Source: Bacteroidota bacterium
GTDB taxonomy: Bacteria; Bacteroidota; Bacteroidia; Bacteroidales; Prolixibacteraceae
Length of the DNA stretch: 43,399 nucleotides
Direction: 5' to 3'
Assembly: GCA_030698405.1 (NCBI GenBank)
Contig: JAUYMU010000024.1
Span: 1-43,399, forward strand
In this document: piece by piece, positions 1 to 43,399 of the stretch
How positions within the stretch are numbered: the first letter of the stretch is position 1
Layout: every line of letters begins with the position of its first letter
The notes under the pieces: generated by a model
What the model saw: only the letters and a program-made list of their open reading frames with translations
Databases searched by the model: none
What the model was told of the DNA's origin: nothing
Program-made: the position numbers and the translations under genes

Positions 1-100
1 TGACTTCCGACAAGCTACTGGCAAGCGTTTCAGAATCCTTTGCAAATACTCCTATCTCTGAAAAATTAGTTATACTTTTGTTGTGTTGCATATTTCTCAT
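1..100 (-). CDS. Partial unidentified gene, N-terminus only
   Basis: An open minus-strand frame runs from an ATG at 100 to the window edge without a stop (33 codons, beginning MRNMQHNKSITNFSEIGVFA). A second possible start is the ATG at 91. The frame is short, but a well-formed Bacteroidota promoter lies just upstream (129-160), which would give a leader of about 20 nt to the ATG at 100. I do not recognise the family. It is divergent from the RhuM remnant to its right. Confidence 0.4.
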   Translation of the reverse strand, partial: MRNMQHNKSITNFSEIGVFAKDSETLASSLSEV

Positions 101-128
101 ATTTTACGACTTTTGTTTGTAATCACTT

Positions 129-160
129 CAAATATAGTGACTTATGTCGAAATATGCAAC
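129..160 (-). promoter_or_regulatory. Bacteroidota-type promoter for the left-edge gene
   Basis: On the minus strand a TATATTTG box (136 to 129) matches the -7 consensus TAnnTTTG. GTTG at 160-157 stands in for the -33 TTTG with a 20-bp spacer. Predicted transcription start is near 122. Confidence 0.45.
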
Positions 161-280
161 TTTTTTAGTAAATTTAATTCATTAAATATCAGATATTTAA
201 CGTTATTTAATAATAATATGCAAATGCTGATTATCAAGCATTTAGATCCTCCGAAATGTTAGTGAAACAACACATCTACA

Positions 281-787
281 ATGGCAAAAAAAATAAAACA
301 GGCAAGCGAAGGTTTTAATGAAATATTACTTTACACCACGCCCAATGGCAATGTAAAGGTTGAAATTTATTTGCAAAACGAAACAATCTGGCTTACTCAG
401 CAAAAAATAGCCGATTTGTTTGGTGTAGATAGAACGGTTGTAACCAAGCACATTGGCAATATTTTCAAGTCAGGAGAATTAAACGAGCATTTGGTATGTG
501 CAAATTTTGCACATACCACTCAACACGGCGCAATTAAAGGAAAGACTCAGGAATCAATTATAAAATTTTACAATCTCGATGCAATTATTTCAGTGGGTTA
601 TCGCGTAAACAGCAGTCAGGCAACAGCTTTTCGTATATGGGCTACCGAGCGGTTGAAAGAGTACATTATCAAAGGTTTTACAATGGATGATGAACGGCTG
701 AAAAACCCGAACAACATTTTTGGTAAAGATTATTTTGAGGAACAACTTGCCCGCATTCGTGATATCAGAAGCAGCGAAAGGCGTTAG
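281..787 (+). pseudogene. Truncated RhuM-family protein
   Basis: The 168-residue product matches the N-terminal half of the RhuM family (virulence RhuM/DNA-binding type): a WLTQQKIADLFGVDRTVVTKH helix-turn-helix segment at about 37-57, then the family signature of YNLDAIISVGYRVNS and FRIWATERLKEYIIKGF, then MDDERLKNP and a RIRDIRSSERR helix. Full-length relatives continue from RDIRASE(K/R)R into FYQK and reach roughly 330 residues. Here a TAG follows ERR directly and no continuation is seen in any frame, so the C-terminal half is lost. It sits next to toxin-antitoxin genes, a common setting for RhuM. Residual function is doubtful. Confidence 0.75.
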
Positions 788-848
788 GCAACAGCATCGG
801 GTATCGCGGCGAAGAAAATCAATAAAGTATTTTTACTAAATTTGACAC

Positions 849-1076
849 ATGAAACATCTGACTTTAAATATACCGGATAGTTTAAATCTCAATGAGACAG
901 ATACTAAGAGATTTTTAGCAGCAAAGATGTATGAAATTGGGAAGCTTTCTTTGGGACAGGCAGCTTCTCTTGCTGGATTATCAAAAATCGCGTTTTCTGA
1001 GATATTAGCTGACTACAATGTTTCATTAATAAATTATCCATACTCTGATATTTCAAGAGATGCAGCTCAATTCTGA
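849..1076 (+). CDS. UPF0175-family antitoxin
   Basis: A 75-residue protein of the UPF0175 type: a short N-terminal strand (LNIPDSLNL), then a helical segment AAKMYEIGKLSLGQAASLAGLS with the family's helix-turn-helix pattern, then a tail ending in YPYSDISRDAAQF. UPF0175 proteins usually precede DUF3368/PIN genes and act as DNA-binding antitoxins. The next gene overlaps it by 17 bp in another frame, implying coupled translation. A TAAATTTG box at 837-844 resembles a -7 element almost on the ATG, but no -33 element is seen, so the promoter is uncertain. Confidence 0.8.
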   Translation: MKHLTLNIPDSLNLNETDTKRFLAAKMYEIGKLSLGQAASLAGLSKIAFSEILADYNVSLINYPYSDISRDAAQF

Positions 1077-1524
1077 GATTATTATTTCCGATACAAGTTG
1101 CCTGATACTTCTTCACAAGATTGATGAGTTAGAACTACTTGATAAGTTGGGCAAAAATGTTTTTATTACCCAGATTATAGCACGCGAGTTTGGACAAAAA
1201 TTACCTGATTGGATCAAAGTAAAGGAACCTTCTGACAAGCATTATCAAAAGTTGCTTGAGATGGATTTAGATGAGGGCGAGGCAAGTGCAATTGCTTTGT
1301 CTTTCGAGATTGCTAATTCAATACTGATATTAGACGATCTTAAAGGAAGAAAAATCGCTGACAAACTAAATCTAAGATATTCAGGCACATTCGGATTAAT
1401 TCTAAGAGCAAAACAAGTAGGAATTTTAGAGAGTGTTAAACCAATACTTGATAAAATTAGAAAAACTAATTTCAGATTTAGTGAAAAAATATTTGATTCA
1501 ATATTAGAACAATCTGGTGAGTAG
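1060..1524 (+). CDS. DUF3368/PIN-domain toxin
   Basis: A 154-residue PIN-fold protein of the DUF3368 group. Acidic residues expected for the metal site are visible: Asp11 in ISDTSCLI, a Glu in ARREF-like AREFGQ, the DLDEGEASAIAL segment, and Asp-Asp in LILDDLKGRKIA. PIN toxins of type II systems are usually ribonucleases. The gene overlaps the UPF0175 antitoxin gene, the standard order for this pair. It looks full length and intact. The RNA target cannot be inferred. Confidence 0.8.
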   Translation: MQLNSEIIISDTSCLILLHKIDELELLDKLGKNVFITQIIAREFGQKLPDWIKVKEPSDKHYQKLLEMDLDEGEASAIALSFEIANSILILDDLKGRKIADKLNLRYSGTFGLILRAKQVGILESVKPILDKIRKTNFRFSEKIFDSILEQSGE

Positions 1525-1735
1525 TTTGCAGTTGAAAAGTATGTTCTTCGTGGGAAATTTCTCGGGAAAACCCATTCTGTATTTATTACAGCGTCTTCTC
1601 GATTATCTGATATATCAGGAACTTACAGCAAGTAGTCAGGCAAAACAATCAGATGTTGATGCTCTTGCAAAAGAGGTAAACAAAAATTGGTGGGATAACA
1701 ATAAACATAGATTCATCACCGAATGAACGAAATGT
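1525..1735 (+). other. Degenerate coding remnants between TA modules
   Basis: Two overlapping frames look like decayed gene ends. One frame (to about 1637) reads AVEKYVLRGKFLGKTHSVF and ends at TAG. Another (to 1726) ends ALAKEVNKNWWDNNKHRF, the style of a small antitoxin C-terminus. The 69-codon ORF at 1517-1726 fuses unrelated-looking parts and overlaps the PIN gene, so I do not call it a functional gene. No family is assigned. Confidence 0.3.
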
Positions 1736-1744
1736 TAGGAAACA

Positions 1745-1918
1745 ATTAGGATAGAAATATTGAAGCCTAAAGCCAATCAACTTTTAAAGGATTTGGCAGA
1801 TTTGAACACCTGATTAGAATTCAATCCAAATCATCGTTTAAAGAAGTCCTTGAAAAGACTCGTCGAAATGCTGAATATGCTCCTGCTTGACGATATCACG
1901 GCTGAAGTTGAAGAATAA
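1745..1918 (+). pseudogene. Frameshifted small antitoxin relic
   Basis: Joined across two frameshifts (near 1810 and 1888), the sequence reads RIEILKPKANQLLKDLADL, then SSFKEVLEKTRRNAEYAPA, then DDITAEVEE. This is the layout of a common Bacteroidota small antitoxin that ends ...LDDITAEVEEVRAKRY. No ATG start is in frame and no toxin partner follows. The relic shows that this zone has lost at least one module. Confidence 0.5.
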
Positions 1919-2030
1919 GGCAAGGTCGATTTAGAGGGGAAGACCAGGATCATTAAATCCAATCATTGAAAAATGGGTTAATCCGGAACCTACGATATTG
2001 AAATTTAGTACTTTTGGAAAAAGAAAAGTT

Positions 2031-2279
2031 ATGACTGTATCTGATTTAAAACTGAAAATATTCCGGCAAATTGATTCTTTGGAGAAGAACCGCTTGGAAG
2101 AATTCTATGGGGTTTTGGTAAATTTCATCAATGAAAAAAGAGATGTTGGTGATTGGGAAAAACTGACAGAGGAACAGAAACAAGGAATTACAGATGCTAT
2201 TGAAGAAATAGATTCAGGAAAAGGAATTCCTCATGAAGAAGTGATGGCCAACATCCGCAAGAAATACACCAATGCCTAA
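2031..2279 (+). CDS. Antitoxin of a RelE/ParE-type pair
   Basis: An 82-residue helical protein starting MTVSDLKLKIFRQIDSLEK. It ends in DSGKGIPHEEVMANIRKKY, typical of antitoxins paired with RelE/ParE toxins (the 'GxxxxHEEVM' tail). An upstream in-frame ATG at 1998 exists. I prefer 2031 because a TACTTTTG -7-like box lies at 2009-2016, so transcription would start near 2022. The toxin gene overlaps its end by 8 bp. The N-terminal part probably provides DNA binding or dimerisation, but this is not visible from a motif. Confidence 0.75.
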   Translation: MTVSDLKLKIFRQIDSLEKNRLEEFYGVLVNFINEKRDVGDWEKLTEEQKQGITDAIEEIDSGKGIPHEEVMANIRKKYTNA

Positions 2280-2568
2280 ACTTATCGTTTGGTCGCCTTT
2301 ATCTGAAAAGGATTTAGAATCCATTATTGGATACCTTCATTCAAATTGGGATGATAAAGTTGTACATGAGTTTGTTGAAATCACAGATAAACTTGTCAAT
2401 CAGATTTCCATAAATCCCAAACAATTTCCAATAATCCATAGTAGAAAAAAGGCTAGAAAATGTGTCATCACAATGCATAACACTTTGTTTTACCGCGACA
2501 GGAAAGAATACATTGACATTTTAAGAATATACGATACAAGGCAAGATCCTAAAAAAATCAGATTTTAA
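2272..2568 (+). CDS. RelE/ParE-family toxin
   Basis: A 98-residue protein of the RelE/ParE fold: VWSPLSEKDLESIIGYLHSNW (strand then helices), a middle helix, FPIIHSRKKARKCVITMHNTLFYR and a C-terminal strand with IDILRIYDTRQDPKKI. The pattern 'F.. ...R+.v....+.lfYR....i.il+i.d.RqdP' is characteristic of ParE-like toxins. Translation is coupled to the antitoxin by an 8-bp overlap. The stop codon abuts the stop of the convergent mfd gene with no intergenic base. The target, gyrase or ribosome-bound mRNA, cannot be told. Confidence 0.85.
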   Translation: MPKLIVWSPLSEKDLESIIGYLHSNWDDKVVHEFVEITDKLVNQISINPKQFPIIHSRKKARKCVITMHNTLFYRDRKEYIDILRIYDTRQDPKKIRF

Positions 2569-5500
2569 CTATTCCCCAACTCCCTCCAAAATCTCTTTCG
2601 CCCGCTTTACACTTTTTACTTTTTCGAAGGTGAGTGATAGTTTGTTGTTGCCTTCTTTCATGCGGCAAATTTGGGGATGGGTTTGCACGAATTGCAGTAC
2701 TTTGCCAAATACCGGCGATTGATAATAAACCGATTGCGGTTTGGAAATAAACTGGCAAACCATTTTGTGGTGCTTCAGGATGATTTTCTCCATTCCCAAT
2801 TCAACGGCTACACGGCGGAGGCGCACCACTTCAATCAGTTCAATACTTTCCGGAGGCAATTTGCCAAAGCGGTCGGCCAGACCGGCTTCGAACTGCACCA
2901 AAGCTTCTTCGGTTTCTATATTGTCGAGTTCGCGGTAAAGCAACATGCGTTCCGAAATACTCTGAATGTAACTATCCGGAAACAGCAATTGCATATCGGT
3001 ATCAATCTGGCAATCGCTGCCAAATTTCAGCTTCAGGAATGCCTGCGATGAATCTTCTTTTTCGTCCTTGAAAAGCTCTTTAAAATCGGTTTGTTTCAGC
3101 TCCTGAATGGCTTCGTTCAAGATTCGGTGATAGGTTTCGAAACCAATGTCGGCAATAAACCCGCTCTGTTCGGCACCCAAAAGGTTTCCGGCGCCGCGAA
3201 TGTCTAAATCCTGCATGGCAATGTTGAAACCGCTTCCCAGTTCCGAAAACTCTTCGATGGCCCGCAAACGGCGGCGTGCTTCAGGAGTAAGCGTTGAAAG
3301 CGGAGGAGCCAGCAGGTAACAGAACGCTTTTTTGTTGGAGCGCCCTACCCGACCACGCAATTGGTGCAAATCGCTCAGTCCGAAGTTTTCTGCATGATTG
3401 ATGATAATGGTATTTGCATTCGGAATGTCGAGACCCGATTCGATGATGGTCGTGGCAATCAGCACATCGAATTCGCCGTTGATAAAATCCATCATCAGCT
3501 TTTCAAGTTTCGGTCCGTCCATTTGCCCGTGACCAACCACCGTGCGAACTCCCGGTACCAATTTGCGGATCACTGTTTCAACTTCGTAAATGTTCGACAC
3601 CCGGTTGTGTATAAAAAATACCTGCCCTTCACGTGCCATTTCATATTGAATCGCCTCCCGGATAATTTCCTCGCTGAATCCATGCAATTCAGTAGCAATC
3701 GGATACCGGTTGGGCGGCGGCGTTTGTATGATCGACAAATCGCGGGCGCCCATCATCGAAAATTGCAGCGTTCGCGGAATCGGTGTGGCTGTCAGCGTGA
3801 GCGTGTCCACATTCAGCTTCATTTGTTTCAGCTTTTCTTTCACCGAAACACCGAATTTCTGTTCCTCATCCACAATTAGCAAACCCAGATCTTTAAAGGC
3901 AACTTCCTTGCTGACCAGCTTGTGCGTGCCGATCAGTATATCCACTTTTCCGGCTTTGGTTTCGGCCAAAACCTGTTTCACGTCAGCAGGTTTCCGCAGA
4001 CGACTAATGTATTCAACCTTTGCCGGAAATTCTGCAAGCCTATCGGTAAAAGTTCTGAAATGCTGAAGCGCCAAAATGGTAGTTGGAACCAGCACTGCAA
4101 CCTGTTTGCTGTCGGCCACCGCTTTAAACGCAGCGCGAATGGCAATTTCGGTTTTCCCGAAACCCACGTCACCGCAAACAAGCCGATCCATCGGTATCTC
4201 CTTTTCCATATCTTCCTTCACGGCAATGGTCGATTTCATCTGGTCGGGCGTGTCTTCGTAAATAAACGAAGCTTCCAGTTCGGTCTGAAGGTACGAATCG
4301 GGCGAAAAAGCAAAACCACGCTCCTGACGGCGGGCTGCGTAAAGCTCAATCAATTCTTTGGCGATGTCTTTCACCTTCAGCTTGGTGCGGTCCTTCAGCT
4401 TTTGCCAAACGCCGCTTCCCAGTTTGCTGATGTTCGGCTCGGTTCCTTCCTTTCCCTTGAATTTCGAGATGCGGTGCAGGTTGTGAATACTTACCAGCAG
4501 CACATCGTTGTCTTTGTAACTTAGCCGGATTGCCTCCTGAAGTTTACCGTCAACCTCGGTTTTAACCAAACCCATAAATTTTCCGATTCCGTGATCGACA
4601 TGCACCACGTAATCGCCCTGATGCAGTTTGTTCAGCTCTTTAAAAGTGATGCTGTCGCGTTCGGCTTTGCGCGTTTTGATCTCGAAGCGGTGGTAACGTT
4701 CAAAAATCTGATGATCGGTATAACAGCAAATTTTCAGGTCGCGGTCGATGAATCCTTCGTGCAGGGTAAAATTTACCGGCCTGAATTTTACTTCCAGACC
4801 TTTGTCATCAAAAATTGCCTGCAAGCGGTCGGTTTGCGACACATTGGTAGATAGAATATAATTGGTGAAACCGAAATTCTGATAGTCGATCAGGTTTTCG
4901 GCCAGCATGTCAAAGTTTTTGTTGAAAACAGGTTGACGTCCGGTTTGAAAAGTGACGGTTTTTGAATTGCTGAAAAAATGTTTCTGGCCAAATCCGGCAC
5001 AGGTAAAACGCTTAATTTCTTTTGAAAATGTTTTTCCTGAAAGTAACCTGGTAAACCATTTCTTTCGGTCCTCTTCCGTTTCGGCCTTTTCGATGGTTTG
5101 GCTGAAATTGTATTCCATCTGATCGGCAATCAGTTGAACATCATTCAGTAGAAAAATAGCATTCTCCGGAATGAAATCAAGGAAACTGATGCGTTCCTCG
5201 TCTTTCAGATCTTCCTGAATGTTTGGAATGATGCTGATGCGCGTATGTGGTTCTTTCGACATTTGGTTGTCGATGTTGAAACTGCGGATTGAATCCACCT
5301 CATCGCCAAAAAAGTCGATGCGATACGGATCTTCGTTCGAAAATGAATAGATATCCACAATTCCTCCGCGAATGGAATACTGGCCGGGCTCATAAACGAA
5401 ATCAACCCGCTCGAAACCGTATTCAAAAAGCACTTCGTTCACAAATTCAAGCGACAATTTATCGCCTTTCGACACCTGAAAAGTATTGGCAGCCAGCCCT

Positions 5501-5910
5501 TCTCCCGAAATTACTTTTTCGACCAAAGCTTCAGGATAAGTGACTATGACCAATTGTTTTCCGTCTTTTAACTTATTGAGAACCTCAGTTCGGAGAATTA
5601 TATTTTCCTGCTCAATGGTTTCGTAATGCACCGACCGTTTGTACGACGACGGAAAAAACAAAGCTTCCACTTCGGATGCAAGCGTATTCAGGTCGTCGTA
5701 AAAATAGGCGGCTTCTTCCCTGTCGTTCAGGCAAATAACAAATGTTTTAGGTATTTCTTCTGAAAGTAAACATGCCAGAATGCTTCGCGATGAGCCAACA
5801 AGTCCCTGCAAGTGAACCTTTTCACCCGGGGTATTCAGTAATACGCACAATTCGCCAAGCAAATCATGCTTCCTGAAAAGCTTCCTAAAATCCTTCCGCT
5901 CCAAAATCAA
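2569..5910 (-). CDS. mfd: Transcription-repair coupling factor Mfd
   Basis: An SF2 translocase of about 1,113 residues that removes stalled RNA polymerase and recruits UvrA. Domains in order: UvrB-like N-terminal module starting with the conserved PGEKVHLQGLVGSSRSILA; CarD-type RNA-polymerase-interaction domain (GDYVVHVDHGIGKFMGL, about residue 435); helicase motor with Walker A GDVGFGKTE (about 585), DEEQ box (about 682) and TATPIPRTLQ; helicase C domain with GLDIPNANTIII and QLRGRVGRS; C-terminal TRCF domain. Length fits the family. The frame has no ATG near the N-terminus. The furthest upstream codon, TTG at 5928, lies inside a promoter -7 box, so I place the start at TTG 5910 (TTG 5904 also possible). 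Confidence 0.93.
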   Translation of the reverse strand: MILERKDFRKLFRKHDLLGELCVLLNTPGEKVHLQGLVGSSRSILACLLSEEIPKTFVICLNDREEAAYFYDDLNTLASEVEALFFPSSYKRSVHYETIEQENIILRTEVLNKLKDGKQLVIVTYPEALVEKVISGEGLAANTFQVSKGDKLSLEFVNEVLFEYGFERVDFVYEPGQYSIRGGIVDIYSFSNEDPYRIDFFGDEVDSIRSFNIDNQMSKEPHTRISIIPNIQEDLKDEERISFLDFIPENAIFLLNDVQLIADQMEYNFSQTIEKAETEEDRKKWFTRLLSGKTFSKEIKRFTCAGFGQKHFFSNSKTVTFQTGRQPVFNKNFDMLAENLIDYQNFGFTNYILSTNVSQTDRLQAIFDDKGLEVKFRPVNFTLHEGFIDRDLKICCYTDHQIFERYHRFEIKTRKAERDSITFKELNKLHQGDYVVHVDHGIGKFMGLVKTEVDGKLQEAIRLSYKDNDVLLVSIHNLHRISKFKGKEGTEPNISKLGSGVWQKLKDRTKLKVKDIAKELIELYAARRQERGFAFSPDSYLQTELEASFIYEDTPDQMKSTIAVKEDMEKEIPMDRLVCGDVGFGKTEIAIRAAFKAVADSKQVAVLVPTTILALQHFRTFTDRLAEFPAKVEYISRLRKPADVKQVLAETKAGKVDILIGTHKLVSKEVAFKDLGLLIVDEEQKFGVSVKEKLKQMKLNVDTLTLTATPIPRTLQFSMMGARDLSIIQTPPPNRYPIATELHGFSEEIIREAIQYEMAREGQVFFIHNRVSNIYEVETVIRKLVPGVRTVVGHGQMDGPKLEKLMMDFINGEFDVLIATTIIESGLDIPNANTIIINHAENFGLSDLHQLRGRVGRSNKKAFCYLLAPPLSTLTPEARRRLRAIEEFSELGSGFNIAMQDLDIRGAGNLLGAEQSGFIADIGFETYHRILNEAIQELKQTDFKELFKDEKEDSSQAFLKLKFGSDCQIDTDMQLLFPDSYIQSISERMLLYRELDNIETEEALVQFEAGLADRFGKLPPESIELIEVVRLRRVAVELGMEKIILKHHKMVCQFISKPQSVYYQSPVFGKVLQFVQTHPQICRMKEGNNKLSLTFEKVKSVKRAKEILEGVGE

Positions 5911-5925
5911 AATATAATTAGGGTG

Positions 5926-5957
5926 CAAATGTAGAAATTAAAAGCCCCATCCCCAAC
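5926..5957 (-). promoter_or_regulatory. Predicted mfd promoter
   Basis: The minus strand shows TACATTTG (5933 to 5926), a match to TAnnTTTG, with GTTG at 5957-5954 and a 20-bp spacer. Transcription would begin near 5919, leaving an almost leaderless mRNA. This argues against a start at 5928. Confidence 0.45.
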
Positions 5958-5979
5958 CCTTCCCCAAAATTGGGAAGGG
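5957..5979. repeat. REP-like hairpin upstream of mfd
   Basis: CCCTTCCC (5957-5964) pairs with GGGAAGGG (5972-5979) around a short AT-rich loop. It lies in a C-rich stretch (CCCCATCCCCAACCC) unlike its surroundings. Such palindromes are common intergenic repeats in Bacteroidota. It touches the mfd -33 region. Confidence 0.5.
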
Positions 5980-6271
5980 AGCACGCCAATACAAATTCTG
6001 CACGTTGTCAAAATATAAAGCAGCAGCGCCTCAAAATATTTGTAGAAATTTAGTCAGTGAGTTTTCAAAAAAGTGCAGCGCAACGACATGTAAATCTGAG
6101 AATCTATGTTTTCAGACATTCCATCTCTTTTGTATAAATAGAATCCTTTCTTGATGTTTTACGCTTGATGTTTTAAAGCAATTTTTTGTACGGAATTTTC
6201 TTTGATTCACTACCATGTATAAATTTACTTGCATTCTATACTACGAGCCGCTGACCACAAACGCACTAAAT
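5980..6271. other. Intergenic region, no gene seen
   Basis: About 290 bp between mfd and the next minus-strand gene. I see no open frame with family features, no clear terminator and no RNA gene. Confidence 0.5.
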
Positions 6272-7009
6272 CTAATGTGCCAGATTGCAAATAAAACCAT
6301 AAACAAATGCAGCTATAATATTGATAACTAATGCAAATAATCCCGAAATTAAAATTGCAAAAATTGGTTTTCTTTTAATCCACTTCATTATTCGATAAAA
6401 TAATTTTACATTTAATTTTTGCAACTCATTTTCTATATTTTCTAAAAACCCAACTGGACAAGCTACAGTAAAGTTAGCTTTACTATGTGCACTAATCTTT
6501 GGTTTTATTAAAGTAACCATTACATCACTTTTATATTTCATAAAATCAAAAATACATCTCTGAGAATCGGGATGTATTAATGCTTTCTCTTGTTCTGGAA
6601 TTCTATTCTTATTATTAAGATAAATTAAACAAAAAGGATAAATAAATCTTAAAATAAAGTTCTCTAAAGGGATTTCACTCATTCTGAGATCGTCTTCAAA
6701 CCCGAAAAAAGAAATTATAAATGATTTATCAGTAATTCTTTGAGTAAACCAATCTCCATCTAATTTTCTGTCCGTAATTCCAATAATCAGGTCACAAGGA
6801 ATTACATTGTTTTCAAGTATTCCAGAAATTAAGATATTTGAGAGATGTATTCCGTCAAAACCTAAATGGCTTAAATTACTTAAATTTGAGAATAACAAGG
6901 CTTCTTTGTCTATTTTAAAAAGTATGGAATTCCATTTAGATAAATACCTACAATCTACTTTTTCTATTGGAATTCCAATTAAAACAATTTTTATGTTAAT
7001 TTTTTCCAT
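6272..7009 (-). CDS. Unknown protein with C-terminal membrane anchor
   Basis: About 245 residues from the ATG at 7009 (MEKINIKIVLIG); upstream in-frame ATGs at 7033 and 7045 are alternatives. The body is soluble-looking, with DLIIGITDRKLDGDWFTQRI and a segment HPDSQRCIFDFMKYKSDV. The last 35 residues form one hydrophobic helix (IFAILISGLFALVINIIAAFVYGFI) after KRKP, so a tail anchor with the body in the cytoplasm is likely. The HPDSQRCIFDF...KSDV stretch reminds me of a motif seen in some bacterial metalloprotease-like proteins, but no HExxH is visible. No function is assigned. The gene is very AT-rich compared with mfd, suggesting transfer. Confidence 0.6.
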   Translation of the reverse strand: MEKINIKIVLIGIPIEKVDCRYLSKWNSILFKIDKEALLFSNLSNLSHLGFDGIHLSNILISGILENNVIPCDLIIGITDRKLDGDWFTQRITDKSFIISFFGFEDDLRMSEIPLENFILRFIYPFCLIYLNNKNRIPEQEKALIHPDSQRCIFDFMKYKSDVMVTLIKPKISAHSKANFTVACPVGFLENIENELQKLNVKLFYRIMKWIKRKPIFAILISGLFALVINIIAAFVYGFICNLAH

Positions 7010-7194
7010 ATTGAAGTTTTTCAAGCATTGCATTATACATCTCAATAACCTTTAACAGTTTCCCTTAAATATTTTCTAAACCTCGAAGAACTACCTCTTT
7101 TTCGTTATTTCTAATTATCATCATATGGCGACCAAACCATAGATTCTACAAATAAATATTAGGAAAAGAATTTTTTATTTTTAAATTTTATTTT

Positions 7195-7929
7195 TTATTT
7201 TGAGCTAAATGTACCATTAGCATATGTTGCAACTTGGTCTTCAAACCCATCAGGATATTCCTTTGTTGGTAGAACATGTATTTTCCAATTATTTTTATCA
7301 ATTGGCGTTACTATAATATTTTCAACTGGAATTCCAATCCAACTGGCTTTTAAATAGGATCTCAACCCTTCAGCGGTATTTTCAAACTCAGGTTTACTTT
7401 CACTGCCTCCACTAGGTCGTTGTTGCGATGGTTGTTGTTGAGTAGATTGAATTTCAGGATTGGTTTTACCTTTGGTAAAATAAATATTTCCCCAAAATCC
7501 TATTGCTTCAAAATCTCTAAAGTGAAATTTGCTGAATATCAAAAAATCATTACGATCAACAGATGGATCTTTCAATACCTCTATTGAGGTCCCGAGTATT
7601 GATTCAAATATAGAACCCAGCCCATTCTGTTGTATATCATTGCTAACTTTTGCATAATATTTACTGGCAACTTCATTCATGAAATCTTCTTTTGTTGGAT
7701 TTTTTGAATAAGAAAATAACAGCAATAATAAAACTACTGAAACCATTAAAGCTTGATAGCCCCAATTCGATTTATGGTAAATAATTTTTGTTTTTAACTC
7801 TTTCTTTTTTGTTTTAGATTGGATTTCATCAGTTTCAATATTCTTTGAAATTTCTACTTTTTCACCACAACTCGAACAAAATTTCGATGTGTCAGACAAT
7901 TGATTACCACACTTTTGACAATATTTCAT
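7195..7929 (-). CDS. Zinc-ribbon membrane protein, DUF4359-like
   Basis: A 244-residue protein. The N-terminus MKYCQKCGNQLSDTSKFCSSCG is a double-CxxC zinc ribbon. One transmembrane helix (ALMVSVVLLLLLFSYS) sits near residues 59-74. It is followed by NPTKEDFMNEVASKYY, which resembles the DUF4359 pattern, and then a Q/S-rich linker (TQQQPSQQRPSGGSES). A C-terminal domain ends WKIHVLPTKEYPDGFEDQVATY. The zinc ribbon would face the cytoplasm. A candidate -7 box TAGATTTG lies on the minus strand at 7989-7982, but its -33 element is poor (ATTG, 18 bp). The role is unknown. It is AT-rich like its downstream neighbour. Confidence 0.75.
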   Translation of the reverse strand: MKYCQKCGNQLSDTSKFCSSCGEKVEISKNIETDEIQSKTKKKELKTKIIYHKSNWGYQALMVSVVLLLLLFSYSKNPTKEDFMNEVASKYYAKVSNDIQQNGLGSIFESILGTSIEVLKDPSVDRNDFLIFSKFHFRDFEAIGFWGNIYFTKGKTNPEIQSTQQQPSQQRPSGGSESKPEFENTAEGLRSYLKASWIGIPVENIIVTPIDKNNWKIHVLPTKEYPDGFEDQVATYANGTFSSK

Positions 7930-8177
7930 GATGCTGATTTTAAGTTAGGCTTGAAGTATTTTTACAATGTTAATTCTAATTCAAATCTAACAAAAATACC
8001 TGTTTTTCAATTCTTTCACTCAAAAACATTTTCCCAAATCCATCACATCACTTAAAATAGGGATTTCATCTCTCTTTGTAAAGGTGAAATTCTTAATCCG
8101 TGGAATAGCTGTTGATATACTGTCCGACATTTTGTAATTTTCAAATTCTTTAAATGACGGTTTTAAACATCATTATT

Positions 8178-9071
8178 ATGGGTAAAAATTCAGAAAAACA
8201 CCACGCGAAACATGAAGGGAAAGATTCTAAACATGTTGAACCTGAAAAGAAAGATCATAAACTGATCAGTGACAAAAGATATGAGAAAGAGCTTGAAATG
8301 CTTGAATATGAGTTAGTCAAACTTCAGGAGTGGGTAAAACTTAAACATATAAAAGTGGCTGTTTTGTTTGAAGGCAGGGATGCAGCGGGCAAAGGTGGAG
8401 TAATCAAACGGATCACCGGACCACTTAATCCGCGAATTTGCCGGATAGCTGCTCTTGGCACTCCAACCGAAAAAGAAAAGTCGGAATGGTATTTTCAGCG
8501 GTATGCAAGGCATCTTCCATCGGCCGGCGAAATTGTTTTGTTCGACCGGAGCTGGTACAACCGCGCCGGAGTTGAACATGTGATGGGATTTTGTACCGAA
8601 GAAGAATACCAGGAATTTTTCAGAAGCTGCCCCGAATTTGAGAAGATGTTAATGCGTTCAGGAATTATCCTGATCAAATACTGGTTTTCGGTATCTGACG
8701 AAGAGCAGGAAATTCGTTTTCAGGAAAGATTAAAAGATCCGATGAAAAGATGGAAGCTAAGCCCAATGGATGTTTCATCGCGTGAAAAGTGGGTTGAATA
8801 CTCCAAAGCGAAGGATGAAATGTTTAAGCAAACGGATCTTGAAGAATCACCCTGGTACGTGGTTCCGTCCGACAACCAAAAGCTGGCACGGTTAAATTGT
8901 ATCAGCCACCTGCTGAGCCTTATTCCATACGAAGAAGTTCCCTATGATCTGATCGTTTTACCGCCGCGAAAAGAACATCCGGCATACGTCAGGCCACCCA
9001 TTTCTGATCAGACTTTTGTACCTGACAGATATAGCCATAAAAATGTGGATCCGGAGGCAGATTCAGAATAA
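8178..9071 (+). CDS. ppk2: PPK2-family polyphosphate kinase
   Basis: A P-loop kinase that moves phosphate between polyphosphate and nucleotides. From the ATG at 8178 (MGKNSEKHHAKHEG) it has 297 residues. An ATG at 8154 would add eight residues. After a Lys/His-rich N-terminus come Walker A FEGRDAAGKGG (64-74), the lid-like GTPTEKEKSEWYFQRYARHLP, Walker B LFDRSWYNRAGVE (121-133) and the PMKRWKLSPMD segment. These are the diagnostic motifs of one-domain PPK2, and the length suits class I. Substrate preference (ADP or GDP versus AMP) cannot be read. corA follows after 49 bp on the same strand and may be co-transcribed. Confidence 0.92.
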   Translation: MGKNSEKHHAKHEGKDSKHVEPEKKDHKLISDKRYEKELEMLEYELVKLQEWVKLKHIKVAVLFEGRDAAGKGGVIKRITGPLNPRICRIAALGTPTEKEKSEWYFQRYARHLPSAGEIVLFDRSWYNRAGVEHVMGFCTEEEYQEFFRSCPEFEKMLMRSGIILIKYWFSVSDEEQEIRFQERLKDPMKRWKLSPMDVSSREKWVEYSKAKDEMFKQTDLEESPWYVVPSDNQKLARLNCISHLLSLIPYEEVPYDLIVLPPRKEHPAYVRPPISDQTFVPDRYSHKNVDPEADSE

Positions 9072-9120
9072 AGAGGATTGTTTAATCACAATAATGAATC
9101 GTCAATAGTAAAAATCTTCA

Positions 9121-10185
9121 ATGGCAAAATTTCTAAACGACCGAAAAAAAGCTTCAGGAGGAATACCTGGTTCACTCATTCATTTGGGAGTAAAAAAAAT
9201 TGACCGCCCCAAGATTCTGCTAATGCATTATACCAATGACGAATTGGTAGAGACAGAACCTGAAAACCTGGAAGATTGCAAATCACTCATTGCTGAAAAC
9301 TCGGTGACCTGGATCAACATCGATGGCTTGCACGACGAGGAAATGATGCGAAAATTGGGCGAACAGTTCAATATTCATGGTCTGTTGCTAGAAGATATGC
9401 TCGACACAGGCCAGCGCCCTAAATTTGCTGAAACAGACGAACTGCTGGTGATCATTTTAAAGGCGCTTGATTACGATGATAAAACCCAGAAGCTCAGTTC
9501 TGAACAAATTTCTATGATTCTGGACGATACCTACCTCATTACGCTTCAGGAGCGAACGGGCGACCAGTTTGACCATATTCGCGAACGAATTAGAAAAGGC
9601 AACGGCAGAGTCAGAAGAAAAAGTACCGATTACCTTACCTATGTTTTGCTTGACACAATTGTTGATAATTACCTGATTACTATAGAAATACTTGGGGATA
9701 TTATTGAAAAAATGGAACCCCGAATTTTTATTCCCAAACAAAAAGGGCTGATGCAGGAAATATACAGGCACAAAACCGAAATTAATTTTCTGCGGAAAAA
9801 CATCCGGCCGGTAAAAGAAATTGTACTCCACCTGATTGAAAATGAATCGGGTTTTATTGCCGAAGATAACCTGAAATACTTTCGCGACCTGAACGATCTG
9901 GTTGTACAGGCTACTGAAACCATCGAAATTTATCAGGTTATGCTAAACGACCAAATGATGATTTATCATGCCACCTTGGACAGCAGAGCCAATGAAATTA
10001 TGAAAGTACTGACTGTTTTCTCCGCTTTCTTTATCCCATTAACTTTTTTAGCAGGCGTCTATGGCATGAATTTCGAACATTTTCCTGAACTGAAATTTAA
10101 ATTCGGATACCTGTATTTCTGGATCATTTCATTCCTGATCACCTTCAGTTTACTTGTTTATTTCAGAAAGAGAAAATGGTTTTAA
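9121..10185 (+). CDS. corA: CorA-type Mg2+/Co2+ transporter
   Basis: A 354-residue inner-membrane divalent-cation channel. The cytoplasmic funnel fills the first 285 residues, including the VTWINIDGLHDEEMM and LEDMLDTGQRPKF segments and a long charged stalk helix. Two C-terminal membrane helices follow, with the selectivity motif YGMNF at 314-318 between them and an FPEL variant of the usual MPEL loop. The Lys/Arg-rich tail FRKRKWF is typical. Length and topology are normal, so the protein should form a pentamer. The gene lies just after ppk2. Confidence 0.95.
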   Translation: MAKFLNDRKKASGGIPGSLIHLGVKKIDRPKILLMHYTNDELVETEPENLEDCKSLIAENSVTWINIDGLHDEEMMRKLGEQFNIHGLLLEDMLDTGQRPKFAETDELLVIILKALDYDDKTQKLSSEQISMILDDTYLITLQERTGDQFDHIRERIRKGNGRVRRKSTDYLTYVLLDTIVDNYLITIEILGDIIEKMEPRIFIPKQKGLMQEIYRHKTEINFLRKNIRPVKEIVLHLIENESGFIAEDNLKYFRDLNDLVVQATETIEIYQVMLNDQMMIYHATLDSRANEIMKVLTVFSAFFIPLTFLAGVYGMNFEHFPELKFKFGYLYFWIISFLITFSLLVYFRKRKWF

Positions 10186-10251
10186 CGATTGAAGGGCTTC
10201 AGAATTTAGTCACCGATTGTTTTTAAACATCCCAAATAAATTTCAGCCAAA

Positions 10252-10282
10252 GTTGCTGTGAATACTGAAATACCTACATTTG
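10252..10282 (+). promoter_or_regulatory. Bacteroidota-type promoter for the nagX-like gene
   Basis: GTTG (10252-10255), a 19-bp spacer and TACATTTG (10275-10282) match the -33/-7 consensus with one change. Predicted transcription start is near 10289, which excludes the TTG at 10280 as start and supports the ATG at 10307. Confidence 0.5.
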
Positions 10283-10306
10283 GTTGCTAACAATAAAACC
10301 AAACCT

Positions 10307-11428
10307 ATGCCAGCAATTTCCCCTGACCAAGCTTCCACACGGTTGCTTTCTCTTGATTTCTTTCGCGGATTAACAATGTTTCTGCTGATTGCAGAAGGAA
10401 CCGGACTTTGGTGGACATTGGTTCAGGATCCAATTCAAGGTACTTTTCTTGAACATTTTTTCATTCAGTTTGAGCACCATCCGTGGCATGGGCTACGATT
10501 CTGGGATCTGATACAGCCATTTTTCATGTTTATTGTTGGGATTGCGATGCCATTTTCCTACAGAAACCGCGTTTCGAAAGGTGAATCCCATGGAACAATT
10601 ACACGTCACATTATACAGCGGTCGTTCATCCTGCTGGCATTTGGCGTTGGGCTGCACTGCGGATACAACAAAAAACTTGTTTGGGAACTTTGGAATGTGC
10701 TGTCACAACTCGCGGTTACCATTCCGATTGCATATTTCCTGATGAAATATCCGGCAAAAGTGCAATTGGCCGTTTCGGTTTTTCTGCTGCTGATAACCGA
10801 TTTATTGTACCGGAATTTCCCGGTAGAAGGGTACAATCAGCTCTGGGTAATCGACAAAAATTTCGGAAGCTGGATGGACATGGTTTTAATGGGCAAAATC
10901 AACAATGGCGGGGGTTGGGTTGCAATTAACTGCCTGCCAACTGCAGCCCATACCATTTGGGGCGTGTTGGCCGGACAACTTTTAATTAAGGATATTAGCC
11001 AAAACATTAAATTTAAAACCCTCCTGATTGCCGGCGCCATTGCCCTCGTAATAGGATTTGGGCTCGATTGGACTGGAATTACACCAATTATAAAACGAAT
11101 TGCAACCGCTTCATTTGTTTTTGCATCCGGAGGTTGGGCGCTCATCGGCCTCGCACTTAGCTACTGGCTGATCGATATCAAAGGATATAAAAACTGGATT
11201 TTCATATTTACAGTAGTTGGCACCAATTCCATTTTTATTTATGTGTTTTCCCAGACGGTTGGAGGTCAGTGGTTGAATAAATTCATAGCCATATTCTCAA
11301 AGGGAATACTTCAGTGGACCGGAGTGTCAGATTTTATATTGAATTTATTTACCTGTCTGGTGATTCTTGCTGCCGAATGGGGTCTCTGTTATTGGCTGTT
11401 CAAAAGGAAAATATTCTTTAAAATTTAA
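10307..11428 (+). CDS. NagX-like membrane acyltransferase (DUF5009/HGSNAT type)
   Basis: A 373-residue polytopic membrane protein related to heparan-alpha-glucosaminide N-acetyltransferase and bacterial NagX. The opening RLLSLDFFRGLTMFLLIAEG is the family's first helix signature. HHPWHGLRFWDLIQPFFMFIVG follows, carrying the conserved His and Asp-Leu-Ile-Gln-Pro motif, then RSFILLAFG and roughly ten hydrophobic helices. NAINCLPT-like WVAINCLPTAAHTIWG is also typical. The start is set by the upstream promoter. The gene sits next to a ROK regulator and a NagB-like fusion, supporting a role in amino-sugar handling at the inner membrane. The true acceptor is not known. Confidence 0.85.
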   Translation: MPAISPDQASTRLLSLDFFRGLTMFLLIAEGTGLWWTLVQDPIQGTFLEHFFIQFEHHPWHGLRFWDLIQPFFMFIVGIAMPFSYRNRVSKGESHGTITRHIIQRSFILLAFGVGLHCGYNKKLVWELWNVLSQLAVTIPIAYFLMKYPAKVQLAVSVFLLLITDLLYRNFPVEGYNQLWVIDKNFGSWMDMVLMGKINNGGGWVAINCLPTAAHTIWGVLAGQLLIKDISQNIKFKTLLIAGAIALVIGFGLDWTGITPIIKRIATASFVFASGGWALIGLALSYWLIDIKGYKNWIFIFTVVGTNSIFIYVFSQTVGGQWLNKFIAIFSKGILQWTGVSDFILNLFTCLVILAAEWGLCYWLFKRKIFFKI

Positions 11429-11443
11429 ACCATTCATTTTCAG

Positions 11444-11459
11444 GCCGAACCGGCTTTTT
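11444..11459 (+). terminator. Weak intrinsic terminator after the nagX-like gene
   Basis: GCCG (11444-11447) pairs with CGGC (11451-11454) and is followed by five T. The stem is short, so this call is tentative. Confidence 0.4.
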
Positions 11460-11634
11460 GAGAATTTATTTCTGCTAATAATTGTTAATTTTTACTGGTA
11501 AATGAAACAATGAAAGTTTGCTTACCGTAATCACAATTGACTTTGCAGATTATTTTCTATTTTTGGACTTATTTGGGTTGATTGGTTTTTGGTACAAAAA
11601 GCAAAGTTCGTAAGGTAATTTTAGTTGTTTGTTT

Positions 11635-11669
11635 AGTGAAAAGCGGTGGCTAAACCACCGCTTTTCACT
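11635..11669. terminator. Strong bidirectional hairpin terminator
   Basis: A perfect 15-bp stem (core GTGAAAAGCGGTGG with its complement) encloses the loop CTAAA. A-rich and T-rich flanks lie on both sides, so it can end transcripts from either strand: the nagX-like gene and the small minus-strand frame on its right. Confidence 0.75.
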
Positions 11670-11671
11670 TT

Positions 11672-11803
11672 TTAAAAATTATAAGCTTCCAATACTATTT
11701 GTAAAGCTTCGCCCGGAGCAACAGTCAGGTTTGTAACTTCATATTCCAGCTTCAATACAGGCTGGTTTTTTATTTCTTCTGAATTTCCTTCAACTTCGAT
11801 CAT
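11672..11803 (-). CDS. 43-codon ORF, likely 3' fragment of a lost gene
   Basis: The frame encodes MIEVEGNSEEIKNQPVLKLE and ends TVAPGEALQIVLEAYNF, just before the strong hairpin. The open frame extends upstream past the ATG (NWYDQLQAM) until a TAA near 11838. It reads like the C-terminal beta strands of a larger protein cut off from its 5' part. No family is assigned. It could also be a real small gene, since the terminator behind it fits. Confidence 0.35.
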   Translation of the reverse strand: MIEVEGNSEEIKNQPVLKLEYEVTNLTVAPGEALQIVLEAYNF

Positions 11804-11883
11804 GGCTTGCAATTGGTCATACCAATTTTATATCTTTTTAATTTTTTAACAAAAGTGTTGCTGCATTTAAAAAATAAATACAA

Positions 11884-11891
11884 TATCTTTG
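11884..11891 (+). promoter_or_regulatory. -7 element upstream of the ROK gene
   Basis: TATCTTTG matches TAnnTTTG. The best upstream partner, GTTG at 11857, is 23 bp away, longer than usual. The box overlaps the TTG at 11889, so translation most likely begins at the ATG at 11925. Confidence 0.35.
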
Positions 11892-11924
11892 TTCCGTTTA
11901 AAAACCGGGATAATCTATAAAACG

Positions 11925-13151
11925 ATGAATTTTCCTCCAGAAAAATATTCTTCTGAAAGCGACATGAATCTCGTGGAGCAAAAAAACAACTCACAAAAAC
12001 GCAAGATTATCAAGCATCTGTTTCTTTATGGAGCGATGACGAACACCGATTTGGGCAGGTATGTAAAACTTAGTACTCCCAAAATTATCAGTCTGCTGAA
12101 TGAATTAAAGAATGAAGGAATGATTGAGGAACTCGGACAGGGAAATTCGAGTGGTGGGAGGCGGCCCAACTTGTATGGCAACAAGGAAGACGCCTTTTAC
12201 ATTGTAGGTATTTCAATCAATATTTACCAAACTTCCGTAGCTATTTTCAACGCGAAAAACCAAAAAATTACCGGCGACCATATTCTTCCACTCACCATTA
12301 CCCACGGAATCTCCATCGTTGATCCGATCGTTCAGTTTACCGAAAATATCATTCAGGAAAAGCAAATTGCAAGGGAAAAAATATTGGGCATCGGCCTCGA
12401 AATGCCCGGTCTGGTTGATTCTGAAACTGGTATCAACAAAACTTATTTGGTATCCAACCGACCAGTTGCTGAAGTTTTCAGGAAAAAATTCGGGATGGAA
12501 GTTCTGATTGAAAATGATGCCAAAACACGCGCTTTTGCTGAGCTTCGCTTTGGAGCCGCCCAATTAAAACGCAATGTGCTCACGGTTCACCTCGATTGGG
12601 GAATTGGGCTGGGCATCATTGTAAACGGCAAACTGTACAAAGGTCGCGACGGATTTGCCGGTGAATTCGGTCATTTGCCGATGGTTGACAATGGAATTTT
12701 ATGCAAATGCGGTAAAACAGGTTGTCTCGAAACAATTGCTTCAGGAACGGCGATTGTCCGCATGGCAAAAGAAGGGTTGAAAGAAAAACGATCGTCGTTG
12801 CTTGGCAAGCTGGTTGACGAAAATCCGGAAAAGATTGATATCATAAATGTTGTTCGGGCAGCCAATATGGGCGATCAGTTTTCGATTTCGATGTTGGCCA
12901 ATGTCGGGCAATGGCTCGGAAAAGGAATGGCCTACCTCATCCAGATTTTTAATCCGGAATCAATCATTCTGGGCGGCCAGATTTCAGAAGCCAGCCAGTT
13001 TATTCTTCCACCCATTCAGCAGGCGATTCATATTTTCTGTAATCCTGAATTGGGCAATGAAATTGAAATCAAAGTATCGGAACTTGGCAGTCAGGCTGGC
13101 ATACAAGGTGTTGCAGCGTTATTGCTCGAACGGGTACTAGATAAAAAATAA
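11925..13151 (+). CDS. ROK-family transcriptional regulator (NagC/XylR type)
   Basis: A 408-residue protein with an N-terminal winged helix (about 20-85: QKRKIIKHLFLYGAMTNTDL, then PKIISLLNELKNEGMI and the SSGGRRP wing) and a ROK sugar-sensing domain. The END segment, the phosphate-loop variant DWGIGLGII, the sugar-binding GEFGHLP and the zinc motif CKCGKTGCLE are visible near residues 195-270. NagC-like members repress amino-sugar genes and are released by a phosphorylated sugar. The next gene starts 27 bp downstream and encodes a NagB-type enzyme, so the effector may be GlcNAc-6-P or a similar ester. The start follows from the -7 box; ATG 11964 is an alternative. Confidence 0.9.
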   Translation: MNFPPEKYSSESDMNLVEQKNNSQKRKIIKHLFLYGAMTNTDLGRYVKLSTPKIISLLNELKNEGMIEELGQGNSSGGRRPNLYGNKEDAFYIVGISINIYQTSVAIFNAKNQKITGDHILPLTITHGISIVDPIVQFTENIIQEKQIAREKILGIGLEMPGLVDSETGINKTYLVSNRPVAEVFRKKFGMEVLIENDAKTRAFAELRFGAAQLKRNVLTVHLDWGIGLGIIVNGKLYKGRDGFAGEFGHLPMVDNGILCKCGKTGCLETIASGTAIVRMAKEGLKEKRSSLLGKLVDENPEKIDIINVVRAANMGDQFSISMLANVGQWLGKGMAYLIQIFNPESIILGGQISEASQFILPPIQQAIHIFCNPELGNEIEIKVSELGSQAGIQGVAALLLERVLDKK

Positions 13152-13178
13152 GACAATAACATCTAAAAATTCATACAA

Positions 13179-15506
13179 ATGATTACAAATCAGTTTAGCC
13201 AGGTTGAAAAAATCTTTCTGAAACAAGCAGGAATTGACCAAATAACCACCAAAATGCCTTACATTACAGTTGAGAACTTTCCGAAATTGGGAATGTTGGC
13301 TTCCCTGCGCTTTCTCGAATGGATCAATGAAAATCCAAATGGGGTAATCAGCCTTCCTACCGGAAAAACCTCGGAATATTTTCTGAAATACACGCATTTT
13401 TTTCTTGAAAACTGGGACAACAAAAAGGGTCAGGAATTGCTGGGTTCTTATGGACTTTCAGGAGTAAAAAAACCCGATCTGCGCGGACTTCAGTTTGTAC
13501 AGACGGATGAATTTTACCCGATTTCGTCGAAACAGCACAACAGTTTCTGTAACTATGTAGAGAATTATTACATCAATGGTTTCGGACTCGACCCGAAAAA
13601 GGCATTGCTGATCAATTCAGATCAAATTATTTTGGCTGAAGGCAAAACATACAACGAAGTATTTCCAAACCTGATTCTTGATTTGTCGCTTCGTTACCGC
13701 GATGCCAAATCACCGGTCGAAAAGCTTCAGCAAAAATCAATTCTTCTGATCGACGATTGGTGCTCGGCTTATGAACAACAAATTCGTGAAAAAGACGGAA
13801 TCGGTTTTTGGCTTGGCAGCATCGGGCCTGATGGACATATCGCATTCAACACCAGAGGTTCCGATCATTTTTCGACCACCCGGTTAACAGCCACCAACTT
13901 CGAAACACAGGCAGTGGCAGCAGGTGATTTGGGCGGCATCGAAGTTTCGCGCAACCGGCTGGTTATTACCATCGGGCTCGAAACCATCACCTACAATCCT
14001 GATGCAGTGGCCATTGTTTTTGCCGCCGGCGAAGCAAAAGCCGATGTGATAAAAGATGCGCTCGAAAATGAACCATCCAATCAATACCCCGGAAGTTGCC
14101 TGCATAAACTGCCCAACAGCCGCTTTTACCTGACCACCGGTGCAGCCGTAAAACTTACCGACAGCGTTGATAAATATTACCAAACCGGCGAATGGACACA
14201 TCAGAAAACGGAACGTGCCATCATCGACCTTTGCCCGAAAATCAACAAGTTCGGACACCGAATTACTGTGGAAGACCTGAAGGCAGACAGATATTGCAGT
14301 CTGATCCCGAACCTGGACGAAAATACAGTTCAATCGGTAATTGATTCCGTAACAGCGAAATTCAACAAAGGAATGGAACGTGAATCAAACCAGGTTTTTT
14401 ATCATACAGGTCCACACCACGACGATATTATGCTTGGAATTATGCCTCACACCAACCGGCAATTGCGCGACGCCAGCAACAAGTTCCATTTTTCGGTACT
14501 GACTTCAGGATTTACTGCTGTAATAAACCAGTATGTAATAGATTTACTGACTGATACGCTCAACCTGATCAGCGATGGTAAAATACAGATGGTAAAATTC
14601 CCTGATTTCTTTGAAGAAGGATATAAATACAAATGGGACAAAGACATTTACCATTACCTCGACAGTGTGGCTGCCAACGATTCTGCAGAGCAACGCCGCG
14701 GGGTTTGTCACCGTCTGGTACGTTCGGTTGTTGAGATTTGGAAGGTAAAAAGCGAGGAACAACTGATAATGACCATCATCAAAATTCTGGATAATTTACG
14801 CAACAGTTACGACGGAGGTAAAAATCCACCTGAAATTCAGAAGTTGAAGGGAATGCTTCGCGAAATGGAAGAAGAGCTGGTCTGGGCACATTTCGGTGTT
14901 CCGGTTGAAAGTGTTCATCATTTGCGCCTGGGATTTTACAAAGGCGATACTTTTACCGAACAGCCCGATGCAAACCGCGATGTGCAGCCTATTCTTGAAG
15001 AATTCAGGAAATACAAACCAACTGTAATCAGTCTGGCAATGGATCCTGAAGGAAGTGGACCGGATACGCATTACAAAGTTCTGAAAGCCATCGCCGCAGC
15101 TGTAAAAGAATGGCGGAAAGAAGAAGATTTATCGAAACTGAGGGTGATAGGTTACCGAAATGTTTGGTTCCGCTACCATCCGGCAGATACTGAGGTGATT
15201 GTTCCGGTTTCGCTCAACGCGCTTGCAATTCTCGACACATCATTCACGCAATGTTATTTGAGCCAGGTAAATGCATCGTTTCCAAGTTATCAGCTCGACG
15301 GAAAATTCAGCCAGCTTACCCAAAGGGTTTGGGTTGAACAACTCAAGCAAATTCAGTTGCTGCTGGGTAAAAACTTCTTTTATCAGCACGAAAAACCGCT
15401 GGTAAGGGCAACCCACGGATTGGTTTATTTCAGGGAACTGAGTGTTGACCAATTCCTGCAACAAGCCGACGAGCTCGAAAAATCGATGGAAGGCGTTGGA
15501 ATTTAG
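13179..15506 (+). CDS. NagB-like deaminase fused to a LmbE-like domain
   Basis: A 775-residue two-domain protein. Residues 1-340 resemble glucosamine-6-phosphate deaminase/isomerase: VISLPTGKTSEYFLKY, QTDEFYPI (about 109) and the family signature GSIGPDGHIAFNTRGS (about 211). Residues 400-750 resemble LmbE/PIG-L zinc-dependent deacetylases, with HTGPHHDDIMLG near 409 replacing the canonical PHPDD. Together they could couple N-deacetylation to deamination/isomerisation of an amino-sugar phosphate, but the substrate is not shown. Related Bacteroidota NagB proteins with this C-terminal domain are known. The gene forms an operon with the ROK regulator and ends at a strong terminator. Confidence 0.85.
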   Translation: MITNQFSQVEKIFLKQAGIDQITTKMPYITVENFPKLGMLASLRFLEWINENPNGVISLPTGKTSEYFLKYTHFFLENWDNKKGQELLGSYGLSGVKKPDLRGLQFVQTDEFYPISSKQHNSFCNYVENYYINGFGLDPKKALLINSDQIILAEGKTYNEVFPNLILDLSLRYRDAKSPVEKLQQKSILLIDDWCSAYEQQIREKDGIGFWLGSIGPDGHIAFNTRGSDHFSTTRLTATNFETQAVAAGDLGGIEVSRNRLVITIGLETITYNPDAVAIVFAAGEAKADVIKDALENEPSNQYPGSCLHKLPNSRFYLTTGAAVKLTDSVDKYYQTGEWTHQKTERAIIDLCPKINKFGHRITVEDLKADRYCSLIPNLDENTVQSVIDSVTAKFNKGMERESNQVFYHTGPHHDDIMLGIMPHTNRQLRDASNKFHFSVLTSGFTAVINQYVIDLLTDTLNLISDGKIQMVKFPDFFEEGYKYKWDKDIYHYLDSVAANDSAEQRRGVCHRLVRSVVEIWKVKSEEQLIMTIIKILDNLRNSYDGGKNPPEIQKLKGMLREMEEELVWAHFGVPVESVHHLRLGFYKGDTFTEQPDANRDVQPILEEFRKYKPTVISLAMDPEGSGPDTHYKVLKAIAAAVKEWRKEEDLSKLRVIGYRNVWFRYHPADTEVIVPVSLNALAILDTSFTQCYLSQVNASFPSYQLDGKFSQLTQRVWVEQLKQIQLLLGKNFFYQHEKPLVRATHGLVYFRELSVDQFLQQADELEKSMEGVGI

Positions 15507-15515
15507 AGAACGTAA

Positions 15516-15544
15516 AAAAGCCTGTCTATTACAGACAGGCTTTT
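15516..15544 (+). terminator. Intrinsic terminator of the amino-sugar operon
   Basis: AAAAGCCTGTCT pairs with AGACAGGCTTTT around ATTAC, a 12-bp stem ending in T. A- and T-runs on both sides allow it to serve the convergent GH13 gene as well. Confidence 0.8.
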
Positions 15545-15580
15545 AACTAACCAAACCATAAACCCCTTAAAACCAAATCT

Positions 15581-16939
15581 TTAATTCCTGACAAATATCT
15601 GGTAGCCCCATTTGTCAAGTTTTACGGTCGTACCTTTTTTTAGGTTTTTCGTTTCTCCTGAAAAATATTCCTGATAATCGCCAGCTTGCGGCAGTTGAAT
15701 TGTTGCCTCAACCGGTTCTGCTGATAAATTGAAGATGGCCAAAACCTGATTGTTGTCTTTTTCGCGGATAAAAGCAAGCACGTTTTGTGGAGCCGAGGTT
15801 TCAACAAATACCTTTGGCGCTCCTGCCGCTCCGTTCCAAAGGGCTGCATTGCTCTTTTTCAGGCTGATAAGCGATTGATAATATTTCTGCATTTCCATAT
15901 TGTTCCAATTGATGGTATCTTTTTCAAAAAACAGTAAACGCTTGCTTAAACCGGCTTCCTGTCCGCTGTAAAGCAACGGAATACCTTCGATGGTAAAAGT
16001 TAGCGCGGCAAAAGTTTTAACAGCCTCGCCCATGCGTTCGTATTCGGTTCCCTGCCAGCTGTTTTCGTCGTGGTTGGTAATAAACTGCATTGGGAATGAA
16101 CCGGGAGCATATCTGCTAACCGAATCCATGTAATATTTCTGAATATCGGCAGCAGTTTTCTTGCCTTGTGCAACCTCATTCAAAATGTGGTGCAATTTCC
16201 AGGCGTAATTCGATTCGAATGCCTTTTCCAGTAATTCCGGATGATCTTCGTCTTCTGCCAGCATGTAAACCGGTTTAATCGAGTCGAGCGAAGCTGTTGC
16301 TGCTTCCCAGAAATCCTGCGGAACGCCCCAGGCCACATCGCAGCGGAATCCGTCGATGTTGGTTTCGCGAACCCAAAAATCCATCGCGTCAATCATGGCG
16401 CGACGCATCGGTTGCGAATCAAAGTTCAGATCGGCAATATCCGACCAATCAGGATTTGGCGGAATGATATTGCCCAGCGAATCCATTGTGTACCATTCCG
16501 GATGATCGGTAATCCACTGATTATCCCATCCGGTGTGGTTGGCAACCCAGTCGATAATCACTTTGAAACCCATTTCGTGTGCTTTGTTTACCAAAGCTTT
16601 AAAATCGTCTATCGTTCCAAATTCAGGATTGATTCCCTTGTAATCTTTCACGGCGTAATACGAACCCAAACTCCCTTTGCGGTTTTTCTCCGAAATCGGA
16701 TGAATCGGCATGATCCACAGAATATCAACTCCAAGTTCTTTCAGGCGTGGAAGGTGAGTTTCGAAAGCCTTGAAAGTTCCTTCGGGCGTATATTGGCGAA
16801 TATTCACTTCGTAAAGCACCGAATTTTTCGTCCACTCCGGAATGCCGGTGGTTACTGTAGCGGTTTTTACTGCAGGCTGGCACGCGAAAATCGCCAAAGC
16901 CAGCAAAGGCAGGATAAGCAATTGTGTTAATTTTCTCAT
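15581..16939 (-). CDS. GH13 alpha-amylase-family lipoprotein
   Basis: A 452-residue glycoside hydrolase. The N-terminus MRKLTQLLILPLLALAIFAC ends in a lipobox Cys (residue 20), so it should be lipid-anchored in the periplasm or at the outer membrane. The (beta/alpha)8 barrel shows VIIDWVANHTG (region I), GFRCDVAW with the nucleophile Asp (about 200), LAEDE with the acid/base Glu (about 229) and FITNHDEN (about 291). A short C-terminal beta domain ends WGYQIFVRN. All three catalytic carboxylates are present. It is the last gene of the minus-strand maltodextrin operon. Exact bond specificity is unknown. Confidence 0.9.
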   Translation of the reverse strand: MRKLTQLLILPLLALAIFACQPAVKTATVTTGIPEWTKNSVLYEVNIRQYTPEGTFKAFETHLPRLKELGVDILWIMPIHPISEKNRKGSLGSYYAVKDYKGINPEFGTIDDFKALVNKAHEMGFKVIIDWVANHTGWDNQWITDHPEWYTMDSLGNIIPPNPDWSDIADLNFDSQPMRRAMIDAMDFWVRETNIDGFRCDVAWGVPQDFWEAATASLDSIKPVYMLAEDEDHPELLEKAFESNYAWKLHHILNEVAQGKKTAADIQKYYMDSVSRYAPGSFPMQFITNHDENSWQGTEYERMGEAVKTFAALTFTIEGIPLLYSGQEAGLSKRLLFFEKDTINWNNMEMQKYYQSLISLKKSNAALWNGAAGAPKVFVETSAPQNVLAFIREKDNNQVLAIFNLSAEPVEATIQLPQAGDYQEYFSGETKNLKKGTTVKLDKWGYQIFVRN

Positions 16940-16993
16940 TTTTATGGTTTTAAATATTTTCGGAACTGTATCCTAATTTTCTATTGTAAAAAT

Positions 16994-17089
16994 AGTCGCG
17001 ATGAATCGCGCCTGTTAAATCCAAACTCCAGAGTCGCGATGAATCGCGCCTGTTAAATCCAAACTCAAAAGTCCCGATGAATCGCGCCT
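16994..17089. repeat. Tandem 38-bp repeat with a REP-like core
   Basis: Copies begin at 16994, 17032 and 17070 (the third is partial and has one change). Each starts AGTCGCGATGAATCGCGCC, containing the mini-palindrome GCGAT-GA-ATCGC, followed by TGTTAAATCCAAACTC. The array fills the gap between the two GH13 genes. Confidence 0.85.
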
Positions 17090-17098
17090 CTACTTTCC

Positions 17099-18940
17099 CT
17101 ATTTCAGTTCAATAATCATGGCCGACATAGCAGGTACTTTCAGGTTTTTCAGGTCGGTAATCGTTGTTCCTGAAATGATTTCTTTTCCTGAAACAGAATT
17201 GTCCATTATCTCGCTGAAACGGCTGGTATCCAAACTCTTTTCTGACGTATTTTTATTCAGCACAACCATCACTTTTCCGAATTGGTTGTAGCGGAAATAC
17301 ACATAAACGCCATCTTCAGGAGCAAAATGTTTTAGTTTTCCTGAATGAATTACCTCACTGGTTTTTCGCCAGTTAAGTATTTTGCTGAAAAAATCCTGCG
17401 CCTGCCTTTGCTGTGTGGTCAAACCTGCGCCGGTAAATGCATTCACCTGATCGCCAGCCCATCCTCCCGGAAAATCGGAGCGGATAACGCCGTGTTCTTC
17501 GGTTCCCGGATTCGACATCAGTATTTCTGTTCCGTAGAAAATCTGCGGAATACCTCGGGTGGTGGCATAATAAGCAATGCTCATTTTCAACAAATCGTAA
17601 TTTTCGCCCAGTTGGGTGTAAATGCGCGACATGTCGTGGTTATCAGGAAAAATAACCAGTTTATCCGGATCGGCGTATAAAAAGTCGTTGGCCAGTGATT
17701 CGTATATGGTTAACAGTCCGCCTCCCCAGGTTTCAGGATTCTTCAAGCCCTGCACAACAGCGTTGTTCAGCGGAAAATCCATTAATCCCGGAAGGTAAGA
17801 AACATAGCCGTCCTGGTTGATTTTACCTTTTTGCCAGTAAGATACGACCGCCGGATTGGTTGTCCATTCCTCGCCAACAATGTAAAAATCTGGGTATTCG
17901 TCCATTATTCGTTTTGTCCAGTCGGCCATCGCCAATTTATCGGGATACGGATAAGTGTCCATTCTAATTCCGTCCAATCCCAAATATTCAGTCCACCAAA
18001 TGCTGTTCTGAATCAGGTAGTTTGACACGAATGGATTGCGCTGGTTCAGGTCGGGCATCGATGGCACAAACCAACCGTCGGCCATCAACCGTTTATCTGA
18101 TTCCGAAGCGTACGGATCCTGATTTACAGTCCGCCGGTGACTGGTAATTTTGTATTCAGGATAATAATTGAGCCAATCAGCCGAGGGCATATCGTCCATC
18201 CACCAATGTTCTGAACCGATGTGGTTGAAAATCATATCCATCATCAGTTTCATTCCTTTTTGATGTACCGCTTTCCCAAGTTCGCGGTATTCTTCGTTGG
18301 TCCCGTAGCGTGAATCAACTTTGTAAAAATCGGTGGTGGAATAGCCGTGGTACGAAACCTGTGTCATGTTATTTTCGAGCACCGGATTGAGCCAAACGGA
18401 GGTGAAACCAAGCTTCGACAGGTAATCGAGACTATTTTTTATTCCCTGAATGTCGCCTCCGTGGCGGCCATTCATGTGGGTACGATTGGGTAGTTCTTTC
18501 ATTCCGGCAACCGCATCATTGGCCGGATTTCCATTTACAAAACGATCGGGAGTTATCAAATAAATCACATCCGAACCGTCGAAACCCTTGCGACTGGCCG
18601 AATTTGGTTCGCGGTTTTTCAATTCGTAATTGTACGAAACCACTTCCTTTTTGCTTTTCCTGAATTGAATTGGAAAACTTCCGGCTTTGGCTTCCGGAGA
18701 AATGGTTAAATCGATAAAAACGTAATTGGGATTTTCCTGACGACTGATGGTTTTGATCTTTACGCCGGGATAATTCAGGGTGATTTCCGTTGCAGCAATT
18801 TCCTGCCCGTGAACCATTAACTGAACTGTTGGATTTTTCATGCCTACCCACCAAAATGTGGGTTCAACGCGGTCAACATTCAACGCAAAAGTGGTAATGC
18901 TGAATGCGATAATGATAATAAATAGATATAGCTTTTTCAT
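17099..18940 (-). CDS. SusA-like GH13 neopullulanase/cyclomaltodextrinase
   Basis: A 613-residue secreted hydrolase acting on maltodextrins. The start MKKLYLFIIIIAFSITTFA at 18940 gives a clean signal peptide. Ten further in-frame codons upstream come from the intergenic repeat and are rejected. Order: signal peptide; N-terminal beta domain of the cyclomaltodextrinase type (VEPTFWWVGMKNPTVQLMV, about 15-110); GH13 barrel beginning DVIYLITPDRFVNG with GIRMDTYPY (Asp, about 326), VGEEW (Glu, about 357) and FPDNHD (Asp, about 433); C-terminal beta domain. This matches the periplasmic SusA group of starch-utilisation systems. Upstream lies GH65, separated only by a hairpin repeat. Confidence 0.92.
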   Translation of the reverse strand: MKKLYLFIIIIAFSITTFALNVDRVEPTFWWVGMKNPTVQLMVHGQEIAATEITLNYPGVKIKTISRQENPNYVFIDLTISPEAKAGSFPIQFRKSKKEVVSYNYELKNREPNSASRKGFDGSDVIYLITPDRFVNGNPANDAVAGMKELPNRTHMNGRHGGDIQGIKNSLDYLSKLGFTSVWLNPVLENNMTQVSYHGYSTTDFYKVDSRYGTNEEYRELGKAVHQKGMKLMMDMIFNHIGSEHWWMDDMPSADWLNYYPEYKITSHRRTVNQDPYASESDKRLMADGWFVPSMPDLNQRNPFVSNYLIQNSIWWTEYLGLDGIRMDTYPYPDKLAMADWTKRIMDEYPDFYIVGEEWTTNPAVVSYWQKGKINQDGYVSYLPGLMDFPLNNAVVQGLKNPETWGGGLLTIYESLANDFLYADPDKLVIFPDNHDMSRIYTQLGENYDLLKMSIAYYATTRGIPQIFYGTEILMSNPGTEEHGVIRSDFPGGWAGDQVNAFTGAGLTTQQRQAQDFFSKILNWRKTSEVIHSGKLKHFAPEDGVYVYFRYNQFGKVMVVLNKNTSEKSLDTSRFSEIMDNSVSGKEIISGTTITDLKNLKVPAMSAMIIELK

Positions 18941-18955
18941 GTATTTATTGTTTTT

Positions 18956-19017
18956 ACCACATAGACACATAGGTCACATAGTTTTTTCCCTCTATGTGTT
19001 CTATGTGCCTATGTGGT
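18956..19017 (-). repeat. CACATAG-rich hairpin repeat, copy 1
   Basis: Two 26-nt arms (18956-18981 and 18992-19017), each built of three CACATAG units, are complementary at 23 of 26 positions. The repeat lies between the GH65 and SusA-like genes and reaches into the GH65 stop codon (TAA at 19019-19017). Confidence 0.9.
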
Positions 19018-21326
19018 TATTGTTTTATCAATAGTTCTTTCTTTGCCAACAAATGGTACGATTGTCCGTGAACCACCAAATCGATGTTCACCTTTGAGTG
19101 ATTGATAACCATGAATTGCTTTTTGTCCATCTTAAATTCCAGTTGCGCTTCGCGGAAATTCAGGCGGAAAGAATACGAGTTCCAGCCTTCAGGAATAAAA
19201 GGGGTAAAATTTAACTGGCCATTTCGTACGCGCATACCGCCAAAACCCTGCACAAAAGCCATCCACGTTCCGCCCATGCTGGTGATGTGAAGCCCGTCGC
19301 AGGTGTCGTTGTTGTAATCGTCCAAATCGAGGCGGGCAGTGCGTAAATACATTTCGTATGCTTTCTCCTGACGACCCAAACTGGCTGCCAGAATTGAATG
19401 GATACAGCTCGAAAGTGACGATTCGTGCACCGTGAGCGGTTCGTAAAAATCGAAATGCCGCTCCAGACTTTCCTTGTCGAATTCGTCTTCGAACCAGAAT
19501 ATACTTTGCAATGTATCGGCCTGTTTGATGTAGGGCGAACGCAAAATCCGATCCCACGACCATTTCTGGTTGATGGGCCGGTCTTCAGGTTTTAACTGAC
19601 TTACCGGAATCAGTTCCTTATCGAGAAAACCATCTTGCTGAAGGTAGATTTTCCGGTTAAAATCGTAGGGAAAATACATGTCTTTTATGATCTTCTTCCA
19701 GCGCGAAGTTTCTTTCAGCTCTTTCAGTTTGAGTTTTTTCACCAGATCTTCGAATAAAAGCGGGTGCTCTTTCTTCAAATAATCAATGGCTTCGAGCGTA
19801 TATTTTAAAGTCCAAACCGCCATGTAGTTGGTGTGAAAATTATTGTTCACATTGTTCTCGTACTCATTTGGCCCGGTAACGCCCAGCATCACGAATTTCT
19901 TTTTCTCTTCCGACCAGTTGATGCGCTGGCTCCAGAAACGCGACAAGGCAAGCAACACCTCGAAACCATAAGGAGCGAGATAATCCTGGTCGCCGGAATA
20001 ATTGATATAATTGTAAATGGCATAAGCAATTGCGCCGTTGCGGTGAATTTCCTCGAAGGTAATTTCCCACTCGTTGTGGCATTCTTCACCGTTGATGGTC
20101 ACCATCGGGTAAAGTGCCGCACCATCAGAAAATCCAAGCTTTTCAGCATTTTCAATGGCTTTTGGCAAATGTTTGTATCGGTACAAAAGCAGGTTTTTCG
20201 ATACCATTTGCGGAGAAGTGCCGAGTTCAAAAGGCAAGCAATAAGCTTCGGTATCCCAATAAGTTACGCCGCCGTATTTTTCGCCGGTAAAACCTTTTGG
20301 ACCGATGTTCAGGCGCTCGTCGTCGCCCAGATAAGTTTGGTTGAGCTGGAAAATATTGAACCTGATTCCCTGCTGGGCCGCCACATCGCCTTCAATGCGG
20401 ATGTCGCTCGTTTCCCAACGCTTTTTCCATGCTTTTTCCTGACGGATAAATAACTTTTCGAATCCAGCTTCAGTGGCCTTTTTAATTTCTTTTTCAGTAA
20501 CATCCTGAAGTTTATTTGCCGGATGATAAAGTGTAGAAACAATGGCAGCATATTTTTCGATGCAAATTTCATCACCCTCATTTACTTCAACCTGAAATTC
20601 CGAAGCAATGTATTTTTCCTTCTGAATGGGTGAAAGTACAGGTTCAATCAGTGTTCCGTTCAGCCATGTTTTGAAATTCATTCCGGTACAAACCTGAAAA
20701 GCTGTTTTTTTGGTTTCCATGCATACAAAACCGACAGAACCATTTATTTGGGTGGCTTTTGCGATCCAGAAATTTTCATCGTAATTCGAATCTTCGTTCA
20801 CCACATTTCCGTCGATGTAGGGGGTAAGGGTAATTTTTCCTGAAAAATTCAAGGCTTTTATGGTGTAGCGAATGGCGCCAATTTCCTGATCGGCAATGCT
20901 CAAAAATCGTTTGGCATTTACTTCAACCTGTTTTCCTGATGAAAGCTTGGCCACAAAATGTCGCGAAAGCAAACCGGAATTCATGTCCAGATCGCGGTAA
21001 AATGAAATGATTTCAGCTTTGGCCAAATCCAACTCTTCGCCATCAACCGTAACGTTGATACCGATCCAGTTGGTAGCATTCAGGATTTTGGCAAAATATT
21101 CGGGATAGCCGTTTTTCCACCAGCCAACACGGGTTTTGTCGGGATAATAAACACCAGCCACATAACTTCCCTGAAGGGTGTCGCCGCTGTATTTTTCTTC
21201 GAAGTTGGCCCGCTGCCCGCTCCGTCCGTTGCCAATACTCAGCAAACTTTCAGTAATGCGGTTTGCTTCGGGATGGAATCCTTCTTCTATTATTTTCCAC
21301 TCATCGTGTATGATGTAGTTTTTCAT
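19017..21326 (-). CDS. GH65 maltose phosphorylase
   Basis: A 769-residue cytoplasmic enzyme, normal for the family, that would split maltose with phosphate into beta-glucose-1-phosphate and glucose (EC 2.4.1.8). Landmarks: N-terminal beta-sandwich with SLLSIGNGRSGQRANFEE, GGVTYWDTEAYCLPFEL, ECHNEWEITFEEIHRNG, and GVTGPNEYENNVNNNF, whose Glu (about 488) aligns with the catalytic acid of GH65 phosphorylases. The phosphate-loop region is in HESSLSSCIHSILAA. PgmB is directly upstream in the operon and uses the beta-glucose-1-phosphate, strongly supporting this reaction over trehalose or kojibiose phosphorolysis, which I cannot wholly exclude. Hairpin repeats flank both ends. Confidence 0.92.
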   Translation of the reverse strand: MKNYIIHDEWKIIEEGFHPEANRITESLLSIGNGRSGQRANFEEKYSGDTLQGSYVAGVYYPDKTRVGWWKNGYPEYFAKILNATNWIGINVTVDGEELDLAKAEIISFYRDLDMNSGLLSRHFVAKLSSGKQVEVNAKRFLSIADQEIGAIRYTIKALNFSGKITLTPYIDGNVVNEDSNYDENFWIAKATQINGSVGFVCMETKKTAFQVCTGMNFKTWLNGTLIEPVLSPIQKEKYIASEFQVEVNEGDEICIEKYAAIVSTLYHPANKLQDVTEKEIKKATEAGFEKLFIRQEKAWKKRWETSDIRIEGDVAAQQGIRFNIFQLNQTYLGDDERLNIGPKGFTGEKYGGVTYWDTEAYCLPFELGTSPQMVSKNLLLYRYKHLPKAIENAEKLGFSDGAALYPMVTINGEECHNEWEITFEEIHRNGAIAYAIYNYINYSGDQDYLAPYGFEVLLALSRFWSQRINWSEEKKKFVMLGVTGPNEYENNVNNNFHTNYMAVWTLKYTLEAIDYLKKEHPLLFEDLVKKLKLKELKETSRWKKIIKDMYFPYDFNRKIYLQQDGFLDKELIPVSQLKPEDRPINQKWSWDRILRSPYIKQADTLQSIFWFEDEFDKESLERHFDFYEPLTVHESSLSSCIHSILAASLGRQEKAYEMYLRTARLDLDDYNNDTCDGLHITSMGGTWMAFVQGFGGMRVRNGQLNFTPFIPEGWNSYSFRLNFREAQLEFKMDKKQFMVINHSKVNIDLVVHGQSYHLLAKKELLIKQ

Positions 21327-21354
21327 ATATTATAAGTTCAACAAGTTATTAATA

Positions 21355-21422
21355 ACCACATAGGCACATAGGTCACATAGATTTGGTTTATTTTTCTATT
21401 GTGTTCTATGTGCCTATGTGGT
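21355..21422 (-). repeat. CACATAG-rich hairpin repeat, copy 2
   Basis: Arms at 21355-21380 and 21396-21422 are near-complementary, with one inserted base in the right arm. Same sequence and same sense relative to transcription as copy 1. The right arm encodes the last codons of pgmB (NHIGT plus the stop), so the repeat has become part of the gene end. Confidence 0.9.
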
Positions 21423-22092
21423 TTTCAATTGTACTTTCTCCTAATGCACCTTTTAATTTTCTTACAGTAAATCCGTCAAAACCGGGAATTACAAAATCTG
21501 CCAGGCCGAGGGTTTCGGGGTCGCCAATTCCGACACAGCGCATTCCGGCATTCCGGGCGGCTTCGATTCCGGCAATAGCATCTTCGAAAACCACACAGCT
21601 TTCAGGCAAGACACCCAGACATTCAGCACCTTTCAAAAATACTTCAGGATTGGGTTTGGCTGTGGTAATGGAATTTCCATCAACCACCGCATCAAACACA
21701 ACTGAAAGTTGAATCCGGTTCAAAATCATCGGTGAGTTTTTACTGGCCGAACCGAGTGCAATTTTTATCCCGTTGTTTTTTAATTCCTGAAGGAATTCAG
21801 GCACTCCGGGAAGAATTTCTTCAGGGGTCATTTCCTCGATGTAAGTCACATAGAGCGTGTTCTTCTTTTCGGCCATCGCCAGTTTTTCAGGCTCCGAAAA
21901 TTGCAATCTGCCAATTTCGAGCAGAATTTCGAGCGATGACATTCGGCTAACGCCCTTTAATCGTTCATTGTCTTCAAGGGTAAACTCAAACCCGAGTTCT
22001 TCGGCCAAGGCTTTCCAGGCAATGAAATGGTACTTGGCGGTATCAACAATCACCCCATCGAGGTCAAAAATGCAAGCAGTTATTTTTATCAT
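21406..22092 (-). CDS. pgmB: Beta-phosphoglucomutase
   Basis: A 228-residue HAD-superfamily mutase converting beta-glucose-1-phosphate to glucose-6-phosphate. Motif I is FDLDGVIVDT with nucleophile Asp10 and acid/base Asp12, followed by the cap domain (LKGVSRMSSLEILLE), motif II GSASKN, motif III Lys in TAKPNPEVF, and motif IV VVFEDAIAGIEAA. The C1-type cap and the SR(M/x)xSLE pattern are typical of PgmB rather than other HAD phosphatases. The C-terminal NHIGT comes from an invading CACATAG repeat, outside the fold. It sits upstream of GH65 in the same operon and downstream of the inserted IS. Confidence 0.93.
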   Translation of the reverse strand: MIKITACIFDLDGVIVDTAKYHFIAWKALAEELGFEFTLEDNERLKGVSRMSSLEILLEIGRLQFSEPEKLAMAEKKNTLYVTYIEEMTPEEILPGVPEFLQELKNNGIKIALGSASKNSPMILNRIQLSVVFDAVVDGNSITTAKPNPEVFLKGAECLGVLPESCVVFEDAIAGIEAARNAGMRCVGIGDPETLGLADFVIPGFDGFTVRKLKGALGESTIENHIGT

Positions 22093-22117
22093 GCAATATT
22101 TTTAAGTTCATTTATCT

Positions 22118-22157
22118 TAACTCACCCCGTCGCATCTGCGATGCTTTGCCCCTCTTC
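22118..22157. repeat. Left half of a palindromic repeat split by the IS
   Basis: TAACTCACCCCG (22118-22129), a mini-hairpin GCATC-TGC-GATGC, and CCCCTCTTC (22149-22157). All are mirrored in reverse complement on the other side of the IS at 23738-23788. Joined, the two halves form one long inverted repeat. Confidence 0.75.
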
Positions 22158-22249
22158 TATGTTGTAATTCAAATTTTCGGAGCATTATTTTTGAAATATT
22201 TTTTGTGCTAATTTATAAATAATTTATTTACAGCATATTATATTTGTTC

Positions 22250-22529
22250 TTGTAAAAAGGAAGAGGACGTAGGCTCTGCTGGGGAGCAACCTGCCAGCAA
22301 TACTTTTTACGGATACACTGTATGGAGGAAGGTTTTCGGACCTTCCTTTTATTCATACAGGAATCCAAATATGGCTAAAACAAACCCAATGTTTGATGAC
22401 CTACGACGATAAATATCTCTTAAAAACAACCTTCTATCAGTAGACAAATTAATGCTACATTTCCCTGTTTCAGTTTCCAAAAGTAAAGTGCCGCATTCTC
22501 TAAAAGCAGACCAGGCTGCAAGAGGGGCA
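22250..22529 (-). ncRNA. Candidate bridge/seek RNA of the IS
   Basis: The non-coding part downstream of the transposase has two nested hairpins: GTAAAAAG/CTTTTTAC (22252-22259 with 22303-22310) enclosing TGCTGG/CCAGCA, and CTGTATG/CATACAG (22318-22324 with 22354-22360) enclosing GGAAGGT/ACCTTCC. The segment at 22520-22529 is the exact reverse complement of the left target flank at 22147-22156 (10 nt). An internal-loop segment at 22260-22266 (GAAGAGG) also complements the junction. IS110-family elements use structured guide RNAs, placed 3' of the transposase in the IS1111 group. RNA limits are guessed. Confidence 0.5.
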
Positions 22530-22566
22530 TAGCGGTCACTTTGATATAATGATTGTTTTTAAGAGT

Positions 22567-23646
22567 TCATTTGACAACACCTGACACATAATCTTTTTTA
22601 TTTTTGAGTACAAAATATATTCGGTTTAGCATTTTTCGTGCAATTCGCACAATCGCTTTATTTGCTTCCATTCTTTTAATATAGCCAAGATAACTCATCA
22701 TCATTGCCGGATCATGCCTTACTGCAATCCACGAATTTTCGATTAATAAGCTACGCAGTATGTTGTTCCCACGAAAGGTCATTTCTCCATTGTTTGCTTT
22801 TTCACCTGATGAATGATAATTGGGAACTAATCCCACAAAACCTGCAAAGGAATCTGTGTTCCTGAACCGTTCAATTGTTTCAATTTCCGTTAACAAAGTA
22901 ATTGCTGTTATTAGCGCGATTCCCGGGATGGTTCGCAACAACGCAACATTTTCAGCATATCTTTCACTACGCGACAACAACCGAATTTTGCGCAGCACTT
23001 CCAAAAGAAGCATCCTTTGGTGTGCGACCTCTTGCAATAATATTTTCAGTGCTTGTGTGCCTGATTCATGTTGCAATGAAACCTCATTGAGCCATTTCAT
23101 GAAACGGTTAGACCAATGGGAGCCAGACTTTTCAAATTCTGGAGGATAAGCAATTCCGTAGAAATACAAGAACGATTTTATACGTTGTTTGAATCGTACC
23201 TGATCTTTGACCAAAGTTGAACGCATTCGTACCAATGACCTATCACCCAATGTTTCTATACTGGGAACATAAATCCCTTTCAAGTCGCCAGAACGCAAGG
23301 ATCGGGCAAGTTTCCGGCTATCGGTCGGATCATCCTTTTGCAATTGTTCCTTTTGGGAGGTAGGAACATCTGCCGGATTAATGACGATGTTATTTATTCC
23401 CATTTCCTTCAGTTTGTAATGTGTCCAAAATCCACTAAAGCCAGCTTCATATACAGAATTGTAATCGCCACCAGGAAAATTACGTCTTAAGTAGTTGCAC
23501 AATATTTCTGTGCTGCTTGGCTGAGTAAAGGTCTTGTGCATTAGTTCTTCAGTCATTATTGTTACTGTCCAACTTTTCAAATGTACATCAATACCGACAA
23601 AAATATTTTGTCCTTTGAAATCTAATCCCGTCTTTTGTGTTTGCAT
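22567..23646 (-). CDS. IS110-family transposase (DEDD recombinase)
   Basis: A 359-residue protein from the ATG at 23646 (MQTQKTGLDFKGQNIFVGID). An in-frame TTG at 23682 would lengthen it, but that codon overlaps a TATTTTTG -7-like box. The RuvC-like domain carries the DEDD set: Asp20 in VGIDVH, Glu67 in VYEAGFSGF, and Asp106/Asp109 in DDPTDSRKLA. A coiled middle follows, then the C-terminal domain (LLRTIPGIALITAITLLTEI, FAGFVGLVPNYHSSG with the likely catalytic Ser, GNNILRSLLIENSW). It appears intact, so the element may still be active. Confidence 0.93.
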   Translation of the reverse strand: MQTQKTGLDFKGQNIFVGIDVHLKSWTVTIMTEELMHKTFTQPSSTEILCNYLRRNFPGGDYNSVYEAGFSGFWTHYKLKEMGINNIVINPADVPTSQKEQLQKDDPTDSRKLARSLRSGDLKGIYVPSIETLGDRSLVRMRSTLVKDQVRFKQRIKSFLYFYGIAYPPEFEKSGSHWSNRFMKWLNEVSLQHESGTQALKILLQEVAHQRMLLLEVLRKIRLLSRSERYAENVALLRTIPGIALITAITLLTEIETIERFRNTDSFAGFVGLVPNYHSSGEKANNGEMTFRGNNILRSLLIENSWIAVRHDPAMMMSYLGYIKRMEANKAIVRIARKMLNRIYFVLKNKKDYVSGVVK

Positions 23647-23737
23647 AAGTCTTTGAGTTTTATTGGTTAATCCTAAAATCAAAAATAATACTATTATGGC
23701 TTATACTTTCATCTAAGCTCAATTACAAACATAGGGA

Positions 23738-23788
23738 CTCTTCAAGAAGAGAGGGGGGAAGGCCGCCTGCGGACTTCGGGGTGAGTTA
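23738..23788. repeat. Right half of the palindromic repeat split by the IS
   Basis: CTCTTCAAGAAGAG at the junction is itself palindromic. It is followed by AGGGGGG, a mini-hairpin CCGC-CT-GCGG and CGGGGTGAGTTA (23777-23788), the reverse complement of 22118-22129. Confidence 0.75.
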
Positions 23789-23871
23789 TTAAAAACACGA
23801 TATTAAATTAGTTCAATTTCGTAATTCAATTCTGTCTGAAATATTTTTCCTTCTGCTTTCCTTTTGCCTTT

Positions 23872-25386
23872 TTACTTCGAATCAACATCATCAACAAACA
23901 ACACACTTACAGCGGCAATCAGCAAGGATACGCCACCCAAAACGAGGGCGTAAATTGCATGTCCGCCAAACAATGATTTGGTAAAAAATCCGAGGATACT
24001 GGCTGCGAAGATTTGCGGGATCACAATGAAGAAATTGAAAATTCCCATGTATGTTCCCATTTTCTGCGCGGGCAATGAGCCGGTTAAAATCGCATAGGGC
24101 ATCGATAAAATACTTGCCCAGGCAATTCCAACGCCTACCATCGAAACCAGTAATAAATTCGGATCTTTGATCACATAGAATGACATCAGCCCAACTCCGC
24201 CGATTACCAGCGAAATTGCGTGTGCCATTTTCCGGCTGGTCGCTTTGGCCAGAACCGGAAGGATAAAGGCCATGACTGCGGCAAACCCATTGTAGATCGC
24301 GAATAAAAATCCGACCCAGTTGGCCCCTTTGTTATACAATTCGGTGGTGGTATCGCTGGTTCCGTAGATGTGACTGGTTACAGCCGAGGTTGAATAAATC
24401 CACATTGCAAATAACGCGAACCATGAAAAGAACTGGACAACGGCCAATTGCTTCATGGCTTTGGGCATGTTCATTAAATCGGTCATCACTTCAACCAAAC
24501 CGTTCCGGGTAAGTCCCTGTCGGGTATTCCAGCCGGTGATCAGCAAAATGATTCCGAAAACTGCCAGACCAACAGAAATCACATACAGTTCCTTTTCCCA
24601 TCCCTGTAAAAAAATCAGGTAACTAAACCCGGTTCCAAACAGTAACCAAATAAAACCCTGCCTGAAAAAGCTTTTCAGCAGTTCAACCGGAGAGCGGTAA
24701 ACGAACCTTGAAAGACCCTGACTTTGAATGTTCTCTTCCTCAAATTCTTTCAATTCATCGGGAGAATATTCTTTGGTACGGAAAACGGTCCACAAAACGG
24801 CCAGCAAGAATACTGCTCCACCCAGATAAAAAGCATACCTGACGGAAGGAGGAATTTTCTCACCCGCTTCGGCCACATTGGCTACACCCATCCATTCGCT
24901 TAAAATGTAAGGCAAGCCTGAAGCTATAACTGCTCCCAAACCTATAAAGAAACTCTGCATGGCAAATCCGCGTGTTCGCTGCTGACTTGGCAGCATGTCG
25001 CCCACAAATGCACGAAACGGTTCCATCGAAATATTGATGGAAGCATCCATGATCCAGAGCATTCCGGCGGCAATCCACAACGAAGGTGAATTGGGCATCA
25101 CCAGCAATGCCAGCGAAGCCAGAATGGCGCCAAGCAGAAAGAACGGACGACGCCGACCGAAACGACCCCATGTTTTATCGCTCAAATGACCGATAATCGG
25201 TTGCATTATCAAACCGGTTACCGGAGCAGCGATCCAAAGAATGGGGATGTCGTCAACGTTGGCGCCAAGCGTTTCGAAAATACGGCTGACATTGGCATTT
25301 TGCAGCGCAAAGCCAAACTGTATGCCCAAAAAGCCAAAACTCATGTTCCAGATTTGCCAAAAACTTAATTCGGGTTTCTTCTTCAT
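23872..25386 (-). CDS. MFS maltose/oligosaccharide transporter
   Basis: A 504-residue inner-membrane transporter of the major facilitator type, close to the sucrose/maltose proton-symporter group. The N-terminal half opens SFWQIWNMSFGFLGIQFGFAL and has the loop motif GHLSDKTWGRFGRRRPFFLLG, the RxGRRRP form seen in sucrose-type symporters. About twelve hydrophobic helices are visible, with a long charged central loop (TKEYSPDELKEFEEENIQ). It is the first gene of the minus-strand maltodextrin operon, upstream of pgmB and GH65, so maltose is the likely cargo. A promoter and a LacI-type operator lie upstream. The IS now separates it from the rest. Confidence 0.88.
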   Translation of the reverse strand: MKKKPELSFWQIWNMSFGFLGIQFGFALQNANVSRIFETLGANVDDIPILWIAAPVTGLIMQPIIGHLSDKTWGRFGRRRPFFLLGAILASLALLVMPNSPSLWIAAGMLWIMDASINISMEPFRAFVGDMLPSQQRTRGFAMQSFFIGLGAVIASGLPYILSEWMGVANVAEAGEKIPPSVRYAFYLGGAVFLLAVLWTVFRTKEYSPDELKEFEEENIQSQGLSRFVYRSPVELLKSFFRQGFIWLLFGTGFSYLIFLQGWEKELYVISVGLAVFGIILLITGWNTRQGLTRNGLVEVMTDLMNMPKAMKQLAVVQFFSWFALFAMWIYSTSAVTSHIYGTSDTTTELYNKGANWVGFLFAIYNGFAAVMAFILPVLAKATSRKMAHAISLVIGGVGLMSFYVIKDPNLLLVSMVGVGIAWASILSMPYAILTGSLPAQKMGTYMGIFNFFIVIPQIFAASILGFFTKSLFGGHAIYALVLGGVSLLIAAVSVLFVDDVDSK

Positions 25387-25634
25387 TGGTTTTTAATTTA
25401 GATTCAAGACACAAGATAACAGATACAAGACACCAAACAGAAAATAATTCAGGATTCTGAAAGATTTGTCAAGTGAGCAAATTACACTTTAGCTTTTGGA
25501 ATTGCAGTTCCTAAATAACCAAATACCAAAAGGCATTCTCAAATGTTTGGGATTAATAACAGTTTGCCCCGGGGATTCCCGGAAAAACCTTGTGAAGTCG
25601 TAAAATGGAATTACAAAAAACGGAATTAACTGCG

Positions 25635-25667
25635 CAAATATAACGAAGGATTTTTGTAATATCCAAA
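25635..25667 (-). promoter_or_regulatory. Promoter of the maltodextrin operon
   Basis: On the minus strand TTTG (25667-25664), a 21-bp spacer and TATATTTG (25642-25635) match the Bacteroidota consensus exactly. Transcription would start near 25628, giving a leader of about 240 nt before the transporter. Confidence 0.55.
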
Positions 25668-25733
25668 TCGGTGAAGCCTTCAAAAGCCTTATTGGTAGGG
25701 CGAAATAGGCAGTTCTTAGAGAAAAAACCGCAT

Positions 25734-25747
25734 TGCAAACGTTTGCA
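25734..25747. promoter_or_regulatory. LacI-family operator upstream of the transporter
   Basis: TGCAAACGTTTGCA is a perfect 14-bp palindrome with the central CG step favoured by LacI-type regulators. It lies about 110 bp upstream of the predicted start, a position more like activation than blocking. The same half-sites occur at 43101-43126 by the LacI gene. Confidence 0.6.
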
Positions 25748-25856
25748 GCCAAGGACAAAATATTCTTAAAAAAGGGTGATTTTTTTTAATCGGAGAAAAC
25801 ACACCCTTTATAAAATATTCCTACAGCTTGCACAACGTTAAGCTAATGTTGCATTT

Positions 25857-25884
25857 TTGTAACATACAAATTTGTATGTTACAA
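25857..25884. promoter_or_regulatory. Perfect 28-bp palindrome over the ATPase promoter
   Basis: The left arm TTGTAACATACAAA is followed directly by its exact reverse complement. The right arm contains the -33 TTTG of the promoter at 25871-25902, so a dimeric regulator bound here would block RNA polymerase. Confidence 0.6.
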
Positions 25885-25902
25885 TTTTATATGCTATATT
25901 TG
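25871..25902 (+). promoter_or_regulatory. Consensus promoter of the decayed ATPase gene
   Basis: TTTG (25871-25874), 20 bp, then TATATTTG (25895-25902): a full match to the consensus. Transcription would begin about 10 bp before the ATG at 25921. Confidence 0.6.
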
Positions 25903-25920
25903 TATTAAAACTTAAACATA

Positions 25921-26223
25921 ATGAAAGAGGCTCCATTTGTATTTGGAAAACTGGCGACTCAAGTTGATTTTACAGATCGTGAAAAAGAAGCATCCCAACT
26001 TGCTTCAAATTTCAGGTCATTGGTAAATACAATTATCGTATCGCCCCGGCAATGAGGTAAAACATCGCTGGTTGACCGTGTGTCGGAATTGCTAAACAGA
26101 GAAGAACCTGATTTGAAGATTTGCCACATCGACTTATAGAATATCAGAACAGAAGAAGGTTTTCTCAATCTGTTTACAGCCAACTTACTACATTCACTAA
26201 AGCAGATGAATATTGACAATTAA
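25921..26223 (+). pseudogene. Decayed, truncated AAA-type ATPase
   Basis: The frame reads MKEAPFVFGKLATQVDFTDR, EKEASQLASNFRSLVNTIIV, then SPRQ-stop-GKTSLVDRVSELL, HIDL-stop-NIRTEEGFLNLFTANLL. Relatives have SPRRWGKSSLV as Walker A and DLYNIR or DLFNIR as the next strand, so TGA (26053) has replaced Trp and TAG (26137) has replaced Tyr. Full proteins of this ATPase group are near 370-400 residues; only about 100 codons remain. The promoter in front is still perfect. It marks the left edge of the AT-rich island. Confidence 0.75.
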
Positions 26224-26297
26224 CATTATTTAACAAACGGGGGGGGTAACCTTTATGTTGTTTTCAGGATTAATAGTAGAATATAGTTATTAATCTG

Positions 26298-26316
26298 TAG
26301 GATATAAAATATCCTA
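26298..26316. promoter_or_regulatory. Palindrome upstream of the peptide cluster
   Basis: TAGGATAT-AAA-ATATCCTA, 8-bp perfect arms, about 70 bp before the first gene of the cluster. A possible operator. No consensus promoter was found nearby. Confidence 0.35.
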
Positions 26317-26384
26317 AACTGAAAAGCTATCCAGCAATCGTTTTAATAAAATTTCAATTCAACATTGAAATAAAAAAAATCACC

Positions 26385-27998
26385 ATGGTAATTAAATTTG
26401 AATCAAATGTAAATGCAACGATCTCTTATTTGAAATTGCTAAAAGTAAAAGTTAACAATTCAACTGTAGATGATACATTGCAAAACCACCCTGATTGGCC
26501 AAGTTTGCTTTGCATTAGCGATTCGTTAAATACGTGGAATGTTCCAAATGCTGCTGGTAAAATTGAGGTAACAGAAATTGACCAACTACCTACACCCTTT
26601 ATGGCTTACACCAACAATGTTGAAAATTCGTTGGAAATTGTCACTGAAGTTTCCGAAAAAGAAATTATAGTATACTCAGCAAAGCAGAATAAGCAAATTA
26701 TAGAGAGTAAAGAATCATTTTTGAAAAGGTGGAAAGGAATTTATTTAATAGCAGAAAAAATCGAAAAATCGGGTGAAAAAGATTTTGAATTAAACAAAAA
26801 TAAGGCATTTGTCAGAAGCCTTATCCCTATTTCTTTATTTATTTTGCTGACGATTATCTCCTTTATATTCTTAATCCGAAATTTAGGTTCATCAAAAATC
26901 GAAAGTGATTTCCTAATCTACCTCCAATATGTCATTTTAATGATTGGAGTTTTTGTAACCACTCTTTTGTTGTGGTACGAAATAGACAGAGACAATCCTT
27001 TGTTACACAAGGTATGCACAGGGATTGCAAAAGGAAATTGTGATGCCATTCTTAGTAGTAAACAATCCAAAGTGTTAAGTTGGCTTAGTTGGAGCGAAGT
27101 GGGTTTTTTCTATTTCGCAGTTGGATTAATTACTTTATTGTTTGCTACCCCTTTGAATAATTCCATATCAATAATCGGATATTTGAATATCTTAGCTTTA
27201 CCCTACACTATTTTTTCTATTTATTATCAGTCAGTTGTAGCAAAGCAATGGTGTGTGCTTTGTCTTTCAGTCCAAGCTTTATTAGTATTGGGAGGCATTA
27301 ATATTATTGTTAATAGATTATTGCTACCGATATTACAAATTCCAATAGATTTCCTCTTTAAAAGTATATTGTTCTACTTATTACCTGTAATTGGCTGGTA
27401 TGCCATAAAACCGTATTTACTCCGACTACAAGAAGCCAAAAACACGAAGAGAGAATATCTGCGCATAAAGTTCAATTCGGAAATTTTTGAAACACTGCTA
27501 AAAAAACAAAAGCAAATTACTTTTCCAACAGATGGAATTGGTATTGATTTCGGGAATCCAGAAGCAACCAATACTCTTGTAAAAGTTTGTAATCCATATT
27601 GTGGACCTTGTAGCAAAGCACATCCTAAGATAGAAAAGTTATTAGAAGAAATACCAAACTTAAAAGTAAAAGTGATATTTACTACACCCAATGACCCTAA
27701 TCACGATGCTTTTAAACCAATTAATTATTTATTGGCAATTAGGGATCAAAATAAAAGCGATGAAATAATTAAACATGCAATGGACGATTGGTATTTGGCT
27801 GAAAAAAAAGATTACGAACGTTTTGCATCTAAATATCCTATAAATGGAAAGTTGGAAAAACAAGGTAATAAGATTAATGCAATGTTTAAATGGTGTAACA
27901 ATATGGAAATAAATTTTACACCTACTATTTTTATTAACGGTTATCAATTACCCGAACCTTATAACATTGAAGATTTACAATATTTCCTTTTAGAATAG
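26385..27998 (+). CDS. C39-like/VKOR/thioredoxin fusion, disulfide-forming protein
   Basis: A 537-residue membrane oxidoreductase. Residues 1-125 resemble a C39 peptidase fold (HPDWPSLLCISDSLNTWNV, LPTPFMAY) but lack the catalytic Cys and His. Residues 142-340 are a VKOR domain of several membrane helices with the Cys pair 211/219 and the CVLC motif 290-293. Residues 370-537 are a DsbA-like thioredoxin domain with CGPC (406-409) and the cis-Pro loop FTPTIF. VKOR plus thioredoxin makes disulfides using quinone. It is the first gene of a cluster encoding a six-cysteine peptide and its exporter, so that peptide is the likely substrate. The inert C39-like part may bind leader peptides (inference). 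Confidence 0.87.
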   Translation: MVIKFESNVNATISYLKLLKVKVNNSTVDDTLQNHPDWPSLLCISDSLNTWNVPNAAGKIEVTEIDQLPTPFMAYTNNVENSLEIVTEVSEKEIIVYSAKQNKQIIESKESFLKRWKGIYLIAEKIEKSGEKDFELNKNKAFVRSLIPISLFILLTIISFIFLIRNLGSSKIESDFLIYLQYVILMIGVFVTTLLLWYEIDRDNPLLHKVCTGIAKGNCDAILSSKQSKVLSWLSWSEVGFFYFAVGLITLLFATPLNNSISIIGYLNILALPYTIFSIYYQSVVAKQWCVLCLSVQALLVLGGINIIVNRLLLPILQIPIDFLFKSILFYLLPVIGWYAIKPYLLRLQEAKNTKREYLRIKFNSEIFETLLKKQKQITFPTDGIGIDFGNPEATNTLVKVCNPYCGPCSKAHPKIEKLLEEIPNLKVKVIFTTPNDPNHDAFKPINYLLAIRDQNKSDEIIKHAMDDWYLAEKKDYERFASKYPINGKLEKQGNKINAMFKWCNNMEINFTPTIFINGYQLPEPYNIEDLQYFLLE

Positions 27999-28129
27999 TT
28001 TTATTTAAAAGCAAATAACAGAAAAATTCAATGATAAGTATTGTGCACGGTGCTTATAGTTGCCATTGAATTAAATAAACGGTAAAGTTTGCAACTGCTG
28101 TACCATAAATTTCTAAATTGTATAAAAAA

Positions 28130-28324
28130 ATGGAAAAAATCAAAATGAGCCTTGCAAACATTCAAGGCAAACTAAGTAGAGTTGAAATGAGAAACATAAT
28201 GGCTGGTAGTGGAACAAGCACGTGCCCATTGAGTTGTGGGAGTAAATGTGTTTCAAATAGTTCAAGCTATACTTGTCAGTGCTATCATGCGGGAACAAGT
28301 AATGAATATTGTGGAAAACATTAA
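28130..28324 (+). CDS. Six-cysteine secreted peptide precursor (GG-Bacteroidales-type leader)
   Basis: A 64-residue peptide from the ATG at 28130; a TTG four codons upstream is less likely. The leader MEKIKMSLANIQGKLSRVEM plus RNIMAGSG matches the natural-product precursor pattern of Bacteroidota (LSR.EM..IMAG.G, TIGR04149-like from memory), cut by C39 peptidases at the Gly-rich site. The core from about residue 27 is rich in Ser, Thr and Cys, with Cys at 32, 36, 40, 49, 51 and 61 and a C-terminal GKH. Six cysteines fit three disulfides, matching the VKOR/thioredoxin genes on both sides. Activity, antibacterial or signalling, cannot be told. Confidence 0.85.
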   Translation: MEKIKMSLANIQGKLSRVEMRNIMAGSGTSTCPLSCGSKCVSNSSSYTCQCYHAGTSNEYCGKH

Positions 28325-28339
28325 ATGATTATCAATCTT

Positions 28340-28368
28340 TTGGGGGTTAGCACTATGCTAATCCCCAA
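28340..28368 (+). terminator. Hairpin after the precursor gene, possible attenuator
   Basis: TTGGGGGTTAGC pairs with GCTAATCCCCAA around ACTAT (12 bp, one G-U pair). No long T-run follows, so it may act as a partial terminator or protect the 3' end of an abundant precursor mRNA. It starts 16 bp after the stop codon. Confidence 0.6.
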
Positions 28369-28520
28369 ATTAAAGATGGTTCTATAACATTTTTTAAAGG
28401 TGACAATTTTTCAATATTTGATCAGGCTAATGAGGTTAAGATCAGTGTGATTAGATTTCTGCTTTTCTGTAGATTAAATGTTATTCAAATGATATTTTTC
28501 AAATCTTAAAATTAAATAAT

Positions 28521-29570
28521 ATGTATAAATATTATTGCGCTCTATTAATTTTGCTGATTAATTTGCCTGTTGAGGTTAAATGTCAAAACAAATCAAAAAT
28601 ATTCGAACTCGATGGAAAGATTAATTCAAACACTGGTATAGTAGTTTTATTACCAATTGGAGAAGAAATTTATTATCCTAATCAAAAGGGATTTTATGAA
28701 ACCAAGGTAATGAATAAGCAATTTACAATTTCTGAATCGTGTTTGTACCCTTATGCTTTTAAAATCGGACTAAAGATTAATTCTGAATGGGTTTACATTT
28801 CAGATGTCTTTTGGGTTGATCCTGGAAATCAAAAACTAACTTGTAATATTGACTCAAGCAGAGAAGTTCCAATTCTTAGCAATATGACAATGAAAGAATT
28901 AACAGGTACTTATGCTAGTTCATTTAATGCTGCCGAATTCAATAGTACAGGACACGATAGCGATTCGATTTTATTGAATTATACTAAGGCAAATCCTAAT
29001 TCTTTTGTGAGCTTATGGAAACTAATATATGAGTTTTCTGGTAATGGCTATGAGTCAATATATGATTCAATATATGCACAATTTTCGACAACAATTAAAA
29101 ATACATATACTGGAAAAGTATTGGCAAAGAAACTGAATGCAGCAAGAATTGTAAGAATCGGTAGTATTTTTCCCGATTTAAATCTTTCGGATTCGAAAAA
29201 CCAGAAAGTTCTTACACTTACGAATAGTCATAATAAATTTACCTTAATTGAATTCTGGAATATCCACTGTGGACCCTGCATTAAACAATTCGACGCATTA
29301 AAAAATTTGTATTCTACCTATAATGCCAAAGGCTTTTCTATAATTGGAATCTCGAATGACAAAATAGAATCAATAAATGCTTGGAAGAATTTAATAAAAA
29401 AACACCAACTCCCATGGAAACAATTTCTGGATTTCAATGGTAAAGAGTGTGCGAATTTGAGCATTTATGTATTGCCATCAAATTACTTGTTAAATGAAGA
29501 GGGTGAAATTATTGCAAAAAACATTAGTACAAATGATCTGTCTTCATTTTTAAAAATGAATTTGAAATAA
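28521..29570 (+). CDS. TlpA-like thioredoxin with signal peptide
   Basis: A 349-residue periplasmic oxidoreductase. MYKYYCALLILLINLPVEVK is a signal sequence followed by Cys-Gln, possibly a lipobox but a weak one. An N-terminal beta-rich region of the DUF4369 style (FELDGKINSNTGIVVLLPIG) leads to a C-terminal TlpA/AhpC-type domain starting IGSIFPDLNLSD, with WNIHCGPC (Cys250, Cys253) and VLPSNYLLNEEG holding the cis-Pro. It may reduce or isomerise wrong disulfides in the exported peptide or keep partners reduced. It lies between the precursor and glycosyltransferase genes on the same strand. Confidence 0.85.
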   Translation: MYKYYCALLILLINLPVEVKCQNKSKIFELDGKINSNTGIVVLLPIGEEIYYPNQKGFYETKVMNKQFTISESCLYPYAFKIGLKINSEWVYISDVFWVDPGNQKLTCNIDSSREVPILSNMTMKELTGTYASSFNAAEFNSTGHDSDSILLNYTKANPNSFVSLWKLIYEFSGNGYESIYDSIYAQFSTTIKNTYTGKVLAKKLNAARIVRIGSIFPDLNLSDSKNQKVLTLTNSHNKFTLIEFWNIHCGPCIKQFDALKNLYSTYNAKGFSIIGISNDKIESINAWKNLIKKHQLPWKQFLDFNGKECANLSIYVLPSNYLLNEEGEIIAKNISTNDLSSFLKMNLK

Positions 29571-29656
29571 ATATAATTTATTCTCGTCAAAAATAATTGA
29601 GATTGAATTATTACAGCTCATTCAATCATTAACTTCTCAAATAAATTAGTTACCCT

Positions 29657-30496
29657 ATGAATAAAAAAAAAATCGCCATTCTTACCTGTTGGTATGGTTC
29701 GTATCCTTGGTATTTCCCTTATTTTATTCATTCATGTGAACATAATTCGACCGTGGACTTTATAATTGTAACTGAAAACCGCGAACTAATTCCCAACAAA
29801 CCGAATAATGTAAAAATCATTCATAAAACGTTAGATGAATTAAAAACAATCTTTTCTGAGAAATTAGGATTTTCAGTAAGAATTGATTATCCGTATAAGC
29901 TTTGTGATTTTAAGCCGGCGTATGGTTTTTTATTCCATGAAATATTACAAAAGTATGATTTTTGGGGTATGGGTGATGTTGATGTTGTTTATGGTGATAT
30001 TCGTTCATTTATGACTGAAGAATTACTTAACGAATTTGATGTTATAAGCAGTAGGCATGATTATATAACAGGTTCATTTTGTTTGTTCAAAAATATCGAA
30101 TTCATTAATAAACTTTTCAAGCAAAGCAAAGACTACAAAATGGTCTTTAGCAAAAAAAACAATTATTGCTTTGATGAATGCAACTATTTATTTGAACATT
30201 TGACTAATGGAAGCTCAATATTTGATTTTCCTGACAATATTCAAAGTATGACATACGTGGTAAAAAAAATGGAATCAGAGGGAAGATTGAAAGCATTTTT
30301 TGATTTTATTATCGTTGAAGGTAACCCTGGCAATATCAAATGGGAGAATGGGAAAATTTATTATAAAAATTTATATGAAGCCATGTTTTATCACTTAATA
30401 TTATTTAAAGAAGTATGTAAAAAGAGAACAATACCAAACAGGAAATCAAACACATTGTATTTTACTCCGACAAGAATATTTACCAAACAACCTTGA
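29657..30496 (+). CDS. DUF6625-like glycosyltransferase
   Basis: A 279-residue GT-A-like protein: KKIAILTCWYGSYPWYFPYF at the N-terminus, DFIIVTENREL, YKLCDFKPAYGFLF, then the metal-binding DVD in WGMGDVDVVYGDIRSF (107-109), and DVISSRHDYITGSFCLFKN. These match small DUF6625-type transferases as I recall them. No membrane segment is seen, so it is cytoplasmic and could act on the precursor before export. Its stop codon shares one base with the start of the exporter gene (TGATG), so the two are translationally coupled. The precursor core has many Ser/Thr residues as possible sites. A role in surface glycans is the alternative. Confidence 0.75.
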   Translation: MNKKKIAILTCWYGSYPWYFPYFIHSCEHNSTVDFIIVTENRELIPNKPNNVKIIHKTLDELKTIFSEKLGFSVRIDYPYKLCDFKPAYGFLFHEILQKYDFWGMGDVDVVYGDIRSFMTEELLNEFDVISSRHDYITGSFCLFKNIEFINKLFKQSKDYKMVFSKKNNYCFDECNYLFEHLTNGSSIFDFPDNIQSMTYVVKKMESEGRLKAFFDFIIVEGNPGNIKWENGKIYYKNLYEAMFYHLILFKEVCKKRTIPNRKSNTLYFTPTRIFTKQP

Positions 30497-32688
30497 TGAC
30501 TTTCCCACACTACACCCAATACGATGCCATGGATTGTGGTCCTACATGCCTACGCATGGTAGCCGCACACTATGGTCGTATCTATTCGCTTGAAAACTTA
30601 AGGGAAAAGTCCCATATCACGAGGGAAGGAACCTCGATGTTGGGAATTAGCGAAGCCGCCGAGAATATTGGGTTTCGCACTACTGGTGTTAAGATTTCGT
30701 TTGAAGGTTTAATGGAAGCTCCTTTGCCATGTATTGTCCATTGGAATCAATATCACTTTGTTGTAGTTTACAACATCAAAACCAAAAAAGGAAAAGAAAT
30801 AGTTTATATTGCCGACCCTGCAGGAGGGAAATATAAATATACGAAAGATGAATTTTGCCGTTGCTGGATAAGTACCAAAGATGAAAGTGTCGAAGTGGGA
30901 ATTGCTTTGTTGTTGGAACCTTCGCCCGATTTTTATGAACAGGAAGATGAGAAAGTAACCCGCAAAGGGTTTTCCTTCCTTTTCACTTATTTAAGACCTT
31001 ATAAAGGTCTGGTTTTTCAACTTTTCATGGGCCTTCTCTTTGGCAGTTTATTACAATTGATATTACCTTTCCTTACACAATCAATTGTTGATTTCGGTAT
31101 CAGTGGACAGAATATCGGGTTTATCTATTTGGTATTGATCGCACAATTAATGCTTACATTCAGCAGTTCCGCCGTAGAGTTTATCCGGGGTTGGATATTG
31201 TTGCATTTAAGTACAAGGGTTAATATCGCCCTTATCCTCGATTTCCTGATTAAAATGATGCGTCTTCCCATGGGCTATTTCGATACGAAAATGGTGGGTG
31301 ATATTTTGCAGCGTATTAACGATCATAGCCGAATTCAAAACTACTTGACTAATTCTAGTCTAAGCATTCTCTTCTCTATTTTTAATATTATTATTTTTAG
31401 CATCGTACTTTTCCTTTATAATTTCATGATATTCGCTATATTCTTTATAGGAAGCGTAATGTATTTTGCATGGGTGTCGTTATTTATGAAACATCGGGCT
31501 GAATTGGATCATAAAAACTTTGCACAACAATCCGCCAACCAGAGCAATGTGATACAATTGGTAACCGGTATGCAGGAAATAAAACTCATTGGCTGCGAAC
31601 AACAAAAACGTTGGGAATGGGAACGTATTCAGGCAAAGTTGTTTCGGTTGCGTATCAAAGGGATGGCATTGGCTCAATATCAGGATTCCGGTGCAATTCT
31701 GATTAATCAAACAAAGAATATAATTATCACAGCATTAGTAGCTAAATTTGTTATCGAAGGGCAAATGACCCTAGGTATGATGCTTGCGGTGCAATACATT
31801 TTAGGTCAATTGAATGGTCCGATCGATCAGATTATCTCATTCTTTCGGGAAACACAGGATGCACAACTGAGTATCGAACGTCTGAATGAAGTACACGGTA
31901 AAGATGACGAAGAATCGAAAGACGAAGCACATATCCATGAGATACCAACCAGTAAAGACCTTACGCTCCAAAATGTCACCTTTGGGTATGATGTCACATC
32001 GATAGGCGAACCGGTAATAAGAGGAATTCATTTGACAATTCCTTCGGGTAAACAAACGGCGATAGTAGGCACAAGCGGTAGTGGCAAGACCACGCTTATA
32101 AAGTTGCTACTTGAATTTTATCCTTTACAAAAAGGAGATATTCTATTGGGAGAAAACAACCTGAAAAACTACAGCGTAAGGGAATGGCGAAAAAAATGCG
32201 GAGTGGTGATGCAGGATGGATTTATCTTTTCTGATAGTATCGCAAAGAATATCGCACCCGGTGTTGAGTCTATCAATAAGGAGCGATTACTAAATGCTGT
32301 AATTACTGCCAATATCCGAGAGTTTATAGAATCCTTGCCATTGTCGTACAATACAAAAATTGGTGGAGAAGGTCATGGATTGAGCCAGGGACAAAAACAG
32401 CGTATATTAATTGCCAGGGCTGTTTATAAAGATCCGGCATTTGTTTTTCTGGATGAAGCAACAAATGCATTGGATACTAATAATGAACGTGTGATTATGG
32501 ATAATCTAAAATATTTTTTCAAAGGGCGCACTTCGGTGGTTATTGCCCACCGATTGAGTACGGTCAAGAATGCCGACCAGATAGTAGTTCTTGAAAAAGG
32601 TGAAATTGTAGAAATAGGAACCCATCAGGAACTAACCAAGAAACAAGGGGCATATTATCGGTTGGTAAAGAATCAACTTGAATTGTGA
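30496..32688 (+). CDS. Peptidase-C39 ABC exporter (PCAT/bacteriocin type)
   Basis: A 730-residue protein that trims leader peptides and exports the product across the inner membrane. The start is the ATG at 30496, overlapping the preceding stop by one base. The C39 domain has QYDAMDCGPTCL with Gln8 and Cys14, His87 in QYHFVVVY and Asp107 in IADPAGG: a complete triad. Six membrane helices follow (about 155-440). The nucleotide-binding domain has Walker A GTSGSGKTT (about 525), signature LSQGQKQR (about 630) and Walker B FVFLDEA (about 648), then the HRLST switch. All motifs are intact. The cargo should be the six-cysteine peptide. Confidence 0.95.
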   Translation: MTFPHYTQYDAMDCGPTCLRMVAAHYGRIYSLENLREKSHITREGTSMLGISEAAENIGFRTTGVKISFEGLMEAPLPCIVHWNQYHFVVVYNIKTKKGKEIVYIADPAGGKYKYTKDEFCRCWISTKDESVEVGIALLLEPSPDFYEQEDEKVTRKGFSFLFTYLRPYKGLVFQLFMGLLFGSLLQLILPFLTQSIVDFGISGQNIGFIYLVLIAQLMLTFSSSAVEFIRGWILLHLSTRVNIALILDFLIKMMRLPMGYFDTKMVGDILQRINDHSRIQNYLTNSSLSILFSIFNIIIFSIVLFLYNFMIFAIFFIGSVMYFAWVSLFMKHRAELDHKNFAQQSANQSNVIQLVTGMQEIKLIGCEQQKRWEWERIQAKLFRLRIKGMALAQYQDSGAILINQTKNIIITALVAKFVIEGQMTLGMMLAVQYILGQLNGPIDQIISFFRETQDAQLSIERLNEVHGKDDEESKDEAHIHEIPTSKDLTLQNVTFGYDVTSIGEPVIRGIHLTIPSGKQTAIVGTSGSGKTTLIKLLLEFYPLQKGDILLGENNLKNYSVREWRKKCGVVMQDGFIFSDSIAKNIAPGVESINKERLLNAVITANIREFIESLPLSYNTKIGGEGHGLSQGQKQRILIARAVYKDPAFVFLDEATNALDTNNERVIMDNLKYFFKGRTSVVIAHRLSTVKNADQIVVLEKGEIVEIGTHQELTKKQGAYYRLVKNQLEL

Positions 32689-32731
32689 AAATCCCCCTAA
32701 TCCCCCAGATGATTTAAAGAATGATTGAACA

Positions 32732-34087
32732 ATGGAAAATAATAATAATAAAGACGAAACTAACTCTATAAGCATACCCTTCCGGGATGTTGGTGGGGCT
32801 TCTCCTATCGAATTGTCCAGCGACGAAGTGCAGGAGATATTGTCACGTCCTCCTCACTCACTTGTCCGGTATGGAATATCTATTATTTGTGGGGTTCTTT
32901 TTGTATTATTTATCGGTAGTTTCTTTTTTCGTTATCCTGATATTGTGCAGGGTGATATTGTCATAACTACTGAAAATCCACCTGTTTGGCTTATTGCAAA
33001 ATCGACAGGGAAAATCAAAGAATTGTTATGCTCCGATAAGCAGATGGTCAATCAGGGAGATTTCCTTGCTGTGATTGATAATTCTGCTTCAACTTCGGAT
33101 GTTCAAACTATGAAACGTTTGCTCTTTACTGTTCTTATTTCAGATTCGAGTTTTTATATCCAGAAAGAGTTGATAGTTCAATCATATGAATTGGGAGAAA
33201 TTCAGTCGAATTTTTCGACTTTCACAAAAGCGGCGATGAACTACGACAATTTTTTAACTTTGAACCTTATTAATCAGGAGAAAACCTCGCTGCAGAAGCA
33301 GATATTAGATCGTAGTATTTATTCATCTAACCTTCAAAAACAGTTAGAGTTGAAGAAAAAGGAGTTTAAGATTTCAAAATCGCCTTACGAGAGAGATAAA
33401 TTATTGTTTGAGCGAAAGGTTATTTCCGAATCTTCCATGGAAACTACCGAACTATCCTATCTGAATAAACAGCAAGAACTCCAACAACTTCAGACTTCAA
33501 TATCATTAGAAGATGTAGAATCTTTACAAATGAAAGAATCGGTCAATAAACTCTCTTTACAATATTTGCAGGAAAAAAATCAATTGTTTTCAGAATTGAA
33601 ATCTGCTCATCGCGAATTGATTGCAGCAATTGAAAAATGGCAACAAACTTATTTATTGATTGCTCTCCAAACAGGAATCGTTACTTTCAATACATTTTGG
33701 AAAAAAAATCAATTTATTAATTCCGGTGATAAAATTTTTGCCATAATATCACATAATCCCGGGCAATTGATCGGCAAGATAAAGGTTCCTTTATCCGGTT
33801 CAGGAAAAGTTCAAATAGGACAGTTGGTTAATATTAAGGTCGCGAAGTATCCGTATTTGGAATTTGGTGTCTTGCAAGGTAAAACCAGAAATATATCGCT
33901 GGTTGCGAATAATGAGTTTTATACCGTGGAAGTTGATTTTTCCGAAGGTCTGCGTACAACTATAAACAAAGAACTTGAATTTACAGGTGAACTCAATGGA
34001 ACAGCAGAAATAATAACAGATAATCGCAGCTTGTTTGAACGTATTATAACTCCAATTAATTACTTGGCAAAAAAATTCTTTAAATAA
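32732..34087 (+). CDS. HlyD-family membrane-fusion protein
   Basis: A 451-residue periplasmic adaptor for the C39 exporter. After a hydrophilic N-terminus with an SPIELSSDEVQEILSRPP stretch comes one membrane helix (YGISIICGVLFVLFIGSFFF, about 48-67). A lipoyl-like half (GDIVITTENPPVWLIAKSTG) precedes a long coiled-coil hairpin (about 150-300, with KQLELKKKEFKI and ERDKLLFERKVISES). A beta-barrel domain then contains GKIKVPLSGSGKVQIGQLVNIKV. This is the usual design for type I peptide export in Bacteroidota. It lies 43 bp after the exporter. No TolC-like gene is nearby, so an outer-membrane channel encoded elsewhere must be used. Confidence 0.9.
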   Translation: MENNNNKDETNSISIPFRDVGGASPIELSSDEVQEILSRPPHSLVRYGISIICGVLFVLFIGSFFFRYPDIVQGDIVITTENPPVWLIAKSTGKIKELLCSDKQMVNQGDFLAVIDNSASTSDVQTMKRLLFTVLISDSSFYIQKELIVQSYELGEIQSNFSTFTKAAMNYDNFLTLNLINQEKTSLQKQILDRSIYSSNLQKQLELKKKEFKISKSPYERDKLLFERKVISESSMETTELSYLNKQQELQQLQTSISLEDVESLQMKESVNKLSLQYLQEKNQLFSELKSAHRELIAAIEKWQQTYLLIALQTGIVTFNTFWKKNQFINSGDKIFAIISHNPGQLIGKIKVPLSGSGKVQIGQLVNIKVAKYPYLEFGVLQGKTRNISLVANNEFYTVEVDFSEGLRTTINKELEFTGELNGTAEIITDNRSLFERIITPINYLAKKFFK

Positions 34088-34229
34088 ATAAAATTGAAAA
34101 TAAGGTAAACTTGAGTCAAATCTACCTATTGGGATCGTTATTTATTTTTACCCATACAACAGTGATTATTAATGTAATATTTTGTAATTCAGTTCACAAT
34201 TGAATCAATACATTTATAAGTAATTTACT

Positions 34230-35125
34230 ATGACCGAAACCAGCGATTCCATAAAACCATGGGTCAGAAGCTTATTGATTCTTCTACCCTTTTTGGTTAT
34301 TGTCGGTCTTTTTCAAATGGTTGGCTATATTTTTTTAGGACTCGATCCAACCAACTTTCAATTACAGGAAAGCCCGGTTCAGGAAACAGTTGGTGCATTG
34401 TTTACTCTTGGAGCAACTATTGTAACTGTCGGAATCTTTCGCCGTTTTATCGATCAGGAGAGTTTCCAGAGTATGGGTTTTACCCGAACGTATATAGAAG
34501 GGAATCTGTTGCCGGCCTTGGATTAGGCGCTATAATAATGACGACCGGATTTACCACATTAGTCTTTCTTCATGAAATACAGTGGTTGGGAACAAACGTG
34601 GATACCAGTAATATCCTGCTGGGTACCTGTTTATTCGTCTTTGTTGCCTTTTCAGAAGAGTTACTTTTACGAGGTTATGTACTGAATAACCTGATGAAGT
34701 CAATGAATCACCTAATTGTTTTGGCGGTTATGTTTTCATTGATACATATTTTCAAAAACAATTTCTCCTGGATTGGCTTTTGGAACATTTTTCTTGCCGG
34801 AATCCTTCTCGGGTTGCCCTACATTTATACCAAAAGCCTTTGGTTGCCAATAGCTTTGCATTTCAGCTGGAACTTTTTTCAGGGAATAGTTTTTGGGTTT
34901 AACGTAAGTGGGCACGTAACCTATTCAATTTTTACCCAAACGCGAACGGCTGATACAATCTGGAACGGTGGAAAGTTTGGCTTCGAAGGTTCTGTTCTTT
35001 CGCTTGTATTTCAGATAGTTGCAATACTTGCACTTTGGTGGTATTACAGTAAGAAGTCAGAACAATACCAACTCGCTTGTGTACCGGTAACCGACCAACC
35101 ATTGGTTGAGAATCAGGTGGATTAA
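34230..35125 (+). pseudogene. CPBP intramembrane protease with a frameshift
   Basis: Two overlapping frames together give one CPBP (Abi/CAAX-like) membrane protease. Frame one (34230-34526) holds MTETSDSIKPWVRSLLILLP and the first two helices, ending LLPALD-stop. The second frame continues with ESVAGLGLGAIIMTTGF, the active-site motifs FSEELLLRGYV (EExxxR) and MFSLIHIFKNN (FxxxH), and LHFSWN, ending near 35125. The switch lies around 34505-34515 and is a -1 change; no slippery heptamer is visible, so mutation or sequencing error is more likely than programmed shifting. CPBP proteins often give self-immunity or processing in bacteriocin clusters, which suits this position. Confidence 0.75.
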
Positions 35126-35199
35126 TAAAACCGGATATCCAAAACCATCATTTTACCTTGCTCTCTGGATATGCACAAAAGCTAGCCGTCGCTAATGCT

Positions 35200-35342
35200 G
35201 ATTTGCAATCACCATTTTTAGGTTCTGGATTTGTAATCCAGCCGTACCAATGATTATTTGAGCTAAGCAGGGCTAATTGAAATTCTTTTTTTAGGATAAA
35301 TGTGGATTACAGATGCTAAGTAAAAGGTTCCGATTGTAAATC
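35200..35342. repeat. Cluster of short GATT-nnn-AATC palindromes
   Basis: Three small hairpin motifs lie in the 290-bp gap before hicA: GATTTGCAATC (35200-35210), CTGGATTTGTAATCCAG (35225-35241) and GATTGTAAATC (35332-35342). They resemble REP-type debris. No gene is seen in the gap. Confidence 0.4.
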
Positions 35343-35367
35343 GACACCAGCCGGAGACTGCGTACTT

Positions 35368-35398
35368 TTTGCAAATGGTATATATTTGTATATCTTTG
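35368..35398 (+). promoter_or_regulatory. Consensus promoter of hicAB
   Basis: TTTG (35368-35371), 19 bp, TATCTTTG (35391-35398): a full Bacteroidota match. Transcription would start near 35405, 13 bp before the hicA ATG. Confidence 0.65.
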
Positions 35399-35417
35399 GT
35401 CGGTTAAAAATTGCTAA

Positions 35418-35600
35418 ATGAAGTATTCCGAGTTTCACAGAAAGATTATACGAAACGGGTGGAAGTTCAGCCATGCTGAAGGCAGCCATTATTTTTATAC
35501 AAAAGACGGAATTCTTTCAGAACCCGTACCTTACCACGGTAGCAAAGAGTTGTACGAACCTCTAAGGAAAAAAATTGCAAAAAGCATGGGGCTTAAATAG
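35418..35600 (+). CDS. hicA: HicA-family mRNA interferase toxin
   Basis: A 60-residue toxin of the double-stranded-RNA-binding fold. KYSEFHRKIIRNGWKFSHAE leads to GSHYFYTKDG, which contains the catalytic His24, then a basic C-terminus (RKKIAKSMGLK). HicA proteins cleave mRNA and are blocked by HicB. hicB follows after 20 bp and the pair has its own consensus promoter. The toxin looks intact. Confidence 0.9.
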   Translation: MKYSEFHRKIIRNGWKFSHAEGSHYFYTKDGILSEPVPYHGSKELYEPLRKKIAKSMGLK

Positions 35601-35620
35601 CCTACTAAAAAAATACGACG

Positions 35621-36031
35621 ATGGAAAAATTAATCATTGAAATTGGGGCAAGCCCGAATCACTTTGGCGGTTTTGCCACCAATGTTGATGGCGTGTATGG
35701 AGCCGGTAACACACTTGATGAGTGTAAAGCTGACATATTGGAAGGGTTACGTTTGCTGATTAACAACCGCGAGAAAAGCCAGGCCCCGGTTCCCGAATGG
35801 CTGATTAACGGCGAATACGAAATTGAATACCGGTACGACGTTCAAAGCATCCTGAATTATTACGCCAATGTATTCACAAAACCCGCGCTCGAACGCCTGA
35901 CTGGTATCAACCAAAAGCAACTCCACCATTACGCTACTGGTCTTAAAAAGCCCCGCGAACCACAACGAAAAAAAATAGAGCTGGCTTTGCACCGTCTGGG
36001 CAGCGAACTACTGTCCGTTCGTTTCAGCTAA
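35621..36031 (+). CDS. hicB: HicB-family antitoxin
   Basis: A 136-residue antitoxin. The N-terminal partial RNase-H-like domain has KLIIEIGASPNHFGGFATNV and GAGNTLDECKADILEGLRLL. The C-terminal half carries a helix-turn-helix (LERLTGINQKQLHHYATGLK) that would bind the operon promoter and repress it. Longer HicB proteins with a DNA-binding tail are common in Bacteroidota. A strong terminator follows 20 bp downstream. Confidence 0.9.
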   Translation: MEKLIIEIGASPNHFGGFATNVDGVYGAGNTLDECKADILEGLRLLINNREKSQAPVPEWLINGEYEIEYRYDVQSILNYYANVFTKPALERLTGINQKQLHHYATGLKKPREPQRKKIELALHRLGSELLSVRFS

Positions 36032-36051
36032 CGCCAGCCATACAAAGAACA

Positions 36052-36077
36052 AAAAGCCGGGAATTTGCCCGGCTTTT
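36052..36077 (+). terminator. Intrinsic terminator after hicB
   Basis: AAAAGCCGGG pairs with CCCGGCTTTT around AATTTG. A perfect 10-bp stem with a T-run. Confidence 0.8.
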
Positions 36078-36142
36078 GCGTTTATAAACTCTCCTTCTGT
36101 TTGGATAATCAGTTTCAATCAAATTATACTTTCTGCAAATAA

Positions 36143-36183
36143 AATATACGATTTAGGTTATATTATGACATAATTCGTATATT
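36143..36183. promoter_or_regulatory. Nested palindromes upstream of the TetR gene
   Basis: AATATACGA (36143-36151) and its reverse complement TCGTATATT (36175-36183) flank a second palindrome, ATTATG-A-CATAAT (36162-36174). This is the natural place for a TetR-type autoregulatory operator. The promoter itself was not resolved; TATATTTA at 36178-36185 is one base off the -7 consensus. Confidence 0.45.
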
Positions 36184-36212
36184 TACCATGTTTTTGCAAT
36201 AATCCGAAGAAC

Positions 36213-36797
36213 ATGGAAGAAATCTCACAAAACAAGAAATACCTCGATATCATTCAGGCGGCGCGCACTTTGTTTTGGAAACACGGTTTTAAACGGGTGT
36301 CGATTGAGGAGATTTGCCGCGAAGCCAAAACCAGCAAAATGACTTTTTATAAGTTTTTTGCCAATAAACTGGAGCTAGCCAAAGCTGTATTCGACTTTGT
36401 AGTAGATGATTCGGTGGCAACCTTTAAAACAGTTTTGCACGAAACAATCTCTGCATCGGAGTTGATTGGCCAAATGCTGCAAATGAAAAAAGAGGGAATT
36501 CACGAAATCAGTAAAGAGTTCATCTCCGATTTTTACACCAACCCCGAATTGGGATTAAAAGATTACATCGAAGAAAAAACCCGAACAGTTTGGGCGGAAA
36601 TGATCGGTGATTTCAAACTGGCGCAAGAGCGTGGAATATTGCGCAAAGACCTGAATATCGAATTCTTCGTCTATTTCACACAGAAATTCTGCGACTTGCT
36701 GAATGATCCGTATCTAAACAAAATCTATCCAAATCCACAGGATTTGATTATGGAACTGACTCGTTTTTCGGCTTACGGAATTTCGCCCCACGAATAA
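36213..36797 (+). CDS. TetR/AcrR-family transcriptional regulator
   Basis: A 194-residue regulator. The N-terminal helix-turn-helix is typical: ILDAARxLF-like IIQAARTLFWKHGFKRVSIE, then EICREAKTSKMTFYKFFANK. The remaining helical domain binds an unknown ligand. The stop is 4 bp before the next start, so the regulator heads an operon with the outer-membrane barrel, ABC ATPase, FtsX permeases and LolA-like protein, and probably represses it. The palindromes at 36143-36183 are the candidate operator. Confidence 0.9.
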   Translation: MEEISQNKKYLDIIQAARTLFWKHGFKRVSIEEICREAKTSKMTFYKFFANKLELAKAVFDFVVDDSVATFKTVLHETISASELIGQMLQMKKEGIHEISKEFISDFYTNPELGLKDYIEEKTRTVWAEMIGDFKLAQERGILRKDLNIEFFVYFTQKFCDLLNDPYLNKIYPNPQDLIMELTRFSAYGISPHE

Positions 36798-36801
36798 TGA
36801 T

Positions 36802-37938
36802 ATGAATTCATTCAGGTACATATTATTGGTATTCAGCGTTGTTCTGGTTCAAAACCTGAACGCACAAAACCTTGAATTTAAAGGACAGGCATCGGCGTGG
36901 GCCAACTTCAACCCGAACAACGAATTGCAACTTTGGGGAGGTGCGCGCTACATTCCACAATTTAATTTGAAGTTTGGAGAACCATCGAAAAGTCTGTTCG
37001 ATTTTGAAGCCTCGGCCAATCTGAACGGAACTTTGGGCATCCTTCCTTTCGATTCACTTTACTCAAAAGTAAGCATCAAACCATACCGTTTATGGGCACG
37101 CTATTCCACTGAACAGTTGGAAATCAGGGCTGGATTGCAGAAAATCAACTTTGGTTCCGCCTCGATGATCCGCCCGCTCATGTGGTTCGATCAACTCGAT
37201 CCGCGCGACCCGTTGCAATTGACCGATGGCGTTTGGGGAGTTTTGGGACGTTACTATTTCCTGAACAATGCCAACCTTTGGCTGTGGGCGCTCTACGGAA
37301 ACGAAAATCCTAAAACCTGGGAGATCGGCAACACGAGTCAGCGACAGCCCGAATTTGGTGGTCGATTCCAAATGCCTGTCCCCAAAGGTGAAATGGGGAT
37401 TTCGTACCATCACCGCTTATCCGACACGAATAGTCTGGATACATTGGTGACCTTAAACGATCTTATTCCTGAAGACCGCATCGGTCTGGATGGTAAATGG
37501 GACGTGGGCGTTGGGCTTTGGTTCGAAGCAGTCTGGCTGAATAAATCGAAAAACGTGGGCGATTTCACCAATCAGACATCACTTAGTGTTGGAACCGATT
37601 ACACTTTTGGAATAGGTAACGGACTGAATGTCATTTATGAACAGTTGCTGTTTGCTTACGATGAAAAACCTTTCCGCATCAACAATCCGTTTATTTTTTC
37701 CACACTTTCGCTCAACTATCCGCTTAGCCTGAACGACAACCTGAGTGCGATGGTTTATTACGACTGGAACAACAAAGGGGTTTATAACATCGTCACCTGG
37801 AACCATCAGTTCAGGAATATTACGCTTTATTGCATGGGTTTCAGCAACCCCAAAACATATCGCATACCATTAACGGCCAACGATATCAATCTGTTTGCAG
37901 GTACGGGAATACAGGTAATGTTGGTCATTAATCACTAA
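36802..37938 (+). CDS. Outer-membrane beta-barrel protein
   Basis: A 378-residue protein with signal peptide MNSFRYILLVFSVVLVQNLNA, cleaved before QNLEF. The rest is alternating amphipathic strands with aromatic ends (LWGGARYIPQFNL, YRLWARYSTEQLEIRAGLQK, LWLWALYGNE, ATVY-like SAMVYYDWNN), as in porin-like barrels. I cannot assign a Pfam family. The operon context with an FtsX-type ABC exporter and a LolA-like protein suggests a part in moving a hydrophobic substrate to or through the outer membrane. Confidence 0.75.
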   Translation: MNSFRYILLVFSVVLVQNLNAQNLEFKGQASAWANFNPNNELQLWGGARYIPQFNLKFGEPSKSLFDFEASANLNGTLGILPFDSLYSKVSIKPYRLWARYSTEQLEIRAGLQKINFGSASMIRPLMWFDQLDPRDPLQLTDGVWGVLGRYYFLNNANLWLWALYGNENPKTWEIGNTSQRQPEFGGRFQMPVPKGEMGISYHHRLSDTNSLDTLVTLNDLIPEDRIGLDGKWDVGVGLWFEAVWLNKSKNVGDFTNQTSLSVGTDYTFGIGNGLNVIYEQLLFAYDEKPFRINNPFIFSTLSLNYPLSLNDNLSAMVYYDWNNKGVYNIVTWNHQFRNITLYCMGFSNPKTYRIPLTANDINLFAGTGIQVMLVINH

Positions 37939-37950
37939 AATATTCTGTTT

Positions 37951-38643
37951 ATGGAAAACATTATTCAAATCAATCAGCTCATCAAAAGGTTTCCCATCGG
38001 AAAAGGTGAGTTTACCGCACTCAAGGGAATTAATCTGACCTTTGGAACCGGCGAATTTGCCGGACTTATTGGCCCCAGTGGCTCCGGAAAAACCACGCTG
38101 CTCAACATCATCGGATCACTCGATATGCCTACTGAAGGAGAGGCTATTGTGCTCGGAAAACCGATCAGCAAGTTGAGCGCAAAAGAGTCGGCCAAACTGC
38201 GCAAAGAGAGTCTGGGGTTTATTTTCCAGAGCTACAATTTGTTACAGGTACACACGGTTTTCGAAAATGTTGAATTCCCATTGTTACTGCTCGATTACAC
38301 CACTTCGGAGCGCAAAAAAATGGTGATGGATGCACTGGAATGGGTGGGCCTGACCGACAAAGTAAAATCGAAGCCACCACAACTTTCAGGAGGCGAATGC
38401 CAGCGTGTTGCCATTGCCCGTGCCATGGTGAAAAAGCCCTCGTTGGTGCTGGCCGATGAGCCTACCGCGAACCTCGATGCAGCGAACTCGCACAACATCT
38501 TGCAAACCATGCTGAACCTTAACCGCGAGCTGAAAACCACCTTCATTTTTGCTACCCACGATGAAAAAGTCATCGGTTACCTGAAAAGGAAAATATTCCT
38601 GAAAGACGGATTGGTCGATCACGAAGAATGGATAAAAAAGTAA
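37951..38643 (+). CDS. ABC transporter ATPase, LolD/MacB type
   Basis: A 230-residue nucleotide-binding subunit. Walker A is GPSGSGKTTLLNIIG (about 42-56), the Q-loop lies in GFIFQSYNLLQVHTVFENV, the signature is LSGGECQRVAIARAMV (Glu-Cys in place of the usual Gln-Gln), and Walker B is LVLADEPTANLD, then a His switch in FATHDEK. This is the LolD/MacB/FtsE subgroup that works with FtsX-type permeases, two of which follow immediately. Confidence 0.93.
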   Translation: MENIIQINQLIKRFPIGKGEFTALKGINLTFGTGEFAGLIGPSGSGKTTLLNIIGSLDMPTEGEAIVLGKPISKLSAKESAKLRKESLGFIFQSYNLLQVHTVFENVEFPLLLLDYTTSERKKMVMDALEWVGLTDKVKSKPPQLSGGECQRVAIARAMVKKPSLVLADEPTANLDAANSHNILQTMLNLNRELKTTFIFATHDEKVIGYLKRKIFLKDGLVDHEEWIKK

Positions 38644-38655
38644 AATCGTGCAAGT

Positions 38656-39831
38656 ATGAAAATAGCTTTTAAATTGGCTTTCCGAAACCTGATAGGCGCC
38701 GGGTTACGCACATGGTTGAATGTGATCGTGTTGTCGTTTTCCTTCGTGGTCATTATCTGGATGAAGGGAATTCTGGTGGGCTGGGACCATCAGGCCAAAA
38801 ACGATATGGAACAGTGGGAGATTGGTAAAGGCCAGTTCTGGCACAACCAGTACGATCCGTACGATGGATTTACGATTACCGACAGCCATGCCCCAATTCC
38901 CAGTGAGTTTAAGCCTGAAATTGAAAAGGGAGAAATGGTGCCCATGCTTTTTGCACAGGGAACTATTTACCCACAGGGAAGAATGCAACCGGCTATGATC
39001 AAAGGGATTCCGGCCAGTCAAACTTTACTGAAAATACCAACACACAAACTCGATTCGGTGACCGACGCCATTCCTGCTATTATTGGCGAAGTGATGGCCC
39101 GTTCGAGCCACCTTGAAAAAGGAAGCCGCATTGTTTTGCGCTGGCGCGACAGCAAAGGTACCTTCGATGCAACTGAAATTGAGATTGTTGATATTTTTTC
39201 AACCACCGTACCCACCATTGATGTGGCACAGGTATGGATCAACCTCGAAACCATGCAGGAGAAACTATTGCTTCCTGAACAGGCCACGCTTTTCAGCTTT
39301 GCCAATCCTGAAGAAAACCGTTCCGAAGTTGGTGACTTCAGGCTAAAAACTAAAAAAGACCTTACAGCAGAAATTGACGCCATGATTGAAACCAAAAATA
39401 AAGGGCAATCGGTTTTCTATATTATTCTATTGCTGCTGGCGATGCTGGCGATTTTCGACACCCAGATTTTGTCTATTTTCCGAAGACAAAAAGAGATTGG
39501 AACATATGTGGCCCTGGGTTATACCCGACAACAAGTGGTGACCTTGTTTACTGTTGAAGGGGCGATGCACGCAGTATTGGCTGCGGCTCTGGCTGCTGTT
39601 TACGGAGTTCCGTTTTTTATCTGGCAAGCGCGAGTCGGCTTCACCGTTCCAATGGATACGAGCGAATTTGGGATGGCCATTGCGCCAACCATGTACCCGA
39701 TTTACAGCATGGGACTGATACTCTCAACGACCATAATTGTGCTTTTGACCACTTCGGTGGTAAGTTACTGGCCGGCACGCCGCATCGCGAAAATGAACCC
39801 AACTGAAGCTTTAAGGGGGAAAATACAATGA
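38656..39831 (+). CDS. FtsX-type ABC permease, first subunit
   Basis: A 391-residue permease with one N-terminal membrane helix (TWLNVIVLSFSFVVIIWM), a large periplasmic domain (about 45-255) and three C-terminal helices (VFYIILLLLAMLAIFDTQIL, MHAVLAAALAAVYG, GLILSTTIIVLLTTSVVSYW). It ends in the family signature PARRIAKMNPTEALRG. The motif IFRRQKEIGTYVALGYTRQQV couples to the ATPase. The gene overlaps the next permease gene by 4 bp (ATGA). Confidence 0.92.
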   Translation: MKIAFKLAFRNLIGAGLRTWLNVIVLSFSFVVIIWMKGILVGWDHQAKNDMEQWEIGKGQFWHNQYDPYDGFTITDSHAPIPSEFKPEIEKGEMVPMLFAQGTIYPQGRMQPAMIKGIPASQTLLKIPTHKLDSVTDAIPAIIGEVMARSSHLEKGSRIVLRWRDSKGTFDATEIEIVDIFSTTVPTIDVAQVWINLETMQEKLLLPEQATLFSFANPEENRSEVGDFRLKTKKDLTAEIDAMIETKNKGQSVFYIILLLLAMLAIFDTQILSIFRRQKEIGTYVALGYTRQQVVTLFTVEGAMHAVLAAALAAVYGVPFFIWQARVGFTVPMDTSEFGMAIAPTMYPIYSMGLILSTTIIVLLTTSVVSYWPARRIAKMNPTEALRGKIQ

Positions 39832-41114
39832 TAAAATTTCTATTGAAAGGATTGTTGCGGGATAAAAGGCGCAGCCTGATGCCCATCCTCATCGTTGCGG
39901 TGGGCGTGGCTATGAGTGTTTTTCTTCATGCCTACATTACCGGTTTGATGAACGATTCTATTGAGATGAATGCCAAATTGAGTTTTGGGCATGTGAAGGT
40001 GGTAACCAAATCGTTTGCCGAAAACATCAGCCAAATGCCGACAGATCTGGCGCTGCTCGAAACCACCGCATTGAAAGAAAAACTTAGCAAGGAATTTCCT
40101 GAAGTTGCCTGGGTGGAACGAATCCAGTTTGGCGGTTTGATTGACGCACCCGATGAAAACGGCGAAACCAAATCTCAAGGACCTGCCATTGGAATTGGCA
40201 TTGATCTACTTTCAGCTCCGACAGGTCGGGGGGGCGAAACAGAGCGAATGGGAATGGCGAAATCGCTGGTGCGTGGCCGTTTGCCTGAAAATAAAGGCGA
40301 AATATTGCTAAGCGAACTCTTTTCTCAAAAGTTGGGCGTAAATCCGGGAGACAAGATTACGCTAATTGGTTCGACCATGAACGGTGCTATGAGCTACTAT
40401 AATTTTTTCCTGGCCGGAACGCTTTCATTTGGTGTTCAGGTAATGGACAAGGGAACCATTGTTGCTGATATTGAAGATGTTCGCCTGGCGCTCGACATGG
40501 AAGATGCTGCCACTGAAATCACTGGATTTTTCGGTTCAGGCTACTTTTCGGCTGATCTGGCCGCAGATGTAAAAGAAAAGTTCGTATCGAATTTCCCTAA
40601 TCCTGAAAATGATGAATACTCCCCGGTGATGTTATCGCTCAAAGATCAGGGAAGTATGGGGCAGTTTGTTGATTTGTCGAACACGATGGGCGCGATTATT
40701 ACCTTTGTATTTATGCTGGCCATGTCGCTGGTTTTGTGGAATGCCGGATTGCTCGGAGGAATAAGGCGTTACGGCGAATTTGGCATCCGGCTGGCCATGG
40801 GCGAAGAGAAAAAGCATGTCTATCGAACTTTGGTTTACGAATCGGTAATGATTGGCATTGCCGGATCTGTTGTTGGAACCGCATTCGGACTGTTCTTTGC
40901 CTGGCTGTTGCAAACTTATGGCCTGAATCTGGGCGATTCGATGAAAGGTTCGTCGATGATGATGCCAACCATTATTCGGGCACGCATCACACCGGTTGAT
41001 TTTTACATCGGTTTCCTGCCCGGAATTGTATCGACTGTAATTGGCGCGATGCTTGCCGGAGTTGGCATTTATAAACGAAAAACCTCACAATTATTTAAAG
41101 AGTTAGAGGCATAA
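39828..41114 (+). CDS. FtsX-type ABC permease, second subunit
   Basis: A 428-residue permease of the same design: KFLLKGLLRDKRRSLMPILI, membrane helix, periplasmic domain (about 45-285), then helices with GGIRRYGEFGIRLAMGEEKK as coupling motif. The end differs from the first subunit (IYKRKTSQLFKELEA instead of PARRIAKMNP). Two unequal FtsX proteins with one LolD-like ATPase resemble a LolCDE heterodimer, and the following LolA-like gene strengthens this. The cargo may be a lipoprotein, a glycolipid or a toxic hydrophobic compound. Confidence 0.9.
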   Translation: MIKFLLKGLLRDKRRSLMPILIVAVGVAMSVFLHAYITGLMNDSIEMNAKLSFGHVKVVTKSFAENISQMPTDLALLETTALKEKLSKEFPEVAWVERIQFGGLIDAPDENGETKSQGPAIGIGIDLLSAPTGRGGETERMGMAKSLVRGRLPENKGEILLSELFSQKLGVNPGDKITLIGSTMNGAMSYYNFFLAGTLSFGVQVMDKGTIVADIEDVRLALDMEDAATEITGFFGSGYFSADLAADVKEKFVSNFPNPENDEYSPVMLSLKDQGSMGQFVDLSNTMGAIITFVFMLAMSLVLWNAGLLGGIRRYGEFGIRLAMGEEKKHVYRTLVYESVMIGIAGSVVGTAFGLFFAWLLQTYGLNLGDSMKGSSMMMPTIIRARITPVDFYIGFLPGIVSTVIGAMLAGVGIYKRKTSQLFKELEA

Positions 41115-41131
41115 AATTGATATAAAAAATA

Positions 41132-41191
41132 ACCACATAGGCACATAGAACACATAAAAAATAAACTATGTGACCTATGTGCCTATGTGGT
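41132..41191 (+). repeat. CACATAG-rich hairpin repeat, copy 3
   Basis: Arms at 41132-41156 and 41166-41191 match copies 1 and 2. It is inverted on the map, but because the flanking genes are on the plus strand it has the same sense relative to transcription. It lies between the second FtsX gene and the LolA-like gene and ends 16 bp before the latter's ATG. Confidence 0.9.
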
Positions 41192-41207
41192 TCACAAAAA
41201 AAAGAAA

Positions 41208-41942
41208 ATGAAAACAATCATCGCATTCATCTTGACTATTATCACATTGACTGGTTTCAGCACTCCCGATGCCAACGAAATCCTAAGAAAAGTGGACAAG
41301 AACCTATCGTCGGATAACCGGGTGATGGAATCGTCGATAACCATACAAGGGAAACGTGGTGCGCGAACCATTACCTCAAAAACCTACGCGATGGGCGACA
41401 AAAAATCGTTTACCGAGTACCTTTCTCCTGCCCGTGAACAGGGAACCAAAATGCTGAAACTCGAAAACCAGCTCTGGATTTACTCACCATCGACCGACCG
41501 CATCATCCAGATTTCGGGTCACCTGTTGCGCCAGTCTGTGATGGGCTCCGACCTTTCATACGAAGACATGATGGACGACCGCAAACTCACCGACATTTAC
41601 GATGCGAAAGTGCTTTCCGAAGAAGAGTTGGACGGTCGCAAAACCTACCTGATTGAACTTACCGCCAAAGTAACTGATGTTGCCTACCACTCGCAAAAGA
41701 TGTGGGTGGATGCCGAGCGTTTCGTTCCACTGAAACAGGAAATGTATGCCAAAAGCGGTCAATTGCTCAAACGTTTGGAAATGAAAGATGTCATTCAGGT
41801 AAAAGGCCGGTGGTTCCCAACGACAATGATTTACAAAGACATGCTGAAAGACGGCGATGGCACGGAATTCAAAATCAGCAAAATTGAGTTCAATGTAGAA
41901 ATTCCGGAATATATTTTCAGCAAGGCAGCATTGAAAAAGTGA
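41208..41942 (+). CDS. LolA-like outer-membrane lipoprotein-sorting protein
   Basis: A 244-residue periplasmic protein. The start is the ATG at 41208, giving signal peptide MKTIIAFILTIITLTGFSTP; a GTG at 41187 lies in the repeat and is rejected. The mature part has DANEILRKVDKNLSSDNRVM, the antiparallel strands of a LolA fold (SPAREQGTKMLKLENQLWIY), SGHLLRQSVMGSDLSYEDMM and VDAERFVPLKQEMYAKSG. This matches the LolA-like family found with FtsX/MacB-type exporters. It probably shuttles the exported lipid-like cargo across the periplasm. Confidence 0.9.
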   Translation: MKTIIAFILTIITLTGFSTPDANEILRKVDKNLSSDNRVMESSITIQGKRGARTITSKTYAMGDKKSFTEYLSPAREQGTKMLKLENQLWIYSPSTDRIIQISGHLLRQSVMGSDLSYEDMMDDRKLTDIYDAKVLSEEELDGRKTYLIELTAKVTDVAYHSQKMWVDAERFVPLKQEMYAKSGQLLKRLEMKDVIQVKGRWFPTTMIYKDMLKDGDGTEFKISKIEFNVEIPEYIFSKAALKK

Positions 41943-41947
41943 CAGAT

Positions 41948-42967
41948 CTATTCCCTCACCGAACTGCCCCGCACAATCAAATCTGCTGTTAAAACTTTCA
42001 CTTCAGGAATGTATTCTGATTCGTTTGAAAGAATTCGCTGGAAAAGCATCTCGGCAGCAGTCGTGCCCATTTCGTAACCATGCTGATCGACCGAAGTCAG
42101 GTTGGGATCGGTAATTCCGGAGAAACGGCCATCACTGAAACCAACAATAGATACGTCATCGGGTACTTTGTATCCTTTTTTCTGAAAAGTCTGCATGGCG
42201 CCAATGGCAGTCAGGTCGTTTACTGCAAAAATTCCGTCTGGAACAATCCCGGCATCAATCAATTCAACTACGGCATTTCGTGCTTTTTCAAAGTCGTCGG
42301 CTTCAATAATCAGGCGATTGTCAATGGGCAACCCGGCTTCTGCCAGGGCATTCAAATATCCCTGAAGGCGATCACGTCCGATAACCAGATTTTGCGGCCC
42401 TGCAAAATGGGCAATCCGTTTACGTCCGGTCTCAATCATGTGGCGCGTTGCTTTGTAGGATGCTTCCATATCGTCAATTACCACCTGGTCGGCATTGACT
42501 TCCGAAGTAATGCGGTCAAAAAAAACGAGCGGTATCCCACCTTCCTGAAGGTCGGTCAGATGGTCGAACACATTTGTCTCTTTTGAGATTGATACCAGGA
42601 TTCCATCAACCCGGTGCGAAAGCAATGTCCGTGCATTGGCCACTTCACGGTCGTAACTTTCGTTCGATTGACAAATAATTACTGTAAAACCTTTTTGTGA
42701 AGCCACATCGTCAATCCCACTGATAACAGAAGAGAAGAAATAATGGACGATTTCGGGAATCATCACTCCAATGGTATTGCTCCGGCTGTTTTTTAAACTG
42801 AGGGCAACCGCGTTTGGACGGTACTTTAATTTGCTGGCCAAATCGTTCACGGCCTTTTTTGTGTCAACATTTATATCCGGATGATCTTTCAGCGCCCTTG
42901 ATACTGTTGAAGGGGAGATCCCCAGAATTCGCGCTATATCCTTGATTGTAATTTGATTGCTACGCAT
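41948..42967 (-). CDS. LacI-family transcriptional regulator
   Basis: A 339-residue regulator from the ATG at 42967; the open frame extends 20 codons upstream (MSNSNIDQLYEP...) but the family starts at MRSNQITIKDIARILGISPS. The helix-turn-helix and hinge helix (IKDIARILGISPSTVSRALK, YRPNAVALSLKN) are followed by a periplasmic-binding-protein-like domain (NTIGVMIPEIVHYFFSSVIS, FAVNDLTAIGA, SIVGFSDGRFSGITDPNLTS). The sensor is likely for a sugar. Operator half-sites lie just upstream and match the site before the maltose transporter, so it probably controls maltodextrin genes. It is convergent with the LolA-like gene, 5 bp apart. Confidence 0.93.
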   Translation of the reverse strand: MRSNQITIKDIARILGISPSTVSRALKDHPDINVDTKKAVNDLASKLKYRPNAVALSLKNSRSNTIGVMIPEIVHYFFSSVISGIDDVASQKGFTVIICQSNESYDREVANARTLLSHRVDGILVSISKETNVFDHLTDLQEGGIPLVFFDRITSEVNADQVVIDDMEASYKATRHMIETGRKRIAHFAGPQNLVIGRDRLQGYLNALAEAGLPIDNRLIIEADDFEKARNAVVELIDAGIVPDGIFAVNDLTAIGAMQTFQKKGYKVPDDVSIVGFSDGRFSGITDPNLTSVDQHGYEMGTTAAEMLFQRILSNESEYIPEVKVLTADLIVRGSSVRE

Positions 42968-43100
42968 ATTTCCGGTTATAAACAATAGTTTGGGTTCATA
43001 AAGTTGGTCGATATTTGAGTTGCTCAAATTATCAAAAATTCCTGATAAAACAGCTGTGATTCATACCTACCAGCAACTACCTGTTTTATAACATTTTGTA

Positions 43101-43126
43101 TGCAAACGACTTCGCAATCGTTTGCA
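43101..43126. promoter_or_regulatory. LacI-type operator half-sites upstream of the regulator
   Basis: TGCAAACGA and its exact reverse complement TCGTTTGCA are separated by CTTCGCAA. The half-sites equal those of the palindrome at 25734-25747, though the spacing differs. It may serve both the regulator and a rightward operon. Confidence 0.55.
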
Positions 43127-43399
43127 ACAAACCAATTGTAACATTTTTTAACTAAATCTTAACAGTTTATATACTTTGGTCCCGGAATTAATATTTATGA
43201 AGTCAAAAAACGGACAACAATTAAAGGAATTAACTAAAAAAACAAATCAATGAGTTTAAACAGCGATTCAGGGCATAAAATATTTGTAACTTAGATTCCT
43301 AATAGGGATCAAAAACGGGCAAAGCAGTAGCTGCGGACAATATTTTTTTGCCCACCAACTTAACCTGCCATGTTGTTTTTACATTTGACCTCCTTTGAT
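43127..43399 (+). other. Upstream region of a rightward operon beyond the window
   Basis: No convincing gene. Two tiny frames (from about 43198 and 43250, 18 and 14 codons) are not supported. The region lies between the LacI operator and the window edge. In relatives a SusC/SusD pair often follows such a regulator, but nothing here proves it. A TATACTTTG stretch near 43171 is one base off the -7 spacing. Confidence 0.3.

What the first reader, a model, noticed from the sequence alone, without database searches (positions are those of the whole stretch)
26385..35125. Putative new disulfide-rich, possibly glycosylated peptide biosynthesis and export system
In one direction lie a C39-like/VKOR/thioredoxin fusion, a 64-residue six-cysteine precursor with a GG-Bacteroidales-type leader, a TlpA-like thioredoxin, a DUF6625-like glycosyltransferase coupled to a C39-ABC exporter, an HlyD adaptor and a CPBP protease. 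The seven parts form a coherent route: oxidise, perhaps glycosylate, cut the leader, export, protect self. I know of precursor families and PCAT exporters in Bacteroidota, but not of a characterised product with this enzyme set.
Basis: partly seen in the sequence, partly recalled or inferred. Interest (0 to 1): 0.85.

Follow-up and report, generated by a model that had tools for sequence, protein, structure and literature searches.

The report
Disulfide-peptide factory with a sugar-transferase
A small imported gene island seems to make and export a cysteine-rich peptide that is cross-linked by disulfides and perhaps tagged with a sugar, using a membrane oxidase that may work on the inner face of the membrane.

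Summary
They lie on an 8.5-kb low-GC island (25749-34236); relative G009 has 709 bp there, followed by the same CPBP gene, so CPBP is native flank (frame split in the window). The C39-like/VKOR/thioredoxin fusion recurs across Bacteroidota: 49 of 66 usable loci have a same-strand peptidase-ABC exporter. Of 79 precursors found, 77 have an even number of core cysteines. The fusion's C39-like domain lacks the catalytic motif in 69 of 69; VKOR and thioredoxin cysteines are kept in all 69. Charges put its active site on the cytosolic side in 69 of 69, opposite to the two ordinary VKORs compared. DUF6625 models as a GT-A-like glycosyltransferase; nine exporter-linked copies form one clade and accompany Ala-Gly|Ser precursors, and Ser+1 precursors also accompany it in loci without the fusion. 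Best reading: a leader-guided oxidase closes the disulfides, DUF6625 probably decorates the serine region, the C39 exporter cuts and secretes. Chemistry, membrane side and activity are untested. New variant of a known kind (bacteroidetocin/glycocin-like peptides).

The parts
25749..34236 (.). inserted island (8488 bp, GC 33.3%) that carries the whole cluster
   Evidence: blastn to relative G009 C96 (L155): flanks up to 25748 and from 34237 match at 77-91%; 709 bp lie between them there
26385..27998 (+). C39-like / VKOR / thioredoxin membrane fusion, 537 aa; six transmembrane helices; C39-like domain without catalytic motif
   Evidence: Pfam, conservation in 69 fusions, AlphaFold2 model mean pLDDT 91, charge bias
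28130..28207 (+). leader of the precursor, 26 residues ending Ile-Met-Ala-Gly
   Evidence: read from sequence; same leader type in relatives; L-12, E-8, M-7 fit the PCAT leader consensus quoted in PMC6959990, with Ala for Gly at -2
28208..28324 (+). core peptide, 38 residues, six Cys, beginning Ser-Gly-Thr-Ser; end includes the stop codon
   Evidence: similar core in L044
28521..29570 (+). TlpA-like thiol-disulfide protein with a signal peptide and a CGPC motif; partner of the core
   Evidence: Pfam AhpC-TSA E 1.4e-14; signal-peptide heuristic; pairing with the core
29657..30496 (+). DUF6625 protein, GT-A-like glycosyltransferase by model, DxD motif D107/D109
   Evidence: Pfam E 1.9e-59; alignment of 29; model and Foldseek; clade
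30496..32688 (+). C39-peptidase ABC exporter (PCAT); motifs DCGPTC, HFVVV and DPAG present (read by eye)
   Evidence: Pfam C39 E 1.5e-34; matches PCAT1 4ry2 over residues 7-725
32732..34087 (+). HlyD-type periplasmic adaptor
   Evidence: HlyD_3 E 5.5e-7, type_I_hlyD E 1.5e-22, under its curated cut-off
34230..35125 (+). CPBP protease gene, split over two frames; native flank, NOT part of the cluster

Best explanation
The island encodes a ribosomal peptide pathway. (1) The 64-aa precursor is made with a 26-residue C39-type leader. (2) The membrane fusion docks the precursor, perhaps through its dead C39-like domain, and oxidises the six core cysteines: thioredoxin domain to VKOR cysteines to quinone (VKOR chemistry recalled). 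Its charge pattern and its likely descent from an exporter C39 domain put this chemistry on the cytosolic face. (3) DUF6625, a soluble GT-A-like enzyme, adds a sugar near the serine that follows Ala-Gly. (4) The PCAT cuts after Ala-Gly and exports the 38-aa core with HlyD. (5) The periplasmic TlpA-like protein is a partner for that core: isomerase or protector. The product is most likely a bacteriocin-like competition peptide. Shown by computation: gene set, linkage, cysteine conservation and parity, loss of C39 catalysis, charge asymmetry, GT-A-like model, Ala-Gly|Ser link. Inferred: every chemical step, the side of the membrane, and the activity.
For: Linkage: 49 of 66 usable fusion loci have a same-strand PCAT, 44 HlyD, 35 a TlpA-like gene. 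Cysteines: 77 of 79 cores even; 71 of 73 after removing similar ones, binomial p 3e-19. Fusion: C211, C219, C290, C293, C406, C409 in 69 of 69; catalytic C39 motif in 0 of 69. Topology: six helices; K+R on the active-site side 12.9 against 0.9, 69 of 69; loops 2-3 plus 4-5 carry 0.7 K+R on average, maximum 3, against 5 and 6 in two ordinary VKOR-thioredoxin proteins. Fusion L142 keeps an exporter-like DCGPSC motif. Glycosyltransferase: GT-A enzymes lead Foldseek (4ayl E 1.5e-5); nine exporter-linked DUF6625 copies are one clade, 97/93. Ala-Gly|Ser clusters have a glycosyltransferase-like gene in 12 of 12, others in 7 of 26, p 4e-5; with DUF6734, itself of unknown function, not counted: 10 of 12 against 5 of 26, p 3e-4. 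DUF6625 also occurs with Ser+1 precursors and a PCAT but no fusion in view: L157, L177, L178. The fusion is the only VKOR match in its genome.
Against: No product, enzyme assay or topology experiment exists. Positive-inside is a rule of thumb; controls were two ordinary VKORs of this order and one partly printed PDB chain. The PCAT1 leader-contact residue I59 aligns with a mostly polar position (Ser45, Ser in 57 of 69), so leader docking as in PCAT1 is not supported residue by residue. Seven clusters without Ala-Gly|Ser carry glycosyltransferase-like genes. DUF6625 sits with a GG|Tyr precursor in L181 and an AG|Lys precursor in L184; copies without exporter or fusion exist (L182, L183). A partial second DUF6625 copy in L035 (155 aa, 36% identical) was not in the tree. 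Loci are related, so Fisher tests are not independent. The core-to-TlpA link is weak overall (partial r 0.14, p 0.04).
Confidence: 0.5

Rival explanations
1. Same pathway, but the fusion is an ordinary periplasmic oxidase: C39-like domain, VKOR cysteines and thioredoxin all face the periplasm and fold the peptide after export; the C39-like domain serves as a chaperone.
For: VKOR-thioredoxin proteins are generally held to act outside the cytosol (recalled); the TlpA-like partner has a signal peptide; the six-helix model allows either orientation.
Against: Charge bias is the opposite in 69 of 69, while two ordinary VKORs show the expected bias. By eye there is no signal peptide ahead of the ~140-residue N-domain. 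That domain matches an exporter C39, which PMC6959990 calls cytosolic. Split forms L147 and L149 carry a thioredoxin without an evident signal peptide (by eye).
Confidence: 0.3
2. DUF6625 does not touch the peptide; it is a surface-polysaccharide enzyme that happens to lie between TlpA-like protein and exporter.
For: Several DUF6625 genes elsewhere in the order lie beside other sugar-transferase or flippase-like genes (read by eye), and copies without exporter or fusion exist.
Against: Nine exporter-linked copies form one supported clade; gene overlap with the PCAT in the window; co-occurrence with Ala-Gly|Ser precursors, also in loci without the fusion.
Confidence: 0.25
3. The product is not antibacterial but a signal, adhesion or matrix peptide.
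For: No bioactivity is tested; no immunity gene was recognised; a related DUF6625-PCAT locus encodes large Ser/Gly-rich proteins behind such leaders (L178).
Against: Variable cores behind a constant leader (19 Ala-Gly precursors: core identity 26%, leader 71%) and NCBIfam 'bacteriocin-like' hits among relatives fit competition peptides; bacteroidetocins with a similar gene order kill Bacteroidales (PMC6671954).
Confidence: 0.3
4. The cluster is decayed or silent.
For: The precursor was found in 1 of 23 genomes of the genus; nearby lie an apparent ATPase remnant (25921-26219, by eye), an IS110-type transposase gene and a split CPBP frame.
Against: All six cluster genes have open frames; the checked cysteines and DxD are kept.
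Confidence: 0.1

Closest known systems
Bacteroidetocins (class IIf; PMC6671954: section 7 and passages read)
   Same: Bacteroidota; short leader, 4-Cys peptide with disulfide evidence; gene order membrane protein - peptide - thiol oxidoreductase - C39 ABC transporter, as in the window
   Different: The four-gene region has no glycosyltransferase or HlyD; its five-helix membrane protein is called unknown and I did not test whether it is a VKOR; its leader is 15-16 residues and cleaved after Gly-Gly
Glycocins (PMC12457901: abstract, outline and introduction read)
   Same: Precursor, glycosyltransferase and C39 PCAT; disulfide peptides; thermoglycocin and orniglycocin have three disulfides and a non-Gly-Gly cleavage site
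   Different: Here the enzyme is DUF6625; kinship with SunS/ThgS-type enzymes was not computed; oxidation by a VKOR fusion; no product known
VKOR-thioredoxin proteins (PDB 4nv2/4nv5/4nv6/3kp9)
   Same: VKOR core matched by profile
   Different: Extra first helix, N-terminal C39-like domain and reversed charge bias
VKOR of Aeropyrum pernix (Hibender 2017; only the title seen, in the reference list of PMC12453122; paper not held)
   Same: The title claims disulfide formation in two compartments, so cytosolic VKOR activity has a precedent
   Different: No peptide cluster or C39 domain in the title
TIGR04149 / leader_Chryseo / CCPGW precursor families (NCBIfam)
   Same: 17, 17 and 12 of 47 precursors match at E up to 0.01
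   Different: The window precursor matches none
RiPP clusters mined in Bacteroidales (PMC10352776, passages only)
   Same: PCAT exporters; some clusters with glycosyltransferases or an S-glycosyltransferase domain
   Different: The words VKOR, thioredoxin and glycocin do not occur in the main text

Membership tests
Bacteroidetocin (class IIf) | membrane protein - peptide - thiol oxidoreductase - C39 ABC order | tested here: met
   window order fusion - precursor - TlpA-like - (DUF6625) - PCAT; reference order
Bacteroidetocin (class IIf) | 15-16 residue leader cleaved after Gly-Gly | tested here: not met
   leader 26 residues ending Ala-Gly; reference
Bacteroidetocin (class IIf) | conserved core motifs of the family | not tested
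   no bacteroidetocin sequence was fetched
Bacteroidetocin (class IIf) | kills Bacteroidales (BamA as target: PMC8546649, search listing only) | not testable with these tools
   needs assay
Glycocin | glycosylated Ser, Thr or Cys in the core | not testable with these tools
   needs mass spectrometry; definition
Glycocin | glycosyltransferase gene in a precursor-PCAT cluster | tested here: inconclusive
   DUF6625 overlaps the PCAT start and models as GT-A-like (TM-scores about 0.3-0.44), but its activity is unknown
Glycocin | SunS/ThgS-type glycosyltransferase | not tested
   Pfam gave DUF6625 only; no direct comparison with SunS was run
TIGR04149 rSAM-modified peptide | match to the TIGR04149 model | tested here: not met
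   no NCBIfam hit for the window precursor at E up to 1
VKOR family | Pfam VKOR match and the four catalytic cysteines | tested here: met
   PF07884 E 5.8e-13; cysteines 69 of 69
Peptidase C39 | catalytic cysteine motif in the fusion's N-domain | tested here: not met
   0 of 69; seen in the relative L142

The most novel reading that the evidence does not exclude
The fusion is a cytosol-facing VKOR that grew out of an exporter's C39 domain and uses the dead peptidase to catch leader peptides, so a reducing cytoplasm makes fully disulfide-folded, N-terminally O-glycosylated mini-proteins (some relatives in the inhibitor-cystine-knot spacing of animal toxins) before export. It would be a leader-guided oxidative-folding machine that none of my literature searches turned up.
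Probability: 0.35. Interest if true: 0.85.

Novelty: new variant of a known kind. Interest (0 to 1): 0.7.

Why it matters
Disulfide-rich mini-proteins are sought as drugs and antimicrobials but are hard to fold in bacteria. A dedicated machine that oxidises variable six- to eight-cysteine cores behind one leader would explain how Bacteroidota make them and could be tested directly. It also gives two testable predictions: a VKOR working on the inner face of the membrane, and DUF6625 (a family of unknown function) as a peptide glycosyltransferase aimed at the first residues of the core.

Tried and rejected
CPBP as self-protection: rejected. A single S-linked sugar as in sublancin (recalled): made unlikely by even cysteine numbers, though two glycosylated cysteines beside three disulfides, as in orniglycocin (abstract), would keep parity. 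Anti-phage defence: PADLOC gave matches to the ABC exporter only (mad3, mad8, AriA), which I take as generic ATPase similarity. A sequence relative of DUF6625 with a solved structure: one hit at E 0.04 to a motility protein, not believed; the fold search was used instead. Promoter and terminator scans: 49 promoter-like sites against 41.8 expected, 7 terminators against 5.6, uninformative. Repeats at the island ends: one imperfect 22-nt inverted pair (25608-25629 / 34169-34190, 77%) lies near both ends but is no better than others among the 40 pairs. Canonical VKOR controls from plasmids: 7 records, partial matches, mostly DsbA-like. Literature: DUF6625 in 0 papers; VKOR with C39 and Bacteroidetes in 0; VKOR, double-glycine, Bacteroidetes, disulfide, precursor peptide: 3 papers, none naming VKOR; in a wider search the 40 papers listed of 2,833 name VKOR zero times; a knottin/Bacteroidetes/bacteriocin search listed 8 of 22 papers, none evidently on bacterial knottins.

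Rows dropped and choices: L067 was left out of the fusion alignment because its stated match holds a stop codon. Fusion statistics use 69 open frames of 480-620 aa, 51 sequences in alignment A1. The 79 precursors are defined by a leader pattern; L027 was missed by it and added by hand. The 80 next-gene counts count some genes twice where two precursors share one downstream gene. The DUF6625 tree used 28 of 29 rows; the row left out is the partial second copy of L035, itself in such a cluster. One search uses 66 of 96 fusion loci, those with 8 kb downstream or a PCAT in view; its families come from seed sequences at E up to 1e-5 (the PCAT and fusion at stricter limits). DUF6734 was counted as glycosyltransferase-like without proof; one search gives the numbers without it. 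My first enlarged Fisher table had a miscount and was replaced; the twelve added loci were read by hand and one of them, L152, has no exporter in view. Eight plasmid records matched the fusion; I opened four.
Full report
OBSERVATION. DUF6625's stop overlaps the exporter's start. The CPBP gene is different. It was found near the fusion in 1 of 66 usable loci, the window itself. In relative G009, whose MFS neighbour is 98% identical, the flanks are separated by 709 bp followed by the same CPBP gene; the window has 8,488 bp of 33.3% GC there. So the cluster is an inserted island, 25749-34236, and CPBP is its native neighbour, with its frame split in the window. The precursor was found in 1 of 23 genomes of the genus, the window's own.

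RELATED LOCI. One scan of genome contigs with the fusion gave 73 loci, many of them Chitinophagaceae and Mucilaginibacter. Of these 66, 49 have a same-strand PCAT, 44 HlyD, 35 a TlpA-like gene, 20 a glycosyltransferase-like gene (DUF6734 included), 5 a LanC-like gene and 1 CPBP. VKOR itself is rare: 20 of 393 genomes of the order and 3 of 41 relatives, one copy in the window's genome. Of 20 stretches around VKOR hits of the order that I fetched, 16 gave a match to the fusion profile; L142 is a seventeenth by eye.

PRECURSORS. A leader-pattern search over the loci found 79 precursors. Core cysteine counts are 4, 6, 7, 8 and 9 in 4, 54, 1, 19 and 1 of them: 77 of 79 even; after removing similar cores 71 of 73, p 3e-19. 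Among the 19 of the Ala-Gly class leaders are 71% identical on average and cores 26%, 13% outside Cys. Fifteen of 54 six-Cys cores fit an inhibitor-cystine-knot spacing (pattern recalled); shuffling all 79 gives 0.4. The window core does not fit it; its spacing is shared with L044. Known models catch part of the family at E up to 0.01: TIGR04149 and leader_Chryseo 17 of 47 each, CCPGW 12 of 47, none for the window.

THE FUSION. In 69 fusions the VKOR cysteines (211, 219, 290, 293) and thioredoxin cysteines (406, 409) are invariant and no C39 catalytic motif is present. The AlphaFold2 model (mean pLDDT 91.1, 51 sequences) has long helices at 134-169, 175-200, 236-253, 257-285, 291-309 and 321-362, which I take as the membrane helices. 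With six, the C39-like domain, both VKOR cysteine sites and the thioredoxin lie on one side. That side carries 12.9 K+R on average against 0.9 on the other, in 69 of 69. In two ordinary VKOR-thioredoxin proteins of the same order, loops 2-3 and 4-5 carry 5 and 6 K+R; the fusions have 0.7 there, at most 3. The part of PDB 4nv2 printed has KRWR in loop 2-3. The fusion profile matches the C39 domain of PCAT1 and runs on to its residue 186, which I read as into the first helix (E 6e-8). Fusion L142 still has a DCGPSC motif, but the residues aligned with the exporter's His and Asp are changed (my reading). Split relatives L147 and L149 have a C39-like-VKOR protein beside a thioredoxin without an evident signal peptide. 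Together these favour an active site on the cytosolic face. Against: the rule is statistical, controls are few, and a key PCAT1 leader contact (I59, PMC6959990) aligns with a position that is Ser in 57 of 69.

THE GLYCOSYLTRANSFERASE. DUF6625 has an invariant DxD (D107, D109) in 29 aligned rows. Its model (mean pLDDT 92.0) matches GT-A enzymes: 4ayl E 1.5e-5, human GTB, LgtC, GlyE, glycogenin; TM-scores are modest, about 0.3-0.44. Nine complete copies from eight fusion loci are one clade (97/93), sister to L004. L004 lies beside three tandem precursors reading Ala-Gly|Ser, a radical SAM gene and a PCAT, without the fusion in 18 kb. Among 26 clusters with an exporter and a recognised precursor, Ala-Gly|Ser goes with a glycosyltransferase-like gene in 10 of 10 and the rest in 1 of 16 (p 2e-6); for DUF6625 alone 9 of 10 and 0 of 16. 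Adding twelve hand-read loci gives 12 of 12 and 7 of 26 (p 4e-5); without DUF6734, 10 of 12 and 5 of 26 (p 3e-4). A separate phylum sample searched with DUF6625, not with the fusion, hit 14 of 395 genomes, own included; the 13 others were fetched and read. Five have a window-type DUF6625 of 276-283 aa beside an exporter or fusion (L176-L180) and all five have Ser+1 precursors. Three have a longer form (405-420 aa) in peptide-like clusters: L181 (GG|Tyr precursor), L184 (AG|Lys precursor) and L186 (beside a fusion fragment; no clear precursor); these do not follow the rule. The other five (L182, L183, L185, L187, L188) show no exporter or fusion by my seeds. L177 and L178 have no fusion in view and cores with 0-2 cysteines. 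So the fusion goes with cysteines and the short DUF6625 with the serine.

THE TLPA-LIKE PARTNER. For 80 precursors the next gene within 700 bp is TlpA-like in 40, 39 of them with a signal peptide by my heuristic; 12 more are other signal-peptide proteins. CxxC is kept in 36 of 37 TlpA-like partners. Core similarity goes with partner similarity somewhat (partial r 0.14, p 0.04), leader similarity does not (-0.04). Window and L044 illustrate it: similar cores and partners, different leaders.

COMPARISON. Bacteroidetocins (PMC6671954; section 7 and passages read) have the order membrane protein, peptide, thiol oxidoreductase, C39 ABC; deletion of the first or third gene attenuates activity. Their five-helix protein is unnamed and could be kin of the fusion; I did not test it. 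Glycocins (PMC12457901; abstract, outline, introduction) pair a glycosyltransferase and PCAT with disulfide peptides. Among annotated plasmids, Parabacteroides distasonis L151 (VKOR, precursor, DUF4369, LanC, two glycosyltransferases, PCAT), Spirosoma L154 (VKOR, two glycosyltransferases, PCAT, HlyD) and Emticicia L152 (DUF6734, VKOR, precursor, TlpA) show similar sets. Nothing in the listings of my searches points to a description of this set; those papers were not read except as stated, and the library lacks most subscription journals.

VERDICT. A real, conserved peptide pathway on an inserted island; new variant of a known kind. The cytosolic oxidase and the DUF6625 peptide glycosylation are the surprising, testable parts.

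Noticed in passing
window 22567-23682 (-): IS110-family transposase gene; in relative G009 the corresponding spot is about 250 bp without it.
   Followed up: partly
window 34230-35125: CPBP protease gene split over two frames; the matching pieces lie in one frame in relative G009. Decay or sequencing error not resolved.
   Followed up: partly
window 25921-26219: Apparent remnant of an ATPase gene with in-frame stops upstream of the fusion (reading by eye).
   Followed up: no
window 35418-36031: HicA-like toxin gene (HicA E 3.8e-9) and a following 136-aa protein without a Pfam hit, perhaps a HicAB-type pair.
   Followed up: no
L178 897-4690: DUF6625 cluster with PCAT and HlyD and ORFs of 283 and 451 residues, Ser/Gly-rich behind the same kind of leader, with at most one cysteine.
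   Followed up: partly
L069, L063, L088, L090, L030 and others: Bacterial cores with an inhibitor-cystine-knot spacing, 15 of 54 six-Cys cores; weak Pfam hits of one or two members to conotoxin and Toxin_7 families.
   Followed up: partly
L147 8283-9756 and L149 8331-9979: Fusion without thioredoxin domain beside a separate thioredoxin gene and a small Cys-free leader-like ORF, with no exporter matched in the stretch.
   Followed up: no
L103 and L104 (same genus, G013): Related fusion clusters with LanC-like genes and GT4-like glycosyltransferases.
   Followed up: partly
L181, L184: Longer DUF6625 forms (405-411 aa) in what look by eye like lanthipeptide-type clusters.
   Followed up: no
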